64,000 bases of DNA, taken from positions 1,640,001 to 1,704,000 of the forward strand of contig NZ_CP092831.1 of NCBI RefSeq assembly GCF_022531965.1. Reading direction: 5' to 3'. Source of the stretch: Paenibacillus peoriae. GTDB taxonomy: Bacteria; Bacillota; Bacilli; Paenibacillales; Paenibacillaceae. Numbering within the stretch: position 1 is the stretch's first letter; each line of letters starts with the position of its first letter. Below are positions 1 through 64,000 of the stretch, in pieces. A model generated the notes under the pieces. It was not told the DNA's origin, did not search any database, and saw only the letters and a list, made by a program, of their open reading frames with translations. A program made the translations under genes and the position numbers.

Positions 1-2
1 TC

Positions 3-461
3 TTTAATGGAGCACTTCTGTTGGTGACCCAGCTATTGACGCTTAATGCATTAAATGAGGCTGCTACGTTAGTAGGCATTTGTAGGGGCATGTTTCAAGG
101 ATTTATCGCGTTACTTGGTTTGGCAGGGACGACTGCCGGTATCGGCATGTTATTTGGTAAGAAGTGGGCTTGGTGGCTGGCAGTATTTTATTTTACATAT
201 GAGACCATGCGTTATACGTGTGCAATTCTGTTTATTCCAGATGTCCCTCCAACGTTGGGCGGTGTACAGTTAAACCCTGCTTTATACTACGTAAAATATG
301 GTATGCGTATTATTTGGAATTTGTTGTTTACGTTGTTCATGTGTCGTAGTAAAGTGACGGGTTTTTTTCAAACAAGTGGAATCAGCAAGTGGAGAGCATG
401 TATTGCATTATTCTTCATCAATGGAGTGATAGTTGGGATTGGCTGGTGGCTGATAAGATAA
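3..461 (+). CDS. Hypothetical multi-pass membrane protein (5' end may lie outside the window)
   Basis: The frame is open from the first bases of the window, so the true start may be upstream; a TTG at 21 is the first possible start inside it, without a clear ribosome-binding site. The 146+ residues hold about four hydrophobic segments (near residues 20-40, 45-65, 85-105 and 125-145 from the TTG) with short charged loops, and end in WWLIR. It lies 30 bases upstream of an acetyltransferase on the same strand. I do not recognise the family; it resembles small membrane proteins of Bacillales with no assigned role. Confidence 0.6.
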   Translation, partial: FNGALLLVTQLLTLNALNEAATLVGICRGMFQGFIALLGLAGTTAGIGMLFGKKWAWWLAVFYFTYETMRYTCAILFIPDVPPTLGGVQLNPALYYVKYGMRIIWNLLFTLFMCRSKVTGFFQTSGISKWRACIALFFINGVIVGIGWWLIR

Positions 462-491
462 GGTTCTTCGATGTGAAGGAGGAGATAGATC

Positions 492-1052
492 ATGGCAATG
501 GAAACGTTTCCGATTTTAGAAACTGATCGGCTTCGTTTAAGACAGCTTACAGTAGGGGATGCGGAGGATGTATTCGGTTATTTCTCCAAGGATGAGGTCA
601 CACAATATTATGACTTGGAAAGCTTTACAGAGGTAGAGCAAGCCGAAAAATTTATTCGTTCGATGCTAACCAGATATGAGAAGCAAGAGGGCTTTCGTTG
701 GGGGATTACATTAAAAAAAGCTCCTGAGCGGATCGTGGGTACAATTGGATTTCATAACTGGCAGAAGGAGCACTCCCGTATTGAAATCGGCTATGAGCTG
801 GCACCGGAATATTGGCGGCAGGGTTTGATGACAGAGGCGATGACGGTGGTAGTGGATTATGGCTTTCATTTGCCGCAGGTTCACCGTATAGAAGCCTTCA
901 TTGATCCAGATAACGAAGGCTCCAAACGGCTGCTACTCAAAAGTGGCTTTACTAAAGAGGGTCACCTGAGAGACTATTTTTATGAAAAAGGTCAATTTGT
1001 CGACGCTATTATTTTTGGATACCTTCGGGAAGAGCATCCCGTGGATTGGTAA
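492..1052 (+). CDS. GNAT family N-acetyltransferase (RimJ/RimL-like)
   Basis: 186 residues starting at ATG 492 behind a GAAGGAGGAG site. The N-terminal motif ETDRLRLRQL is typical of the RimJ/RimL type of GNAT enzymes, followed by the beta-strand region IVGTIGFHNW, the acetyl-CoA binding stretch around GYELAPEYWRQGLMTEA (the R/Q-x-x-G/A-x-A loop is present as RQGLMTEA) and the C-terminal motif SKRLLLKSGF that family members use to close the fold. Such proteins transfer an acetyl group from acetyl-CoA to an amine, either a protein N-terminus or a small molecule; the substrate cannot be told from sequence. Probably cotranscribed with the membrane protein upstream. Confidence 0.88.
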   Translation: MAMETFPILETDRLRLRQLTVGDAEDVFGYFSKDEVTQYYDLESFTEVEQAEKFIRSMLTRYEKQEGFRWGITLKKAPERIVGTIGFHNWQKEHSRIEIGYELAPEYWRQGLMTEAMTVVVDYGFHLPQVHRIEAFIDPDNEGSKRLLLKSGFTKEGHLRDYFYEKGQFVDAIIFGYLREEHPVDW

Positions 1053-1053
1053 T

Positions 1054-1395
1054 TTACAAATACCCTTTGTCCCCGTAAGGCTGGAGTCGATCAAGCCAGG
1101 TCTGCTCCAGCTTTGCTAGTGCATCCTTGACATCAAAGAACGCGGATTCCATTTTCTTCAAAACGTCCAGCACTTCAAATTCAAACGAATCTTCGCCATA
1201 CTCATTCCATTCCTGTTGCAGTTGTTTATTCTTAAATCCACCCATATTTAGCTCAAAACGCCGTCCATTCAGCGACTTTAAATTCGGCGTGGAAGAGACG
1301 AAAATTTTCCCATTACGTGTATTGCGAATGCAATAGATTCCTGCCTCTGTCTTCATCTCTATGTATTGCTGCACCAGTTCTTTTCTTCGATTCAT
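1054..1395 (-). CDS. Stand-alone GIY-YIG domain protein
   Basis: 113 residues on the minus strand, ATG at 1395 with AGGAGG about 8 bases upstream. The motif AGIYCIRNTRNGKIFVSS matches the first two strands of the GIY-YIG nuclease fold (GIY, then a degenerate YIG equivalent KIFV), and the C-terminal half is a charged helix ending in LDRLQPYGDKGYL. It is convergent with the GNAT gene, the two stop codons lying one base apart. No partner domain (UvrC, homing endonuclease) is attached. Small proteins of this kind are common in Bacillus and Paenibacillus; their substrates are not known to me. Nuclease activity is therefore only a family-level inference. Confidence 0.75.
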   Translation of the reverse strand: MNRRKELVQQYIEMKTEAGIYCIRNTRNGKIFVSSTPNLKSLNGRRFELNMGGFKNKQLQQEWNEYGEDSFEFEVLDVLKKMESAFFDVKDALAKLEQTWLDRLQPYGDKGYL

Positions 1396-1550
1396 TGTCG
1401 AATCCTCCTATTTGAGCATTTTGCATAAATCCCAAGAGCCTTTTCAAATCAGCAATGTATAGATCGAAACGCTTTAGTTCGTCTATATATTGTACCTACG
1501 AGCGTTGGGAATCGAATTATGCAAAATGCTGATTTCATAAGCGCCTAGCT

Positions 1551-2309
1551 TCAAGATTCCTTCAACCAATATTCACTGCCATCCGGTTTGCGATCCAACA
1601 GACTGTATTCAATCATATATCTTCGCACCGTGACATAATCGTCATACACTTCCTGTAAAATCGCATTGATATCCTTCTCATGATATATTTGTCCCTTCAC
1701 AAAACGGCTCGCAATTTCACGCAGCACAATCAGCTTGTGCTTTTCTTGCATTTTAAAGGTCTTAAGGCGTCCGTCTGTACCATTCGGAAAATACTTCGTG
1801 AGTACCTTTTGTCTTTCGTCTTCCGTAATGTTATAGCGTTCGTCCACCATCCGTGCTCCTATGGGTACTTCTACAATGGCGGGAGCGTGACGATCTTTCT
1901 CCTTTAGTAGCTCCATTAATGTGAGAAATACTTTGGCCTGTCGTTCTTTTTCTTTGAGACCAAAGCGATGATTGCGTATGGTGGATGCGCTACCGATTCC
2001 GGTTTCCTTTTGAATGTCCGCATCGCCCATGCCTTGATAAAATAACTGAAGCAACCGATTCTGATGATCCGTCAGTCCAGTCAGCTTTTTGTCCAGACCG
2101 ATCAAATAGTCAAAGACCGAACCGTACGTCCGCTCAATATGAAGTCGCATGTACCTCTCCGCGTCATAAAATACCCCTTGATCCTGATATATGATGCCTT
2201 GCTCAAATCGCTGTCCGTCCAGCAAGCAAATGACCTGCTCTCCTTGGCGAATATATCCACGCTTCAGTTCTTCGATACCAGCATTCCAGAATAGTTCGGA
2301 ATGATCCAT
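1551..2309 (-). CDS. DUF2087 domain protein with LuxR-like helix-turn-helix, probable transcriptional regulator
   Basis: 252 residues. I place the start at ATG 2309, behind GAGGTG at good spacing, not at the in-frame GTG 2321, which overlaps that site. Residues about 75-125 (LTDHQNRLLQLFYQGMGDADIQ followed by a helix with STIRNHRF) look like a sigma-4/LuxR type helix-turn-helix. Residues about 180-250 match DUF2087: the stretch from RLKTFKMQEKHKLIVLREIA through DINAILQEVYDDYVTVRRYMIEY to a short strand with DGSEYWL. This C-terminal domain is found in Bacillus regulators and is itself thought to be winged-helix-like. Its target is unknown. It is transcribed away from the immunity-like gene cluster that follows. 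Confidence 0.78.
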   Translation of the reverse strand: MDHSELFWNAGIEELKRGYIRQGEQVICLLDGQRFEQGIIYQDQGVFYDAERYMRLHIERTYGSVFDYLIGLDKKLTGLTDHQNRLLQLFYQGMGDADIQKETGIGSASTIRNHRFGLKEKERQAKVFLTLMELLKEKDRHAPAIVEVPIGARMVDERYNITEDERQKVLTKYFPNGTDGRLKTFKMQEKHKLIVLREIASRFVKGQIYHEKDINAILQEVYDDYVTVRRYMIEYSLLDRKPDGSEYWLKES

Positions 2310-2518
2310 TTTAGCAAACACCTCAATTAAATGATGATTATTTTATAGACAATATAACATTTTGTTTATTTTAAATCAATGAATGGATATCTCTTTAGGG
2401 TTTCGACAATGTTCGCTATATACAAAAGAGACATCAGATTGTTATCATATGTAAATTATTGAATTACATTTAAGACTGGATAGTTGCTATATATTGTAAT
2501 AAAGTGGGCTGGTAAACT

Positions 2519-3007
2519 ATGAACAGAATGCGTTTAGAAGAAGTCATAGAAAGTGGAGATTTAAAGGAAGCGGTAAAGATTATAGAGGATGTGGGTGAAA
2601 AGCTGGATCATACATTCACTCCAATATTATTGAGATATTTAGTAACGACGGATAGTGTATTGCTAAGAAATGTAATCGCCATTACGCTAGCTGATCTAGG
2701 AGACAGTGAAGCGGTGTTACCTCTTATCGACTTGTTAAAAAATCCAAAGACCAAGGGGAATAGAGGAACGCTGTTATATGCTTTAGAATTTTTTGACGTA
2801 TCTACTTATGTTGTGATGTTGGTAGATTTACTGGATGATACCTTTGAAGCGAGTAGACAATCCTACCAACTGATAAGTACCGTGCAAGATAAAATCTCTG
2901 AGGCTCAAAAGGATATATGTAGACAAATGATAAGAAGAAAGCTGACCGATCATAAAAACAAATATAAGCGTGACTTTTTGCTGGAATCTTTAGAGCTTTT
3001 TACATGA
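2519..3007 (+). CDS. HEAT-repeat protein, candidate immunity protein
   Basis: 162 residues, almost entirely helical. Repeats of the HEAT/Imm30-like kind can be followed by eye: TDSVLLRNVIAITLADLGDS, then EAVLPLIDLL, GTLLYALEFFDV, MLVDLLDDTFEASRQSYQLI. The start ATG 2519 has only a weak AAAGTGG about 12 bases upstream; the in-frame ATG 2528 is an alternative. It begins a run of five short AT-rich genes on the plus strand, several of which resemble immunity proteins of polymorphic-toxin systems, so protection against a neighbour's toxin is an inference from context. No catalytic residues are evident. Confidence 0.65.
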   Translation: MNRMRLEEVIESGDLKEAVKIIEDVGEKLDHTFTPILLRYLVTTDSVLLRNVIAITLADLGDSEAVLPLIDLLKNPKTKGNRGTLLYALEFFDVSTYVVMLVDLLDDTFEASRQSYQLISTVQDKISEAQKDICRQMIRRKLTDHKNKYKRDFLLESLELFT

Positions 3008-3034
3008 TTCTTTTATTAGAGAGGTTTGGTTGGA

Positions 3035-3682
3035 GTGGTAAAAAAAGCTGTTTTATTCGTGATCATCATTGTCATTGCATATATAGTTGTATCCATTACA
3101 ACAGGAAGTCCAATTGAAAGAGTCAAATTTCGGAGCAACGTTACTGACTACCTACATAAAACATACACTATGAACTGGAAAATTGATTCAGTAGATTATG
3201 ACCTTAAGAATGATAAATTTATAGCTAATGTGATCTCTGGATTAGGGATTTCTTTTTTGGTGGAAGAAGACTATTATGGGCAAATGATGGATGACTATGC
3301 CTCTTCTGTGTGGAGAGATGAGCTAAAAGAAGCTGTAACACAAAAAACAAAGCAAGTTACAGGATCAGATGCAGAAGTCATCGTAAATGTATCTAGTATG
3401 GGGCAGGATGCTTTAACCTACCATGACGAGGTTCCAAGCTATTCTATGGTTAGTCAAAAACTCTCCTCAGAAGCTTCAATTTGTATTAAAGGTAACTTTT
3501 CGGCCACTCACTATCTGCAAGAGATGTTGGAAATAAAGCAGTGGATTGTTGAAAAGAAGTATGAGGCTTCGTTAACATTTAAGTCCGAAAAGGGGAAAAT
3601 TTATTTTGCAATACCTGCAGAAGATCTAAAAAAAATAAAAAGTGTAGAGGATCTCAATCCTTATCGGCTTCAAAATAATTGA
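3035..3682 (+). CDS. YfjL-like membrane-anchored protein of unknown function
   Basis: 215 residues from GTG 3035, chosen because AGAGAGG ends about 10 bases upstream; the in-frame TTG 3026 overlaps that site. One N-terminal membrane segment (residues about 5-25, rich in I and V) is followed by the short motif TTGSPIERVKF and a soluble alpha/beta domain (NWKIDSVDYDLKNDKFIANV). The arrangement of anchor, G-x-P-I-E motif and strand-rich domain recalls the B. subtilis YfjL group, whose role is unknown. It follows the HEAT-repeat gene by 27 bases and is probably cotranscribed. It could be a membrane-bound immunity protein, but nothing in the sequence proves it. Confidence 0.6.
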   Translation: MVKKAVLFVIIIVIAYIVVSITTGSPIERVKFRSNVTDYLHKTYTMNWKIDSVDYDLKNDKFIANVISGLGISFLVEEDYYGQMMDDYASSVWRDELKEAVTQKTKQVTGSDAEVIVNVSSMGQDALTYHDEVPSYSMVSQKLSSEASICIKGNFSATHYLQEMLEIKQWIVEKKYEASLTFKSEKGKIYFAIPAEDLKKIKSVEDLNPYRLQNN

Positions 3683-3755
3683 TTATTCTATCTAAGAAGC
3701 TAAAAATGATTCCTTAAATGCTACATTCCTTATAATTATTGTGAGGAGATATGAT

Positions 3756-4568
3756 ATGAAATATAGATTTGCTGTCATTGACGATGAAAGTGGGCTCACG
3801 GTTGGTTATTGTAGAGATGTGGTTGGCTTAACGGGTGATATCATTGTCGAAACGTATGAAAAGGTTATTTTTGAACAATTTGTCTTTAATGAGGATTTCA
3901 TAGGAAACATAATAAAGACAAAACAATCTGTACACAACTTGTACATTGCTATTTTAAATGATGAAGAAAAAGTGATTGGAAGCTATCATTATCACCTACC
4001 TGAATCCTACATAATCCATAAACTAAACTACAATAAAGGAAACTTCAATCTGGAGTTAACAGGTATACTTGAAACGAAGCCCTCCCCTGTGGAATTAAGA
4101 TTATGGGAGTTTTTAAAGGGTGCTCAGTCGCTTGAAAATAATATATGGCAAGGCTTTTCTAAAGAAGAACGGTCCGGGTGGCTAAACGTGACTAGAATAC
4201 ATTCTGCATCTAATCATTTTGCTAGACTGGATAAACGAGGAGAAGTCTACACCTTGGACGGCGAATACATATCTGATTTTACAACAGTTTTCATAGCACT
4301 TGGTGAAGCGATTAATGGACCCGGAGGGTACTATGGATTTAGCTTGGACAGTATATCGGACTGTCTCTGTGGAGGTTTTGGAACAGTAGGACCGTTCACG
4401 ATCCATTGGAAAAACGCACATTATTTCTTGGAAAGATTCGAGGAAGAATGGGATCAAGAAGAGAGATGTTATGGATTTTCACCACAGCAATATTTTACGG
4501 ATCTTTTAACGATCTTAGTATCAGGTGGTGTTACCGTGAATTTTTTTTCGAATAAGATAGCAAAGTAA
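3756..4568 (+). CDS. Barstar-domain protein, probable immunity protein
   Basis: 270 residues from ATG 3756, which has GAGGAG 7 bases upstream; the in-frame GTG 3741 overlaps that site. The last 100 residues match barstar, the intracellular inhibitor of barnase-type RNases: TLDGEYISDFTTVFIALGEA, then the strand/helix with GYYGFSLDSISDCLCGGFG that carries the inhibitory helix of the family, and a final strand GGVTVNFF. The N-terminal 165 residues (begins MKYRFAVIDDES) are unlike any domain I know; in several Firmicute immunity loci barstar is fused to such extra domains. No barnase gene is seen in the window, so this is an orphan antidote. Confidence 0.78.
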   Translation: MKYRFAVIDDESGLTVGYCRDVVGLTGDIIVETYEKVIFEQFVFNEDFIGNIIKTKQSVHNLYIAILNDEEKVIGSYHYHLPESYIIHKLNYNKGNFNLELTGILETKPSPVELRLWEFLKGAQSLENNIWQGFSKEERSGWLNVTRIHSASNHFARLDKRGEVYTLDGEYISDFTTVFIALGEAINGPGGYYGFSLDSISDCLCGGFGTVGPFTIHWKNAHYFLERFEEEWDQEERCYGFSPQQYFTDLLTILVSGGVTVNFFSNKIAK

Positions 4569-4597
4569 GAAGGGGATTTTGAAATGGATATAAATTA

Positions 4598-4732
4598 ATG
4601 CAACCACCGTTTGACATGAAAGAATACTCTGAAATGAGTAAAAACGAAGGGAAAGAACATTTAGAAGCAGATGAACTTGTGGCAAATTCCTTAAAAGAAA
4701 TTTTAATACGGGAAATGGAACGAGAAATCTAA
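4598..4732 (+). pseudogene. Short ORF, probable 5' remnant of a longer protein
   Basis: ATG 4598 to TAA 4732 gives 44 residues beginning MQPPFDMKEYSEMSKNEG. A weak AAGGGGATTTTG lies 20 or more bases upstream. The opening looks like the conserved N-terminus of a larger family of Paenibacillus and Bacillus proteins found near toxin genes (from memory, unverified), and the sequence then runs into an acidic helix and stops. It sits between the barstar gene and a toxin-like fragment, so I read it as a truncated gene; a genuine small protein cannot be excluded. Confidence 0.4.
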
Positions 4733-4745
4733 CAAGAGATATTAA

Positions 4746-4877
4746 TTACCTAAGGGGGAAAAAGGAGCAAGAGTGTTTTTTAGAATGAATAATGGCCAAA
4801 TGAACATTTTGGCTAAGGCTAATATGGCTAACGAACAAACAGTTATTGATATCATATATAATGTTTATTGTAAATGA
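4746..4877 (+). pseudogene. C-terminal fragment of a probable polymorphic toxin
   Basis: An open frame with no good start (GTG 4773 is the only candidate, behind AAAGGAGCAAGA) runs from after a TAA at 4743 to TGA 4877. The translated end, RVFFRMNNGQMNILAKANM followed by NEQTVIDIIYNVYCK, has the look of the last 40 residues of a nuclease-type toxin module rather than of a full protein. Its stop codon sits inside the GAGGAGG ribosome-binding site of the next gene, the tight coupling usual for toxin-immunity pairs. The upstream part of the toxin is missing, so this is either an orphan C-terminal cassette left by recombination or a decayed gene. Confidence 0.45.
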
Positions 4878-4887
4878 GGAGGCCCAA

Positions 4888-5262
4888 ATGAGAGTGGAAA
4901 AAATTGTATATCCAACTTCGCTATCTCAGATAGCAGATATTGAGGATGATAATATAGATGTATTTATTGAACTTGAAGATGGGACTAATATCTCTGTTGC
5001 TGTATGTACCCCAAAAAATCTAATTAGTTATATGACCAAAGAGAATATTAATTTTATTCCTGCATCGCCACCAGATATTATTGTGAAGTCATTAACAGAA
5101 GAAACTATTGAACAAGCTATTGAAAATTACGCTCAGGAGGATGCTTTCTGGCTAAAGTTGTTTTTTGTAGCTGGCGTTGATAAAACAGTCATAGATTTAG
5201 ACAGAATTGATTTGTGCCTTAAAGAAATGAAAAGAATAAATCAGGAACTCTTGAACGATTAA
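4888..5262 (+). CDS. Putative immunity protein paired with the upstream toxin fragment
   Basis: 124 residues from ATG 4888, directly behind GAGGAGG that overlaps the stop of the toxin-like fragment; the longer frame from 4846 would have no ribosome-binding site. The protein is acidic, begins MRVEKIVYPTSLSQIADIE and has the strand IDVFIELEDGTNISVAVCTP, then a region ASPPDIIVKSLTEETIEQAI and a C-terminal helix. This composition and its position are those of cytoplasmic immunity proteins, but I cannot name the family. It is AT-rich like its neighbours. Confidence 0.6.
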   Translation: MRVEKIVYPTSLSQIADIEDDNIDVFIELEDGTNISVAVCTPKNLISYMTKENINFIPASPPDIIVKSLTEETIEQAIENYAQEDAFWLKLFFVAGVDKTVIDLDRIDLCLKEMKRINQELLND

Positions 5263-5458
5263 AAATTAATTGTATAGTTATTTTGACCATATGGAGTATA
5301 AATCTCTATGAGGTTTCTTTTTAGCTCCTCATTCTGAAAATATATAATTAGGAGACAACATGCTCTAAGATGATCATTTGCTCGTTAAATTGAGAGTAGG
5401 AGGATTTTTTCCTGTTCCACGGATGCATGTTCCAATTATCTTGTAAGGAGAATATTTT

Positions 5459-6181
5459 GTGAAAATATCAAATATTATCAGAAAAACCATAGGGAACAAA
5501 TTAGCTGCTTTGAACTTTACTTATGAGCATTTAAACAATACTTGGTTTTTTACAAGAGTAGTCAATGGATTTAAGGAAACAATCCAAATCGATAAAAGTT
5601 ATTGGACAGAGAATGCAATACGCATTACTTTTATGACTGAGTCCGAATCAGTGTATAGCTTTTATTTCATTGATGGATCAAAGATAGATAAATTCCATTA
5701 CTATGAGGATGAAGAGTCATTACGAGATATATTTATCACCCTAGGAAAGATTATTGATGAGCATGCTCTAAAATGGTTTGAAGAGAATGTGCCTAAAGAT
5801 ACGCTTCCTCCTGCAAATTTTTTGGATAAAGGATGGTTTGAGAAGCTACAGAAATTTGTCGAGGTAAATAATCTGAACTTTAAAGATGAAAAGTCGCTAA
5901 AAACCATCGAAGCTTTGCTAAGTTCAGAACCGACGGAGGAAAACGTTCTGTTATCAAGCTATTTCTTAGGAGAATTTTTTATCCATACGTTAGATGGTGA
6001 GTGGTACTACGATCAAAATTATGGCCCTTCTATTAAAAATATAGGTGGAATTAGTAGTTTTAATAGAAGACCTTATAAAATCTCTAACAGTTTTGCTTCT
6101 AATCCTCAAAATAACTCAATTATTAATCACTATCAGGCCATTACTGGAACTGTAAAGAATCTTCAAGGTAATAGGAAATAA
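5459..6181 (+). CDS. Hypothetical protein, DUF4304-like N-terminus
   Basis: 240 residues from GTG 5459, with AAGGAG 8 bases upstream. The first 110 residues (IIRKTIGNKLAALNFTYEHL, NTWFFTRVVNGFKETIQIDKS, then strands and RDIFITLGKIIDEHALKWFE) resemble DUF4304-type proteins, which are also common in toxin-immunity neighbourhoods. The second half has no recognisable domain and ends in a low-complexity, asparagine- and serine-rich tail (residues about 195-240). No signal peptide or membrane segment. AT-rich, and the last plus-strand gene of the accessory block. Function unknown. Confidence 0.6.
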   Translation: MKISNIIRKTIGNKLAALNFTYEHLNNTWFFTRVVNGFKETIQIDKSYWTENAIRITFMTESESVYSFYFIDGSKIDKFHYYEDEESLRDIFITLGKIIDEHALKWFEENVPKDTLPPANFLDKGWFEKLQKFVEVNNLNFKDEKSLKTIEALLSSEPTEENVLLSSYFLGEFFIHTLDGEWYYDQNYGPSIKNIGGISSFNRRPYKISNSFASNPQNNSIINHYQAITGTVKNLQGNRK

Positions 6182-6632
6182 TCAAATTAAATTGAGAGCA
6201 AAAACATGTTCCGATTTTTTATTCGGTCCAAGATGTTTCTTTAATAGTGAGTTTGCACTCCAATCACATGGATTGATTCTATGTGGTTTTTCTTTTCTAT
6301 GGGTTTAAGAGGAGTTGAAACTGTATGGATTGTACAAGTTTATACAGGAAAAAAGGGTGAAATGAGAAAATATAAATGACCCAATGCTTTATTCGACATT
6401 TATAATATGTGGGAGAAATATATTTAAAGTGGCCTGATAGAAAGGGATTACATTGTTCAAATTTAATTGAGTGGAAGATCGGTAAAAAAGTATTTTGAAT
6501 ATTACACAAAGAACAGAGAGCCGTAAGAATGTTAACGGCTCTCTCTGGCAAGTATTCGATCAGTTCACTAGGGAGTACGCCGGTTCTAAACCTAATTGAA
6601 ACAGTTTCCCATAACAAGAGAAGTCCATTTTA
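6182..6632. other. 450-base AT-rich intergenic stretch
   Basis: No convincing gene. A 106-residue minus-strand open frame (6297-6617) has no ribosome-binding site and low-complexity content, so I leave it out. The only structure seen is a 10-bp inverted repeat at 6515-6544. The rest may be decayed coding sequence of the accessory block. Confidence 0.5.
6515..6544. repeat. 10-bp inverted repeat between convergent genes
   Basis: AGAGAGCCGT at 6515-6524 and ACGGCTCTCT at 6535-6544 with a 10-base spacer. It lies between the plus-strand cluster and the minus-strand XRE gene, where a bidirectional terminator would be expected, but there is no run of T on either side. Confidence 0.55.
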
Positions 6633-6845
6633 CTAATTTGTATCATCCTCTACATACTCGATAACATCTTGAACATGGCAGTCTAGAGCTTTACAAATTT
6701 TATCTAGCGTATCAAATTTCACACCGTCTGTTTCTTCGTTGTAAAGTTTGGTGATTCCGTTTCTATGTAATCCAGTCATGCGAGAAAGCTCGGCAATATT
6801 TATTCGTTTTTCGCCCATAATACGGGAAAGATGAATCTTTATCAT
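6633..6845 (-). CDS. Small XRE/Cro-CI type helix-turn-helix regulator
   Basis: 70 residues from ATG 6845, chosen because GGAGG lies 5 bases upstream; the longer frame to 6911 runs through non-coding sequence. Almost the whole protein is one Cro/CI-type DNA-binding domain: MIKIHLSRIMGEKRINIAEL, SRMTGLHRNGITKLYNEE as the recognition helix, then FDTLDKICKALDCHVQDVIEY. This compact form (compare B. subtilis YozG) is usual for single-domain regulators in mobile or defence-associated regions. It is divergent from the 7130-7534 gene, so the 280-base gap between them probably carries promoters for both. Targets unknown; autoregulation is a fair guess. Confidence 0.82.
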   Translation of the reverse strand: MIKIHLSRIMGEKRINIAELSRMTGLHRNGITKLYNEETDGVKFDTLDKICKALDCHVQDVIEYVEDDTN

Positions 6846-7129
6846 ATTTTCCTCCAGATAAATGCACTCTATAGTGTTAAAAAAACCCATCAAAGTATTG
6901 ACAATAAACACTATTCAATGTATTCTAGAAACAACAAAAATAACACTGTAATGTGCATTTGGTTTATTGAGATGTTATTTGTGAACGTCATAGTAATATG
7001 CTTATCGTATCAAAACGTTTTACAATTAGCAATTAATTATCGTTCAACAGCCTAGTTTGAAAAACTACCTGTAAAAGAGAGCATATTGGCAAATAAGAAA
7101 CTTTGAACAAAGGAATGGAGCGAGGATGT

Positions 7130-7534
7130 ATGACAGAATCGGTAATGGAATTGGAACGGGTATCCATGGTTCAGGGGCCGTATGATTACCCTCATATGTA
7201 TGAGATATGCGAAGGGGTTCTTTATGACCGTCAATATTTCTTTTACCTCGAAAATGGCTTACTGTGTCGGCGCCATGTGAAGAAGGTGGAGCAGTCATAT
7301 CATACGCATCTTTATCTGGATGGAGAGAGCGGAGGTCTGCAACTGGCAGCGGGTGTACAAGGGGAGCTTATGCAAGTTGTCACGGAGATCATCGAGCGCT
7401 TGCGCGCCAAGGATGGACTGACATTTTTATTCGATGAACTGCTGTGGCTACATGGTAGGGGCCCCATTGAATTAAACCTTTTCAATAAGAAGGATGAAGT
7501 GACCTTAGGTGGCAGACAATTTGCTACGAAATAA
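7130..7534 (+). CDS. Hypothetical cytoplasmic protein
   Basis: 134 residues from ATG 7130 (GGAG at 7117-7120, 9 bases upstream); ATG 7115 and TTG 7103 are in frame but worse placed. The sequence starts MTESVMELERVSMVQGPYDY and has mixed alpha/beta content, e.g. VLYDRQYFFYLENGLLCRRH and MQVVTEIIERLRAKDGLTFL. No signal peptide, membrane segment or metal motif. The gene's base composition is back to that of the chromosome core, suggesting that the AT-rich block ends before it. I do not recognise the family. Confidence 0.65.
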   Translation: MTESVMELERVSMVQGPYDYPHMYEICEGVLYDRQYFFYLENGLLCRRHVKKVEQSYHTHLYLDGESGGLQLAAGVQGELMQVVTEIIERLRAKDGLTFLFDELLWLHGRGPIELNLFNKKDEVTLGGRQFATK

Positions 7535-7577
7535 ATGATTCTTATGCTTTATATCATGGAACTTGTCGAAATAAAGC

Positions 7578-7883
7578 TTATGATTTCACCGAATATATCA
7601 GTTGTTGACTGATGAAAATGAGCGGATTCCGAATCCATATGGTCAATTCCAGCATCACAGCATCGGCAGAAGGATTAAAGCCCCAATCACCTCCGAATAA
7701 AATGTTTTGCTGCTGCTCTAATATAGGAGACTGAGGTTCTTCCAAGCCATATTGTTCTTTGATTCTCTCTTTCGTTTCATGATCTATGACAAGGTTATCC
7801 TGTGCAAAGGTATAGCAGATAGGAACGCTTAACTGTATTAAAAGAAGTAATGCAATGGGGATAAGTAATTTTTTGCTTTGCAT
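7578..7883 (-). CDS. Small exported hypothetical protein
   Basis: 101 residues from ATG 7883 with TAGGAG upstream. Residues 1-28 form a signal peptide (KK charge, hydrophobic core LLIPIALLLLIQLSV, possible cleavage after YTFA). The mature part is short, with RIKEQYGLEEPQSPILEQQQ and a hydrophobic C-terminal third. No lipobox. It is convergent with the preceding gene. Function unknown. Confidence 0.6.
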   Translation of the reverse strand: MQSKKLLIPIALLLLIQLSVPICYTFAQDNLVIDHETKERIKEQYGLEEPQSPILEQQQNILFGGDWGFNPSADAVMLELTIWIRNPLIFISQQLIYSVKS

Positions 7884-7934
7884 GGTTAGCTCCTATGATC
7901 TCTGTTTTTGACCTCTTAACGTGAAAATAATCCC

Positions 7935-7963
7935 TTTACAGGATTTTATGACCAGAATATAAT
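7935..7963 (+). promoter_or_regulatory. Sigma-A promoter of tRNA-Pro
   Basis: TTTACA at 7935-7940 and a perfect TATAAT at 7958-7963, 17 bases apart, ending 37 bases before the tRNA. Both match the housekeeping consensus closely. Confidence 0.75.
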
Positions 7964-8000
7964 AGTAAATAACAGCATCGATCTACATACACTGGGTTAT

Positions 8001-8074
8001 CGGGGTATAGCGCAGCTAGGTAGCGCGCACCCTTGGGGTGGGTGAGGTCGTGGGTTCGAATCCCGCTACTCCGA
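8001..8074 (+). tRNA. tRNA-Pro (anticodon GGG)
   Basis: The acceptor stem CGGGGTA/TACTCCG closes with one G-T pair, the D-arm contains GCGCAGCTAGGTAGCGC, the anticodon stem is CACCC/GGGTG around the 7-base loop TTGGGGT (anticodon GGG, reads CCC/CCU), and the T-arm is GTGGG TTCGAAT CCCGC. The discriminator is A; CCA is not encoded. The gene stands alone. A T-run at 8121-8130 after a weak G+C-rich dyad probably ends transcription. Confidence 0.95.
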
Positions 8075-8290
8075 TTTCAATCAAAATGTCCTGCTGATGC
8101 AGCTAATGCGTCTGCCGGGCGTTTTTTTTTGAATATTACATACCCTATTAGTCTTTGTCTCTACTGGGTTTTGACGAGCTAGTCGTATGCAACGAATGTA
8201 TGAAGCCACCTCTGAACTGGATTCGGAGGCAGAAGTGGCAACTCAACAATCGCTGGCGGAATGGTCTGCTGTATGACTTTTTTAATTTGC

Positions 8291-9562
8291 CTATAAAGAT
8301 TCCTGAAGGGTCTTGGAAGAAGTACTGTAATCAGCATAACGGGGAAGCACAATAGTGTAGTATATTCCTACAATAACGGTACAGACCCCAACTAATAAAA
8401 ACAGAATTTCAATTGAAATAAATGAAGGAAAGCTAACAGCAATGAAACCTAATGTAAGAGACTGGGACAGCATCATTAACGGATTAATCAAACCTTGCAC
8501 ACGTCCCATCATTTGAGGATCTACAATACGAGGAAGCCATCCTCCTATGCCGATGTTAATGAACGGAAGTATCAGTGCGATGACAAAGTTGATAATCAGG
8601 AAAGCGTAGATGTGGTTAACAAATCCAAGTGTGCACATACCCATTCCGGCTACCAGAACTCCCGCTGCAATCATTTGGTGTAGTTTTAGCTTGGCAGAGA
8701 TGAGAGAAGCGATTAGGGTACCAAGCAACACACCAGCCCCAAAAATAATACCCGTCCATACCATATACTGCTCGTAATTGCCTGGAGCTAGCTTGTATTT
8801 AAGAATAAACATCGGTAAAACGCTAAAACCACCATTTAAAATACCGAACATAAAAAAGCCTGAAACCAACCAAAGCAATAGTCTGTTGCGTAATATGTAA
8901 AGAAACCCTTGTTTAAAATCGATCATGACAAGTTTGAATTTTAATTGTTTGAATTGATGTGCCCCGTTCGGAAGGCGTACTTCCTTTGGAATTTTGCAGG
9001 AACGAATAAGCAGTGCAGACACAATAAAAGAAACAGCATCAATTAGGATGGCTCCAGTAATTCCAAAGTGCCAGTAAACGACGGCCCCGAGAGTTCCTCC
9101 GAATAGCATGAAAAGACTCCCCATCATTTGATTGAGGCCTGCGGCAATGGTGTAATCATCTTCGCTTAATATTCCCTGTATAATGGCACTTTCGGCCGGG
9201 AAGAAAAATTTGGAGGCAGCACTACGGATGAACAGGAGGGCAAATATCAAAGGAATCGAATCGACCCAAATAAAAATAAGCAAACATAAGGATAAAAAAG
9301 CGCTGATCCAGTCACAATTAACAGCAATTTTTTGTCTGTCCATCCGATCTGCCAGCACTCCAACTACGAGAAATACTACCAGCATAGGAAGCGAATACAT
9401 TAACTCGGCAAGCGTTGCATAATAAGGCTGATTTGTAAACCGTTTCAACAAATAAAACATGAATGCAGTAACCCCGATAATTCCTCCCATTTGTGAGGCG
9501 AAGGTTGCCAGAAAAAACCTGACATAATTCTTGTTTCTGAGTACTTGTTTTAGTCCAGTCAC
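8291..9562 (-). CDS. Major facilitator superfamily transporter (DHA/EntS-like exporter)
   Basis: 423 residues from GTG 9562 behind AAAGGGATGG. Twelve hydrophobic segments are visible. The loop 2-3 motif LVVGVLADRMDRQK is the MFS signature (G-x-x-x-D-R-x-x-R/K). The opening LKQVLRNKNYVRFFLATFAS and the short loops resemble the bacterial drug- and siderophore-export branch of MFS (EntS/YqjV type). Substrate is unknown. The central loop (residues about 190-215) is charged, as usual. It stands alone, with the tRNA downstream on the other strand. Confidence 0.85.
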   Translation of the reverse strand: MTGLKQVLRNKNYVRFFLATFASQMGGIIGVTAFMFYLLKRFTNQPYYATLAELMYSLPMLVVFLVVGVLADRMDRQKIAVNCDWISAFLSLCLLIFIWVDSIPLIFALLFIRSAASKFFFPAESAIIQGILSEDDYTIAAGLNQMMGSLFMLFGGTLGAVVYWHFGITGAILIDAVSFIVSALLIRSCKIPKEVRLPNGAHQFKQLKFKLVMIDFKQGFLYILRNRLLLWLVSGFFMFGILNGGFSVLPMFILKYKLAPGNYEQYMVWTGIIFGAGVLLGTLIASLISAKLKLHQMIAAGVLVAGMGMCTLGFVNHIYAFLIINFVIALILPFINIGIGGWLPRIVDPQMMGRVQGLINPLMMLSQSLTLGFIAVSFPSFISIEILFLLVGVCTVIVGIYYTIVLPRYADYSTSSKTLQESL

Positions 9563-9787
9563 AGTTCCATCCCTTTCGCTTTCAAAGCGGTTTTTAGATG
9601 CCTAATTAAAATAATAGTGAAAAGTAGGAATATTGTACAGAAAAGTGACTTTAATGTCACTTTACGTTTGAATTTGCATCGTATCGGACCTTCTGCCTTT
9701 TAAATTCTGCTGTTGACGGTAATCATAGTGGGGTGGACTCGGAAGTTGCATTCAAACTCGTTTGGCGTTATGAGGTGCAACATAGAC

Positions 9788-9830
9788 TAAATAACCAGCT
9801 GTCAGTTGATATTCGACGGCTGGTTATTTA
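9788..9830. repeat. 12-bp inverted repeat, stem-loop
   Basis: TAAATAACCAGC (9788-9799) pairs perfectly with GCTGGTTATTTA (9819-9830) around a 19-base loop. It reads equally in both directions and is flanked by T/A-rich sequence. It may be a terminator for a transcript that is no longer evident; no neighbouring gene points into it. Confidence 0.6.
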
Positions 9831-9955
9831 AGTTGCCAGGTGTTTGATTACAGATTAGCCCGATTCATCTCATTTACGCATGGATATGTTGAGAAAAAGG
9901 AAATGCTCATAGCTAGAAAACTTTATACAATGGAAGAGGAATAAGAATTGTGAAA

Positions 9956-9985
9956 TTCGACTTTTGATGAAGAATTTCATATAAT
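9956..9985 (+). promoter_or_regulatory. Likely odhAB promoter
   Basis: A perfect TATAAT at 9980-9985 with TTCGAC at 9956-9961 (18-base spacing) as a moderate -35. This leaves a leader of about 90 bases before odhA. TTGTGA at 9948-9953 is an alternative upstream hexamer but is spaced too far. Confidence 0.45.
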
Positions 9986-10082
9986 GTGAGCATATTGTGA
10001 ACAACTTAAATTGAAGATTAATAAAAAAATGAAAATGATTTCCGTCCAGCTATGAATTTCAAAATTTGACGGAGGGAACGAG

Positions 10083-12974
10083 ATGACAATGGAAGAGAGC
10101 AGCAGACAGGTACCTTGGCAGGCGTATTACGGACCTAATCTAGGTTATGTGCAGGACCAGTATGAAAAGTATGTAGCGGACCCCGGAACGGTTGACCCGG
10201 CTTACCGCGAGCTATTTGATCAATGGGGTGAGCCGCCACAATCCGAATACTCGGCTGCTTCCATGATAGACAACAAATTGCAAGGCCCCCCCACAAGTGC
10301 TTTGGGGCATCTTGATTCGAATACATTACAGAAAGCGGTTACAGCGGGTAAAATGGTATGGAATATCCGTGAATACGGACATTTAGCCGCCCAAATCGAT
10401 CCGCTGGAACTGGATGCAGAGCAGGATACACGCTTGCTTAATCCAGCATCTTACGGTTTAACTGAACAAGACTTGAAGGCTTTTCCAGCCTCTTTAATAT
10501 GGGATAACGCTCCTGCGGGAACACTTAACGGATGGGAAGCCATTCAACGGTTACGTGTAGCATACACAGGTCCGATTGCCTATGAATTTAGTCATATTCA
10601 TAACGAGGAGGAACGCCGCTGGCTGAACAGCTATGCAGAATCCGGCTGGTCCTCCAAGCCCCTCACCACACAGGAACGCAAGTCGTTGCTGAGCAGATTG
10701 GTAGAAGTAGAACAGTTCGAAGAGTTTTTGCATAAAACATTTGTCGGACAGAAACGTTTTTCCATCGAGGGTAATGATGTGCTTGTCCCTGTTCTCGATG
10801 AGATTATTCGTCTAACCACAAATGCAGGAGCAAGTCATGTCCTGATGGGCATGGCGCATCGCGGCCGTTTGAATGTACTGGCACATGTGCTGGGCAAGCC
10901 TTACAGTAAAATTTTCTCTGAATTTCATCATTCGCCGAATAAGGATTTGATCCCGTCGGAAGGTTCCACAGGAATTAACTACGGCTGGACTGGCGATGTG
11001 AAATATCATCTGGGTGCTGATCGTTTTGTAAAAGATGGGGGAGCGGTGCAGGCCCGTCTGACATTGGCGAATAACCCAAGTCACCTGGAATATGTGAATC
11101 CGGTGGTACAAGGATTTTCACGAGCTGCACAGGAAGACCGCAGTGAGGCTGGTTATCCGAAGCTGGATGTGAGCAAGGCAGCTACCATTATTATGCACGG
11201 TGATGCTGCTTTCCCAGGTGAAGGTATCGTGGCAGAATCACTTAATTTCACGAATTTGCGCGGCTTCCGCAATGGCGGTTCAGTTCATATTATTGTGAAT
11301 AATCGTCTGGGCTTTACGACAGAGAGTGTTGATTCCCGTTCGACCCGTTATGCCAGTGATCTCGCTAAAGGCTATGAAATTCCAATTGTGCATGTGAACG
11401 CGGATAATCCCGAAGCTTGTATTGCAGCTGCTCGTATGGCTGGCGAATATCGCAATCGTTTCAAGAAGGATTTTCTGATTGATCTGATTGGTTACCGTCG
11501 TTATGGTCACAATGAATCCGATGACCCGGAAACAACACAACCGCTGGTATATCGTAAGGTGAAGAATCATCCGACGGTGAGCAAATTGTATACTCAAAAG
11601 CTGATGAAGCAGGGGATTGTGGACGAAGCGTTTAGTGCCGGCCTCATTGAGAAGGTGCAAAACAGACTGAAGGAAGCGCATGAGCAGGTGAAGAATCAAC
11701 CGGAACAAGAGCCGGAGATTACTCCTGTGAAGGCGAAAAAGAATCAGAGTTCTGTGGTACGTACTGCAGTGGAATTGAAAAAACTGCGCCAAATCAATGA
11801 AAACTTACTCAAATGGCCACAGTCTTTTCACGTATATCCGAAGCTGGATCGAATTTTACAGCGTAGAAAAACCGCTCTGAACGAAGGTGAAAAGGTAGAT
11901 TGGAGTTTGGCGGAGACGCTGGCTTTGGCTACCATTCTCGCAGACGGCAAGCCTATTCGTATGACAGGCCAAGATGCGGAGCGAGCTACATTTGCTCACC
12001 GTAACCTTGTGCTGCATGAGCCTGAAACAGGCCGTACACATTGCCCGTTGCATACATTGCCGGAAGCACGTGCTTCGTTCAGTATTCATAACAGTCCATT
12101 GTCTGAGGCATCTGTCCTTGGCTTTGAATATGGCTATAACGTGTATTCTCCTGAAACGTTAGTGATTTGGGAAGCACAATTCGGCGATTTTGCCAACTGT
12201 GCACAGGTTATTTTTGACCAATTTATTTCCGCAGGCCGTGCCAAATGGAGACAGAAATCGAGTCTGGTGATGCTGCTACCGCATGGTAGCGAAGGACAAG
12301 GACCAGAGCATACGAGCGCACGTCTGGAGCGTTTTCTCCAGTTGTCCGCACAAAATAACTGGACTGTCGCTAATTTGAGCAGTGCCTCCCAATATTTCCA
12401 TCTGCTGCGCCGTCAGGCTGCATTAAGCGAAAGTGAGGAAGCCCGCCCGCTGGTGATGATGTCGCCGAAGAGCCTGATTCGTAATAATCGTGTCGCTTCG
12501 CCTGCTTCTGAATTTAGCGAAGGAGCATTCCGTCCTGTGTTGGAACAGCCTGGTCTTGGTGCACGTCCGGATCGTGTAGAACGCATTGTACTGTGCAGTG
12601 GCAAGATTGCCATTGATCTCGAAGAAGCATTGGAAAAGGATAAGAATGAGGCAGAAGAGCGTCTGCATATTATTCGTGTGGAGCAGTTATACCCTTTCCC
12701 GGAAGAGGAAATTCGGAATATTTTCGGTCGCTTCCCGCATGTTAAGGAGTTCGTATGGGCTCAGGAAGAACCTAAAAATATGGGGGCTTGGAGTTACATT
12801 GAACCTCGCCTGCGGAATGTTGTGCCACAGGGAGCGGAAATTCGTTACGCAGGCAGACCAGATCGTTCAAGCCCGGCCAGCGGTTATCAGCAAGTACACA
12901 GCCTAGAACAACAGCGAATTATTCAATCGGCGTTGAAGCAGGATTCCAAAAACAATATTACACTGGGGAGGTAG
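10083..12974 (+). CDS. odhA: 2-oxoglutarate dehydrogenase E1 component
   Basis: 963 residues from ATG 10083 behind GACGGAGGGAACGAG. E1 decarboxylates 2-oxoglutarate with thiamine diphosphate and passes the succinyl group to the lipoyl arm of E2, the entry to succinyl-CoA in the TCA cycle. Seen: the SucA-type N-terminal helix [38 protein letters not shown] near residue 257; the thiamine-diphosphate motif [15 protein letters not shown] near 372 ending in IVNNRLGF; a C-terminal transketolase-like half with [20 protein letters not shown] near 735. Length is that of Bacillus OdhA. It is followed 5 bases later by odhB, so the two are one operon. Confidence 0.97.
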
Positions 12975-12979
12975 CGGCT

Positions 12980-14278
12980 GTGAGCGATATTATAGTGCCG
13001 GCAATGGGAGAATCCATCACGGAGGGAACAATCTCCAAATGGCTTGTGAAGGAAGGGGATTCCGTAGGACAGGGAGATGTTCTGCTGGAGTTGGAAACCG
13101 ATAAGGTCAATCTGGAAATTAGTGCGGAAGAAGCAGGTGTGGTGCAGAAAATCCTTCGTCAGGAGGGAGATACTGTGGTCATTGGTGAAGCTGTTGGTCT
13201 GATCGGAAGCGGCAGTGGTAGTGCGGATTCAACCGGTGCTGGAGAAGTTGCAGCGACTCAAGCGCCTGAAGCACCGTCCGTAGCGACTTCACCGTCTTCC
13301 GTAGGAGGCGGCGTTAAAGTAGAAGAAAAGTCTGCACCGCCTATTTCATCGAATAGCGACGGAAATGGCCAGACGGCATCACCATCTGCACGGAAGTTAG
13401 CGCGTGAGCGCGGGATTGATCTTGAGCAGGTACAGGGAAAGGACCCGCTCGGACGTGTATTCCAGGAGGACGTAAAAACGCATAACAGCGCTGAAGTATC
13501 ACGTGCAGCATCTATACCTGCGTCTGCCGCTACTAGCAAGCCTGCGCCTCCGTCTCCAGCGCAAACGGAGTACAGCAAGCCTGTGGAACGCCAGCGCATG
13601 TCTCGTCGCAGAGCGACGATCGCTAAGCGTCTTGTTGAAGCACAGCAGACAGCTGCCATGCTGACCACTTTTAATGAAGTGGATATGACCGCCATTCTCG
13701 ATGTGCGTAAACGCCGTAAAGATAAGTTTAAGGAAAAACATGATGTAGGCTTGGGTTTTATGTCCTTCTTTACAAAGGCAGTGGTTGGTGCTCTCAAGCG
13801 CTTCCCTACCGTGAATGCTGAAATTAATGGCGATGATATCGTACTGAAAAAATACTATGATATTGGGATTGCTGTATCTGCCAAGGAAGGTTTGGTTGTG
13901 CCAGTTGTGCGGGATGCCGATCGTCTTGGCTTTGCTGAGATTGAGAAGAGCATTGCAGATTTGGCTGGCAAAGCACGCTCCAATTCGCTTTCTCTGGCCG
14001 ACTTGCAAGGAGGAACTTTTACCATAACCAATGGAGGTATTTTCGGTTCCCTGCTGTCTACGCCAATTCTCAATACGCCGCAAGTGGGGATTTTGGGAAT
14101 GCATAAAATCCAACTTCGCCCGATTGCCATCGACGAGGAACGAATGGAAAATCGTCCGATGATGTATATCGCGTTGTCCTACGATCACCGGATTATTGAT
14201 GGTAGTGAGGCAGTTCGTTTCCTGGTAACGGTCAAAGAATTGCTGGAAGATCCGGAATCATTGTTACTGGAAGGATAA
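12980..14278 (+). CDS. odhB: 2-oxoglutarate dehydrogenase E2, dihydrolipoyl succinyltransferase
   Basis: 432 residues from GTG 12980, with GGGGAGGTAGCGGC just upstream, overlapping the end of odhA. Domains in order: lipoyl domain (residues 1-75, lipoylated lysine in [10 protein letters not shown], about residue 42), a linker rich in Ala, Ser, Pro and Gly (75-130), the E3/E1-binding domain (about 133-170, [20 protein letters not shown]), a second flexible linker, and the catalytic acyltransferase core with the active-site motif [14 protein letters not shown] near residue 401. E2 forms the core of the complex and makes succinyl-CoA. A strong terminator follows, so the E3 (lipoamide dehydrogenase) must be encoded elsewhere. 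Confidence 0.97.
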
Positions 14279-14320
14279 AATAAATGGGGTAAGTGTATCT
14301 CCTCTTTACGTGTATGACAA

Positions 14321-14350
14321 AAGCAGACTCTTGCGAGTCTGCTTTTTTTC
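14321..14350 (+). terminator. Intrinsic terminator of odhAB
   Basis: AAGCAGACTC (14321-14330), loop TTGC, GAGTCTGCTT (14335-14344) and a run of seven T. A perfect 10-bp stem. Confidence 0.93.
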
Positions 14351-14417
14351 CTGCATAGTTATCACATAAGGCTACAGACATTACTGTCAGTAGATGTAGA
14401 GAAGGGCGGGAACTGTT

Positions 14418-14948
14418 TTGGACAAAGACTTGCGCTATCCGATAGGATCATTCGTTGTTCCAGACACCATTACAGAAGAACAGCTTATCGCATGGATTCA
14501 CGACATTGCTGAATTGCCTGCACAGCTGCGTCTGGCGGTCGAAGGACTGAATGAGCAGCAGCTAAATACGCCTTATCGTGAAGGGGGCTGGACGATAAGG
14601 CAGGTAGTTCATCATGTGGCAGACAGCCATATGAACAGCTATATCCGTTTTAAACTGGCGCTGACGGAGGATACACCGACGATCAAGCCATATGATGAGG
14701 GACGTTGGGCCGAAATACCAGACGCCAGGGAACTTCCACTGGAGCCCTCGTTGCAATTGCTAGAAGGACTGCATGAACGGTGGGTGACCGTGTTGCGATC
14801 GTTGGGAGAGGATCAGCTACACCGATCGTTTATTCATCCTGAATCGGGCCAGACGATCCGCCTGGAACGAAACATCGGTATCTATGCCTGGCATGGCAAA
14901 CATCACACAGCTCATATTACTTCCCTGAGAGAACGAAATGCATGGTGA
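14418..14948 (+). CDS. yfiT: YfiT family bacillithiol transferase / DinB-like metal protein
   Basis: 176 residues from TTG 14418 behind GAAGGGCGGG. Typical YfiT/DinB four-helix fold: RYPIGSF near the start, [20 protein letters not shown] (residues about 55-73, supplying the first metal ligands, His and Asp) and the C-terminal [12 protein letters not shown] (His 159 and 162/163) that completes the metal site. Family members bind a divalent metal and transfer bacillithiol to electrophiles, i.e. detoxification; the substrate here is unknown. Single-gene unit between two terminators. Confidence 0.88.
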
Positions 14949-14980
14949 TTTTTAAAACTAACCCAAATGGAAAATAAAAA

Positions 14981-15046
14981 GGAATAAGAAAAGAAACCTT
15001 CAATCCCACTTTAATCGTGGTTTTAAAGGTTTCTTTTCTTATTTCC
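14981..15046. terminator. Bidirectional terminator between yfiT and the hydrolase gene
   Basis: GGAATAAGAAAAGAAACCTT at 14981-15000 pairs with 15026-15046 (AAGGTTTCTTTTCTTATT then TCC). The 18-bp A/T-rich stem gives a T-rich tail in both directions, fitting the two convergent genes. Confidence 0.85.
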
Positions 15047-16054
15047 TCACAAGGCTGATGACTTGGACGAGGTTGATTGTTCAGGTTCATCGGAGGCTCC
15101 AGACAATGTGGAAACAGAGGTCACCTCTGTATTAACATGACGGTCGAGCCAGTCTACGATGTCACTCATCACCTCGTCGCGGTTTGTTTCATGAAGCATC
15201 TCATGGCGACCATCAGGATAGAGGCGATACTCTATGTCCTGAAGCTCTAGGCTTCGATACATTTCCACTAGTGACAACACGCCTTTACCGAACAAACCCA
15301 CTGGATCACGATCCCCGGCAAAAATATAAACTGGCAGTTTGGGATTGATATGTTTCAGCGAGGAAGGCCAGTGGATTTCTTGCAATAGCCTGAAAAAATC
15401 CAGAAAAAAGCCTGTCGTGCAAATAGCTCCACATAATGGGTCGTGCACGAACTGATCTACTTCCTCAGGATCACGGGACAGCCAGTCGAACGCTGTGCGC
15501 ACCGGACGAAAGGCACGATTAAAGCCTCCAAAGACCATAGCGTTGAGCAACATACTGCGATGATCCATTCCTTGCAGTTTGGCTTGCAGTAGAGCAACTT
15601 GCTCTCCGAGTTTTAGAAGACCACGTCTTCCGTTGGTTCCCGATAAAATAAACCCATGATACGTCTGCCGATCGTCATACATAATTTTCTGGGTTAAAAA
15701 GGACCCCATGCTGTGACCCAGCAAAAAACGAGACTGTTCAGGGAATTCCTTAGCCACAATTTCGCCTAGCTCCAGCATGCCATTTGCCATTCGATTAAAC
15801 GCATCAGCTCCTGGCATACCCAGCTTATCAGGATCACCAGCCGTGCGCCCGTGACCGATATGATCGTTGGCATACACACCGTAACCGCAAGCAGTAAGCT
15901 TTTCGGCCAGTCGGATGTACCGATAGGACGTCTCGCACATACCATGCGAAATTTGAACAATCCCCTTAATGGGCAAATTCTGATCGGGCAGCCAGCGGTA
16001 GGCAAAAAGCTCTGTTCCATCATTTTCAGCGATGGTGAAGGTGTATTCCCGCAT
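15047..16054 (-). CDS. Alpha/beta hydrolase, monoacylglycerol-lipase/lysophospholipase type
   Basis: 335 residues from ATG 16054 behind AAAGGATGTGATG. Belongs to the Hydrolase_4/serine aminopeptidase S33 group: ISHGMCETSYRYIRLAEKL (oxyanion region), YANDHIGHGRTAGDP, the nucleophile elbow LLGHSMGSFL with Ser 115, the acid in FAGDRDPVG (about residue 251) and His in PDGRHEMLHE (about 284). The C-terminal 25 residues are a Ser/Thr-rich tail with no clear role. No signal peptide, so cytosolic. Substrate probably a monoacylglycerol or similar ester. Upstream manA (25 bases) is likely in the same operon. Confidence 0.88.
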   Translation of the reverse strand: MREYTFTIAENDGTELFAYRWLPDQNLPIKGIVQISHGMCETSYRYIRLAEKLTACGYGVYANDHIGHGRTAGDPDKLGMPGADAFNRMANGMLELGEIVAKEFPEQSRFLLGHSMGSFLTQKIMYDDRQTYHGFILSGTNGRRGLLKLGEQVALLQAKLQGMDHRSMLLNAMVFGGFNRAFRPVRTAFDWLSRDPEEVDQFVHDPLCGAICTTGFFLDFFRLLQEIHWPSSLKHINPKLPVYIFAGDRDPVGLFGKGVLSLVEMYRSLELQDIEYRLYPDGRHEMLHETNRDEVMSDIVDWLDRHVNTEVTSVSTLSGASDEPEQSTSSKSSAL

Positions 16055-16079
16055 AATTAGACATCACATCCTTTAAGCC

Positions 16080-17054
16080 TTAAGGAAGATAAGATCTAAG
16101 TACGGTCATTCCGTCATTCAGCGTGTAACCGCTCAGGTTAGCGGGCAACAGGAAGCAATCTCCAGCTTTACAGGAAAGAGACTCGGTATTATTGTTCCAT
16201 GTTATGGTCCCACTGCCTTCACAAATCACGAGAATGGTGAAGCTGTCTTCCGTTGTAGAAAGTGCCCAACTTCCATCTACGATACCCTTTTCCACAACAA
16301 AATACTCACAGGCTGCCAGCTGGAGCCATTTTCCAGGCTGTAAGCCGTCCGTTTTCATCGTTGTTGCGCCTGCACCTGCGTAGGAGGTTACATTGAGGGA
16401 ATCCTCGATATGCAACTCACGAGGCTTGCCATCCAGTCCGGGGCGATTATAGTCATATAAGCGATAGGTAGTATCCGAATTTTGCTGGATTTCAGCAACG
16501 ACAACGCCTGCACACAGTGCATGTACGGTTCCAGCGGGGATGAAGAATGTATCGCCTGCTTCGACTGGGACCTGACGCAAACTGCCGAGGATGTCCCCAC
16601 TTTCAAGAGCTGTACGCAGACTCTCGCGGGTTACACCTTCGGTCAGACCATAAATAATCTTGGCATCCGGCTTGGCATCAAGCACGTACCACATTTCAGT
16701 TTTTCCTAATTCTCCGGCTGGAAGTCCTTTGTAATCATCTGTCGGATGCACCTGAACGGATAAGTCATCATTACAATCCAGTAGTTTGATCAAAAGTGGG
16801 AATCGTCCGCCTTTTTCCGATACACCCTTGGCCCCGAGCCAATCTTGCCCGTAGGTCTCGCGAATTTCATCCAGTCCTTTGCCTGCCAGCTCACCATTGA
16901 TGACCGTTGTTGTTCCGTTTGGATGATCGGCAATCATCCATCCTTCCCCGATATGTCCTTCTGGTGGGGTTAGACCAAATTGCTCTAAGGCCCGTCCTCC
17001 CCAAACTCTCTCTTTGAACTCAGGTTGAAATTGCAGCGGGTATGGCTTTAGCAT
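16080..17054 (-). CDS. manA: Mannose-6-phosphate isomerase, class I
   Basis: 324 residues from ATG 17054 behind GGAGGAGAG. The zinc enzyme interconverts mannose 6-phosphate and fructose 6-phosphate, feeding mannose use and GDP-mannose for exopolysaccharide. Visible: FKERVWGGRALEQFGL at the N-terminus, the metal-site motif LSVQVHPTDDYK, EMWYVLDAKPDAKIIYG, and FIPAGTVHALCAGVVVAEIQ in the cupin barrel. Length fits the short Bacillus-type ManA. The next gene downstream is the hydrolase. Confidence 0.95.
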   Translation of the reverse strand: MLKPYPLQFQPEFKERVWGGRALEQFGLTPPEGHIGEGWMIADHPNGTTTVINGELAGKGLDEIRETYGQDWLGAKGVSEKGGRFPLLIKLLDCNDDLSVQVHPTDDYKGLPAGELGKTEMWYVLDAKPDAKIIYGLTEGVTRESLRTALESGDILGSLRQVPVEAGDTFFIPAGTVHALCAGVVVAEIQQNSDTTYRLYDYNRPGLDGKPRELHIEDSLNVTSYAGAGATTMKTDGLQPGKWLQLAACEYFVVEKGIVDGSWALSTTEDSFTILVICEGSGTITWNNNTESLSCKAGDCFLLPANLSGYTLNDGMTVLRSYLP

Positions 17055-17223
17055 AATTTCTCTCCTCCATAATGAGTAAATGAGTGTGATCTAACAGAAT
17101 AGGGAAATCAATAACGTGCTGATGGGCAATAAACTGGGATGAATAGCGCCCAAACGAGCTAAAAAAATGATATATGTAAGGCGGCTAAAAAAGCCGCTCA
17201 TAACCTGAGTTTAAAATCCGACA

Positions 17224-17805
17224 TTATTTCTTCTCAACTGCCACTACGTAAGGTGAAGCGGCTCGTTGTAATTGACGATAAATAATGCTTTGACCGCTGG
17301 AGACCGGGAGAGCAGAAGCCCATTGAAGAACGGCATCTGCTTCTTCACTTCCTCCAGCATGCCCTGGATAGAGTACGGCAGTCAGAATGCCGCGTGGTCG
17401 CAGCAATTGTAAGGCAGCATCCAGTGCGACGAGCGTACTGTGCGTATGCGTGATGACCGTAGGATCGGCGCCTTCGGATGGCAAGTAGCCAAGGTTAAAC
17501 ATGACCGCAGCGACTTTGCCATGCAGCATGTCCGGAACGGCCTCCCGCATTTGCTCATGACCTTGTAGTAGTAGCGATACTTCTGCTAATGAAGGTGAAG
17601 CGTTTTCTTCCAGTCGACGACGGGCGCAATGCAGTGCTTCTTGCTGGATGTCAAAGCCATAGACACGGCCCCGTTTGCCAGCAGCTTTTGCCAGAAATAA
17701 CGTATCTGCTCCTGTACCGACGGTAGCGTCTATAGCAGTATCGCCTGGCTGCACCCGCGTAGCCACCAATTGATGAGCGTAGCTCAGGACGGATAGGAAT
17801 CCCAT
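17224..17805 (-). CDS. mnmM: tRNA 5-aminomethyl-2-thiouridine methyltransferase MnmM (YtqB)
   Basis: 193 residues from ATG 17805, immediately after the TAA of the gene before it, with GGAGG inside that gene's end. A class I SAM fold: AIDATVGTGADTLFLAKAAG (motif I), VYGFDIQQEALHCARRRL and the family motif MFNLGYLPSEGADP. In Gram-positive bacteria YtqB/MnmM makes the last methylation of mnm5s2U34 in tRNAs for Lys, Glu and Gln, the step done by MnmC in E. coli. Its pairing with the radical SAM gene ytqA directly upstream is the arrangement known from B. subtilis. Confidence 0.9.
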   Translation of the reverse strand: MGFLSVLSYAHQLVATRVQPGDTAIDATVGTGADTLFLAKAAGKRGRVYGFDIQQEALHCARRRLEENASPSLAEVSLLLQGHEQMREAVPDMLHGKVAAVMFNLGYLPSEGADPTVITHTHSTLVALDAALQLLRPRGILTAVLYPGHAGGSEEADAVLQWASALPVSSGQSIIYRQLQRAASPYVVAVEKK

Positions 17806-18759
17806 TTAAGGTTGCCTCCAGTATTTTCCCTGCCACGTTTCGCGTGACTTCAGTTCATGATCAATGGCATTGAGCACTTCCCATTTTTTGAGCGACCACA
17901 TGGGTCCCACTAGCAAATCGCGTGGGGCATCTCCGGTTAACCGATGAACAATCATTTCGGGAGGTAAAAACTCCAGCGTATCAACAATCAGCTTCACGTA
18001 TTCGTCCTTTTCCAGAAAGCGTAGCAATCCCGCTTCATACTGCTTGACCATAGGCGTTTTGCGCATGAGATGCAGCAGGTGGATTTTGATGCCCTGCACA
18101 TCCATAGCCGCTACTGCACGTCCCGTATCAAGCATCATTTCATGCGTCTCTTGGGGCAGACCATAAATAATGTGGGCGCACACGCGGATATTCCGCTTGC
18201 GCAACTTTTCCACCGCCTCCAGATAGCATTGAGTATCATGAGCGCGGTTAATCAGCTCTGAGGTCGATTCATGGACGGTTTGCAGACCCATTTCGACCCA
18301 CAGGTACGTGCGTTCGTTTAGCTCGGCAAGGTAATCCACTACATCGTCAGGCAGGCAATCAGGACGTGTAGCGATGGACAGACCGACAACGCCGGGCTGC
18401 TCCAGAATTACCTCAAAGTATTCTCGCAGTTCCTCAACCGGGGCATACGTATTCGTGTAGGCTTGGAAATAGCCAATATATTTGGCGTTTGGCCATTTTA
18501 GATGCTGTCGATCCCGAATCGTATTAAACTGGGTGACCAGATCATCACGACGACGCCCGGCAAAATCACCCGATCCGCGTGCGCTACAAAAGGTGCAGCC
18601 CCCTTTAGCGATGGAGCCATCGCGATTCGGACAGGTAAAACCCGCATCTAGCATGACTTTGAACACTTTATTTTGAAATTGCTCACGCATTTCGTAATTC
18701 CAAGTGTGGAACCGTTTATCTCCCCACAGGAGAGGAGCAGGCAATAAATCTGTTTTCAT
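17806..18759 (-). CDS. mnmL: TIGR01212 radical SAM protein MnmL (YtqA)
   Basis: 317 residues from ATG 18759, AAAGGAG upstream. The N-terminus has the variant radical SAM cysteine motif: Cys 43 in FTCPNRDG and Cys 55 and 58 in GGCTFCSA, i.e. C-x11-C-x2-C. Other family marks are YIGYFQAYTNTYAPVEEL and VGLSIATRPDCLPD. Recent work on Gram-positive tRNA modification assigns YtqA (MnmL) to conversion of the carboxymethylaminomethyl group to aminomethyl, the substrate of MnmM; I rely on memory for this. The two genes abut, consistent with one pathway. Confidence 0.88.
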   Translation of the reverse strand: MKTDLLPAPLLWGDKRFHTWNYEMREQFQNKVFKVMLDAGFTCPNRDGSIAKGGCTFCSARGSGDFAGRRRDDLVTQFNTIRDRQHLKWPNAKYIGYFQAYTNTYAPVEELREYFEVILEQPGVVGLSIATRPDCLPDDVVDYLAELNERTYLWVEMGLQTVHESTSELINRAHDTQCYLEAVEKLRKRNIRVCAHIIYGLPQETHEMMLDTGRAVAAMDVQGIKIHLLHLMRKTPMVKQYEAGLLRFLEKDEYVKLIVDTLEFLPPEMIVHRLTGDAPRDLLVGPMWSLKKWEVLNAIDHELKSRETWQGKYWRQP

Positions 18760-18869
18760 GGGTGTACTCCTTTTTTTACGATCACCCTATTGTAACAAAA
18801 ATTAGTCTTCATTGGGAATCATTTGACCGAACAAGTCAATAAAATGTGCGGATTTCACGGCGTTGCGGA

Positions 18870-18898
18870 TTGAAAAAGGTTACACAATATGTTATATT
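18870..18898 (+). promoter_or_regulatory. Sigma-A promoter upstream of the 19067 gene
   Basis: TTGAAA at 18870-18875 and TATATT at 18893-18898, 17 bases apart. It would give a transcript start near 18905 and a leader of about 160 bases. Confidence 0.65.
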
Positions 18899-18939
18899 GT
18901 AAGCGGTACCAGACATACAATAAAAGGACTGTTTTCGAT

Positions 18940-18983
18940 CCTGAAGATAAAAGTTATCCCGTTGCTAATGATTATTCTTCAGG
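18940..18983 (+). promoter_or_regulatory. Stem-loop in the leader of the 19067 gene
   Basis: CCTGAAGATAA (18940-18950) pairs with TTATTCTTCAGG (18972-18983) around a 21-base loop, with one bulged T. It is followed at once by GAGGCAGCTATG, a start-like site for a short open frame. No T-run follows, so it is not a simple terminator. Confidence 0.45.
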
Positions 18984-19066
18984 GAGGCAGCTATGCTGTT
19001 TCTAACGCCTGTTTTAGGGTAAGTGCACGTCGGTTCCATCACAAATAACCCGTGAGGTGATCTTTT

Positions 19067-19264
19067 ATGAATGCGCAGGATAAGACGCGTATGGATAAAG
19101 TTACTGTTGAGTTAACCTTTGATGAGGCGTTGGCATTGACTGGTGTCCGTTTTGGGCAGGATCGTCAGATTGGAACGACCGCACGTCAAAAAATCAGAGC
19201 GGCTTGCCAAAAGACAATTGATTTTTCACCTGCTGATGGGGTAGACTATGAACAATTAAATTAG
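19067..19264 (+). CDS. Small hypothetical protein
   Basis: 65 residues from ATG 19067 behind GTGAGGTGATC. It starts MNAQDKTRMDKVTVELTFDE and contains a helix LTFDEALALTGVRFG and a basic stretch TARQKIRAACQKT, ending DGVDYEQLN. It looks like a soluble, mixed-charge protein, with no membrane segment or cysteine pair. It has its own promoter and long leader and is followed by a perfect terminator, so it is likely a real monocistronic gene. Family not recognised. Confidence 0.68.
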   Translation: MNAQDKTRMDKVTVELTFDEALALTGVRFGQDRQIGTTARQKIRAACQKTIDFSPADGVDYEQLN

Positions 19265-19287
19265 TTGGACCCCAATCCAAATATATT

Positions 19288-19339
19288 GAAAAAGGAATTT
19301 CATTTCCGTATCTTCAAGCGGGGGTGAAATTCCTTTTTC
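19288..19339 (+). terminator. Intrinsic terminator after the 19067 gene
   Basis: GAAAAAGGAATTTCA (19288-19302) and TGAAATTCCTTTTTC (19325-19339) form a perfect 15-bp stem with a 22-base loop; the descending arm ends in the T-run. Confidence 0.85.
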
Positions 19340-19368
19340 CTTGATAACAGAGTATATGGAGGAGTAAC

Positions 19369-20082
19369 ATGCGTTTACGCGGAAGAAAAGGAATACGGGA
19401 AAGTCTGGAAGAACAGCAGGATCTAGTCATCTTGGAGCCGGCACAGTATAAGGGGAAATGGCAACAGCTTTTTGGTAATGATCGTCCCATTCATGTAGAG
19501 TTCGGTATGGGTAAAGGGCAATTTATAAGCCAAATGAGCTTCCGGAATCCAGAGGTTAACTATATTGGCTTTGATATGTATGATGAGCTGGTTCGCCGTG
19601 CAACAGAAAAGTCCCGTCTGGCCTGGAGTAATTCAGAGGTTGATACGCCGCCTAATATTAAATTGGCACTGGCAAACATTGAACAGATCGAGAATGTTTT
19701 TGAACCAGGAGAAATTGAACGCATTTATCTAAATTTTAGTGATCCTTGGCCTAAAGCCAAGCATGCACGTCGTCGTTTGACGCATCCGCGTTTTTTGGAC
19801 AAGTACCGTCAGCTTTTGAACAGCAAAGGACAAATTCATTTTAAGACTGATTCGGAGACACTATTTGAGTTTTCTTTGAATTCGTTTGCCGATAGCGGTT
19901 TACAAATGACGAATATTTCGTTAAACCTTCATCGTGAGGGGATCAACGAGGAGCATGTCATGACGGAATATGAACAAAAGTTCATGGGCAAGGGTATGAA
20001 TATTCATCGAGTCGAAGTGCTGATCGGCCAAGATGCTTTGGAAGAGTACGGAAAAACACGCCTTGAAAAGTACGGGAAATAA
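19369..20082 (+). CDS. trmB: tRNA (guanine-N7)-methyltransferase
   Basis: 237 residues from ATG 19369 behind ATGGAGGAGTAAC. TrmB methylates G46 of tRNA using SAM. Seen: MRLRGRKGIRESLEEQQDLV, the SAM site HVEFGMGKGQFISQM, the second motif INYIGFDMYDELVRRA type region, and the catalytic YLNFSDPWPKAKHARRRLTH. Length and motif order are those of the Bacillus YtmQ enzyme. Single gene between two hairpins. Confidence 0.97.
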   Translation: MRLRGRKGIRESLEEQQDLVILEPAQYKGKWQQLFGNDRPIHVEFGMGKGQFISQMSFRNPEVNYIGFDMYDELVRRATEKSRLAWSNSEVDTPPNIKLALANIEQIENVFEPGEIERIYLNFSDPWPKAKHARRRLTHPRFLDKYRQLLNSKGQIHFKTDSETLFEFSLNSFADSGLQMTNISLNLHREGINEEHVMTEYEQKFMGKGMNIHRVEVLIGQDALEEYGKTRLEKYGK

Positions 20083-20108
20083 AAAAAAGATCAAATGGAT
20101 AAAATAAG

Positions 20109-20140
20109 ACAGGGTGCTTCCTTTTAGGAAAGCACCCTGT
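20109..20140. terminator. Hairpin between trmB and the convergent glycosyltransferase gene
   Basis: ACAGGGTGC (20109-20117) and GCACCCTGT (20132-20140) with TTCC/GGAA extending the stem. The minus-strand gene's TAA stop (20124-20126) lies in the loop, so its last codons form one arm. Downstream on the minus strand the sequence is T-rich, as a terminator needs. Confidence 0.8.
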
Positions 20141-21296
20141 TCGGTTCCAGTATATCCAAAATACTCTGTGCGCTCTGAAGAGGATAATATCGCGCTACAT
20201 TGTGGACGTGCTCCTGTCGTTTACGGACGATTTCTGGAAAATCGTGTAGCAGTCGGTTCATCCATTTCACGACAACATCCAGCGAAGTAATCGGTTCTCC
20301 GTAGCCTTGAGCCGTAAAGTATTGACAATTTTCCTCCTCCTGTCCAGGGAGAGGTTTGTGAAACAGCATCGGAATCCCTTTAGCCAATCCCTCGGTGCAT
20401 GTCATTCCGCCGGGTTTGGTGATGAGCAGATTCGATACCTCCATTAATTTGTCGATTTCCCGTGTAAATCCGAAGATATGAATATTTGGATGATTAAACC
20501 TGGGATCTAATTGCATTTTACGACGAATTTTATCATTATGCCCCAAACAAAAAATAAATTGAATGTTCTCTCTCCACTGAGTAAGCGAACGATGTATAAC
20601 TTCGTCATTCATAAGGCCCCAGCCGCCACCCATAACGAGTACGGTCGGGATGGGTTTAAGTCCAAATTGTTCTCTAATTTCATCGTGCCCAGGATGTTCC
20701 CAAAAATTTGGATGAACGGGAATACCGGTCACCTGGATTTTCGAGACGGGTACTCCGCGTGCTCGCAGCTTACGCATGACTTCAGGCGTAGATACAAAGT
20801 ACCGGTCAACCTCGGGACTAATCCATGTTCCATGTGCATCGTAGTCTGTAATAACAGTACAAAGCGGAACATGTAAACCTAAGCGCTTCAAACGTGAAAT
20901 TACCGCGCTTGGGATGGGATGAGTACATACCACCAAATCGGGACGAAGCTGCCGGAGAATGTTTCGGGTCTGCGTGTAGAACAGACGGTGCAAAGCGAGC
21001 GTTGTAAGACGGTTTAATGATTTTTTGTACTGATGACGGTAAACCAATCCGACTAGGCGAGGCTGCGATACGACAGTCTTCTTGTATGCTGTAATAATAA
21101 GGGGGGCCATTCTTGGATTCAAAAAACTCCCCAGCTCCAGCACTCTTGTCTGCACATTCGGAGAAAGCTTCCGCAAACTGCTTGAGAGCGCGTAGGCAGC
21201 TTGAGTATGTCCGGCACCGAAACCTTCCGATAATAATAACACTCGTTTTTTAGCCACTCTCATTTCACCTGTTCCTGCTGGGATGTTCTCAATCAT
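20124..21296 (-). CDS. MGDG synthase-like glycosyltransferase (UgtP-related)
   Basis: 390 residues from ATG 21296, or 379 from ATG 21263, which has the better ribosome-binding site (AGGTGA) and places the N-terminus at the usual RVLLLSEGFGAGHTQAAYAL. Family GT28-type: N-terminal MGDG-synthase domain (PDLVVCTHPIPSAVISRLK, ITDYDAHGTWISPEVDRYFV) and C-terminal nucleotide-sugar domain (VLVMGGGWGLMND, LLITKPGGMTCTEGLAKGIP). Relatives glucosylate diacylglycerol for glycolipids and lipoteichoic acid anchors. A PAP2 phosphatase gene lies 12 bases upstream, so lipid metabolism at the membrane is the likely common theme. Confidence 0.85.
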   Translation of the reverse strand: MIENIPAGTGEMRVAKKRVLLLSEGFGAGHTQAAYALSSSLRKLSPNVQTRVLELGSFLNPRMAPLIITAYKKTVVSQPRLVGLVYRHQYKKSLNRLTTLALHRLFYTQTRNILRQLRPDLVVCTHPIPSAVISRLKRLGLHVPLCTVITDYDAHGTWISPEVDRYFVSTPEVMRKLRARGVPVSKIQVTGIPVHPNFWEHPGHDEIREQFGLKPIPTVLVMGGGWGLMNDEVIHRSLTQWRENIQFIFCLGHNDKIRRKMQLDPRFNHPNIHIFGFTREIDKLMEVSNLLITKPGGMTCTEGLAKGIPMLFHKPLPGQEEENCQYFTAQGYGEPITSLDVVVKWMNRLLHDFPEIVRKRQEHVHNVARYYPLQSAQSILDILEPNRVLS

Positions 21297-21308
21297 ACCA
21301 TATCGGCT

Positions 21309-21836
21309 TTAAGGCCAGAATGCAACCGTTCCTATTGCTGCAGACGTTCCGATCACCGCTCCTGCAAGTACATCCGTTGGGTAGTGGAGACCTAGATAAA
21401 TCCGAGAAAAACCTACAATTGTCGCTACAGGCAACAGCAGCAGTGTTAGCATCGGTGACTGTAGCATAAAAGGCACGGTAGCTGAAAAAATAGCGGTCGT
21501 GTGCCCTGAGGGAAAAGAATGGTCCGACAAGGGGTTACGGAATGTATTTGTACCTGGTAGCGCTAAATACGGGCGAATCCGTGGGTACAGCTTTTTAACG
21601 ATAGCTACGGGGATGTGACTGACCCCAAGAGCGATGGCTCCCTTCATACCGGAATCTTTCCACGGGTTCGGAGCGAGCCACCAAATAAGGAGTGTGGAGG
21701 CTATAGTAAAGGTAGCCCCGCCTAAATGTGTGAGATAATAAAGCCAGAAGTTCAAAAAACGGTTGTGTAAGCGTCCGTTGATCCATTTGAACAACTGCTG
21801 CTCCAGACTTACAAGTTTTACGACTAGACGTTGCAT
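21309..21836 (-). CDS. PAP2 family phosphatase, undecaprenyl-diphosphatase type
   Basis: 175 residues from ATG 21836 behind CCGGAGGAAACC. Several membrane segments and all three parts of the PAP2 active site: KKLYPRIRPYLALPG (K-x6-R-P), the PSGHTTAIFSA motif with its catalytic His, and SRIYLGLHYPTDVLAG (S-R-x5-H-x3-D). Such enzymes remove a phosphate from lipid pyrophosphates such as undecaprenyl diphosphate or from phosphatidic acid. Cotranscribed with the glycosyltransferase downstream. Confidence 0.9.
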   Translation of the reverse strand: MQRLVVKLVSLEQQLFKWINGRLHNRFLNFWLYYLTHLGGATFTIASTLLIWWLAPNPWKDSGMKGAIALGVSHIPVAIVKKLYPRIRPYLALPGTNTFRNPLSDHSFPSGHTTAIFSATVPFMLQSPMLTLLLLPVATIVGFSRIYLGLHYPTDVLAGAVIGTSAAIGTVAFWP

Positions 21837-22446
21837 TTGGTTTCCTCCGGTTGCCGGTTCAGGTCAGTCGGCAAATATTTTGAGTCATTTTGACATAATC
21901 AGACCATAAGTAATTATTCTCTTGCTCTCATCATATTTTTAAACGCTGTTCATTTCAAGAATCACTAAATATTCATAACTTACTTGGTTCAATTCTACAC
22001 AAAAATGTTAATGGAATATAAGCTGTATTGTATAACTTTCTTTGCGTTCATCCGTCTAATAAGATAGAGTGTTTAGAAGTGGTTGCTAATTGGCCCACAA
22101 AAAGGAGGGACCAAAGAAATAAAAAGTTAGCAAATGGATGAAAATAAGACCTAAACGTCATGAATGAGAAGTCCAGCGCTGCATTCCCGGTTTAAACGGG
22201 AGTTTGTTGTGTTTTTTTGCTGCTGAGACCGGTTTAAGGGCTTTGACAAAAGATTGAAAACCAACGAAAATCGTAATGGCGTTCCTGTGTCAGCCAAAAG
22301 GAGGCTGCGCACAGCCAATGAAGAAAGCAAGGGTCGGGTCAAAAACTACAGAAAAGGCGCGAAAAGCGCCGCAACTTGCGCTACACAGATAGAAAACAAA
22401 CAAACGCAAGATTTTAAGGGGTATAAAAAGGGGGTAACAAGAGATC
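21837..22446. other. 610-base intergenic region, second half probably an RNA leader
   Basis: The left half is AT-rich and includes the PAP2 promoter side. From about 22150 the plus strand becomes rich in hairpins leading into the family 2 glycosyltransferase: CCCG-GTTTAAA-CGGG at 22187-22201 followed by a delayed T-run at 22210-22218, and further stems listed separately. No gene with a plausible start was found. Confidence 0.55.
22284..22387 (+). ncRNA. Structured 5' leader of the glycosyltransferase gene, unknown class
   Basis: CTGTGTCAGCC (22284-22294) can pair with GGCTGCGCACAG (22302-22313) to give two 5-bp helices split by a small internal bulge, loop AAAAGGA. The same CTGTGT can instead pair with ACACAG at 22382-22387, enclosing GGCTG/CAGCC and a second hairpin GGCGC-GAAAA-GCGCC near 22356-22370. 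Mutually exclusive folds of this sort are usual in riboswitches and attenuators. It does not match any riboswitch consensus I can recall. Confidence 0.35.
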
Positions 22447-23685
22447 ATGTTAGACGCTATTTTTGTGACGCTCCAGGTCATACTGGCGGTGATCGCAGTC
22501 TATCAGTTTGCATTCTCCTTGTTCGGATTGGTTCGGAAGAAAAGGAAAGAGCACGCGGCTCCAGAAAAATCATTTGCCATTTTAGTCGCTGCCCACAATG
22601 AAGAACAGGTTGTCGGAGCATTGATGGAAAATTTGAAGCAACTTGATTATCCGAAGGAACTTTACGATGTGTTCGTAATCTGTGATAACTGCACAGATAA
22701 GACTGCGGACATCGTTCGCGCTCACGGCATGAATGCTTGTGAACGTACGAATCCGAATCTGCGTGGTAAAGGCTACGCTATTGAGTGGATGCTCAAGGAA
22801 TTATGGGCTATGCCACGCCAATATGATGCCATCGTCATGTTTGATGCTGACAATTTGGCGCATACCAATTTCTTGAGTGAAATGAACAATGATCTGTGTA
22901 CAGGTGCCCGTGTTATCCAGGGGTACATTGATACTAAGAATCCTGAGGATTCTTGGATTACAGCGGCATACGGGGTATCTTATTGGTACATCAACCGTTT
23001 GTGGCAGCTGTCACGTCACAATCTGAACATGGCTAATTTCCTCGGTGGTACAGGCATGTGCTTTGAAACAAATCTGCTTAAGGAAATGGGCTGGGGTGCG
23101 ACAAGTCTCGTAGAGGATTTGGAATTCACCATGCGCTGCACGCAGTGCAACGTATATCCAAGATTTAATTACGATGCCAAGGTATATGATGAAAAGCCGT
23201 TGACGTTCAAAGCCTCCTCCAGACAGCGTCTGCGCTGGATGCAAGGTCATTTCACGGTTGCTCGTCGTTATTTCTTCCCGTTGCTGTGGCAAAGTATCAA
23301 GCATAGAAGCCTGATTAAATTCGATATGGCTCTTTATGGTCTGAACGTGTATATCGTACTGCTCACCTTCTTGATGACAGTAGCTATGTGGATAGATATC
23401 GCCTTCTTTGGTGGACCTAATATCGAGAACATCTATGTACAGTTACCAGCTTGGACCGGTGTTATAGCTATTGGTTTGAATGTTGCTACTTTTGTGCTCG
23501 CAATGATTTTGGAAAAGGTCACATTCAAAAAAGTATATCTGTACTTATTGCTGTTCCCGGTCTATGCGATATCGTGGTATCCAATTACGGTCTATGCGTT
23601 CTTCACACAAAACAACAAGCAATGGAGCCATACCCAGCATACGCGTGTCGTTCGCCTAGAAGAGGTTCAGAGCAAGCAAGGATAA
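22447..23685 (+). CDS. Membrane-bound family 2 glycosyltransferase
   Basis: 412 residues from ATG 22447; GGGGGTAACAAGAGATC upstream is a fair ribosome-binding site. One N-terminal membrane segment (residues 3-25), a cytosolic GT-A domain (ILVAAHNEEQVVGALMENL, ICDNCTDKTADIVR, FDADNLAHTNFLSEM, LVEDLEFTMRC and the processive-enzyme motif QRLRWMQGH at about residue 260) and three or four C-terminal membrane segments. All catalytic aspartates and Q-x-x-R-W are present, as in hyaluronan/chitin/poly-GlcNAc synthases and related enzymes. The product (exopolysaccharide or glycolipid) cannot be named. Monocistronic, with the long leader described above. Confidence 0.88.
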   Translation: MLDAIFVTLQVILAVIAVYQFAFSLFGLVRKKRKEHAAPEKSFAILVAAHNEEQVVGALMENLKQLDYPKELYDVFVICDNCTDKTADIVRAHGMNACERTNPNLRGKGYAIEWMLKELWAMPRQYDAIVMFDADNLAHTNFLSEMNNDLCTGARVIQGYIDTKNPEDSWITAAYGVSYWYINRLWQLSRHNLNMANFLGGTGMCFETNLLKEMGWGATSLVEDLEFTMRCTQCNVYPRFNYDAKVYDEKPLTFKASSRQRLRWMQGHFTVARRYFFPLLWQSIKHRSLIKFDMALYGLNVYIVLLTFLMTVAMWIDIAFFGGPNIENIYVQLPAWTGVIAIGLNVATFVLAMILEKVTFKKVYLYLLLFPVYAISWYPITVYAFFTQNNKQWSHTQHTRVVRLEEVQSKQG

Positions 23686-23737
23686 TTAGACGGTGGAATA
23701 GGACTAGAGATCGGTGTCATCAATTTTTATTAAAGTG

Positions 23738-23766
23738 TTGACACCTCGATTGCACCGTGATAAGAT
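23738..23766 (+). promoter_or_regulatory. Promoter of infC-rpmI-rplT
   Basis: Perfect TTGACA at 23738-23743 and TAAGAT at 23761-23766, 17 bases apart. Transcript start expected near 23773. Confidence 0.82.
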
Positions 23767-23771
23767 ATTTG

Positions 23772-23932
23772 AGTATGTTAATTGAAAAGTATGGATTAAC
23801 AAGTAGAAGGTCCGACTTCTCACCTGCCCGGTATTGCCGGCTGGTCATGATCCAATGATTTGTGAATTGAACTTTCATGATGAATTGAGTATCAGACAGG
23901 GATGTCGGCTGTGTAGTCGTCATCCCTTTTTT
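23772..23932 (+). promoter_or_regulatory. infC-rpmI-rplT leader with attenuator (L20-leader type)
   Basis: A roughly 160-base leader rich in stems, e.g. GTAGAAGGTCCGACTTCTC and GCCCGGTATTGCCGGCTGG, ends in an intrinsic terminator: GGGATG (23899-23904) pairs with CATCCC (23921-23926), followed by TTTTTT. In Bacillus the equivalent leader binds ribosomal protein L20, which promotes premature termination when L20 is in excess. Position, length and terminator agree; I have not checked the L20-binding core base by base. Confidence 0.75.
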
Positions 23933-23979
23933 GTGCTTAAACACAATACAACAATAACAGGTTCTGGAGGTGGAGGGTT

Positions 23980-24492
23980 ATTAGTAAGGAACATATGATC
24001 AATGATGAGATTCGAGTGAGAGAAGTACGTCTAGTTGGTGCGAACGGTGAACAAATCGGGATTAAACCGACGCGTGAAGCTTTGCAAATGGCGATTGACG
24101 CAAACTTGGATCTCGTGAACGTGGCGCCTCAAGCGAAGCCGCCCGTGTGTCGGATTATGGATTACGGAAAATTCCGCTATGAGCAACAGAAGAAAGAAAA
24201 GGAAGCCCGTAAAAACCAGAAGATCGTTGACATCAAAGAGGTATGGTTCCGTTCCAACATCGAGGAACATGACTACCAAACCAAGTTTCGCAATGTGGTG
24301 AAGTTCCTGAATGAAGGGGACAAGGTGAAATGCTCCGTTCGTTTCCGCGGTCGTGAAATTACTCATGCTAACGTGGGTCAAAAAATTCTCGAACGTGTGA
24401 AATTGGAAGTTGCTGATCTTTGTACCGTGGAGCGCCAACCCAAGCTCGAAGGACGCAGCATGATTATGATATTGGCTCCAAAGAGTCAATGA
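23980..24492 (+). CDS. infC: Translation initiation factor IF-3, AUU start
   Basis: 170 residues starting at ATT 23980. A strong GGAGGTGGAGG lies at 23966-23976 with the right spacing to this ATT, and the residues it adds (I-S-K-E-H before M-I-N-D-E-I-R) match the conserved N-terminus of Firmicute IF-3; the ATG 23995 has no site of its own. IF-3 binds the 30S subunit, checks the start codon and keeps subunits apart. Motifs: VRLVGANGEQIGIKPTREAL, AKPPVCRIMDYGKFRYEQ, KFLNEGDKVKCSVRFRGREI. The rare AUU start allows IF-3 to limit its own synthesis, as known for infC in E. coli and Geobacillus. Confidence 0.93.
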   Translation: MSKEHMINDEIRVREVRLVGANGEQIGIKPTREALQMAIDANLDLVNVAPQAKPPVCRIMDYGKFRYEQQKKEKEARKNQKIVDIKEVWFRSNIEEHDYQTKFRNVVKFLNEGDKVKCSVRFRGREITHANVGQKILERVKLEVADLCTVERQPKLEGRSMIMILAPKSQ

Positions 24493-24512
24493 CAAATTAA
24501 GGAGGAAGTTCA

Positions 24513-24713
24513 ATGCCTAAAATGAAAACACATAGCAGCCTTAAAGGCCGCTTCAAAATTACCGGTACTGGTAAAGTAATGCGTTACAAAGCTTACAAAA
24601 ACCACTTGCTTTCCCACAAATCCAAACGTGCAAAACGCGTTCTGGGTACTAACCCTGAGATGGCACCTGGGGACGTTAAGCGTCTGAAACAAGGTCTTGC
24701 TAACCTGAAATAG
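24513..24713 (+). CDS. rpmI: Ribosomal protein bL35
   Basis: 66 residues from ATG 24513 behind AAGGAGGAAGTTCA. Starts [20 protein letters not shown] and continues with the basic stretch [17 protein letters not shown] typical of bL35 of the large subunit. It lies 20 bases after infC and 51 bases before rplT, the conserved order in bacteria. Confidence 0.98.
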
Positions 24714-24764
24714 CACAGCACGGCAATGAATGAAGTATAAACATTATTTGGGAGGTCATTTGAT

Positions 24765-25124
24765 ATGGCAAGAGTAAAGGGCGGATTCGTCGTTCGTCGT
24801 CGTCATAAAAAAGTATTGAAGCTTGCTAAAGGTTATTTTGGTTCCAAACACCGCATTTTTAAAACAGCTAACGAGCAGGTAATGAAATCGCTTGTTTACG
24901 CATACCGTGACCGTCGTCAGACGAAACGTAACTTCCGCAGACTGTGGATCGTGCGTATCAACGCAGCAGCTCGTTTGAACGGTTTGTCTTACAGCAAATT
25001 GATGCACGGCCTGAAATTGGCTGGTGTGGACATTAACCGCAAAATCTTGGCTGATCTTGCAGTCAATGATATTAATGCATTCAACTCTTTGGCAACTGTT
25101 GCTAAAGGCAAAATCAACGCTTAA
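24765..25124 (+). CDS. rplT: Ribosomal protein bL20
   Basis: 119 residues from ATG 24765 with GGGAGGTCATTTGAT upstream. [20 protein letters not shown] is the family N-terminus, followed by [20 protein letters not shown] and [20 protein letters not shown]. bL20 is an early-assembly protein of the large subunit and in Bacillus the feedback regulator of this operon through the leader. Confidence 0.98.
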
Positions 25125-25165
25125 TTATTCATAATGAAGGCGTGGAAACCACGAAAGTGGTAAAG

Positions 25166-25206
25166 AGGTATCCCAAGCAGTACGCTGTGTAGGGATGCCT
25201 TTTTTT
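25166..25206 (+). terminator. Intrinsic terminator of infC-rpmI-rplT
   Basis: AGGTATCCC (25166-25174) and GGGATGCCT (25192-25200) pair with one G-T, followed by seven T. Confidence 0.88.
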
Positions 25207-25303
25207 GTACATACTCAATGGTACGGAAAAGACTTTGTTTTCTCCAAAATACGAATAAATATGACGTAGGATGGAAGAATGTATGTTTTTTTTAAGATTG
25301 TAG

Positions 25304-25317
25304 CGCTTACATTGTTG
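25304..25317. promoter_or_regulatory. Possible degenerate catabolite-responsive element
   Basis: TGTAGCGCTTACA in this stretch equals the palindromic CcpA site TGTAAGCGCTTACA with one A missing in the left arm. It lies 20-30 bases upstream of the BMP promoter region. The deletion may abolish binding. Confidence 0.3.
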
Positions 25318-25332
25318 AAGTTTTAAAAAAAA

Positions 25333-25384
25333 TTGACCCAAGGTTATTAATTGTCTAGATTTTAGCCGATCATAATTGTATAAT
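25333..25384 (+). promoter_or_regulatory. Promoter region of the nucleoside ABC importer operon
   Basis: TTGACC at 25333-25338 with TAGATT at 25356-25361 (17-base spacing) is one candidate. A perfect TATAAT at 25379-25384 is another, but its -35 is poor. Either gives a leader of 110-140 bases. Confidence 0.5.
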
Positions 25385-25502
25385 CTCTAAAGTAAGTCTT
25401 CTGTACGATCTGTCTCGTCAGTAAATGACATGCATGAGCATGTACATGTTCAAAGAAAAGAGACAGTCCAGGGATCTAACACTAAGGGGGAACAGTATCA
25501 GC

Positions 25503-26540
25503 ATGAAGAAAATGTTCAGTATGTCTTTGGTTATGCTGCTGGCGATCTCGGTCATTCTCGCAGGCTGCGGTAACAAAAATCAAGGTTCGTCCAACGCAAA
25601 TGGTGGAGACACAGGTGGTTCTGCCAAAACATCGAATGTCCAAATCGGCATGGTTACAGATGTGGGTGGAGTAAACGACAAATCGTTTAACCAATCTGCT
25701 TGGGAGGCACTACAAGCCACTGAGAAAGAATCAGGCGTTAAAGTTAAATACCTGCAAAGTAAATCCGATCAAGATTATATTCCTAACCTGAACCAATTTG
25801 TTAAGGGTGATTTTAACCTGACTTGGGGAATCGGTTTTAATCTGGCGAATGCGATTGGACAAGTAGCGAAAGACAACCCGAGCAAGAATTTGGCGATCAT
25901 TGACAGTGTCGTGGATGCGCCTAACGTAAAATCGGTTGTTTTTGCTGAAAATGAAGGTTCCTTCTTGGTGGGGGTTGTAGCTGGTAAGCTTACTAAAACA
26001 AACAAAATTGGTTTTGTGGGTGGACAAGATAGCCCGTTGATCAAACGTTTTGAAAAAGGATTCGAAGCAGGAATTAAAGCTGTAAATCCAAATGCAAAAT
26101 TGGAAGTTAACTACACAGGTGCATTTGATAAGCCGGATCTGGGTAAAGCAGCGGCTGCGACGATCTATAACAGCGGTGCAGATATTATTTTCCATGCAGC
26201 TGGCGGATCTGGTACAGGTGTATTTAACGAAGCACTCGCACGTAAGCAACAAGGTCAGCAAGTATGGGTTATTGGTGTGGATAAAGACCAATCGCTTGAA
26301 TTTGGTGACGACGTAACATTGACTTCGATGGTAAAACGTGTAGATGAAGCTGTAAAACGCGTATCTAAAGAAGTAATTGACGGTAAATTTAAGGGCGGTG
26401 TCGAAACACTGGCTCTGAAGGATAATGGCATTGGTTTGGCAGACACATCAACGAAAAACGTACCTAAAGACGTGCTTGATATTGTAGAACAATACAAGCA
26501 AAAAATTATTAAGGGCGAAATTACAGTTCCTTCGAAATAA
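25503..26540 (+). CDS. nupN: BMP family substrate-binding lipoprotein of a nucleoside ABC importer
   Basis: 345 residues from ATG 25503, behind AAGGGGG; the longer frame from 25425 adds a non-conserved tail before the signal peptide. Residues 1-21 form a lipoprotein signal with lipobox ILAGC (Cys 22). The mature part is a Med/PnrA-type binding protein: GMVTDVGGVNDKSFNQSAWE, FAENEGSFLVGVVAGKLTK, KIGFVGGQDSPLIKRFEKGF, WVIGVDKDQSL. Relatives bind purine nucleosides. It leads an operon with one ATPase and two permeases of the NupNOPQ layout, so guanosine/nucleoside uptake is the best call. Confidence 0.88.
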   Translation: MKKMFSMSLVMLLAISVILAGCGNKNQGSSNANGGDTGGSAKTSNVQIGMVTDVGGVNDKSFNQSAWEALQATEKESGVKVKYLQSKSDQDYIPNLNQFVKGDFNLTWGIGFNLANAIGQVAKDNPSKNLAIIDSVVDAPNVKSVVFAENEGSFLVGVVAGKLTKTNKIGFVGGQDSPLIKRFEKGFEAGIKAVNPNAKLEVNYTGAFDKPDLGKAAAATIYNSGADIIFHAAGGSGTGVFNEALARKQQGQQVWVIGVDKDQSLEFGDDVTLTSMVKRVDEAVKRVSKEVIDGKFKGGVETLALKDNGIGLADTSTKNVPKDVLDIVEQYKQKIIKGEITVPSK

Positions 26541-26569
26541 GTTTTGGCTTGAAGAATATAGAGGTGGCG

Positions 26570-26598
26570 ACAAGGCTGGTTCATAAGACTAGCCTTGT
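26570..26598 (+). terminator. Hairpin between binding protein and ATPase genes, probable partial attenuator
   Basis: ACAAGGCT (26570-26577) and AGCCTTGT (26591-26598), loop 13 bases, then TCTTAC. The weak T-tract suggests incomplete termination or mRNA protection, which would keep the binding protein more abundant than the transporter. Confidence 0.6.
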
Positions 26599-26681
26599 TC
26601 TTACGTCTGGAGTTATATGGATTATAACGGGCAAAATCAGCTCATTGGAGCACATACTATAAAGTGTATAAGGGTGATCTC

Positions 26682-28220
26682 ATGGATGCAGCGACCCCCG
26701 TCGTTGAGTTAAAGCAAATTACAAAACGATTCCCCGGCATCGTTGCCAACGACTCCATCAGCATCAAGCTGCATAAGGGAGAAATTCATGCCCTTTTGGG
26801 TGAGAATGGCGCGGGTAAATCTACGCTTATGAATATTCTTTTCGGACTGTATCAGCCGGATGAAGGGACCATTGAAATCGGAGGTAAACCTGTACAGATT
26901 GATAGTCCAAATAAGGCGATTGATCTGGGGATTGGCATGGTGCATCAGCATTTTAAACTCGTACAGCCGTTTACCGTTACCGAAAATATTGTCCTGGGCT
27001 CGGAGCCACGTAAGGGTCTGAAAATCAATTATAAAAAGGCTGCCGCAGAAGTACAGCGGTTGTCTGAGCAGTACGGCCTTCAGGTGAATCCGAATGCCAA
27101 AATTGAGGATATATCTGTGGGTATGCAGCAACGTGTAGAAATTATTAAAACGCTTTATCGCGGTGCAGATATTCTGATTTTCGATGAGCCTACAGCTGTA
27201 CTGACACCACAGGAGATCACTGAGTTGCTGGATATTATGAAACGTTTGGTGGCTGAAGGCAAATCAATTATTCTTATTACTCATAAACTTAAAGAAATCA
27301 TGCAAATTGCAGATACCGTTACGATCATTCGCCGAGGTCAGGTTATTGATACGGTCAAGACGTCTGAAACAACACCAAATGAGCTGGCTGAGAAAATGGT
27401 GGGCCGTCGTGTGTCCTTTAAAGTGGACAAGCAGCTTGCGCAACCAGGACAAACGGTATTGGAAATGAACAATGTAATTTCTAAAAACAAGGATGGTATT
27501 CATGTTCTAAATGAGTTGAACCTGCAGGTCAAGGCGGGCGAGATTTTGGGGATTGCCGGAGTAGATGGTAATGGACAGAGTGAGCTGATCGAAGCTTTGA
27601 CAGGCTTACGCAAGGTGGATGGCGGGAGCATTCGTTTGCTCGGACAAGAGGTGGCCAATCAGTCACCACGCAAAATTTCAGAGGCAGGCGTTTCACATAT
27701 ACCAGAGGACCGTCATAAGCATGGGTTGGTGCTGGATTTTTCTATGAGTGAAAATATGGTGCTGGAGACGTATTACCAGGCGCCTTACAGTAAAAATGGC
27801 TTCTTGAACAAAGATGCTATAGAGAAACAGGCTAAAAGTCTCATCGAAAAGTTTGATGTTAGAACACCGGATATTCACACGAAGGCAAGAGCATTATCTG
27901 GTGGGAACCAGCAGAAGGCTATCATTGCACGTGAAATTGATAAAAATCCGGACCTTCTCATTGCAGCACAGCCTACACGCGGTCTGGATGTTGGAGCTAT
28001 TGAATTTGTCCAGAAACAACTGATTGCGCAGAGGGACCAAGGTAAAGCTGTGTTGCTCATATCTTTTGAACTGGACGAGATTATGAATGTATCCGACCGA
28101 ATTGCTGTCATCTATGAGGGCAAGATTGTCGGGGAAGTGCTGCCAGAAGAAACGAATGACCAGGAACTGGGACTGATGATGGCAGGAAGTGCAGTGAAGA
28201 AAGGAGTAGAGAATGGCTAA
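26682..28220 (+). CDS. nupO: Nucleoside ABC transporter, duplicated ATP-binding subunit
   Basis: 512 residues from ATG 26682 behind AAGGGTGATCTC; GTG 26664 is in frame but ahead of that site. Two ABC domains in tandem as in the sugar/nucleoside (CUT2-like) class: first with Walker A LLGENGAGKST and signature SVGMQQRVEI, then IFDEPTAVLTPQE; second with the degenerate P-loop AGVDGNGQSE, signature LSGGNQQKAI and AAQPTRGLDVGAIEF. Only the first P-loop keeps the Lys/Ser, normal for the family. Drives uptake through the two permeases that follow; its stop overlaps the next start by 8 bases. Confidence 0.92.
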   Translation: MDAATPVVELKQITKRFPGIVANDSISIKLHKGEIHALLGENGAGKSTLMNILFGLYQPDEGTIEIGGKPVQIDSPNKAIDLGIGMVHQHFKLVQPFTVTENIVLGSEPRKGLKINYKKAAAEVQRLSEQYGLQVNPNAKIEDISVGMQQRVEIIKTLYRGADILIFDEPTAVLTPQEITELLDIMKRLVAEGKSIILITHKLKEIMQIADTVTIIRRGQVIDTVKTSETTPNELAEKMVGRRVSFKVDKQLAQPGQTVLEMNNVISKNKDGIHVLNELNLQVKAGEILGIAGVDGNGQSELIEALTGLRKVDGGSIRLLGQEVANQSPRKISEAGVSHIPEDRHKHGLVLDFSMSENMVLETYYQAPYSKNGFLNKDAIEKQAKSLIEKFDVRTPDIHTKARALSGGNQQKAIIAREIDKNPDLLIAAQPTRGLDVGAIEFVQKQLIAQRDQGKAVLLISFELDEIMNVSDRIAVIYEGKIVGEVLPEETNDQELGLMMAGSAVKKGVENG

Positions 28221-29292
28221 TCTATTGAAAATATTCACAAAAGACTCCTTTGTACTGGCGCTGGTCTCTATTATTTTGGGTCTCCTTCTGGGTGCTATCG
28301 TGATGCTGATTGGCGGGTATGACCCTATTGTGGCCTATTCTGCTTTGTTTAGCCGTGTATACGGAGATTCTTATAACTTTGGAGAGGCTATCCGCGAGAT
28401 GACTCCGCTGATTTTGACGGGGTTGGCATTTGCTTTTGCGGCCCGCGCCGGATTGTTTAACATCGGCGGCGAAGGTCAGTTTCTGGTAGGTATGACAGCT
28501 GCTTCGATTGTGGGCATTAAACTCCATGGGTTGCCAGCTATCATTCATGCACCTTTGGCTGTGATTGCAGGTGCAGTTTTCGGAGGTCTGTGGGCTGCGA
28601 TTGCTGGCTATTTGAAGGCCAAACGAGGCGTGAATGAAGTTATTACATGTATTATGATGAACTGGATCGGCCTGTATTTGGCTAATTTGGTGATCAATCA
28701 GTTCGCACTTATGGAAGGTGAGAATCGTTCTGTGGATATTCAGCCTTCTGCTTCAATTTCCATCGAATGGCTGTCCCAGATGATGGGGAATGCTCGGGTA
28801 CATTGGGGTACGGTTATTGCTGTGCTGGCAGCAGTCTTTTTCTACATTTTCATGTGGAAAACAAAGCAGGGCTATGAGCTGCGGGCTGTCGGATTTAATC
28901 AGGATGCATCCCGTTATGCAGGTATGAATGTAAATCGTAATATTATAAAAGCGATGTTCATTAGTGGAGTTTTTGCCGGATTGGCAGGCGCCTTTGAAGT
29001 GCTGGGAGTATTCCATTATCAATCTGTCATGGCAGGATCACCGGGAACGGGTTTTGACGGTATCGCTGTAGCTCTGATTGGGATGAATAACCCATTTGGT
29101 GTGCTGCTTGGTTCTGTTTTGTTCGGAACGCTTACGTATGGTTCTGCGGGGATGAGCTTTAGCGCAGATGTACCGCCCGAAATTATCCGGGTTGTCATTG
29201 GCTCGATTATTTTCTTCATTGCGGCCCAAGGTATTGTACGTTGGGTTGTGAGGCCGCTCTACTCCAAGCGGAAGAAAGAGAAGGTGTTGTAA
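28213..29292 (+). CDS. nupP: Nucleoside ABC transporter permease (first)
   Basis: 359 residues from ATG 28213, overlapping the ATPase gene. About ten hydrophobic segments and the BPD_transp_2 features FAFAARAGLFNIGGEGQFLVG and, in the second half, GFNQDASRYAGMNVNRNIIK, the cytoplasmic coupling region (E/G-F-N-x-x-A-A/S-x-Y-A-G). Ends in a basic tail. Forms the channel together with the next gene. Confidence 0.92.
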   Translation: MANLLKIFTKDSFVLALVSIILGLLLGAIVMLIGGYDPIVAYSALFSRVYGDSYNFGEAIREMTPLILTGLAFAFAARAGLFNIGGEGQFLVGMTAASIVGIKLHGLPAIIHAPLAVIAGAVFGGLWAAIAGYLKAKRGVNEVITCIMMNWIGLYLANLVINQFALMEGENRSVDIQPSASISIEWLSQMMGNARVHWGTVIAVLAAVFFYIFMWKTKQGYELRAVGFNQDASRYAGMNVNRNIIKAMFISGVFAGLAGAFEVLGVFHYQSVMAGSPGTGFDGIAVALIGMNNPFGVLLGSVLFGTLTYGSAGMSFSADVPPEIIRVVIGSIIFFIAAQGIVRWVVRPLYSKRKKEKVL

Positions 29293-29293
29293 A

Positions 29294-30253
29294 ATGAGTT
29301 GGTTAACACTTGGTGAATTAATCCATACAACGCTCGTTTTTGCGACGGCGATTATTTTTGCGTCTCTCGGCGGAGTTTTTTCAGAAAAATCCGGTGTGAC
29401 GAACCTTGGGTTGGAAGGACTTATGGTATTTGGAGCGTTCGCAGCGGGTGTTGGCGGATTTTATGCCGAGCAAGCTGGATTAGGAGGCACCTCTGCGGCT
29501 TGGGTAGGTGTGTTGTCAGCTGCGGTGTTCGGTATTCTGGTTTCGCTAATTCATGCTGTAGCCTCTATTACTTTTAAAGCTGATCAGGTAATAAGTGGTA
29601 TAGTTATTAACTTTCTGGCAGCGGGCAGTACACTGTATATGGTCAAGCTTTTATTTGAGGGTGATGGTGACACCGGTCGGATTCAGGGTTTCAACGAAAT
29701 ATCCATCCCTTACCTTGTGGATATCCCGATTGCAGGAAAAGCCTTTTTCCAAGCCTACCCAACAACATATTTAGCCATTCTATTAGTTATTATTGGCTAT
29801 TTTACTTTGTATAAAACACCGTTTGGCTTGCGTTTGCGTTCCGTTGGGGAGCATCCAGGAGCGGCCGATACCGTGGGAATTAAAGTAAATCGTCTTCGTT
29901 ATATTGGTGTGATGATTAGTGGGGCGTTGGCTGGGATTGGTGGAGCTACAATCACTCTGACTACAACCAACATGTTCTCACACAATACAGTTTCGGGGCA
30001 GGGATATATTGCTATTGCCGCTATGATTTTCGGTAAATGGAATCCGCTCGGTGCTTTTGGCGCAGCAGTGTTTTTTGGTTTTTCACAAGCCATTCGCAAC
30101 TATGTGCAGCTGTTCGCATGGTCACAAAGTATTCCCCAGGAAATTATTTTTATGTTGCCGTATCTCCTGACGATTATTGTACTGGTAGCGGCTGTCGGAC
30201 GTTCACGCGCTCCGGCCGCTTTGGGTCAACTTTATGATCCAAGCAAGCGTTAA
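29294..30253 (+). CDS. nupQ: Nucleoside ABC transporter permease (second)
   Basis: 319 residues from ATG 29294, one base after the stop before it. Shows FASLGGVFSEKSGVTNLGLEG, the matching VTN-x-G-x-E-G motif of this permease family, and the coupling loop RSVGEHPGAADTVGIKVNRLRY. Eight to nine membrane segments. Last gene of the operon; a strong terminator follows. Confidence 0.92.
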   Translation: MSWLTLGELIHTTLVFATAIIFASLGGVFSEKSGVTNLGLEGLMVFGAFAAGVGGFYAEQAGLGGTSAAWVGVLSAAVFGILVSLIHAVASITFKADQVISGIVINFLAAGSTLYMVKLLFEGDGDTGRIQGFNEISIPYLVDIPIAGKAFFQAYPTTYLAILLVIIGYFTLYKTPFGLRLRSVGEHPGAADTVGIKVNRLRYIGVMISGALAGIGGATITLTTTNMFSHNTVSGQGYIAIAAMIFGKWNPLGAFGAAVFFGFSQAIRNYVQLFAWSQSIPQEIIFMLPYLLTIIVLVAAVGRSRAPAALGQLYDPSKR

Positions 30254-30303
30254 ACTTACAAACAACTGATGCTGTATGTTTTGCAAAATGTACATGGGTG
30301 TAT

Positions 30304-30346
30304 AAAAAATCTGGTATCTGCATATGCAGGTATCAGATTTTTTTTA
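30304..30346 (+). terminator. Intrinsic terminator of the nucleoside importer operon
   Basis: AAAAATCTGGTATCTG and CAGGTATCAGATTTTT pair over about 17 bp with G-T pairs around CATATG; the T-run reaches 30346. The dyad reads well in both directions. Confidence 0.9.
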
Positions 30347-30515
30347 TATTGTGCAGGCATTTAAACATACGCTACTGGCATGAATGGAATAGACTGTGCT
30401 ATGCAGATTGGACGGGACGCTCGGCCCCTGTCAGCTCCGGTCTATTTTGTGGTGGTGATGAGCTATCAAGGAGCCGTTCAATCTGTCCATCCGTTGAGAA
30501 GAAGGAGGAAATACG

Positions 30516-30863
30516 ATGAAACAGGCAGTAACCAGAAAGCAGGTGGAGAAGCTTGTCGGCAAAGTCATCTTTGCTACTCGCAAGGATGGTTCCCAGGTCA
30601 GCGGCAAGCTGATTCGCATTTCGGGTAACCGACTGGTTCTTCAACCAAACCGCAAGAAAAAAGTGAACACGAAGGCAATTATTCCTCTGGTGCTGTTTGA
30701 CTTGCTTGCCATCGGCACAGCTCCATACATTGGTGCCTATGGTGGGGGATATGGTGGCTACGGTCCGGGCTATGGAGGACCAGGATATGGTCCGCAACCA
30801 GGCCCGTATACAGACGGGGGATACCCCGGGGTAGGATATCCGTATTACCCTAATTTATTTTAG
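30516..30863 (+). CDS. Hypothetical protein with Gly/Tyr/Pro-rich tail
   Basis: 115 residues from ATG 30516 behind GAAGAAGGAGG. Residues 1-48 are a basic domain (MKQAVTRKQVEKLVGKVIFA, VSGKLIRISGNRLVLQPNRK) that could be a small beta-barrel of the SH3/LSm sort. Residues 55-70 are hydrophobic (IIPLVLFDLLAIGTAPYIGA). From about 70 it is a low-complexity tail of Gly, Tyr and Pro in GYG/GPG units, ending YPYYPNLF. Such tails occur in spore coat and other surface proteins of Bacillales; a coat role is a guess. Single gene, convergent with the acetyltransferase that follows. Confidence 0.7.
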   Translation: MKQAVTRKQVEKLVGKVIFATRKDGSQVSGKLIRISGNRLVLQPNRKKKVNTKAIIPLVLFDLLAIGTAPYIGAYGGGYGGYGPGYGGPGYGPQPGPYTDGGYPGVGYPYYPNLF

Positions 30864-30897
30864 TCATACAAAATCCTGAACCCGAAAAAGATACTTT

Positions 30898-31338
30898 TTA
30901 CAGTAACTTTTCGAGTTCGTGGCATCGGCTCAAAGCTACGTATCGCAGCATTTGATATTGATGACGCAGATAAAAGTGGATCCCCCTGATATTGTCTTCA
31001 TCCACCATCACTTTAGCCCGCTTGCAGCGACGCAGTCGTCCGTAGTGTTCGGCATGCTCAAGCAGTTTTTTTCCGTATCGCATACCTTGATGAGCCGAAG
31101 AGATTGCGATCAAATCAATGTATAATAGTTCGCCATGCAGCATAACATGAATGAAGCCAACAACCTGTGCATTATCCGGTCTGCAAGCTACAAAAGTGAT
31201 GCCCCGGTTTAAGCGCCGGGGTAATTCTTTGCGTATTTGTTCCATTTCCTGGGCACTTAAATGTGATAGGGGGACAAGCTCTTGCTCGATTAGACGAAAG
31301 ATGATGTTGTCATCTTGAGAGCTGCGTTTTCGAATCAT
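30898..31338 (-). CDS. GNAT family N-acetyltransferase
   Basis: 146 residues from ATG 31338 behind AAAAGGAGGCC. GNAT fold: DNIIFRLIEQELVPLSHLSA, then VVGFIHVMLHGELLYIDLIA (strand 4), the acetyl-CoA loop SSAHQGMRYGKKLLEHAEHY (Q-x-x-x-x-G-K), and DEDNIRGIHFYLRHQYQ. Shorter than the first GNAT of the window and of a different subgroup. Substrate unknown. Confidence 0.85.
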   Translation of the reverse strand: MIRKRSSQDDNIIFRLIEQELVPLSHLSAQEMEQIRKELPRRLNRGITFVACRPDNAQVVGFIHVMLHGELLYIDLIAISSAHQGMRYGKKLLEHAEHYGRLRRCKRAKVMVDEDNIRGIHFYLRHQYQMLRYVALSRCHELEKLL

Positions 31339-31480
31339 AAACGGGCCTCCTTTTCTACCCTTTTAACAAGATAAGACGTGGCTTTGGAGGAGTGTACTGT
31401 CTCACCGTGTGGTCTTTTTTATAATATGCGGGTACCTCTTACAAGCGTGCGACTCGGAGGTGCTTCAGAAAAGAAACATA

Positions 31481-31495
31481 AATTTTTATGAAATA
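31481..31495. promoter_or_regulatory. Possible CodY box upstream of the ilvB promoter
   Basis: AATTTTTATGAAATA, four mismatches from the CodY consensus AATTTTCWGAAAATT, ending 6 bases before the -35. CodY represses branched-chain amino acid genes in Bacillus, so position fits better than sequence. Confidence 0.35.
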
Positions 31496-31501
31496 TGGGT
31501 A

Positions 31502-31530
31502 TTGACTATCCCAGATGGGAGACATATAAT
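31502..31530 (+). promoter_or_regulatory. Promoter of the ilv-leu operon
   Basis: TTGACT at 31502-31507 and TATAAT at 31525-31530, 17 bases apart. The spacer holds a perfect dyad, TCCCA-GA-TGGGA at 31509-31520. Confidence 0.88.
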
Positions 31531-31536
31531 GTGTCT

Positions 31537-31903
31537 AAACATTTGAAAGAATGACATGAACTCAACGGCAATGAAGAGGACGAAGTGATTAGGGCTCTTT
31601 TGTTCAGAGAGTGAGGCATTAGCTGCAAGCTTCACCAAAATCCCTTTTTAACGAGCTCACCTTGGAGCTGTTTTCCTGAAAAGTATTTGGGCCCGATGAC
31701 ATTAACGGTGCGCTGAATCACCTATTAGGGAAAATCGTACGGTCTACGTTACAGACGCCAGATATGGAGATCCTTTGTGATTTCTGTACCTGCCAAGGTT
31801 CGATATTGCGAAATATCGGGCAAACACGGGTGGTACCACGGAAGCTACAGCCTTTCGTCCCTCAGTAACAGCAAGTCTGTTCTAGGGATGAAAGGTTTTT
31901 TTG
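31537..31903 (+). promoter_or_regulatory. T-box leader of ilvB, leucine type
   Basis: About 365 bases with all T-box parts in order: the AATGAAGAGGACGAAG start of stem I, CAGAGAGTGAGG, the specifier region, the T-box core GGTGGTACCACGG at 31830-31841, and the terminator CCTTTCGTCCCT (31851-31862) / AGGGATGAAAGG (31884-31895) with T-run. The likely specifier is CTC (Leu) at 31656-31658, in the context ACGAG-CTC-ACCTTGGAGC; the same alignment gives TTC (Phe) in the pheS leader of this window, which supports the register. Uncharged tRNA-Leu would favour readthrough into ilvB. Confidence 0.9.
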
Positions 31904-31951
31904 TTTTTACAAATGTCAGATGTATGTAAATTTTGTAAAGGAGGATGACCA

Positions 31952-33697
31952 ATGAGTGCACAAATTCCTGAAGTTAGGTCAACCAATGAATTACGTGAAA
32001 AGTGGATGAAGCCTGAAGTGATTACAGGTTCGGAAATTTTACTCCGTAGCCTGTTGCTGGAGGGAGTAGATTGTGTCTTCGGATATCCTGGTGGTGCAGT
32101 GTTATATATCTATGATGCCATGTATGGCTTTAAGGATTTCAAGCATGTCCTCACTCGTCACGAACAAGGAGCTATTCATGCGGCAGATGGTTATGCACGG
32201 GCGAGCGGTAAAGTGGGCGTCTGTATTGCGACTTCCGGACCTGGAGCGACAAACCTGGTAACTGGTATTGCGACGGCTTTTATGGATTCGGTGCCGTTGG
32301 TGGTCATCACGGGTAACGTTGTATCTTCCCTGATCGGTACGGATGCTTTCCAGGAAGCCGATATTACGGGAATTACAATGCCGATTACGAAACATAGCTA
32401 TCTGGTAAGAGATGTAGAGGATCTACCGCGAATCATCCATGAGGCATTTCATATTGCCAACACAGGGCGCAAGGGACCGGTACTGATTGATATTCCGAAG
32501 GATATTTCTGCAGCCCAGACGTTGTTTGTCCCACAAACGGAACCTGTGACCATGCGGGGTTATAACCCGAAAGTGTTGCCCAACAAAATTCAACTAGACA
32601 AGCTAACTCAAGCTATTTCCGAAGCAGAACGTCCATTCATTCTGGCAGGTGGAGGAGTTGTATACTCCGGTGGACATGAAGCACTTTACGAGTTTGTTCG
32701 TAAAACGGAAATTCCTATCACGACAACATTGCTCGGATTGGGTGGTTTCCCAAGTGGACATGAACTGTGGACGGGGATGCCGGGGATGCATGGAACATAC
32801 ACCTCCAATCAGGCGATTCAACAGTCTGATCTGTTGATCTGTATCGGAGCCCGCTTCGATGATCGGGTAACAGGCAAGTTGGATGGGTTTGCTCCTCAAG
32901 CTAAAATCGTCCACATTGATATCGACCCTGCTGAAATCGGAAAAAATGTTGCAGCGGATATTCCTATCGTGGGTGACGTGAAGGCAGTGCTGGAATTGCT
33001 GAATCAGGATGTGAAACGTGCGGACCTGGCAGATGCATGGAGAGCGCAAATTCAGCATTGGAAGAATGAGAAACCTTATTCTTATAAGGATTCTGAAACG
33101 GTGCTTAAACCACAATGGGTTGTTGAGTTGTTGGATGAAACGACCAAGGGTGGTGCAATCGTAACGACAGACGTGGGACAGCATCAAATGTGGGCAGCGC
33201 AGTATTACAAATTCAATCAGCCACGCTCATGGGTCACCTCTGGTGGACTCGGTACGATGGGATTTGGTTTCCCTTCTGCAATCGGTGCTCAAATGGCCAA
33301 TCCCGACAGATTGGTAATATCGATTAACGGGGACGGCGGTATGCAGATGTGTTCGCAGGAATTAGCCATCTGTGCAATCAATAACATTCCGGTTAAAATC
33401 GTAATTATCAACAACCAGGTGCTTGGAATGGTTCGCCAATGGCAGGAATTGATCTATAACAATCGGTATAGTCACATTGACCTGGCGGGAAGTCCGGATT
33501 TTGTGAAACTTGCCGAAGCATACGGTGTCAAAGGGCTGCGTGCTACGAATAAGGAAGAGGCACGTCGGGCTTGGCAGGAGGCGCTTGATACACCCGGACC
33601 GGTCGTTGTCGAGTTTGTAGTCAGCAAGGAAGAGAACGTATATCCAATGGTGACGCAAGGTTCGACAATTGATCAAATGCTGATGGGGGACGAGTAA
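31952..33697 (+). CDS. ilvB: Acetolactate synthase, large (catalytic) subunit
   Basis: 581 residues from ATG 31952 behind GTAAAGGAGGATGACC. Condenses two pyruvates, or pyruvate and 2-oxobutyrate, with thiamine diphosphate, FAD and Mg; first common step to Val, Leu and Ile. Motifs: the N-terminal PYR domain VDCVFGYPGGAVLYIYDAMY and RHEQGAIHAADGYARASGK (catalytic Glu), FAD region, and the C-terminal thiamine site INGDGGMQMCSQELAICA to NNQVLGMVRQWQELIYNNRY. First gene of ilvB-ilvH-ilvC-leuA. Confidence 0.97.
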   Translation: MSAQIPEVRSTNELREKWMKPEVITGSEILLRSLLLEGVDCVFGYPGGAVLYIYDAMYGFKDFKHVLTRHEQGAIHAADGYARASGKVGVCIATSGPGATNLVTGIATAFMDSVPLVVITGNVVSSLIGTDAFQEADITGITMPITKHSYLVRDVEDLPRIIHEAFHIANTGRKGPVLIDIPKDISAAQTLFVPQTEPVTMRGYNPKVLPNKIQLDKLTQAISEAERPFILAGGGVVYSGGHEALYEFVRKTEIPITTTLLGLGGFPSGHELWTGMPGMHGTYTSNQAIQQSDLLICIGARFDDRVTGKLDGFAPQAKIVHIDIDPAEIGKNVAADIPIVGDVKAVLELLNQDVKRADLADAWRAQIQHWKNEKPYSYKDSETVLKPQWVVELLDETTKGGAIVTTDVGQHQMWAAQYYKFNQPRSWVTSGGLGTMGFGFPSAIGAQMANPDRLVISINGDGGMQMCSQELAICAINNIPVKIVIINNQVLGMVRQWQELIYNNRYSHIDLAGSPDFVKLAEAYGVKGLRATNKEEARRAWQEALDTPGPVVVEFVVSKEENVYPMVTQGSTIDQMLMGDE

Positions 33698-33698
33698 A

Positions 33699-34184
33699 AT
33701 GACAACAAAAAATACCATTGCTGTACTGGTAAATGATCAACCCGGCGTTTTGCAACGTGTGTCCGGCCTGTTCGGTCGCCGCGGCTTTAACATTGAGAGC
33801 ATAACTGTGGGACAATCGGAAGAAGTTGGATTATCCCGTATGGTCATTGTGACTGTAGGGGATGAGAACAACCTAGAGCAGATTGAAAAGCAGCTTTACA
33901 AGCTGGTTGATGTGATCAAGGTCATCGATCTCAGTTCCAAACCAATGGTAGCCCGGGAATTGGCGATGATAAAGGTAAAGGCAGAACCGCCTCAACGGCC
34001 AGAGATTATGGGCGTGGTAGAAACATTCAGAGCAGCTGTAATTGATGTTGGAACGACGAGTTTGATTGTACAGGTCATTGGCGATACAGAAAAAATTGAT
34101 GCCATGATCGAGTTGTTGAAGCCTTACGGTATTCGGGAGTTGACTCGAACCGGGGTTACAGCTATGATACGTGGCAATGCTTAA
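33699..34184 (+). CDS. ilvH: Acetolactate synthase, regulatory subunit
   Basis: 161 residues from ATG 33699, one base after ilvB, with GGGGGA at the end of ilvB. N-terminal ACT domain (TIAVLVNDQPGVLQRVSGLF, FNIESITVGQSEEVGLSRMV) that binds valine for feedback inhibition, and the C-terminal ALS_ss_C domain (AELAMIKVKA-like stretch through IIQVIGDTEKIDAMIELLKP). Length equals that of Bacillus IlvH. Confidence 0.96.
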   Translation: MTTKNTIAVLVNDQPGVLQRVSGLFGRRGFNIESITVGQSEEVGLSRMVIVTVGDENNLEQIEKQLYKLVDVIKVIDLSSKPMVARELAMIKVKAEPPQRPEIMGVVETFRAAVIDVGTTSLIVQVIGDTEKIDAMIELLKPYGIRELTRTGVTAMIRGNA

Positions 34185-34272
34185 TATGGAGCTTTAACGA
34201 ATTACCGCTTATAGCGCATTACATCAATAAAGAACCGCCCGCATAAGAGCGGGGACTCGAAGAGATTTTTAG

Positions 34273-35340
<1,068 letters not shown>

Positions 35341-35388
35341 TAATCTTTTGTACTATGAATTCGACTACATGCATTATTTATAAATATT

Positions 35389-35432
35389 AATTACAATGCG
35401 GCCCTGCTTATTGCGTGAGCCGCATTGTAATT
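35389..35432 (+). terminator. Hairpin between ilvC and leuA
   Basis: AATTACAATGCGGC (35389-35402) pairs perfectly with GCCGCATTGTAATT (35419-35432), 14 bp, 16-base loop. Only TTT follows, so partial attenuation, mRNA processing or protection of the ilvBHC message is more likely than full termination. Confidence 0.7.
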
Positions 35433-35464
35433 TAAGGGTCCTAATCCTGAGGAGGTGCGTTAGG

Positions 35465-37006
35465 TTGCGCAAAATATATATATTTGACACAACGTTGAGA
35501 GACGGAGAACAGTCACCTGGCGTGAACTTGAATACTCGTGAAAAAGTGGAGATCGCTCATCAGTTGGAGAAGCTGGGAATTGATCGTATGGAGGCTGGGT
35601 TCCCGGCTGCTTCTCCGGGTGATCTGGCAGCTGTTAATGCAGTAGCAAAAGCTGTAAAAAATTCGACGGTGATTGGTCTTTCGCGTGCAAGGGAACAGGA
35701 TATTGATGCAGTTCGCGAGGCACTCAAGGGAGCTCAGGACCCGTGTATCCATATCTTTTTGGCAACCTCTCCTATTCACCGTCAACATAAGCTGCGGATG
35801 GAGAAGGCACAGGTTTTGGAAACTGCTCGTGCTGCCATACGCTATGGGTTGAAATATTTGCCTAAAGTGGAGTTTTCCTTGGAAGATGCAGGCCGTACAG
35901 AGCTTGAATTTGTGGTTGAAATGGTCACCATGGCTGTACAAGAAGGGGCTTCTGTCGTCAATATTCCAGATACGGTAGGTTACTTGACACCCTATGAGTA
36001 TGGAAATATATTCAAACATATTAAGGAAAATGTAGTCGATGTGGAGAAGATTCAATTGAGTGCACATTGCCACAATGACCTGGGAATGGCTACTGCTAAT
36101 ACACTTGCTGCCATCCTGAACGGCGCGGATCAGATCGAGGGAACCATTAACGGTATCGGTGAACGTGCTGGAAACACGGCCATTGAGGAAATCGCCATGG
36201 CACTGGAGACGAGACAGGAATTTTTCCAGGCCAAAACGTCTCTTCAATTGTCTGAAATTGCGCGCACGAGCCGTTTGGTTAGCCGTTTGACGGGGATGGT
36301 AGTGCCGGGCAACAAGGCAATTGTTGGAGCCAACGCTTTTGCGCACGAATCAGGTATTCATCAAGACGGCATGCTGAAAGAGAAAACGACTTATGAAATC
36401 ATGACACCAGAAAGTATCGGTCTGAAAGAAAGCAAGCTGGTACTTGGTAAGCACTCAGGTCGTCATGCTTTCCGTGAGCGTTTGATCGAGTTGGGCTACG
36501 AATTGAACGAAGAAGATCTGAATCGCGCCTTTGGGCAGTTCAAGGATTTGGCTGATAAGAAAAAGGAAGTTTCGGACGATGATATTTTGGCATTGCTGGA
36601 AGAAAAATTGGCTGATGCACCTGAAGTCTTCAAGCTGGAAACGATTTTTGTTACCTACGGGAATAAGGCTACGCCTTCCGCACAAGTGCGTCTGGTTAAC
36701 GATGAAGATCAGGTTATTGAGACAGAAGCTGAAGGAAATGGTTCAGTCGATGCGATCTATAATGCGATTGATCAAGCCAGCGGTGAGAGCGTTGTACTTT
36801 CAGATTACTCCATCAAGTCTGTTACCCATGGTAAGGACGCTCTGGGTGAAGTCCATGTAGTGCTGACGCAAAACGAACTGTCTGTACAGGGACGCGGGGT
36901 AAGCACCGATATTCTGGAAGCAAGTGCTCGGGCTTACGTGGATGCGCTGAATGGTTTAATCGACAAGCGTAAAAACTACAGTAATCGCGTAGATTATAAA
37001 TCTTAG
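35465..37006 (+). CDS. leuA: 2-isopropylmalate synthase
   Basis: 513 residues from TTG 35465, which has GAGGAGGTG upstream; the longer frame from 35396 runs back through the hairpin. First committed step to leucine: acetyl-CoA plus 2-oxoisovalerate. TIM barrel with FDTTLRDGEQSPGVNLNTRE (metal-binding Asp), SAHCHNDLGMATANTLAA (His-x-His), and the C-terminal regulatory domain from about residue 390 (VFKLETIFVTYGNKATPSAQ) that gives leucine feedback. Its end carries a strong terminator. Confidence 0.96.
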   Translation: MRKIYIFDTTLRDGEQSPGVNLNTREKVEIAHQLEKLGIDRMEAGFPAASPGDLAAVNAVAKAVKNSTVIGLSRAREQDIDAVREALKGAQDPCIHIFLATSPIHRQHKLRMEKAQVLETARAAIRYGLKYLPKVEFSLEDAGRTELEFVVEMVTMAVQEGASVVNIPDTVGYLTPYEYGNIFKHIKENVVDVEKIQLSAHCHNDLGMATANTLAAILNGADQIEGTINGIGERAGNTAIEEIAMALETRQEFFQAKTSLQLSEIARTSRLVSRLTGMVVPGNKAIVGANAFAHESGIHQDGMLKEKTTYEIMTPESIGLKESKLVLGKHSGRHAFRERLIELGYELNEEDLNRAFGQFKDLADKKKEVSDDDILALLEEKLADAPEVFKLETIFVTYGNKATPSAQVRLVNDEDQVIETEAEGNGSVDAIYNAIDQASGESVVLSDYSIKSVTHGKDALGEVHVVLTQNELSVQGRGVSTDILEASARAYVDALNGLIDKRKNYSNRVDYKS

Positions 37007-37034
37007 TTTTTATGCAGACTTAAGAGTTGGGTTT

Positions 37035-37070
37035 ACAGGATCGGGTTTTTTCGGTCCTGTTTTCTTTTTT
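37035..37070 (+). terminator. Intrinsic terminator after leuA
   Basis: ACAGGATCG (37035-37043) and CGGTCCTGT (37052-37060), one G-T pair, then TTTTCTTTTTT. It separates leuA from leuB. Confidence 0.85.
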
Positions 37071-37209
37071 TCTGATGAAGAAACCAGCTTATAGGCTGTG
37101 CCTATTGAATTGATAGATTCTATATCTTGGTCAAAGCCCTGCCATATATGTTACAAAGAAGGTATGAAAAATACGGTTGTATGGCTGTATAACAAGAGGA
37201 GTGTACGTG

Positions 37210-38286
37210 ATGGCAGACGTTAAAAAAATTGCGGTAATAGCGGGAGATGGAATTGGACCTGAAGTGGTCGCAGAGGCAGAGAAAATTTTGAAACGTACGG
37301 AAGAAGTATTCGGCTTTTCATTTGAAACGGAGCATGCGCTGTTCGGCGGGATTGCCATTGATAAGAAGGGCACACCATTACCGGAAGAAACACTGGCAGT
37401 ATGTCAGTCTGCAGATGCTGTTCTGCTGGGAGCGGTAGGAGGGCCACAATGGGACAACAATCCAAAGGAACTTCGTCCTGAAACCGGACTGCTGGGCATT
37501 CGCAAAGAGCTCGGTCTGTTTTCGAATCTTCGTCCTGCTGTCGTCTTTGACTGTCTCAAGGACGCGTCTACATTGAAACCGGAAGTGTTGGAAGGAACGG
37601 ACCTGATCGTGGTGCGCGAACTGACGGGCGGCATTTATTTCGGCGAGAAGTTCAGACGAGAAAGTCCTCAGGGTGAGGAAGCAGTTGATACTTGCGCATA
37701 TAATGTAACAGAAGTAGAGCGTATCGTGCGCCAATCTTTCGAAATTGCACAAAAACGTCGCAAAAAACTTGCATCGGTGGATAAGGCTAATGTACTGGAA
37801 ACTTCCCGTTTATGGCGTGAAGTAGTGAACCGGGTTGCTGTAGACTACCCGGATGTCGAGCTGGAGCATGTATTGGTTGATAACTGCGCCATGCAATTGC
37901 TGCGTCGTCCATCTAGCTTCGACGTCATCGTGACGGAAAATATGTTTGGTGACATTCTCAGTGATGAAGCGGCTATGCTGACTGGATCCATCGGCATGCT
38001 CTCCTCCGCATCACTGGGAGAAGGCAGCTTCGGCCTATACGAGCCGGTACATGGCTCTGCGCCTGACATTGCAGGCCAAGGCCTGGCGAATCCCATTGCA
38101 ACGATTTTGTCCGTTGCTTTGATGTTCCGTCTTACCTTCGGGTACGAGAAAGCAGCAGATGCCATTGAGAAAGCCGTAGCTGAGGTACTGGATGCAGGGC
38201 ACCGTACGGCGGATATTGCGGTGGATAAATCTCAAGCAATCTCGACAACTCAAATGGGTGATCTGATCGCTGCAGCTATTCGCTAA
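37210..38286 (+). CDS. leuB: 3-isopropylmalate dehydrogenase
   Basis: 358 residues from ATG 37210 behind AAGAGGAGTGTACG. Oxidises and decarboxylates 3-isopropylmalate with [23 protein letters not shown], the substrate loop [33 protein letters not shown] (metal site) and [20 protein letters not shown] are all family marks. It follows a terminator and therefore seems to have its own promoter or to depend on readthrough. leuC and leuD are not next to it. Confidence 0.96.
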
Positions 38287-38376
38287 AAGCTCCGTAAATG
38301 CACCCGTTCTGAAAAAAAGCTTCCTATTATATAGTAAGGTTATACAGTCTGGCTTTTTGGCAAATGTTTAGCACAG

Positions 38377-38405
38377 TAGCTCCTGAGCAATCAGGGGCTA
38401 TTTGT
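38377..38405 (+). terminator. Hairpin after leuB
   Basis: TAGCTCCTGA (38377-38386) and TCAGGGGCTA (38391-38400) with loop GCAA, followed by TTTGT. One G-T pair. Confidence 0.75.
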
Positions 38406-38453
38406 ATATTCAAAGGTTCAAAATGTGAATAAAATATGAATTTTTAAGCTAGT

Positions 38454-38468
38454 TTAAAATAATTATAA
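38454..38468. promoter_or_regulatory. PerR-type operator
   Basis: TTAAAATAATTATAA differs at one position from the PerR box TTATAATNATTATAA. It ends 19 bases before the -35 of the peroxiredoxin promoter. PerR is the Fur-family peroxide sensor of Firmicutes. Confidence 0.6.
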
Positions 38469-38487
38469 AAAAGTAATGGTTACAATA

Positions 38488-38516
38488 TTGACTTTGATTT
38501 CAGCGAATGATAACAT
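38488..38516 (+). promoter_or_regulatory. Promoter of the peroxiredoxin gene
   Basis: TTGACT at 38488-38493 and TAACAT at 38511-38516, 17 bases apart, 93 bases before the start codon. Confidence 0.55.
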
Positions 38517-38609
38517 TTATCAAGTAAGTTGTTGTTTATTACAATACAGATGATTGAGGAAAGCACATGTGGTGTTTTTCTTACATATTTTAAAGGAGGA
38601 TTTCATATT

Positions 38610-39149
38610 ATGGCAGAAAGATTGGTAGGAAGACCCGCCCCTGATTTTGCATTGGAAACAGTGACTGGAGACGGTCAAGAATTTGGTTCGGTGAAGCTTT
38701 CCGATTACCGTGGCAAGTGGCTCGTATTTTTCTTCTATCCACTGGATTTCACTTTTGTGTGCCCTACGGAAATTACAGCATTGAGCGATGCTGCTGACCA
38801 ATTCAAAGAGCTGGATACTGAAATTCTGGGTATCAGTGTAGACTCCGTGCACAGTCACAAAGCATGGATCAACACAGCTAAAGAAAACAACGGTCTAGGC
38901 AAACTGAACTTCCCATTGGCTTCTGACATCACGAAAAAAACAGCAAGCGATTATGGCGTTCTGATCGAAGAAGAAGGCGTTGCATTGCGCGGCTTGTTCA
39001 TCATTGATCCAGAAGGCGAATTGAAATATCAAGTGGTTAACCACAACGATGTAGGTCGCAGTGTAGAAGAAACATTGCGTGTACTGCAAGCTTTGCAATC
39101 CGGTGGCTTGTGCCCAATGAACTGGAAACCAGGCGATCAAAATCTGTAA
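38610..39149 (+). CDS. 2-Cys peroxiredoxin (AhpC/Tsa family, YkuU-like)
   Basis: 179 residues from ATG 38610 behind AAAGGAGGATTTC. Reduces hydrogen peroxide and alkyl hydroperoxides in the cytosol. The peroxidatic Cys 51 lies in YPLDFTFVCPTEIT and the resolving Cys 168 in SGGLCPMNWKPGD; the extended C-terminal arm makes it a typical 2-Cys enzyme of the Prx1/AhpC subfamily. The reductant (thioredoxin or AhpF) is not encoded nearby. Own promoter with an adjoining PerR-like box, own terminator, so a monocistronic stress gene. Confidence 0.93.
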   Translation: MAERLVGRPAPDFALETVTGDGQEFGSVKLSDYRGKWLVFFFYPLDFTFVCPTEITALSDAADQFKELDTEILGISVDSVHSHKAWINTAKENNGLGKLNFPLASDITKKTASDYGVLIEEEGVALRGLFIIDPEGELKYQVVNHNDVGRSVEETLRVLQALQSGGLCPMNWKPGDQNL

Positions 39150-39183
39150 TATAAGCTTCACAAGTTGAAATTAATTAAACAAA

Positions 39184-39226
39184 CAAGCCCCCAACTAGCG
39201 GTTACTCTACCGTTATTGGGGGCTTG
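39184..39226 (+). terminator. Strong hairpin after the peroxiredoxin gene
   Basis: CAAGCCCCCAA (39184-39194) pairs with TTGGGGGCTTG (39216-39226); inside, CGGT and ACCG continue the helix. No long T-run follows, but the stem is very stable. Confidence 0.75.
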
Positions 39227-39412
39227 CTTGCCTGCTCTGTGCAGCGGAAAATGTGAGGACAGCCTGTTTAATGAGGCAACGCAGAGTGAGGTAACAAATA
39301 ATTATGGAAATGTTGTTGTGTTCTGGAGGAATTTTGCCTGGCGAAAGCGAATAAGGTATTGTAGAAGATAAGCAAGGCAGAACAGGTTTTGTTCAGAGGA
39401 GGCTGAGCCCGG

Positions 39413-39829
39413 ATGAGTTATTGCTGTGGAGCAAGCATGGTAGGAACCAAGGGAACGCTGAAGCATTACCGCACCCAAGTTCATAATGTTCCTTTGCTGT
39501 TTTGCCCGGTATGTCGTCGCATTGAAGTTCATTATAAAGTCGAAAATGAGTATGAAATTTTGGCTGAATATGCACATGGAGATGGGGCAAGCGAGATTGA
39601 TTTTCAGGATTATGTCATGGAAGACGATGATACGATATTTGAAAATTGTGTGAATCGTGAAAGTGAAGATGCGTTTGAAATTGTGAAGCGTCAAATTGAC
39701 ATATCCCTGGATTTATTGATGGTAGCCAAACAGATGAATGATGAAAAATGGCAGGGAGAGCTTAAGAGAAGACTGGCCGTTATGAGCCAAAGACGATCCC
39801 GGCTTCAACATAATAAGAGCGGCAGTTGA
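39413..39829 (+). CDS. Hypothetical protein with zinc-ribbon-like N-terminus
   Basis: 138 residues from ATG 39413, with GAGGAGG about 11 bases upstream. The N-terminus has MSYCCGASMVGTKGTLKHYR and LLFCPVCRRIEVHYKVE, i.e. two cysteine pairs about 25 residues apart, which could hold one zinc ion. The middle is acidic (HGDGASEIDFQDYVMEDDDT), the C-terminus a helix with RRLAVMSQRRSRLQH. No partner domain. Not recognised beyond similarity to other short Paenibacillus proteins. Ends just before a perfect 22-bp hairpin. Confidence 0.68.
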   Translation: MSYCCGASMVGTKGTLKHYRTQVHNVPLLFCPVCRRIEVHYKVENEYEILAEYAHGDGASEIDFQDYVMEDDDTIFENCVNRESEDAFEIVKRQIDISLDLLMVAKQMNDEKWQGELKRRLAVMSQRRSRLQHNKSGS

Positions 39830-39832
39830 CAT

Positions 39833-39883
39833 CCTACACACCAAAGAAGCTCTCAATTCTGGAGAGCTTCTTTGGTGTGTAGG
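39833..39883. terminator. Perfect 22-bp hairpin
   Basis: The 22 bases at 39833-39854 (from CCTACACACC to GAAGCTCTC) are exactly complementary to 39862-39883, loop AATTCTG. There is no T-run. Most likely the terminator of the preceding gene. Confidence 0.75.
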
Positions 39884-39964
39884 GCGCTTGTTCCTAACTT
39901 CATTTTTCATTTTGGTAATGTTGCGCAGATATTATGACGAAAGAAAACAGGATAAAAATTTGGA

Positions 39965-39971
39965 TTCGACA
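39965..39971 (-). promoter_or_regulatory. Possible Spo0A box core upstream of the histidine kinase
   Basis: TTCGACA here reads TGTCGAA on the minus strand, the core of the 0A box. It lies about 200 bases before the kinase gene. A single 7-base match occurs by chance easily. Confidence 0.25.
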
Positions 39972-40166
39972 CTTTTTCCGATTGACTGCGATCCTTAATC
40001 TTGTCTATCATAAAATAAGACTGGAATTGGAAAGAGATGGTCGGATTTCTGTGTAACTGTTTTCTACACCATTGAAGGGTAGTCGATAGATGCCTTTCTT
40101 TTCTTCAAGATTATTACGCGTCCGATACGGCCAGTTTGTCATTCCGAAACAAGGGGGAAGCCTGGC

Positions 40167-41270
40167 ATGATCAGTGAATTCCAAGAAGCCTTGCTTGATA
40201 CCGTGGGAGCTTGTCCTTCCACACAGATCGCCAATAACAAGTATGAAAATGTGCTGGAGAACCTGGATAGTGGTATCATGCTGTTTGACAGTGACGGGGT
40301 ACTGACCTTTATTAACGTGCAAATGGCGAAATTGCTGGAGCTACCACGGAGTTCGCTAGCAGGTCGCAATTTGATGCAAATTTTGCATCATCCTGAGTTA
40401 AGCCGGTTTAAGAAGAAGAAAATCATGCGGATTTATAAAGAAACTATCTTTCATAGAAAGCGCTATCATGAGTTAATTGATGAGTATGGTCGGCATTGGT
40501 TGATAACAGTAACCTATGGTGATCAGATGGATGGCGATTTTTTGTTTAGCGTCAAGGATGTGTCGGATTATAAGCAGATTGAGCAGACAGCATATCAAAA
40601 CGATAAGCTGGCGATGCTGGGACGCATCTCGGCCTCTATTGCTCATGAAATTCGTAACCCGCTTACCGCAATCCGGGGCTTTATTCAATTGCTTCGACCG
40701 CATTTGGTGGAGTTGGGCAGGGATGAGTATGCCCGCATTATATTAACAGAAATTGATCGTGCGAACGACATTATTTATGAGTTCTTAAATTCGTCCAAGC
40801 CTTCGGCTCCGCAAAAAACGGCTGTATCTGTGATGGGGCTGCTGAAAGAAGTAGTGATGCTGACAGAAAGCGAAGCATTGATGAAGGGTTGCCAGATTGC
40901 ATTGGACGAAAATGATGAGCTCATGAAGGTTTCCATTGATGTGAAGCAGATTAAGCAGGTTATTCTCAATATGATTAAAAATGCAATGGATGCCATTGAA
41001 AGCATGGGTGGGGAACGAGAGGGCTGCATCGATATTCATACAGTGCTTGAGGGCAATTATGTCCACATTTGTATTGAAGATAACGGATTAGGTATGGATC
41101 ACAATACATTGACGCGTTTATTTGATCCTTTTTTTACAACAAAAGAAAGTGGAACCGGGTTGGGATTGGCTGTGAGCTATCGAATTATCAAAAATCACGG
41201 AGGTTTCATACATGTAGACAGTAAACATGGAAGTGGCACACAATTCAAAATCACGCTTCCTGTAGTTTAA
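40167..41270 (+). CDS. PAS-domain sensor histidine kinase (sporulation-kinase-like orphan)
   Basis: 367 residues from ATG 40167 behind AAGGGGGAAGCC. No membrane segment. A PAS domain (residues about 25-140: YENVLENLDSGIMLFDSDGV, ELPRSSLAGRNLMQI, WLITVTYGD, VKDVSDYKQIEQ), then the HisKA domain with the phosphorylated His 160 in ASIAHEIRNPLTAIRGF and the HATPase domain with N box (VILNMIKNAMDAIES), DNGLGMD and GTGLGLAVSYRIIKNHGG. The architecture is that of cytosolic Bacillales sporulation kinases such as KinE and KinA. No response regulator is adjacent, as expected for a phosphorelay kinase; this role is inference. Confidence 0.9.
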   Translation: MISEFQEALLDTVGACPSTQIANNKYENVLENLDSGIMLFDSDGVLTFINVQMAKLLELPRSSLAGRNLMQILHHPELSRFKKKKIMRIYKETIFHRKRYHELIDEYGRHWLITVTYGDQMDGDFLFSVKDVSDYKQIEQTAYQNDKLAMLGRISASIAHEIRNPLTAIRGFIQLLRPHLVELGRDEYARIILTEIDRANDIIYEFLNSSKPSAPQKTAVSVMGLLKEVVMLTESEALMKGCQIALDENDELMKVSIDVKQIKQVILNMIKNAMDAIESMGGEREGCIDIHTVLEGNYVHICIEDNGLGMDHNTLTRLFDPFFTTKESGTGLGLAVSYRIIKNHGGFIHVDSKHGSGTQFKITLPVV

Positions 41271-41611
41271 TATGGGGAGGTTTTCGCAGAGGGGTCCTGT
41301 ACATACTATTTCTTTTATGTTGTGCAGCGTTGGGGTATAGGTATCACCTTTTTGGAAAAGGTTATCTGAAGCGCATAATCTGACAAGATGATGCGCTTTT
41401 TTGGTGCTGTAAGCTCGGTTATTTGCGTAAATGCGAAAATGAATTCATGAATTTAAGACAAAAAAATGATTCACCTTTCACAGATTAAATGCTATTATAT
41501 ACCAGAATACAACATTATTTTTGATACTATAGACTTAAACAACGGCTTCCAAAGCTGTCAAACGTCTTAGATGATCGGAATCTCCGATATGCAGGGGGCT
41601 GAAGAGGCTGA
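41271..41611. other. 340-base intergenic region before the GGDEF-EAL gene
   Basis: Contains the kinase terminator (41369-41402), an AT-rich stretch with -10-like hexamers near 41492-41500, and a small hairpin ATCGGA-ATC-TCCGAT at 41574-41588 close to the next start. No gene seen. Confidence 0.55.
41369..41402 (+). terminator. Intrinsic terminator of the histidine kinase gene
   Basis: AAGCGCAT and ATGCGCTT enclose ATCT/AGAT with one mismatch; the T-run is at 41397-41402. Confidence 0.88.
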
Positions 41612-43753
41612 ATGAGTATACGGCTGGAAGTAAAAAAAACGATAGGTATCGGCATTGCTGCGATAGTTTTGTTTGTCTTGGTTCAGTTATTTCACGTAAC
41701 TTTGAATAAGATATACTCCCATAATGTTTTTTTCTTGTTATATCCGATCATAGGGTTTGCCTGTGCTGCGATTTGTTTTTCTATTTTTTATCAATCCTGG
41801 TCCGTTTTACTGGAACAGTTATCCTTGCAGAGACTTCTTATTGCCCCGACGTTTTTGGTGGCTGGTCTGCTTTACCTTGTTCATATTGTTTCGTTTAGTT
41901 TCGTAAGCCTGACGGACTTTGCTTTGTCTCCGGGCATTTCGTTATGGCTGCTGTTTGTAAATCGTGCCTTTACTTCTGTCTTGCTCTTATGTGTTTGTTT
42001 CCTCCCGTTTAGCAAGACGAAGTCTGAATACAAGACAGTGGCTTTGTGGGCAGGGATAGGCTGCACTTTGCTGATTCTAGGAGTTATTAAGATATTTGGT
42101 GCAGGCTTACCGGATCTACGTATACGATACGAAATAGGCAACCTGGGCTGGACGTTAAATCTGGCTGTCATGTTACTACTTGTGTTCACTTTTATTTTCG
42201 GGGTGCGAAAATATTGGAAAGTCCGCCCGGCGGAGTTGGGCATGTTGCTTATGGTTCGTGGAATTGGACTGTGTGTTGTGAGTCAGTTGTTCTATTTATT
42301 TTCTGAGCAAATGAGCGATATTAATCACCTATTGGGACTTTTGACCAACGCGATAGCATTCTATAACATGTTGAGCGGGCTGGTCCGGTTGATGGTTCTG
42401 GTTCCTTATCGTGAAAAGCAGGCAGCAGAATCTGAGTTTAATCACATTGCTTATAATGATGATATAACAGGACTCCCCAATCGTCGCCGCCTTTCCCAAC
42501 GTTTAGATAAAATATTGCGCAAATCATTGAAATCGGATGAGACAGTAGCACTTTTAGTTCTAAATATTGATCGTTTCAAGGCGATTAATGATTCGCTTGG
42601 ACATATGGCAGGAAATTATTTGCTGTATGCAGTAGGCGAACGCTTGGGGCATTTTAGCCATGAAGGGGAAGCTGTCTTTAGCATGGGCGGAGATGAATTT
42701 GCCTTTCTTCTAACGGGATACGAAGATACAGATGCTATGAGAAGTCGTATTGATGATATGGTGAAGCTGTTCGATCTGCCTTTCGATATTGATGGTGAGT
42801 CTTATCATGTGACGGTGAGCGTTGGTATAGCTTTGTACCCGTTGGATGCGAATCAGAGTGAACAGCTTATTCAGCAGGCGGATACGGCTGTACATAGTGC
42901 TAAAGAGCAGGGAGTGAATTTTCAGCGGTATGCTAGTTCGATGCAGATGCGAGCGCATGAAAGACTCCAGCTGGAAAATGATCTGCGGCGAGCGCTTGAA
43001 AATGAGGAATTTTCATTGGTGTATCAACCTCGTGTCCACCTGCAAAGTGGCGAGCTAACGAGTTTGGAGGCGCTGGTGCGTTGGAATCATCCTCATCGTG
43101 GGATGGTGATGCCAGGCGATTTTATTCCGGTGGCTGAAGAAAGTGGTTTAATTGTGCCCTTGGGGGAATGGGTGTTACGGGAGGCCTGTCTGCAAAATAA
43201 GCATTGGCAGGAGCTTGGGTACCCACCAATCCCGATTTCGGTCAATTTATCCATGCGCCAATTTCAGCAAAAAAAGCTGGTGGATGTAATTCGGGGCATT
43301 TTGACCTATACGGAACTTGAAGCACGCTATCTAGAGCTGGAGATTACCGAAAGTATGACCTTTGATAAGGATCGAGCCTTTGAACAGTTAAAAAAAATAA
43401 AGGCTATTGGTGTCGCAATCAGTATTGATGATTTTGGAACTGGCTATAGCTCATTGCATTATTTGAAGAATCTCCCGATTGATCGTCTAAAAATTGATCG
43501 TTCCTTTGTAAATGAGGTACTGGTCGACAGCAAAAATGCAGCAATTGTATCTACTATTGCCTCCATGGCTCACCATTTGAAGCTGAAGGTTACGGCTGAA
43601 GGGGTAGAAAATGAGGAGCAGCTTCATTTTTTGCAGGCACAAGATTGTCATGAGGGTCAGGGGTATTACTTTAGTCGCCCCATTCCGGCAGAAATCTTTG
43701 AAAAATTGTTTTTACGTGAACCTATGAATTGGCTGGCTCAGGATAGTATGTAG
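41612..43753 (+). CDS. Membrane-bound GGDEF-EAL cyclic-di-GMP protein
   Basis: 713 residues from ATG 41612. Residues 1-265 hold about eight membrane segments (a MASE-type sensor region). Residues about 285-445 are a GGDEF domain: TGLPNRRRLSQRLD, ALLVLNIDRFKAINDSLGHM and the intact active site SMGGDEFAFLL near 359-363. No R-x-x-D inhibitory site precedes it. Residues about 460-700 are an EAL domain with SLEALVRWNHP, LELEITESMTF, IDDFGTGYSSLHYLKNLPID, LKIDRSFV and TAEGVENEEQL, so the phosphodiesterase residues are present. Either activity or both are possible. Makes or breaks cyclic di-GMP in response to an unknown membrane signal. The gene stands alone. Confidence 0.92.
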   Translation: MSIRLEVKKTIGIGIAAIVLFVLVQLFHVTLNKIYSHNVFFLLYPIIGFACAAICFSIFYQSWSVLLEQLSLQRLLIAPTFLVAGLLYLVHIVSFSFVSLTDFALSPGISLWLLFVNRAFTSVLLLCVCFLPFSKTKSEYKTVALWAGIGCTLLILGVIKIFGAGLPDLRIRYEIGNLGWTLNLAVMLLLVFTFIFGVRKYWKVRPAELGMLLMVRGIGLCVVSQLFYLFSEQMSDINHLLGLLTNAIAFYNMLSGLVRLMVLVPYREKQAAESEFNHIAYNDDITGLPNRRRLSQRLDKILRKSLKSDETVALLVLNIDRFKAINDSLGHMAGNYLLYAVGERLGHFSHEGEAVFSMGGDEFAFLLTGYEDTDAMRSRIDDMVKLFDLPFDIDGESYHVTVSVGIALYPLDANQSEQLIQQADTAVHSAKEQGVNFQRYASSMQMRAHERLQLENDLRRALENEEFSLVYQPRVHLQSGELTSLEALVRWNHPHRGMVMPGDFIPVAEESGLIVPLGEWVLREACLQNKHWQELGYPPIPISVNLSMRQFQQKKLVDVIRGILTYTELEARYLELEITESMTFDKDRAFEQLKKIKAIGVAISIDDFGTGYSSLHYLKNLPIDRLKIDRSFVNEVLVDSKNAAIVSTIASMAHHLKLKVTAEGVENEEQLHFLQAQDCHEGQGYYFSRPIPAEIFEKLFLREPMNWLAQDSM

Positions 43754-43810
43754 TATGCTTGCATTTTGCTGAAAGGTAAGTTATACTAAATAACATCCTG
43801 ATTCAGCTGG

Positions 43811-43839
43811 TTGACGATAGGTTAAGCGTGCCATACATA
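43811..43839 (+). promoter_or_regulatory. Promoter of tRNA-Gly
   Basis: TTGACG at 43811-43816 and TACATA at 43834-43839, spaced by 17 bases, 21 bases before the tRNA. Confidence 0.6.
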
Positions 43840-43860
43840 AGAATCGAGATATTATAAAAT

Positions 43861-43931
43861 GCGGGTGTAGTTCAATGGTAGAACTTCAGCCTTCCAAGCT
43901 GATAGCGTGGGTTCGATTCCCATCACCCGCT
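43861..43931 (+). tRNA. tRNA-Gly (anticodon TCC)
   Basis: Acceptor GCGGGTG/CACCCGC, D-arm GTTCAATGGTAGAAC, anticodon stem TCAGC/GCTGA around loop CTTCCAA (anticodon TCC), T-arm GTGGG TTCGATT CCCAT, discriminator T. Length 71 bases, no CCA encoded. Single gene with its own terminator. Confidence 0.96.
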
Positions 43932-43950
43932 TACTATTTTAAGAAGTTCG

Positions 43951-43980
43951 AAACCCTTGTGACGCAAGGGTTTTTGTTTT
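43951..43980 (+). terminator. Terminator of tRNA-Gly
   Basis: AAACCCTTG (43951-43959), loop TGACG, CAAGGGTTT (43965-43973), then TTGTTTT. Confidence 0.9.
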
Positions 43981-44200
43981 GTTTGGAGTAGATAAATACA
44001 TTATAGCCGGGGTGCCAATGGGGTATCACGGCTTTTTGCGTTCTTACGAACTATTTTTACATTGCCACACAAAATAAAATATAAAACATTTAGCTTATAT
44101 GCTATAAATAAACAGATAAAAAGAACTATTTACCATTTACTAAAAAATAAGTATAGTCGCATTGTTGGGATTTAACTTAAAAAAGGATGGTGTAGCTGCA

Positions 44201-45241
44201 ATGAGGAAAATTTCTTTTCTGTTTTTAGCATTAACTTTGGTGCTGCTTACTTTCCCTGCAAGTTCTACGTTCGCCGCTGCTGATTTTCCGAATACGTCGA
44301 CGAATGGAATGACTGGTTTTGCCGGACAGGCTAAAAGTGAAAATGGAGCTACTAAGCCTGCCACAACAGGGGGAAAAGGCGGTCAGATTATCTATATCAA
44401 TAATCTAAACGATTTGAAAAACCAGTTAGGGGATTCAACTCCTAAAATTCTGGTCATCGAAAAAAATATTTCTGCCTCCTCTAAAACCGTGGTCAACATT
44501 GGTACTAACAAATCGCTCATTGGTTCTTATGCGCAAAACAAACTGGTTAACATTCATTTGAAAACAACAAATAATTCGGGAAATGTGATCTTTCAAAATT
44601 TAACTTTTGAGCACAGTGCCAACATTAACGGTAACGATGACATCCAACTTTATCTTACTGCGGGCACAAATTATTGGATTGATCATGTTACGTTTGCAGG
44701 TCACAGTTATAATGCAAATGGCTCGGATCTGGACAAACTTTTGTACATAGGCCAATCGGCTGATTATGTAACCATTAGTAACTCCAAATTTGCTAATCAT
44801 AAATATGGTCTCATTTTGGGATATCCTGATGATGGCAATAAAAATTATGATGGCATGCCCCATATCACGATCGCTAATAATTATTTTGAAAACTTACTTG
44901 TACGTGGTCCAGGACTCATGAGATATGGATATTTCCATGTTAAAAATAATTATATTAATAATTTTCAGCTTGCTTATACCATTGCTACGAATGCAAGAAT
45001 CTATTCTGAGTACAACTACTTTGGAAAAGGTAATGAAAAGGGCGGTATTCTTGATGATAAAGGCAATGGCGAGTTTAAAGATGTAGGGAGTTTTCCCACC
45101 ATCAACAATCAAAAATCGCGTGTAACCAACTGGAATCCAAGCAAGAACTATAGCTATCAAGTTCAGACTCCTGAATATACTAAAGAGTTTGTAACGAAAT
45201 ATGCAGGCTCGTCGAATACAACTTTGGTATTTGGAAAATAA
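44201..45241 (+). CDS. Secreted pectate lyase, polysaccharide lyase family 1
   Basis: 346 residues from ATG 44201, behind AAAAAGGATGG; the longer frame from 44162 lacks a site. Residues 1-28 are a signal peptide ([20 protein letters not shown], cleavage probably after STFAA). The mature part is a right-handed beta-helix lyase: [29 protein letters not shown], the metal and fold motif [11 protein letters not shown], the catalytic-Arg region [20 protein letters not shown], and [11 protein letters not shown]. It cleaves homogalacturonan by beta-elimination, with calcium. Typical of plant-associated Paenibacillus. Ends [14 protein letters not shown]. Pectin versus pectate specificity is not decided. 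Confidence 0.88.
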
Positions 45242-45250
45242 CGAGGGTTA

Positions 45251-45279
45251 TTTGCAAATGTGTTGTGATCTGCTATACT
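45251..45279 (+). promoter_or_regulatory. Promoter of the ABC-F leader transcript
   Basis: TTTGCA at 45251-45256 and TATACT at 45274-45279, spacing 17. Start expected near 45286, 13 bases before the leader peptide. Confidence 0.6.
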
Positions 45280-45298
45280 AACCGCAAGTAATTATCCC

Positions 45299-45334
45299 AT
45301 GAAAAGGAAGGTAACCATACGTCCGATGAAGTAA
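45299..45334 (+). CDS. Leader peptide MKRKVTIRPMK of the ABC-F gene
   Basis: ATG 45299 to TAA 45334 gives 11 residues. It lies between a promoter and a terminator that precedes the ABC-F gene. The residues 2-4, K-R-K, form the +x+ motif at which macrolide-bound ribosomes are known to stall on short leaders such as the MRLR type. The Shine-Dalgarno sequence is poor. Reading it as a regulatory leader is inference. Confidence 0.45.
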   Translation: MKRKVTIRPMK

Positions 45335-45534
45335 GCACACTGATTTTCCCACTTAACTGCACAGTTACTGGCAGGCGGCTGTAAGCTGCAACGGGAGAAG
45401 TGTGTCTGAAAATGAATGTAGGGACGTATGCGTTTATTCCGGAACGGGATTTGGCTTATTCGTTTACGGTGTTATTTTTCATAAGCGTATGTTCTGAAAC
45501 GATTCATAACAGTCATTCTATATTCCTTGTATGC

Positions 45535-45561
45535 AAGCCGCAGCCTTCTGCGGCTTTTTTT
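45535..45561 (+). terminator. Attenuator terminator in front of the ABC-F gene
   Basis: AAGCCGCAG (45535-45543), loop CCTT, CTGCGGCTT (45548-45556) and seven T, ending 45 bases before the coding start. GCGGCT at 45375-45380 could pair with AGCCGC and disrupt the hairpin, giving an antiterminator. Confidence 0.85.
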
Positions 45562-45606
45562 ATTGCTTCCGGGGTCAAAAAACCGGGCTGGGAAAGGATG
45601 ATCGGT

Positions 45607-47457
45607 ATGAGAACGATTTTGCGTATTCGCAATGTAGTAAAGGATTGGAACGGGACATCTTTATTTGAGAATGTGTCGTTGGATGTGATGGAAGGAGAAC
45701 GGCTCGCACTGTTTGGAAGAAATGGAGCAGGTAAAACGACGTTATTGCGAATATTGCTGGGAGATGAAGTGCCAACCTCTGGTCAAGTAGAGCATGATTT
45801 GCCACTGGAAGAGCGGGGCTGGCTGAAGCAGCAGGATACGGTGGATTGGTCTCGAACCGCACTGGAGGCCGCACAGCAGGCCAGCCCTCGGCATTGGCTC
45901 CTCAAGCAAGCGTTGGGACAGCTGGAAGCTGACCTAGCCGATGCTGGGAAGGATATGGAGCATCATCTGGAGCGTTACGGCGAGCTGATGGATGAATACG
46001 AACACCTGCAAGGCTTTGCCTGGGAGTCTGAGGTGGAAAAGGCGCTCACTCGAATGGGAATGCCTGCCCAGACGTGGTCCATTGCTTATGGTGACCTGAG
46101 TGGCGGACAGAAGACGAGAGTGCGGTTAGCCGGACTGATGGTCAGGCAGCCGAAGCTGCTGGTGCTGGATGAGCCGACCAACCATTTGGATGCCGAAAGC
46201 TTGCTTTGGCTGGAGCAGTGGCTGTCCACGTATCCGGGAACGCTGCTGTTTGTATCGCATGACAGAGCCTTTTTGGATCGAGTGGCTACGAGTATAGTTG
46301 AGCTTGCATCAACGGGTATTGGGCGCTATAAAGGCGGCTATAAGGAATATAAAGCGCAAAAGGAGCGGGAACTGCGAGAGCAGGAAGCCAGCTATCGAAA
46401 GCAGGAGCTGGCGAAACAGGCACTGGAGGAAACGATTCGAAATTACAGGGAATGGTTTCACCAGGCACATCGTAGCGCATCCAAAGTCGAAGTGGCTATT
46501 ACACAGAGCTTCTATAAGGCCAAGGCTAAAAAAAATATCTCCCGTTATCATGCGAAAGAAAAAGAACTGGAGCGACTGGAGGCTAACAGGGTAGAACAAC
46601 CACGTGAAGCTCCGTCTTTGCACATGAAATTAAGTGACAGCGGGTTTCAGGCAAAATATTTGCTGCGTGCTGAGCAGGTTGACTTTAGCTACGACGACCG
46701 TATCATTGTGAAAAATCTAAATCTGATCGTTGCACGTGGAGACCGTCTGGCTGTTCGGGGGCCCAATGGAATTGGTAAAACCACACTGCTTCGGTTATTA
46801 ACAGGTCAACTGGAGCCGCAGACAGGAAAAATCACAGCCAACCCACAGTTGAACATCGGATATTTTTCACAGGAGCTGGAGCAGCTCCCAGAGGATCAAA
46901 CGTTGCTGGACAGTCTGCTTGCGCTTCCGACGATGACGCAAACAGAAGCGAGAACAGTGTTGGGCTGCTTTCTTTTTGCGAAAGAGGACGTGTTTAAAAG
47001 GATCGGGACACTTAGTATGGGAGAAAAATGCAGGGTAGCTTTTCTGCGTCTGTACTTTAGTGGAGCCAATCTGCTGGTGCTGGATGAACCGACGAATTAT
47101 TTTGACATTGAAACCCGTGAAATTGTAGAGGATTCTTTGCGTAACTATGATGGAGCACTGGTGCTCGTCTCACATGATCGGGAGCTGGTGAGGAGCACGG
47201 CAACTCGGTTACTCGATATGAAGCCGGGGGGCAGATATGAAATCTATGAGGGGACAGCCGACGAAAAGCAAGAAGATGAACGGAGCCGTCAACGGGAGCC
47301 AGAAGACCAGGAGCGGCGTGAGGAACGTCTTCGATTACAATTGCGTCTTACAGAGTTGATGGGAATGACAGGCACGAATGACGAAAATGAAAAGTTGTTG
47401 AGCGAAATCAGGCGCATTCGTGCAAATCTGGAGCGGTTGGATGATCTCGATATCTAA
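45607..47457 (+). CDS. ABC-F family ATPase, probable ribosomal protection protein
   Basis: 616 residues from ATG 45607, with AAAGGATGA 5 bases upstream. The frame is open back to 45400, but that part contains the attenuator. Two ABC domains without membrane segments: Walker A LFGRNGAGKTT (about 37-45), signature LSGGQKTR (about 164), LLVLDEPTNHLD; then GPNGIGKTT (about 385), LSMGEKCR and LLVLDEPTNYFD. The inter-domain linker (about 255-345) is long, basic and alpha-helical, as in antibiotic-resistance ABC-F proteins (Vml/Msr/Vga type), which displace ribosome-bound drugs. A further charged tail follows the second domain. The attenuator supports an inducible resistance role; the drug class is unknown. 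Confidence 0.88.
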   Translation: MRTILRIRNVVKDWNGTSLFENVSLDVMEGERLALFGRNGAGKTTLLRILLGDEVPTSGQVEHDLPLEERGWLKQQDTVDWSRTALEAAQQASPRHWLLKQALGQLEADLADAGKDMEHHLERYGELMDEYEHLQGFAWESEVEKALTRMGMPAQTWSIAYGDLSGGQKTRVRLAGLMVRQPKLLVLDEPTNHLDAESLLWLEQWLSTYPGTLLFVSHDRAFLDRVATSIVELASTGIGRYKGGYKEYKAQKERELREQEASYRKQELAKQALEETIRNYREWFHQAHRSASKVEVAITQSFYKAKAKKNISRYHAKEKELERLEANRVEQPREAPSLHMKLSDSGFQAKYLLRAEQVDFSYDDRIIVKNLNLIVARGDRLAVRGPNGIGKTTLLRLLTGQLEPQTGKITANPQLNIGYFSQELEQLPEDQTLLDSLLALPTMTQTEARTVLGCFLFAKEDVFKRIGTLSMGEKCRVAFLRLYFSGANLLVLDEPTNYFDIETREIVEDSLRNYDGALVLVSHDRELVRSTATRLLDMKPGGRYEIYEGTADEKQEDERSRQREPEDQERREERLRLQLRLTELMGMTGTNDENEKLLSEIRRIRANLERLDDLDI

Positions 47458-47479
47458 AGGGTTGAAACGTATGCCCTGC

Positions 47480-47508
47480 TTGCCAAAGCGCGGTAGTTTG
47501 CATATAAT
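47480..47508 (+). promoter_or_regulatory. Promoter of pheST
   Basis: TTGCCA at 47480-47485 and a perfect TATAAT at 47503-47508, spacing 17. Confidence 0.82.
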
Positions 47509-47514
47509 AATGAA

Positions 47515-47863
47515 CAATAGTTCGAATTTTTGAAAATGTCTTGATGGAGAAGAGTAGACAGTGTCCGATTGAACAGGGAGGAAGCGTCGTAGGATTGAGA
47601 GCGTTTCTGCAAATACTGGGCTGTTGAAGTTCGCTCCGGAGCAGTTCCTTGAACCTCAGGCGCCATGTGAATGGCGAATGTGCAAGTAGGGGATACCGGT
47701 TCACGACCGTTATAACGTGCAGAGCGAGACGATGATGCATAGCATGAACAATCACCTGTAACTATGTTGCCGTAAGGCAAAACGCCGGGTGAGCTAAGCT
47801 TATTGTCTAACGAGGGTGGTACCACGGTCTTTTCGTCCCTTACCGGGAGGAAAGACCTTTTTT
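47515..47863 (+). promoter_or_regulatory. T-box leader of pheST, phenylalanine type
   Basis: Begins with the stem I sequence TGATGGAGAAGAGTAGACAG, has the specifier TTC (Phe) at 47630-47632 in GTTGAAG-TTC-GCTCCGGAGC, the GGTGGTACCACGG core at 47815-47827 and the terminator GGTCTTT...AAAGACC at 47827-47857 with T-run. Uncharged tRNA-Phe promotes readthrough into pheS. Confidence 0.93.
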
Positions 47864-47908
47864 TGTTGTCTGAAAAGCTGGATATGAAGAAAGGGGACTG
47901 AACAGGCG

Positions 47909-48940
47909 ATGAGCGAAACCATCCAAATGAAGGAACATTTGCTGGCCTTGAAGGAAGAAGCACTGGAAGTATTGGAGAAGGTGGCAACACCTAAGGAGCT
48001 GGCTGATCTACGGGTCAAATACTCGGGAAAAAAGGGCGCATTGACTGAAATTTTGCGCGGTATGGGCAAGCTGAGCGCGGAAGAGCGTCCGGTTGTTGGA
48101 CAGGTAGCCAATGAGGTGCGGGAGGCGATTGAAGAAGTCGTTAACCGTAAGCAAGACGAGTTCACGAAAGCGGAAACGAATGAGCGTCTGCAAGCGGAAA
48201 AGATCGATGTTACGCTACCTGGACGCACACTGCCGCAAGGCGGACTGCACCCACTCAACAAAGTGATTGAGCAAATCGAGGATATTTTTACAGGCATGGG
48301 ATATCGAGTGGCTGAGGGTCCACAGGCTGAGACGGATTATTATAACTTCGAAGCATTGAACCTGCCTAAAAATCACCCCGCACGCGATATGCAGGATTCA
48401 TTTTACCTGACTGAGGATCTGTTGATGCGTACCCATACGTCACCAGTTCAGATTCGCGCGATGGAAGCGATGAAGGGCGAAACACCTATTAAGGTTATCT
48501 GTCCGGGTACGGTTTTCCGACGTGATGATGACGATGCAACACATTCTTTTCAATTCCACCAGATTGAAGGGCTTGTCATTGGAAAAGACATTCGCATGAG
48601 TGATTTGAAAGGAACCTTACTTCAATTTGCACGCGAAATGTTCGGAGAATCGACCGAAATCCGTTTGCGCCCAAGCTTCTTTCCGTTCACAGAGCCGAGT
48701 GCTGAAGTAGACGTAACTTTTGTGAAGAAAAATGGCGAACGCGTGTGGATTGAAATTTTGGGCTGTGGCATGGTCCATCCGAAAGTGCTAGAGATGGGCG
48801 GTTTTGATCCCGAGGTGTACAGCGGCTTTGCATTCGGTATGGGTGTAGAGCGGATTGCTATATTGAAATACGGTATCGATGATATTCGTCATTTTTATAA
48901 CAGTGACCTGTCGTTCCTGAAACAGTTTGCGCGTCAATAA
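47909..48940 (+). CDS. pheS: Phenylalanyl-tRNA synthetase alpha subunit
   Basis: 343 residues from ATG 47909 behind GAAAGGGGACTGAACAGGCG. N-terminal coiled-coil arm (residues 1-85) that contacts tRNA-Phe, then the class II catalytic domain: motif 2 region [48 protein letters not shown] and motif 3 [20 protein letters not shown]. Activates Phe and charges tRNA-Phe in an alpha2beta2 complex with pheT. Confidence 0.98.
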
Positions 48941-48968
48941 ACAACTATATCAAGGGAAGTGAACCCAT

Positions 48969-51416
48969 ATGAAAGTATCATTCGAGTGGCTGTCCGAGTA
49001 TGTATCGCTGGATCAGGTAAGCGCGGAGGATCTGGCAGAGAAAATCACCCGTTCGGGCATAGAAATTGATGAGGTCGAGCAGCGCAATCAAGGGATTACT
49101 GGCGTCGTTGTCGGCTATGTTAAAAGCAAGGAAAAGCATCCAGATGCTGATAAGCTGAATGTATGTATTGTCGATGCAGGTCAGGAGGAAGATCTGCAAA
49201 TCGTGTGCGGTGCCAAAAACGTGGATGCAGGTCAAAAGGTTCCTGTTGCAGTTGTAGGTGCAAAGCTGCCGGGAGATTTCCACATTAAAAAGGCCAAGCT
49301 GCGTGGTGTAGTATCCATGGGTATGATCTGCTCGGCCAAAGAACTGGGCATGAATGACAAGCTGCTTCCAAAGGAATTGCAAGAAGGTATTTTGGTGCTG
49401 CCTGAGGATGCTGAAATTGGTATGCCAATTACGAAGCTGCTGGCGCTGGATGATCAGGTGCTGGATTTTGATCTGACACCCAATCGTTCGGATTGCCTGA
49501 GCATGCACGGAGCAGCATATGAAGTGAGTGCGATTCTGGGACGTGATATTTCTCTGGCTGATCCGGCTAAGGATCTGGTGGAAATTAGCGATGCAGCGGC
49601 AGATCATCTGTCTGTGAAGGTAGATACTCCTGAACTGTGTACGCACTACGCGGCCCGTTATATTACAGGTGTAAAAGTGGGGGCTTCCCCATTATGGATT
49701 CAAAACCGTCTGATGGCGGCAGGTGTTCGTCCGATCAACAACATCGTAGATATTACGAACTACGTCATGCTGGAATACGGTCAGCCGTTGCATGCTTTTG
49801 ATGCGGATAAGCTGGAAAATGGAAATATTGAAGTTCGACTCGCTCGTGCAGGCGAAACATTGATTACACTTGATGATCAGGAGCGTAAGCTGGAGCCGCA
49901 TATGCTGCTGATTACAGACGGTGTGAAACCAATAGCATTGGCAGGCGTGATGGGTGGAGCCAACTCCGAGGTTACGGATGCGACGGTCAGCATTGCGCTG
50001 GAATCTGCGAAGTTTGACGGCGGTACAGTTCGCAAAACGTCTCGTCAACTTGGACTGCGTTCAGAAGCAAGTCTGCGTTTTGAAAAAGAGGTTGATCCAG
50101 GCGCTGTTGTGCCTGCTGTGAATCGTGCAGCTGCGCTGATTCAGCGTTATGCAGGAGGCACTGTACACCAGGGCATCGTAGAATCTGCGTCTGCAAAAGC
50201 TGAAAACCGCATTATCAAGCTGTCGCTAGATAAAATAAACCGATATTTGGGAACCGAACTGTCGCTGCTTGAGGTGAAAACGATTTTCGGTAGACTTCAT
50301 TTCGGATGTGGCGACGCAGAGCAAGGGGTACTGGAAGTTCAAGTTCCTACACGCCGTGGAGATATCACCATTGACGTGGACTTAATCGAAGAGGTTGCTC
50401 GTCTGTATGGTTACGACAATATCCCGACCACGCCGATTGAAGGTCCTACAACTCCGGGAGCTTTGACAGCATCACAATCATTGCGCCGCTCCCTGCGCAG
50501 ATTGCTGGCTCATGGTGGCTGGCAGGAGACGATCAGCTACTCTTTTGTACATCCGCAAAGTACGGGGTTATTTAATGCCCTGACAGAAGGCAGCCATCCG
50601 GTACGTTTGGCTATGCCTATGAGCGAAGACCGTAGTGTTTTGCGTACGAGTATCATTCCGCAGATGCTGGATACAGCGGTGTATAACATGAACCGGAAGC
50701 AAGACAATCTGGCGATTTTCGAGATGGGAACAGTATTTTATACAGAGGAACAAACATTAACCCGCCAGCCGCAGGAAATTCAAGTGCTGAGTCTGTTGTT
50801 GACTGGGGTACGCCGTGAAAAACAATGGAATATTGGTGCTGAAAAGGTTGATTTCTTTGATATTAAAGGCGCGCTTGAAACGGTGTTTGACTATTTCGGA
50901 TTGAGTGCCAGCATTCGTTATGTCGCTGACCAACCGCAAAGCTACCACCCGGGCCGTTCCGCTTCGGTATGGCTGGATGTGAATGGAAGCTCTCAACGGA
51001 TCGGTACCCTTGGGCAGATTCATCCGGAGCTCCAACAATCTTATGGGCTGAACGATACGTATGTTGCAGAAATTGCGTTGCAACAGGTCATTGAACACGC
51101 AAACTCTCATATTCAGTTCAGAGAGCTGGCTCGCTTCCCATCCGTGGAACGTGACATTGCCCTCGTGGTCAATAAAGACGTTGAGGCAGGCGAACTGCTT
51201 CGTGTTATTCACGCTGCAGGCGGAGAGCTGTTGCAGGATGCACGAGTGTTTGATGTATTTACAGGCAGTAAGCTTGGTGAAGATAAGAAGAGCGTAGCTA
51301 TCTCTCTGACCTATCGTCACTGGGAACATACGTTGACGGATGAAGAGATCAATGCGGCGCATACTCCTGTCGTTACGTCTCTGGAACAAACTTTTGGAGC
51401 GGAATTGAGAAAGTAG
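48969..51416 (+). CDS. pheT: Phenylalanyl-tRNA synthetase beta subunit
   Basis: 815 residues from ATG 48969 behind CAAGGGAAGTGAACCC. Domains in order: tRNA-binding OB fold (about 40-150, VVGYVKSKEKHPDADKLNVC), B3/B4 editing domain (about 215-390, RPINNIVDITNYVMLEYGQP), B5 domain, catalytic-like core and the C-terminal FDX-ACB domain (about 722-815, ARFPSVERDIALVVNKDVEA). Full length for the Bacillus type. A terminator follows. Confidence 0.98.
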   Translation: MKVSFEWLSEYVSLDQVSAEDLAEKITRSGIEIDEVEQRNQGITGVVVGYVKSKEKHPDADKLNVCIVDAGQEEDLQIVCGAKNVDAGQKVPVAVVGAKLPGDFHIKKAKLRGVVSMGMICSAKELGMNDKLLPKELQEGILVLPEDAEIGMPITKLLALDDQVLDFDLTPNRSDCLSMHGAAYEVSAILGRDISLADPAKDLVEISDAAADHLSVKVDTPELCTHYAARYITGVKVGASPLWIQNRLMAAGVRPINNIVDITNYVMLEYGQPLHAFDADKLENGNIEVRLARAGETLITLDDQERKLEPHMLLITDGVKPIALAGVMGGANSEVTDATVSIALESAKFDGGTVRKTSRQLGLRSEASLRFEKEVDPGAVVPAVNRAAALIQRYAGGTVHQGIVESASAKAENRIIKLSLDKINRYLGTELSLLEVKTIFGRLHFGCGDAEQGVLEVQVPTRRGDITIDVDLIEEVARLYGYDNIPTTPIEGPTTPGALTASQSLRRSLRRLLAHGGWQETISYSFVHPQSTGLFNALTEGSHPVRLAMPMSEDRSVLRTSIIPQMLDTAVYNMNRKQDNLAIFEMGTVFYTEEQTLTRQPQEIQVLSLLLTGVRREKQWNIGAEKVDFFDIKGALETVFDYFGLSASIRYVADQPQSYHPGRSASVWLDVNGSSQRIGTLGQIHPELQQSYGLNDTYVAEIALQQVIEHANSHIQFRELARFPSVERDIALVVNKDVEAGELLRVIHAAGGELLQDARVFDVFTGSKLGEDKKSVAISLTYRHWEHTLTDEEINAAHTPVVTSLEQTFGAELRK

Positions 51417-51430
51417 CAGGAAATGCGGGA

Positions 51431-51474
51431 AGCCGTATCGAATCTTAGTGACAGAGGTTCGATACGGCTTTTTG
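51431..51474 (+). terminator. Intrinsic terminator of pheST
   Basis: AGCCGTATCGAA (51431-51442) and TTCGATACGGCT (51458-51469), a perfect 12-bp stem, then TTTTT. Confidence 0.93.
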
Positions 51475-51625
51475 GCCTATCATCATAGAAGCTCTCTTAC
51501 TCTGATAATTACCCGCTGCGGGGAAGCCGGACTAATAAGGTTGAACGCTTCACGGAAGGCGGGTTACCATAGTACCGGACACACCTTAGAATCAACATAC
51601 AGTAGTATTGAAGGAGGGCATAATT

Positions 51626-53650
51626 GTGACTACACCAGATCGTACTCGCGTCACTGTAGAGATCTACGGTACTTCTTATAAACTCGTCGGCAGCAATACC
51701 GATTATATGAAGCAGGTTGCCAATTACGTGGATGAGCGTATGCACAGCATTTCTCAAGCTCATTCGCGTCTGGATATGCCCCGAATTGCCGTGCTGGCTG
51801 CGGTTCATATGGCAGAAGAAGCTGTACAAATCCAGGAAATTCAGAGTCATATGAACCGCTTAGCAGCGGAACGAGCAGAGCTCCGGGGAGATCTGGCGCA
51901 ACTCCAGACAGCTCTAGGGGAACAACAGCAGAAAAATACAGATATGCATCAATCTCTTATTCAACTGAAGGAAGAAAAGGAAGCAACGCAGAAGAAGCTG
52001 ATGGAAACCGAATCTGTATCAGCCAAGGAGATCGCCCAATTGAGGGCAAAGCTGGAACAGCAGGAGAAAAAAGCGGCTGAACTTGAAAATGGACAAAAAC
52101 AAGCTAAACGTGAATTGGAGGAGTCCCGTCAAGAAGCTTCTCGCAAGCTGAAAGAGCAGCAGGAGGCGGCCAATGCGCGTATCCGGCAGATAGAAGAGCA
52201 GATGAAGAAGGAAGTATTTGAAGCGGCTAAACAGACTGAAGCCAAGCTGTCAGCTGCAGAGAAGACTCATCAGGAGCAAAAGCGCACAGAACTGGACAAG
52301 CTGCGATCTGCTTTGCAGCAAGAGCATAGCAAGAAGGTAAGCGAATGGCAAACTAAGTGCTCCGGACTGAATGAGCAGCTGGAGCAGGAACGTAAACAGG
52401 CTGAATTGGCGTTGAATGAAGAAAAGCTCCAGCATCAAGAAGCACAGAAACGAGCTGATGAAGCTGCACTGGAGCAGGAGATTCGGGTCGAGGAGCTTCA
52501 GGAACAATTAGAACAAGTACAGGCAGGCAGTACAGAGCTTTCTTCTCGTCTGGGAGAGGCTCAAGAGCAAGCAAGAGTACTGAAGGAACAACAGTCCGAG
52601 CTGGAGTCTGTGCTGGAAACACAGCGACAGGCTGCGATAGAGCGAGAGCAGGCAGATACGCTTGCACGTGAAGAATTGCAAAGTCGATATGATCAATTAG
52701 AAGCTGAAGCCAAGGCTAAGCAGCAGCAGACGGCTAAGCTGGAGGAAGAACAGCGGCGGATGCAGAAGCTGTTGGAGCAAGCTCACGTATCTTCTCGCAA
52801 GCTGCAAAGTGAGCTGGCTACGCTAGCTGAAAGCGAGAAGTCATGGAAGAAGCTTGCAGAAGAACGCCAGGTGGCAGTTGATGAGCTGGAGCTCTCCTTG
52901 CTGGAAGCACGTGAACAGAAGGAAGAAATACAAGAGCAATTACAGCACGCAGCGGCTGAGCTCGAAGCTATTAATGATAAATTTGCTTCACAACAGCAAC
53001 GGCTAGTTCAACTCGAAGCGAGAATCAAGGAGCTTTCACCTGAGCTGATTCGCGTTCAGGATGAGCTTGAGAAAGCCAAAGTCCGAGAGCAAGAGGGAAC
53101 TAAGGCGTATCAATCGCTTCAGGAGCAATATGGAAGCATGAAGAGCCGAGCTGGACAGCTGGAGCAAAATATCAAGCAGCTCCAGCAGGAAAATCGAGAA
53201 CGGCGGAGTGAACTGGAACGTGCTGAGGAAGAATCCCTGGAATGGCAGCTTAAATACGATCAGTTGAAGGCTGAAGCGGAACGTTTGGAAGCTGAAGATG
53301 CTGCCCGTAAGGAAGAATTTGCTTCTTGGGAGCGGGAAATAGCGGTAACGGTTCAACAAAAGGAACAGCTTCAGGAGGAAATTCGTTTGGCTGTTGAAAC
53401 TGCCAAAACGGCGAAGGCTGAACAGCAGTCCATAGAGCAGGAACGGATGGCCTTGCAGTCTGAATTGGACGAAGTGGGTCAAAAATATGAAATGGCAGCG
53501 CATCAGCTTCGTCTGTTGCAAGTACAACAGGACGTAGATCGGGAAAATTCGGAGAAGATTTCTACGGAATTACGTCAATTACAGGAAGAATACACCAAGC
53601 TTCAAACTGAGTATAATGAATGGATTGAACTTATCGAACAGGATCAGTAG
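51626..53650 (+). CDS. zapA: ZapA-domain protein with a very long coiled coil
   Basis: 674 residues from GTG 51626, with AAGGAGGG 7 bases upstream. Residues 1-80 match ZapA, the FtsZ-ring stabiliser: RVTVEIYGTSYKLVGSNTDY, MKQVANYVDERMHSISQAHS and PRIAVLAAVHMAEEAVQIQE. From about residue 85 to the end it is an almost unbroken heptad coiled coil rich in Glu, Gln, Lys and Ala (about 590 residues, with no Pro-rich break apart from one ELSPELIRVQDEL). ZapA proteins are normally 80-140 residues. There is no membrane segment or other domain. Located after pheST, the same place as zapA in Bacillus, so the orthology is likely; the long extension is the odd part. Confidence 0.88.
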   Translation: MTTPDRTRVTVEIYGTSYKLVGSNTDYMKQVANYVDERMHSISQAHSRLDMPRIAVLAAVHMAEEAVQIQEIQSHMNRLAAERAELRGDLAQLQTALGEQQQKNTDMHQSLIQLKEEKEATQKKLMETESVSAKEIAQLRAKLEQQEKKAAELENGQKQAKRELEESRQEASRKLKEQQEAANARIRQIEEQMKKEVFEAAKQTEAKLSAAEKTHQEQKRTELDKLRSALQQEHSKKVSEWQTKCSGLNEQLEQERKQAELALNEEKLQHQEAQKRADEAALEQEIRVEELQEQLEQVQAGSTELSSRLGEAQEQARVLKEQQSELESVLETQRQAAIEREQADTLAREELQSRYDQLEAEAKAKQQQTAKLEEEQRRMQKLLEQAHVSSRKLQSELATLAESEKSWKKLAEERQVAVDELELSLLEAREQKEEIQEQLQHAAAELEAINDKFASQQQRLVQLEARIKELSPELIRVQDELEKAKVREQEGTKAYQSLQEQYGSMKSRAGQLEQNIKQLQQENRERRSELERAEEESLEWQLKYDQLKAEAERLEAEDAARKEEFASWEREIAVTVQQKEQLQEEIRLAVETAKTAKAEQQSIEQERMALQSELDEVGQKYEMAAHQLRLLQVQQDVDRENSEKISTELRQLQEEYTKLQTEYNEWIELIEQDQ

Positions 53651-53671
53651 ATACGGATTATACATGTAAGG

Positions 53672-53712
53672 CAATCCCCGGCTGCTCATTGCCGGGGATT
53701 GTTTGTTTATTG
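53672..53712 (+). terminator. Intrinsic terminator of the zapA-like gene
   Basis: CAATCCCCGGC (53672-53682) and GCCGGGGATTG (53691-53701), 11 bp, followed by TTTGTTTATT. Confidence 0.88.
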
Positions 53713-53736
53713 TATCCACTCAGAGGTGTAAATGAC

Positions 53737-53781
53737 AAAAAGCTGTCCTTTGGCAGATGAATTCTGCTTCGGGACAGCTTT
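53737..53781 (-). terminator. Terminator of the YvlD-like gene (minus strand)
   Basis: Read on the minus strand, AAGCTGTCC and GGACAGCTT form a 9-bp stem with a 23-base loop, followed by TTTTTGTCATTT. Confidence 0.78.
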
Positions 53782-53801
53782 GCCAGAAGCGATTACTGAA
53801 A

Positions 53802-54161
53802 TTAATTCCCGTTTTTCCGACCGGCTTCAAACGGTGTCGATACCGGAATGAACAGGTCGATAATCCCGATAACCAATGCAGCGAGCAATGCGCCCAGAAC
53901 GGAAACACTGACATGAGCGACGACATATTGAGCGACCCAGATCACCAGAGCGCTCACAAGAAAACCTACGATACCGCGTCCAAATGGGGAGACGCGTCGA
54001 CCAAACACCGCCTCGACGATATAGCCAATCAAGGCAATGACAATGGCTAGGATCAGCGCGCTCCAAAAGCCGCCTACACTAAATCCGGGAACGATCCAGC
54101 TTACGACCATCAGCACCAGAGCGGCAACGATGAAACGTACAATGTGCCCGAGAATGCTCAC
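53802..54161 (-). CDS. YvlD / phage-holin-IV-like membrane protein
   Basis: 119 residues from GTG 54161, with AAAGGAGG upstream; the longer frame to 54200 reads through this site. Four hydrophobic segments (VRFIVAALVLMVVSWIVPGF, then LILAIVIALIGYIVEAVFG, GIVGFLVSALVIWVAQYVVA and LGALLAALVIGIIDLFIPVS) with the short loop GRRVSPFGRG. Matches the group called phage holin family superfamily IV, to which B. subtilis YvlD belongs; these are chromosomal, not phage, genes, and yvlD is linked to envelope stress. The tail TPFEAGRKNGN is hydrophilic. Confidence 0.82.
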   Translation of the reverse strand: MSILGHIVRFIVAALVLMVVSWIVPGFSVGGFWSALILAIVIALIGYIVEAVFGRRVSPFGRGIVGFLVSALVIWVAQYVVAHVSVSVLGALLAALVIGIIDLFIPVSTPFEAGRKNGN

Positions 54162-54310
54162 GGAATAACCTCCTTTGTTTTTTGAATCAGGGTTAGACAA
54201 AGGTTAGTGTGTGGCATGAAGAGCTTTCTTATGTGTAAAACAGAGTTGGCAAATAGCGTAAGTTTGCTGCTTTCGGTATAATATAGATATAAGTGAAAGG
54301 AGTAGTGAAG

Positions 54311-56680
54311 TTGGACTCTAAAATTTTCAAAACCCTTGAATATCAAAAAATTCTAAATAAACTAAGTCACTATGCCCAAACGGCAACGGGACAACAGACA
54401 GCCCTTCGGCTACAGCCCAGCGATGATTTGGAGCATATCAAGAAAATGCTGAAAGGTACGGATGAGGCCTATGCTGCTGATCGCCTCAAAGGAGTGCCTT
54501 CATTTAACGGAGTAGTGGATATCACTCCGGCGGTGAAGCGTGCCCGTATTGGTGGAACATTAAGCCCGCATGAGTTGCTTGGCATTCGGACAACGGTTCA
54601 GGCCGCACGCCGTATACAAGTATACGTGACAAGTTTGCATGAAGAAAATCCTGTCGAAACATTGCTGTATTGGAGTGAGCAGCTTTCGGAGCAGAGAAGT
54701 TTAGAAAACTCCATCAAAGGCTGTATTGACGAAAATGCAGAAGTGTTGGATTCTGCCAGCACAGAGCTTTCACAAATCCGTCGGGAGCTGCGCTCGGGAG
54801 AAGTGCGTATTCGTGAGAAGCTGGATTCCATGATTCGTTCCTCAACTGTATCCAAAATGCTTCAAGATCAGTTGATTACGATTCGTGGAGATCGGTTTGT
54901 GATCCCGGTTAAGGCCGAATACCGTTCTTATTTTGGCGGAATTGTTCATGATCAATCCGGGTCAGGTGCAACATTGTTTATCGAGCCTGAATCTATCGTA
55001 GCCATGAACAATAAGCTGAGGGAAACAAGGCTGAGAGAAGAGCGTGAAATTGAAGTCATTTTACAAAAGCTGACCGCACTTGTCGCAGAACAAGCGGATA
55101 TGTTGCTGTATGATGTGGACGTTTTGGGCAATCTTGATTTTATTTTTGCAAAAGCGCGTCTCGCCCGTGAAATGAAGGCAACCTTGCCTTTAATGAATGA
55201 CCGAGGGTACTTGAAGCTGAAAAAAGGCAGACATCCTCTAATTCCGTTGGAACAGGTCGTTCCCATAGATGTGGAGCTGGGCAATTCATACACCTCCATT
55301 ATCGTTACCGGACCGAACACAGGGGGGAAAACCGTTACCCTGAAAACCATTGGCCTGCTTAGTTTGATGGCGATGTCTGGACTGTTTGTACCTGTTGAGG
55401 ATGAAAGCCAGCTGTGTGTATTTGATGCAATCTATGCTGATATTGGTGACGAGCAGAGCATTGAGCAAAACTTAAGTACATTTTCCAGCCACATGACCAA
55501 TATCATTAGCATCCTGAAAAATATGACGCCCAAAAGTCTTGTATTGCTTGACGAAGTGGGGGCAGGAACGGACCCCGCGGAAGGTTCGGCTTTGGCTGTG
55601 TCCATTTTGGAGCATATACATGCCATGGGTTGCCGTATGGTTGCGACGACTCACTATAGTGAATTGAAGGCGTATGCCTATGAGCGTAAAGGAATTATTA
55701 ATGCAAGCATGGAGTTTGATGTTGCTACCTTAAGCCCGACTTACCGCCTTCTGGTCGGTGTCCCCGGACGAAGTAACGCATTTGCCATTGCCGAGCGATT
55801 GGGATTGCCAGGGCGCATTTTAGACTATGCCCGTGGTGAGGTAACAGAAGAAGACCAGCGCGTTGAGCACATGATTGCGTCACTGGAGCAGAACCGTTTG
55901 ACAGCTGAGCAAGAACGGGAAAAAGCGGAGCAGTTGCGTAAAGAAATGGAAGCATTGCGTAGCCGTCATCAGATGGAGCTGGATAAGCTGGAGTCCCAAC
56001 GGGACCGTATGCTGGAAAAAGCTGAGGATGAAGCAAGAGTTCTCGTGGATAAGGCTCGTAGCGAAGCTGAGAAAATCATTACTGATTTGCGTAAATTGGC
56101 TCAGGAAGAAGGGGCTTCGGTTAAGGAGCACAAGCTGATTGCAGCTCGCAGAGAACTGGATGAGGCTGAACCGAAGCAACGCAAGAAAAGTACTGTCAAA
56201 CGCCCGGCCGCTACGCGTACTCGTTCTATCATGGCTGGCGATGAAGTATCCGTTCACAGTCTGAATAAAAAAGGCCACGTGGTTGAACTGTCCGGTACCA
56301 AGGAAGCTGTGGTTCAATTGGGGATCATGAAGATGAAGGTCAGTCTGGATGATCTGGAACTACTGCAACCTGCCCAAACAACGACTCCAAGAGTTCAAAA
56401 ACCAGTCACTGGCGTTAAACGGACACGGGATGATAACGTACGAAGTGAACTTGATCTTCGGGGGGCGAACGTGGAGGAAGCCTTGATGGAAGTGGACCGC
56501 TTCATGGATGAAGCGTTTCTGGCCAATCTGGGTCAGGTACACATTATTCATGGCAAAGGTACGGGTATTCTGAGAACCGGTATTCAGGAGTACCTCCGCA
56601 AGCATAAACATGTGAAAAGCTACCGTATCGGTAATTACAATGAAGGCGGCACAGGCGTAACCGTTGCTGAATTGGAATAG
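54311..56680 (+). CDS. mutS2: MutS2 endonuclease/ATPase
   Basis: 789 residues from TTG 54311, behind AAAGGAG; the GTG at 54305 is too close to that site. Domain order: core and clamp helices (1-310), ABC-type ATPase with Walker A TGPNTGGKT (about 333) and LVLLDEVGAGTDPAEGS, a coiled-coil/linker (about 520-640, RVEHMIASLEQNRLTAEQ), a KOW-like strand region and a C-terminal Smr nuclease domain (about 710-789: SELDLRGANVEEALMEVDRF, HGKGTGILRTGIQEYLRKH). No mismatch-recognition domain. In Bacillus, MutS2 is linked to suppression of recombination and to splitting of collided ribosomes. Smr residues appear intact. Confidence 0.96.
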   Translation: MDSKIFKTLEYQKILNKLSHYAQTATGQQTALRLQPSDDLEHIKKMLKGTDEAYAADRLKGVPSFNGVVDITPAVKRARIGGTLSPHELLGIRTTVQAARRIQVYVTSLHEENPVETLLYWSEQLSEQRSLENSIKGCIDENAEVLDSASTELSQIRRELRSGEVRIREKLDSMIRSSTVSKMLQDQLITIRGDRFVIPVKAEYRSYFGGIVHDQSGSGATLFIEPESIVAMNNKLRETRLREEREIEVILQKLTALVAEQADMLLYDVDVLGNLDFIFAKARLAREMKATLPLMNDRGYLKLKKGRHPLIPLEQVVPIDVELGNSYTSIIVTGPNTGGKTVTLKTIGLLSLMAMSGLFVPVEDESQLCVFDAIYADIGDEQSIEQNLSTFSSHMTNIISILKNMTPKSLVLLDEVGAGTDPAEGSALAVSILEHIHAMGCRMVATTHYSELKAYAYERKGIINASMEFDVATLSPTYRLLVGVPGRSNAFAIAERLGLPGRILDYARGEVTEEDQRVEHMIASLEQNRLTAEQEREKAEQLRKEMEALRSRHQMELDKLESQRDRMLEKAEDEARVLVDKARSEAEKIITDLRKLAQEEGASVKEHKLIAARRELDEAEPKQRKKSTVKRPAATRTRSIMAGDEVSVHSLNKKGHVVELSGTKEAVVQLGIMKMKVSLDDLELLQPAQTTTPRVQKPVTGVKRTRDDNVRSELDLRGANVEEALMEVDRFMDEAFLANLGQVHIIHGKGTGILRTGIQEYLRKHKHVKSYRIGNYNEGGTGVTVAELE

Positions 56681-56732
56681 CTATGGGTTGCCGGCTTTGC
56701 TCGGGAACGCTTGGTAGAACGGGAGGGACGAA

Positions 56733-57152
56733 GTGAAGATGGCGATTGATGAATTGCTGTCACATCCGTTGGGGATGATGCTGGGTTATTTCTCGGTGGC
56801 GGTGCTGGAGCTAATTGTATTTTTGTCGTGTTTTGAGCTGGTAACCCGCTATAAATGCTGGGAAGAGATCAAGCGCGGCAATGTTTCAGTAGCCATGGCT
56901 ACGGGAGGGAAAATGTTCGGTATTTGCAACGTGCTCCGCTTTGCAATGGAAGCCAAATCCAGCGTGTACGATACGATGATTTGGTCGTTCGTTGGCTTTT
57001 TACTGCTACTTGCGGCGTACTTTCTTTTTGAGTTTCTGACACCGGTATTTTCTATCGATCAACAGATTAAAGAGGATAACCGTGCTGTCGGCTTGTTTTC
57101 CATGATTATTTCAATATCGTTATCTTATGTGATCGGTGCCAGTGTAACTTGA
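56733..57152 (+). CDS. DUF350 family membrane protein
   Basis: 139 residues from GTG 56733 (GGAGGG 5 bases upstream) or ATG 56739. Four membrane segments in the DUF350 pattern: MMLGYFSVAVLELIVFLSCF, then the conserved loop with WEEIKRGNVSVAMATGGKMF, DTMIWSFVGFLLLLAAYFLF and a last helix ending IGASVT. The stretch E-I-x-x-G-N-x-A-V/A is the family signature. Such proteins occur throughout bacteria and have been tied to membrane stress without a defined activity. Follows mutS2 by 52 bases; probably cotranscribed. Confidence 0.82.
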   Translation: MKMAIDELLSHPLGMMLGYFSVAVLELIVFLSCFELVTRYKCWEEIKRGNVSVAMATGGKMFGICNVLRFAMEAKSSVYDTMIWSFVGFLLLLAAYFLFEFLTPVFSIDQQIKEDNRAVGLFSMIISISLSYVIGASVT

Positions 57153-57206
57153 CACATCCTGTATACTAGAGCTTGGTATACGCTTGGAACGGAAGGATGA
57201 TAAAGC

Positions 57207-57914
57207 TTGGAAATGACTATTTGTCCATGGTGTAACATGGAAATTATTTGGGATGAAGAATTGGGCCCTGAGGAAGAGTGTCCCTATTGCCATAATGATC
57301 TGAAAGGTTACTCTGACATCACCGATGATGAAGAGGAGTCTGTTTCTCCACCTGTTCATAGACATGCCGGCGAGCATGGACATGAAGAGACAAAACATGA
57401 TCATTCGGCTTCTGTAACCCCGGTACCACACTCTCATGGAAAAGAAGACCTGAAGGGTTATCGTACATTGAGTATTCAGCTCGGTGATGAAGAGGAGCAG
57501 GATATTTTATATGAGGCAGAGGATGAAATCGTAGTTGATAAACCAGTTGATGCACCGTTGTTGCAGGATAATGAGCTTCATAAGCTGCCTGTGCTGCATA
57601 CTTTGCAAAAATTTGAAGAAAGCGGTGCGGATCTGATGGCTTATGAACAAGGCGCTGAACAAATACTCGACAGACAAGATGAGGTTCTTGAATGCTTCCA
57701 ATGTGGAGAATACATGCTGCATGCGGGTTCGCAAACCGTAACCAGAGAAGGCTTTGAACCGTCGATGTCGCCAGCACTTGGCAAACCTGTTCTGGACTTG
57801 CCATTCGTCTTGAATGTTTATGTTTGTCCTAGCTGTTTTCATGTCCAGCACACATTGTCAGAGAATGACCGACTGCGGATGCTGGAGAAGCTCAGCGGTA
57901 TTTCCAACAATTAA
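57207..57914 (+). CDS. Zinc-ribbon protein of unknown function
   Basis: 235 residues from TTG 57207 (GGAAGGATGA 6 bases upstream) or ATG 57213. The N-terminus has TICPWCNMEIIWDEE and EEECPYCHNDLKGYS, two C-x2-C knuckles of one zinc ribbon. Residues 45-80 are a histidine-rich stretch (VHRHAGEHGHEETKHDHSAS, then PHSHGKED). The C-terminal third has ECFQCGEYMLHAG and NVYVCPSCFHVQHTLSEND, a second four-Cys site. The His-rich middle could bind metal. Conserved in Paenibacillus as far as I can tell; function unknown. Confidence 0.75.
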   Translation: MEMTICPWCNMEIIWDEELGPEEECPYCHNDLKGYSDITDDEEESVSPPVHRHAGEHGHEETKHDHSASVTPVPHSHGKEDLKGYRTLSIQLGDEEEQDILYEAEDEIVVDKPVDAPLLQDNELHKLPVLHTLQKFEESGADLMAYEQGAEQILDRQDEVLECFQCGEYMLHAGSQTVTREGFEPSMSPALGKPVLDLPFVLNVYVCPSCFHVQHTLSENDRLRMLEKLSGISNN

Positions 57915-58029
57915 ATAGCAATCCCCCGGATAGGCTCAAGCTCAATACGGGCATCTTAATCGAAGAAATCTTTGAACAAGCTGGCTTGAAATAAGCTGAT
58001 TGGTGATTTTTCGGTTAGGGGGAACTGCA

Positions 58030-59283
58030 TTGAAATCAAACCTGAACGGACAATCCATTCTGCTATTAAGCTTGAATGGATTGTTTGTGTTTGCAGCAGC
58101 ATTGTCAGGCACATTTCTCAACGTATATTTATGGAAGAGCAGGCAGGATTACGCGATGATTGGCTGGTTTAATGTCAGCCAACAAATTGCGCTGGGAATT
58201 ATGGTCTGGGTGGCTGGGAAATGGGTCAAGGAACATAACAAAATGAATGCCCTGCGCGTGGGGACAGCACTGTCCGGTCTGTTTTATTTAATCGTGTTAT
58301 ATACGGGACCGCAGGCTGTAAACTACATATGGCCGCTCGGAATGTTATTGGGTGCAGCATTAGGTTTATTCTGGCTGGCGTTTAATGTCATTTTTTTCGA
58401 AGTCACAGATCAGGCAAGTCGCGATCATTTTAACGGATGGGTCGGTCTGCTGGGTTCGTTTTCCGGTATCGTGGGTCCTTGGCTGTCTGGTTGGATTATT
58501 GCTCGTATGGAGGATGATGCGGGTTATCGAGTAATATTCAGTATTTCCTTAGCTTTTTATGTCGTAGGAGTGGTACTTAGTTTCTTTCTTCGCAAGCGTA
58601 AGCCGACAGGAAACTACAATTGGAAGGAGCCTAAGCAACGATTGTCACAAAAAGGGAGCATGTGGCGTCCCTTGTCGTTATCGCTTGTTACCCAGGGCAT
58701 CCGTGAAGGGGTTTTTGCCTTCCTGATTACGCTGCTCGTGTATGTAGCTACTCAACAGGAATGGAAGCTGGCACAGTTTTCACTTATCACCTCGGCGGTT
58801 TCATTTTTCAGCTTTTGGGCTGTCGGAAAATGGCTCAAGCCACACTATCGCTCGGCTGGTATGCTGTTGGGTGCTGTATTGTTGGTGATTGCGCTGTTAC
58901 CCTTATTGTGGCGTATGGAGTATATCACGCTACTGATTATGGGGATCGGCACCGCTATATTCCTGCCCTTGTATTTAATTCCTATGATCTCAGCGAGTTT
59001 TGATTTAATGGGTACGAGTGAAGGAGATGCGAATCAGAGAGTGGAACTGGTTGTACTGCGTGAACTGTGCTTAATGGTAGGACGGTTGACCGGTACACTC
59101 ATTTTCTTGGGCGTCCTAAGTATCAGCAAGGCTCCTACAGCGATGATTTGGTTGTTGATTGGACTTGCATTAATGCCAGTGATCGGCTGGTTTTTTATGC
59201 GAAATGTGCTGAAGATGGAACAGAAGACAAAGCGAAGCAATTCTCATTCCCATGCACAACGCTGGCGCAAGCAAACGGAGTAA
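58030..59283 (+). CDS. Major facilitator superfamily transporter
   Basis: 417 residues from TTG 58030, chosen because AGGGGG sits 7 bases upstream; the open frame goes back to 58000. Twelve hydrophobic segments with the mid-loop near residue 185-215 (FFLRKRKPTGNYNWKEPKQR). The first segments include FNVSQQIALGIMVWVAGKWV; the usual D-R-x-G-R motif of loop 2-3 is weak (KWVKEHNKMNALRVG). I cannot assign a substrate. The C-terminal tail is basic and hydrophilic (KRSNSHSHAQRWRKQTE). Confidence 0.82.
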   Translation: MKSNLNGQSILLLSLNGLFVFAAALSGTFLNVYLWKSRQDYAMIGWFNVSQQIALGIMVWVAGKWVKEHNKMNALRVGTALSGLFYLIVLYTGPQAVNYIWPLGMLLGAALGLFWLAFNVIFFEVTDQASRDHFNGWVGLLGSFSGIVGPWLSGWIIARMEDDAGYRVIFSISLAFYVVGVVLSFFLRKRKPTGNYNWKEPKQRLSQKGSMWRPLSLSLVTQGIREGVFAFLITLLVYVATQQEWKLAQFSLITSAVSFFSFWAVGKWLKPHYRSAGMLLGAVLLVIALLPLLWRMEYITLLIMGIGTAIFLPLYLIPMISASFDLMGTSEGDANQRVELVVLRELCLMVGRLTGTLIFLGVLSISKAPTAMIWLLIGLALMPVIGWFFMRNVLKMEQKTKRSNSHSHAQRWRKQTE

Positions 59284-59299
59284 CAGGAAAATTCAACAC

Positions 59300-59347
59300 A
59301 AAAAGAACCTCAGAATTCACTTATATAGGCGAAAGGAGGTTCTTTTT
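59300..59347 (+). terminator. Terminator between the MFS gene and the convergent oxidoreductase gene
   Basis: AAAAGAACCTC (59301-59311) and GAGGTTCTTTT (59336-59346); T-rich on the plus strand and A-rich ahead on the minus strand, so it can serve both. Confidence 0.8.
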
Positions 59348-59358
59348 GTATTCATATG

Positions 59359-60597
59359 TTAAACCATTGGTTTTGTTGCTTCTGGCGAGGGTTTGGTCGT
59401 ACGGGTCAGAGAATACAGCTCCATTTCAGGTCGGTGTGTGCCCGTCAGTTCATCAGCCAATAGCTGTGCGGCCATCATATTCGTAACCGTCCCATTTCCC
59501 CCGTAACCCTCCAAGAAATAGCAGTTTGGAAAACGCGGATGTGGACCAATATACGGCAAGCCGTCGTGAGAGGAGCCGAATACAGCCGCCCAAGCGTAGT
59601 CGATCTGAAATGGCACACTGGGAAAATGCTCCTGTAGTGCTTGCAGCAGCTTTTGTTGTTGGTGTAGTAGCCTGATTTCACGTTGGTTGGCGTCCAATAC
59701 AGGTTCATCCAAACCACCAATAATGATACGTCCTTCCGGTGTGGAGCGCATGTATAGATAAGGACGAGCAGTTTCCCAGATGAGACACTGTTCATGCCAC
59801 AAGGGAGTATCTCCGATTGGATTGGTGGCGATAGCATATGAGCTTTCCAGAACGGCTCCACGGTCTGTTTTAATCTCCTGTGTTTCATAACCCGTTGCAA
59901 AAATGATTTTTTTCGCTCGGATAATGCCACCGCTGGTATGACAAACAACTTCATTTTCGTTAAATTCAAAATGCTTGGCTTCCGTATGCTCATATAAGCG
60001 TACACCGAGACGGCTGGCGGATCGAAGCAGTCCTTGGGCAAACAAAAATGGATTAACCTCGGCATCTTCGTGCGTGTATAAGGCTGCTGGTTTTCGAAAA
60101 GGAAATCGGGCAGCAATCTGTTGTTCATCCCAGTATTCGACAGGAAATCCAAACCGGATTAGCTGTCTGTACTCTTCTTGAATCGTCTGCACATCCTCCG
60201 ATGTACTTGCATAGTACAGGCTACTTCGGCGTATAAAGGACGAATCAATTTCCAGCGTGGTAGACAGTTTTTCCAACTGATCCAGAGCATCTTTGCACAT
60301 ACGGTAAAACAGTACACCGTTCGTTTCACCAAACGTATTGATGAAGGACGTTAAGGTCTTATCATTGCTATATTGCAGCAGTCCGGTATTGGCCGAAGAA
60401 CTTCCATGTACTAGCTTGCGCTTGTCAATAACCACGGTGTCTACCTGTCGTTCTCCCAACAGTCGGGAGCAGATCGATCCACCCATCCCGCCACCGATGA
60501 TCAATACATCACAATTTAAATCCTCTGCCAAAGGCGGGAAATCCAATGTTTTCTCCAAGGTACTCGGCCAATATGTATTCCCGCTTATTAATTCCAT
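59359..60597 (-). CDS. FAD-dependent oxidoreductase, DadA/glycine oxidase (DAO) family
   Basis: 412 residues from ATG 60597, with AGGAGTG upstream; the longer frame to 60732 is not supported by a site. The FAD-binding Rossmann motif CDVLIIGGGMGGSICSRLLG is at residues about 29-48, followed by VVIDKRKLVHGSSSANTGLL (the S-x-x-N-T/A-G motif of the DAO family). Later: FATGYETQEIKT and the second FAD motif DGLPYIGPHPRFPNCYFLEG with GYGGNGTVTNMMAAQLLADE. Oxidises an amine or amino acid; the substrate is not known. Transcribed away from the coat-type genes. Confidence 0.85.
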   Translation of the reverse strand: MELISGNTYWPSTLEKTLDFPPLAEDLNCDVLIIGGGMGGSICSRLLGERQVDTVVIDKRKLVHGSSSANTGLLQYSNDKTLTSFINTFGETNGVLFYRMCKDALDQLEKLSTTLEIDSSFIRRSSLYYASTSEDVQTIQEEYRQLIRFGFPVEYWDEQQIAARFPFRKPAALYTHEDAEVNPFLFAQGLLRSASRLGVRLYEHTEAKHFEFNENEVVCHTSGGIIRAKKIIFATGYETQEIKTDRGAVLESSYAIATNPIGDTPLWHEQCLIWETARPYLYMRSTPEGRIIIGGLDEPVLDANQREIRLLHQQQKLLQALQEHFPSVPFQIDYAWAAVFGSSHDGLPYIGPHPRFPNCYFLEGYGGNGTVTNMMAAQLLADELTGTHRPEMELYSLTRTTKPSPEATKPMV

Positions 60598-60711
60598 ATA
60601 AATAGCACTCCTCATAAGGTAATATGTAGTATTTCTTATGTGTACATAGTATTTCGCCAAAAGGACAAGATAACCAGCGTGCAACAAAACATTCAAGGAG
60701 GCACAGAGATT

Positions 60712-60948
60712 ATGCAATCTACGAACATGCAACCCTTGTCAGGCAAAGAGCTGGAGTACATCGTGGACTCCATTTCCAATGAAGAACTACTACTCAAACA
60801 AAGTGCGGCGACAGCGGCTTCTATTCAGCACCCAGCCGTCCAACAAGCCTGTTTGCAACTGGCAAGAACTCATGAGCACCACTTGAATCTGCTTTCTAAT
60901 GCTCTTCAACAGCATCAGCAGCTTGCCCCAATGCAACCGCAGCAGTAA
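60712..60948 (+). CDS. Small CotF-associated protein, putative coat component
   Basis: 78 residues from ATG 60712 behind AAGGAGGCACAGAG; the frame extends to 60640 without a site. All-helical, MQPLSGKELEYIVDSISNEE then LLLKQSAATAASIQHPAVQQ and a Gln/Pro-rich end. The pattern is that of short partner proteins found beside CotF-like genes. Cotranscribed with the next gene 31 bases later. The late-sporulation role is inference. Confidence 0.72.
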   Translation: MQSTNMQPLSGKELEYIVDSISNEELLLKQSAATAASIQHPAVQQACLQLARTHEHHLNLLSNALQQHQQLAPMQPQQ

Positions 60949-60979
60949 TTTGGATTTACAATAAAGGAGGTTTGACAGA

Positions 60980-61366
60980 ATGTATTCACAAAACAATATG
61001 TCATTTATGCCCGAAGAAGATTTGCTCTATACCATTCTTGCTGATATGAAACGTACGGTGCGCGAGTACACAACGGCGACGACAGAATCCAATTGTCCGT
61101 CCGTGCGTCAGATGTTCACCGACCTTACGAATGATACATTGCGTCTGCAAGGTGATTTGTATCATCTGATGAGCCAAAACAATATGTACGCCACTCCAAC
61201 TAAAGCACTGCGCATCGATTTGGACAAACAGATTCAAGAAGCTCGCAAGACCCAACAAGAATGCCAACAGTTCATTCAGCAAAAGTCGGCATCCGCGGGA
61301 GTATATGGTCAATCTATGCACCAGCAAGGCCAGTCTACGCATCAAAACAACCCTTATTATATGTAA
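60980..61366 (+). CDS. CotF-family spore coat protein
   Basis: 128 residues from ATG 60980, behind AAAGGAGGTTTGAC. Two long helices match the coat protein F domain: EEDLLYTILADMKRTVREYT, TTESNCPSVRQMFTDLTNDT, and LYHLMSQNNMY followed by a Gln-rich tail (SMHQQGQSTHQNNPYYM). CotF-like proteins build the spore coat or exosporium crust. Regulation by a mother-cell sigma factor is expected, but I could not place a promoter. Confidence 0.85.
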   Translation: MYSQNNMSFMPEEDLLYTILADMKRTVREYTTATTESNCPSVRQMFTDLTNDTLRLQGDLYHLMSQNNMYATPTKALRIDLDKQIQEARKTQQECQQFIQQKSASAGVYGQSMHQQGQSTHQNNPYYM

Positions 61367-61404
61367 ACGGGATTTTCCGTTTTTGAAGCAGATTCCCATA
61401 ACAG

Positions 61405-61443
61405 CCGTCCACCTGCCGGGTTTACCGGAGTGGACGGTTTTTC
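61405..61443 (+). terminator. Intrinsic terminator of the coat gene pair
   Basis: CCGTCCAC (61405-61412) and GTGGACGG (61430-61437) with an inner CCGG/CCGG, then TTTTTC. A shorter hairpin AACGG-GATTTT-CCGTT at 61367-61382 precedes it. Confidence 0.88.
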
Positions 61444-61508
61444 TTTGCAGGTTTAAAGTGCGTATTGTATGATGTATAGTAATCTCTTTGATGGAGGCCT
61501 TATGTAGA

Positions 61509-62009
61509 ATGACAGAGCTGAATGAATTGAAATTAAAAGTACTGGAATTGTTAAAAGAAGATGCTAGAAGAACACCGACTCTATTGGCTACTATGCTGGG
61601 GGTTGACGAGCAGGATGTTCGCACCTCAATTAAAGAGCTCGAAGACCAACATGTGATCGTCAAATACGCCGCTGTAGTCAATTGGGACAAAGTCGATGAC
61701 GAAAAGGTTACCGCTTTGATCGAAGTACAGATTACACCCGAGCGTGGAAGAGGCTTTGAAGGGATTGCAGAACGGATTTATTTATATCCGCAAGTTAAAT
61801 CGGTCTATCTCATGTCCGGAGCATACGATTTGCTGGTAGAGGTTGAAGGCCGCAATCTCCGTGAGGTCGCTAATTTTGTGTCGGAAAAACTGTCGCCTAT
61901 TGATTCGGTCTTGTCTACCAAGACTAATTTTACGCTTAAAAAATACAAGCAGGACGGAATTATCTTTGAGGACCATCAGGAAGATAATCGTCTGATGATT
62001 TCGCCGTAA
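61509..62009 (+). CDS. alaR: Lrp/AsnC family regulator AlaR (YugG)
   Basis: 166 residues from ATG 61509, behind GATGGAGGCC; the frame extends to 61488. N-terminal helix-turn-helix (LNELKLKVLELLKEDARRTP, QDVRTSIKELEDQHVIVKYA) and a C-terminal RAM (ACT-like) domain (VTALIEVQITPERGRGFEGI, YLMSGAYDLLVEVEGRNLRE). Immediately upstream of an aminotransferase gene, as yugG-yugH (alaR-alaT) in B. subtilis, where AlaR activates alaT in response to alanine. The name rests on that gene pairing. Confidence 0.85.
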   Translation: MTELNELKLKVLELLKEDARRTPTLLATMLGVDEQDVRTSIKELEDQHVIVKYAAVVNWDKVDDEKVTALIEVQITPERGRGFEGIAERIYLYPQVKSVYLMSGAYDLLVEVEGRNLREVANFVSEKLSPIDSVLSTKTNFTLKKYKQDGIIFEDHQEDNRLMISP

Positions 62010-62018
62010 AGGAAGATC

Positions 62019-63233
62019 ATGATGAATCTCAAAACAGAAGCATTTACCGACAGTAACAAAGCTATGAGTTCCTATTTGTCCCCGTTGGTGCGCGAGATCC
62101 CATCTTCGGGTATTCGTAAGTTTTTTGACTTGGTGGGTGGCAACAAGGATATTATTACCCTTGGTGTAGGCGAACCGGATTTTACAACCCCTTGGCATAT
62201 GCGGGAAGCCTGTGTCTATTCATTGGAGCGAGGTTTTACCAGCTACACGTCTAATGCGGGAACGCCAGAACTGCGTGAAGCGATTAGTGATTATCTGAAT
62301 GAGCAATTTGAAGTCCGTTATGATCCCAAAAATGAGATTATCGTAACCGTTGGGGGAAGCGAGGCGATTGATCTTGCTTTGCGTGCGTTAATTGTACCTG
62401 GCGACGAAATTCTCGTGCCCGAGCCGTGCTACATTTCATATTCTCCAATCACTGCGATTGGAGGCGGGATTCCAGTAGGTATTGAAACATTTGCTAAAGA
62501 TGAATTCAAGCTGACGGCTGAGGCACTGGAGGCAAAAATTACACCTAAATCCAAGGTGCTGATTTTATGCTATCCGAGCAATCCGACTGGGGCTACGATG
62601 ACTTATGAAGATTGGCTTCCGATTGCCGAAGTCGTGGAAAAGCATGATTTGATCGTCATTTCTGATGAAATTTATGCTGAATTGAATTATGGAGAGAAGC
62701 ATGTCAGTTTTGCCGCTATGCCTGGTATGATGGATCGTACGATTCTCGTCAGTGGTTTTTCCAAAGCCTTCGCCATGACAGGCTGGCGTATTGGATATAC
62801 ATGCGGGCATCCAGATCTGATTGCCGCTATGCTCAAAATCCATCAGTACACCGTAATGTGTGCGCCTTCTATGGGGCAAGTTGCAGCACTGGAAGGCTTG
62901 CGGAATGGTTTGGGTGAGAAAGATCGTATGGTAGAAGCCTATAATCAGCGTCGCCGTCTGATGGTTGAAGGGTTCCGGGAAATCGGTCTGGAATGCCATG
63001 AGCCAAGAGGGGCTTTTTACGTTTTCCCTAGTATTCAAAGCACGGGACTCAGCTCAGATGAGTTTGCACAGCGTCTTTTGGCAGAGGCTAAAGTTGCGGC
63101 TGTACCGGGTAATGTGTTCGGTTTGGGAGGCGAAGGCTATCTTCGTTGCTCATACGCGACTTCTGTTGCTCAGCTGACGGAGGCACTGGATCGGATTGGT
63201 CATTTTGTAGAAAAAGTAAGAAAAGAAGGTTAA
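62019..63233 (+). CDS. alaT: Class I/II aminotransferase, alanine transaminase type AlaT (YugH)
   Basis: 404 residues from ATG 62019, or 403 from ATG 62022, which has the better spacing to AAAGGAAG. Fold type I PLP enzyme: KDIITLGVGEPDFTTPWHMR, SYTSNAGTPELREAISDYLN, LILCYPSNPTGATMTYEDWL, SDEIYAELNYGEKHVSF, and the PLP lysine 249 in VSGFSKAFAMTGWRIGY; RCSYATS carries the substrate-carboxylate Arg. Translationally close to alaR (9 bases), so one operon. Pyruvate/alanine is the expected substrate pair from the B. subtilis ortholog. Confidence 0.88.
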   Translation: MMNLKTEAFTDSNKAMSSYLSPLVREIPSSGIRKFFDLVGGNKDIITLGVGEPDFTTPWHMREACVYSLERGFTSYTSNAGTPELREAISDYLNEQFEVRYDPKNEIIVTVGGSEAIDLALRALIVPGDEILVPEPCYISYSPITAIGGGIPVGIETFAKDEFKLTAEALEAKITPKSKVLILCYPSNPTGATMTYEDWLPIAEVVEKHDLIVISDEIYAELNYGEKHVSFAAMPGMMDRTILVSGFSKAFAMTGWRIGYTCGHPDLIAAMLKIHQYTVMCAPSMGQVAALEGLRNGLGEKDRMVEAYNQRRRLMVEGFREIGLECHEPRGAFYVFPSIQSTGLSSDEFAQRLLAEAKVAAVPGNVFGLGGEGYLRCSYATSVAQLTEALDRIGHFVEKVRKEG

Positions 63234-63347
63234 AATTATTTTTTTATGGGTAATTCATAAAAAATAGTCTTTTATTTCTAAATTTCTATGCTATAATTTG
63301 AAATCGGAAGCAGGAAGTTCAATTTTTCAATTGTAGGAGGAATGCTC

Positions 63348-63554
63348 ATGTCATATGTTGGATATAATTTGTCTAGTTCAATAGGATACGACATTTCCCT
63401 GGAAGATGAAATTTTGTTCCTGCGGAATGAGATGATGCGGACGTTTCAGGAAGAGCAGTCCTTCACCTCTGATCTTGTTATCCAGATCAGTTGCAAGCTC
63501 GATTTGAAAATCAATGAATATATGAAGCTGTATGGTACGGAATGCAAGGTATAA
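63348..63554 (+). CDS. Spo0E-like aspartyl-phosphate phosphatase
   Basis: 68 residues from ATG 63348, with TAGGAGGA 6 bases upstream; ATG 63342 is too close. The C-terminal two thirds match the Spo0E helical hairpin: EDEILFLRNEMMRTFQEEQS and SDLVIQISCKLDLKINEYMK. The family motif S-Q-E-L-D appears here as S-C-K-L-D, which keeps the Ser and the L-D. Spo0E-type proteins dephosphorylate Spo0A~P (or other response regulators) and delay sporulation. Stands alone with its own terminator. Confidence 0.8.
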   Translation: MSYVGYNLSSSIGYDISLEDEILFLRNEMMRTFQEEQSFTSDLVIQISCKLDLKINEYMKLYGTECKV

Positions 63555-63580
63555 CCGTGTGAAGTCAGCCAAATGTAAGA

Positions 63581-63607
63581 AGAAGGCCGTAGGGCCTTCT
63601 TTTTTTG
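63581..63607 (+). terminator. Terminator of the Spo0E-like gene
   Basis: AGAAGGCC (63581-63588), loop GTAG, GGCCTTCT (63593-63600), then TTTTTTT. Confidence 0.9.
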
Positions 63608-63655
63608 CGTTCACAACTTATGATATATTAATGGCATGGAAGAGGGGGCGTACAT

Positions 63656-64000
63656 ATGAGAGCAGGGCTAAAAAGGCTAGCGCCATGGATCATCGGAATG
63701 CTGGCACTTGTATTATTGGCTGGATGTGGGGGACGGGACAAGGACAGCTTCTCCATTTTTATTATGGATAAAGGGGATGCTTCAGTCATCCGTGAAGATC
63801 TGGCACAAAAGCTTAAGGATAAGCTGGGCGAACAGGCTCCGACTATTGAAATTTCAGTCAGTCCGCTGTATAACCAGCAGAAGCTGGTTGTAGAATATGC
63901 GGCCGGGGAGCATGATCTGTTTCTTTTGCCTGAAGAGGACATGAAGCTGTATGGACAGAATGGCTCGAATCTGCCGTTAGATGATGCTTTTGACAAGAAG
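63656..64000 (+). CDS. Lipoprotein, N-terminal part (cut by window end)
   Basis: Open from ATG 63656, behind AGAGGGGGCGTAC, to the last base (115 codons, no stop). Signal peptide with lipobox ALVLLAGCGG (Cys near residue 24) after the charged start MRAGLKRLAPW. The mature part begins GGRDKDSFSIFIMDKGDASV and continues with EISVSPLYNQQKLVVEYAAG and HDLFLLPEEDMKLYG. It could be a substrate-binding protein of a transporter, since this look is common to them, but the visible part is too short to assign. Confidence 0.75.
   Translation, partial: MRAGLKRLAPWIIGMLALVLLAGCGGRDKDSFSIFIMDKGDASVIREDLAQKLKDKLGEQAPTIEISVSPLYNQQKLVVEYAAGEHDLFLLPEEDMKLYGQNGSNLPLDDAFDKK

Follow-up and report, generated by a model that had tools for sequence, protein, structure and literature searches.

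Control of ABC-F genes by short upstream open reading frames (uORFs) has been shown by experiment for vmlR of Bacillus subtilis (PMC9226507) and for cplR of Clostridioides difficile (PMC10201436). In the published description the vmlR leader, of 219 nt, carries a uORF encoding MIN within an anti-antiterminator hairpin (SL-1), followed by an antiterminator, an intrinsic terminator and the ABC-F gene. The residues of vmlR-type uORFs vary among Bacilli (MIN, MDN, MDK, MRK), the start codon and Shine-Dalgarno sequence are needed, and the system has additional layers involving NusG pausing and ppGpp (PMC9226507). The cplR leader (uORF MRI) is described as a uORF-containing 5' hairpin and a terminator upstream of the ABC-F gene, the terminator additionally hiding the Shine-Dalgarno sequence of that gene, and the VmlR2 leader has a uORF of the form MK[L/Q] (PMC10201436). 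Within the publications compared, ABC-F uORFs have at least three codons (MIN, MK[L/Q], MRI, MAGN, MLV, MVGDDDISG). Two-codon minigenes, such as that of axe-txe and the dipeptide ORFs that precede B. subtilis ycbK, are reported to act in cis on the next gene, the effects described being on its translation or mRNA stability and not on a terminator or in response to a drug (PMC8708949).

The locus analysed here lies in a 64-kb stretch of DNA, referred to as the window. In the order of its parts it resembles vmlR (short uORF in a hairpin, antiterminator, terminator, ABC-F gene), and by description it also resembles cplR. It differs from vmlR in that 281 nt separate the uORF start from the ABC-F start and in that the uORF reads Met-Lys-stop in most leaders. 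The Met-Lys start is like that of VmlR2, although the uORFs of cplR and VmlR2 have three codons and that described here has two. The uORFs of the actinomycete ARE5 leaders (MLV and MVGDDDISG) are different again and come from another phylum (PMC12421871), and the likeness to the two-codon minigenes lies in a two-codon ORF placed ahead of a gene on which it acts, or here would act, in cis. No match to the leader was found in Rfam 15 at the gathering score, the 64-kb window yielding two tRNAs; at a lax threshold nothing in the window leader approached that score, and seven relatives gave tRNA and T-box matches only. Among the open-access titles and abstract openings that matched search words for Paenibacillus ABC-F leaders and two-codon attenuator uORFs, this leader was absent. 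The kind of attenuator is known from vmlR and cplR; neither the two-codon uORF nor the RNA described here occurs in Rfam 15 or in the publications compared.

We conclude that a ribosome-mediated transcription attenuator, with a two-codon uORF (AUG AAG UAA) as its sensor, very probably controls this chromosomal ABC-F ribosome-protection gene. The basis is comparative and computational: the uORF start, its Shine-Dalgarno sequence, the hairpin SL1, the terminator and the gene are conserved, and SL1 and the antiterminator pairing co-vary.

Parts of the leader and their distribution

The promoter, 11-codon open frame, GCGGCT element, terminator and ABC-F start reported by an earlier sequence-only reading are all present in the window. 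Its view that an attenuator precedes the ABC-F gene is also supported as regards the uORF-type layout and the potential pairing of a terminator arm with an upstream element; the choice of the 11-codon peptide as sensor is not. The parts, in window numbering, are as follows.

45251..45279, + strand: putative promoter TTTGCA-17-TATACT with extended -10 (TG before the -10), from sequence match and position trend in relatives
45293..45437, + strand: conserved leader RNA element, from covariance models R1 (E 1.4e-25) and R2 (E 4.8e-21)
45299..45334, + strand: 11-codon open frame MKRKVTIRPMK, not conserved and judged incidental
45302..45311, + strand: uORF Shine-Dalgarno sequence AAAAGGAAGG (-9.8 kcal/mol in the window, with 118 loci averaging -9.5)
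45316..45324, + strand: SL1 base, 5' arm CATACGTCC, lying just ahead of the uORF start (fold, co-variation)
45326..45334, + strand: two-codon uORF ATG AAG TAA (Met-Lys-stop), from conservation among 127 loci
45335..45341, + strand: SL1 second helix, 5' arm GCACACT (fold, co-variation)
45370..45380, + strand: predicted antiterminator strand GGCAGGCGGCT, containing GCGGCT (45375-45380), from pairing computation
45398..45406, + strand: SL1 second helix, 3' arm AAGTGTGTC (fold, co-variation)
45421..45430, + strand: SL1 base, 3' arm GGGACGTATG (fold; co-variation, 0/5000 permutations)
45535..45561, + strand: intrinsic terminator, stem 45535-45556 followed by a T-run; the left arm, 45535-45543, can pair with the antiterminator strand
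45590..45598, + strand: ABC-F Shine-Dalgarno sequence (-11.2 kcal/mol for the start at 45607)
45607..47457, + strand: ABC-F ATPase of ribosomal-protection type, 616 aa (NF000355, above cut-off)

The promoter pattern was found twice against 1.6 expected in shuffles, so that chance suffices for this match alone; the best -10-like hexamer ends 46-48 nt upstream of the uORF in 78 of 127 loci and has a mean score of 5.9 in relatives versus 4.9 in shuffles. The terminator pattern was found once against 0.3 expected. The window leader has a fold z of -2.79 and is more stable than all of 100 dinucleotide shuffles.

When the leader was used as a nucleotide query against 75 genomes belonging to the window's genus, its own counted, 61 gave a match. 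Covariance model R1 was built from alignment A1 (30 of these 61 leaders) and R2 from alignment A2 (65 of 106 leaders); the window's match to both (G000:1685293-1685437) is that of a sequence, L001, which is included in both models. At E 0.001, R1 matched 105 of 394 family genomes (74/75 in the window's genus and 31 in four other genera) and gave 106 loci. All 45 that were newly fetched lie upstream of an ABC-F gene whose product is 47-60% identical to the window's. R2, applied at E 0.01, gave matches in 101 of 392 genomes sampled from the order and in 29 of 398 sampled from the class, adding 12 further loci from the order and nine from outside it, every one before an ABC-F gene. The nine outside the order are weak (E 9e-5 to 0.0096) and belong to two other families, eight being in g69 and one in g96. 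An ABC-F homologue or remnant lies downstream in 127/127 loci, including the window's own, and 45, 12 and 9 of these were found by the models alone. Since the models contain no part of the gene and the gene nevertheless agrees, even the weak matches are supported. The ABC-F gene is truncated, mostly deleted or partly matched in L006, L007, L014, L015 and L042. A separate scan of genome contigs gave 80 loci with distant ABC-F relatives (29-36% identity), and these are excluded from the counts.

SL1, the terminator and the antiterminator pairing

SL1 comprises a base (CATACGTCC/GGGACGTATG), a second helix (GCACACT/AAGTGTGTC) and inner hairpins. The 3' arm of the base was predicted in 59 of 61 single folds; it is absent from L003 and L014 and oddly placed in a few. 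In 39 of the 127 leaders the SL1 region has a mean z of -3.1, with 33 of the 39 at or below -2. For both the base and the second helix a leader's own partner was better than those of other leaders (0/5000 permutations each), in permutations of the same 39 leaders run without a within-clade control. Fold and co-variation thus both place the uORF in a hairpin of the kind expected of an anti-antiterminator.

A scripted search that took in 106 of the 127 loci, leaving out the last 21, found a terminator in 102; the misses are L017, L107, L108 and L109. The pairing of the left terminator arm with the SL1 interior was examined by permutation in 47 non-redundant leaders of these 102, with clade labels assigned by the analysts. 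Own pairings averaged -19.5 kcal/mol against -16.2 when permuted, and none of 5000 permutations was as good (3/5000 when permuted within clades), whereas the corresponding values for the right arm, as control, were 110/5000 and 1463/5000. The own left-arm pairing was stronger than the median of shuffled arms in 47/47 leaders and stronger than the best 5% in 28/47. When bare arms only were compared, the right arm was slightly more complementary, the left being stronger in 15/44; with loop and flanks included the left arm was stronger in 41/47. Compensated changes were seen by eye in L126 (CTACGGT/ACCGTAG), L130 (CTACAGT/ACTGTAG) and L111 (CTGCGGC/GCCGCAG), and an A-C mismatch in this pairing was counted by eye in 10 of 18 listed g8 and g5 leaders.

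That terminators are so widespread and that their left arms co-vary with SL1 argues for transcription as the main layer of control. Chiefly translational attenuation, in which stalling would free the ABC-F Shine-Dalgarno sequence and the terminator would be secondary, is on these grounds improbable, even though a GC-rich hairpin lies between the window terminator and that Shine-Dalgarno sequence and cplR is described as using both transcriptional and translational layers (PMC10201436).

The effect expected of a ribosome on the leader was modelled in 42 of the 102 leaders by blocking the ribosome site and folding the RNA before the right terminator arm exists. With a footprint on the uORF AUG at 45326, the predicted pairing between the left arm and the SL1 interior rose from 0.01 to 0.76 in the window, and its mean over the 42 leaders rose from 0.30 to 0.73. 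The rise exceeded 0.1 in 29 leaders and no leader fell by that much; the 13 with no such shift are mostly those in which the pairing is already predicted ribosome-free (e.g. L004, L005, L013). A footprint on the ATG of the 11-codon frame gave a partial shift (mean 0.57, window 0.39) and a shorter, purely 5' footprint gave 0.37 and 0.12, respectively. A footprint 45-76 nt downstream gave 0.01; as it overlies the antiterminator strand itself, it is void as a control. In the full-length equilibrium fold the window terminator still wins (0.94) with a ribosome on the uORF, and of the 42 leaders 20 shift and 22 change by no more than 0.1. As the equilibrium fold favours the terminator, capture of its left arm would have to be kinetic. 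An antiterminator exclusive with the terminator is supported computationally, the bare-arm and equilibrium results opposing.

The two-codon uORF and its Shine-Dalgarno sequence

The sequence ATGAAGTAA (ATG AAG TAA) is found in 102 of the 127 loci. Of the remainder, five read ATG GAG TAA, 19 begin at the same ATG but run on for 3 to 9 codons (in a subclade of g8, in g69 and in isolated cases), and one, L007, whose ABC-F is truncated, has lost the start. In 66 of the 127 loci (L092-L152, L233-L241) the uORF was located by ATG-containing patterns, which means that finding it at these loci is not independent evidence; alignment A2 covers 36 of those 66 using a model trained on leaders that have the uORF. 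Where the full 26-base core served to position the loci (61 in number), the start codon is kept in 60, the exception being L007. In A2, from whose rows L007 is absent, the ATG is identical in 65/65 and the GG of the Shine-Dalgarno sequence is invariant as well, while the spacer and codon 2 are variable.

Shine-Dalgarno-like pairing (-13.8 to -6.8 kcal/mol) was found in all 118 loci tested. The distance from the last GG to the AUG is long, at 11-14 nt in 116 of the 118; for a two-codon minigene, spacings of 7-15 nt from the Shine-Dalgarno centre are described as effective (PMC8708949). The block kept in the 61 genus loci consists of a purine-rich Shine-Dalgarno sequence, GGTAACC or similar, the spacer and then, in 59/61, ATGAAGTAA. 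At the level of sequence, the leader thus has a uORF with its own Shine-Dalgarno sequence, as expected of a ribosome-mediated attenuator. The spacer in the window (45312-45325) is of 14 nt and begins with GGTAACC, which is kept in most leaders across genera; this conservation perhaps exceeds what SL1 pairing needs. A near-start codon closer to the Shine-Dalgarno sequence was considered and rejected, the triplet being variable within the genus when inspected by eye (ATA, ACA, CTG, TTG). In eight g69 leaders (L234-L241) a GTG-NNN-TGA, some 500-640 from the 5' end in match orientation, overlaps the conserved ATG at a shorter Shine-Dalgarno spacing, and in g69 either this or the ATG frame could be the sensor.

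These observations also bear on whether the leader is a riboswitch that binds a protein or a metabolite, or is simply a structured RNA in which ATG AAG TAA is kept for RNA pairing alone. SL1 is indeed long and strongly folded, and its conservation is wider than that of the peptide. Against this, the AUG is invariant in A2 although its spacer and neighbours change, Shine-Dalgarno-like pairing and a downstream ABC-F gene occur at every locus tested (118 and 127, respectively), no Rfam family is matched at the gathering score, and the known ABC-F leaders are described as acting through uORFs (PMC9226507, PMC10201436, PMC12421871). We regard such a reading as quite improbable.

It is very improbable that the sequence-only reading was right in having MKRKVTIRPMK translated and stalling with macrolides through K-R-K: the frame is open in the window, K2-R3-K4 is formally the +x+ motif at which macrolides and ketolides are described as stalling (PMC8298421) and a footprint at its ATG shifts the structure partly, but its start has no Shine-Dalgarno sequence (-0.1 kcal/mol, compared with -9.8 at the internal ATG), would come as little as some 12 nt after the predicted 5' end of the transcript, and is limited to 12 close relatives, window counted (in-frame ATG in 6/118 leaders and GTG in 6/118, all within L001-L015). 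In 88 of 118 leaders no in-frame start within 60 nt upstream extends the uORF frame. Through most of the genus the block opens with ATGAATGAGAGGTAACC and the 11-codon frame does not exist; by eye, an ATG one base nearer opens a different frame that closes after four codons. The AAA AGG AAG codons of the supposed motif lie in the uORF Shine-Dalgarno sequence, which makes this a case of a Shine-Dalgarno sequence that, when read as codons, mimics a stalling motif. No conserved, translatable +x+ leader peptide of the MRLR type was found among the 118 leaders, and the macrolide +x+ peptide was rejected on account of the absent Shine-Dalgarno sequence and of the non-conserved frame, an outcome that the sequence-only reading had itself named as refuting. 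Macrolide sensing is unlikely here, since a two-residue product would have no space for a +x+ motif.

The ABC-F gene, the proposed mechanism and its meaning

Against NF000355 (ribosomal-protection-like ABC-F; cut-off 380) the window protein reaches 478 bits, which marks it by sequence as ribosomal-protection type (ARE-ABCF) and as a candidate for a role in resistance. Among the 25 models listed of 189, those for named ABC-F subfamilies (Sal, Vga, Msr, CplR, OptrA, Lsa) all score it under their cut-offs. The best solved relatives of its profile are PDB 7p48, 8buu and 7nhl, which we take to be Sal, VmlR2 and VgaA. Families of the Sal, VmlR2 and VgaA type are described as protecting from pleuromutilins, lincosamides and streptogramin A (PMC10201436). 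Of the 120 homologues listed of 7164, those named are mostly Paenibacillus ribosomal-protection-like ABC-F proteins, with some from Saccharibacillus, and the nearest named homologue among the matches listed belongs to Paenibacillus kribbensis (90% identity). The window itself is thus most likely from Paenibacillus. A tiamulin ABC-F known from Paenibacillus sp. LC231, TaeA, was considered as a lead and dropped; it is placed in Uup (PMC6723617). A further paper on Paenibacillus ABC-F proteins concerns mobile lsaB, and no leader of the present kind was found in the portion compared (PMC8116656).

The surroundings of the gene contain other RNA elements. In the window the ABC-F gene is followed by a T-box leader at 47532-47843 (85.8 bits, below the gathering score of 93) and then by two genes resembling, by eye, pheS and pheT; an above-threshold T-box lies downstream of ABC-F in L126. 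Of 24 loci scanned, 11 yielded a tRNA-Gly, and tRNA-Gly(tcc) lies within approximately 200 nt upstream of the leader in L016, L018, L019, L031, L046, L105 and L112; in the window a pectate lyase gene (44162-45241) separates tRNA-Gly (43861-43931) from the leader, as if inserted.

From the attenuator layout we infer uORF translation, stalling, the drug classes concerned and readthrough, in the following manner. In the absence of drug the uORF would be translated and the ribosome would leave at once, the long SL1 would close over the uORF with the antiterminator strand folded inside it, and RNA polymerase would halt at the terminator, at about 45561. A drug that blocks the first peptide bond would hold the ribosome on the AUG, where it would cover approximately 45311-45342 and stop the SL1 base from forming. 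The antiterminator strand, thereby left free, would capture the left arm of the terminator before the right arm is transcribed, and transcription would run on into the ABC-F gene. This course of events agrees with the scheme tested for vmlR (PMC9226507) and cplR (PMC10201436), and by analogy the predicted inducers are blockers of the first peptide bond, macrolides not being expected among them. Macrolides require a longer nascent chain, and phenicols and oxazolidinones require particular residues.

A wider proposition is that the leader represents a widespread, unlisted family of RNA attenuators of the Bacilli whose sensor has shrunk to the bare minimum, a start, one sense codon and a stop, the peptide itself being irrelevant; we consider the arguments for and against this evenly balanced. 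If true, only the first peptide bond would be tested, and the uORF would act as a filter for drugs that hit initiation or the first transpeptidation. Macrolides, and the context-dependent phenicols and oxazolidinones, would escape it. Conservation of such a sensor would extend past the order, each clade having tuned the structure. The leader offers a clean natural test of the minimum leader peptide needed for antibiotic sensing and yields a covariance model of which all 127 matches examined precede this type of ABC-F. From the proposed mechanism one can also predict the drugs expected to induce intrinsic resistance in soil Paenibacillaceae and those expected not to.
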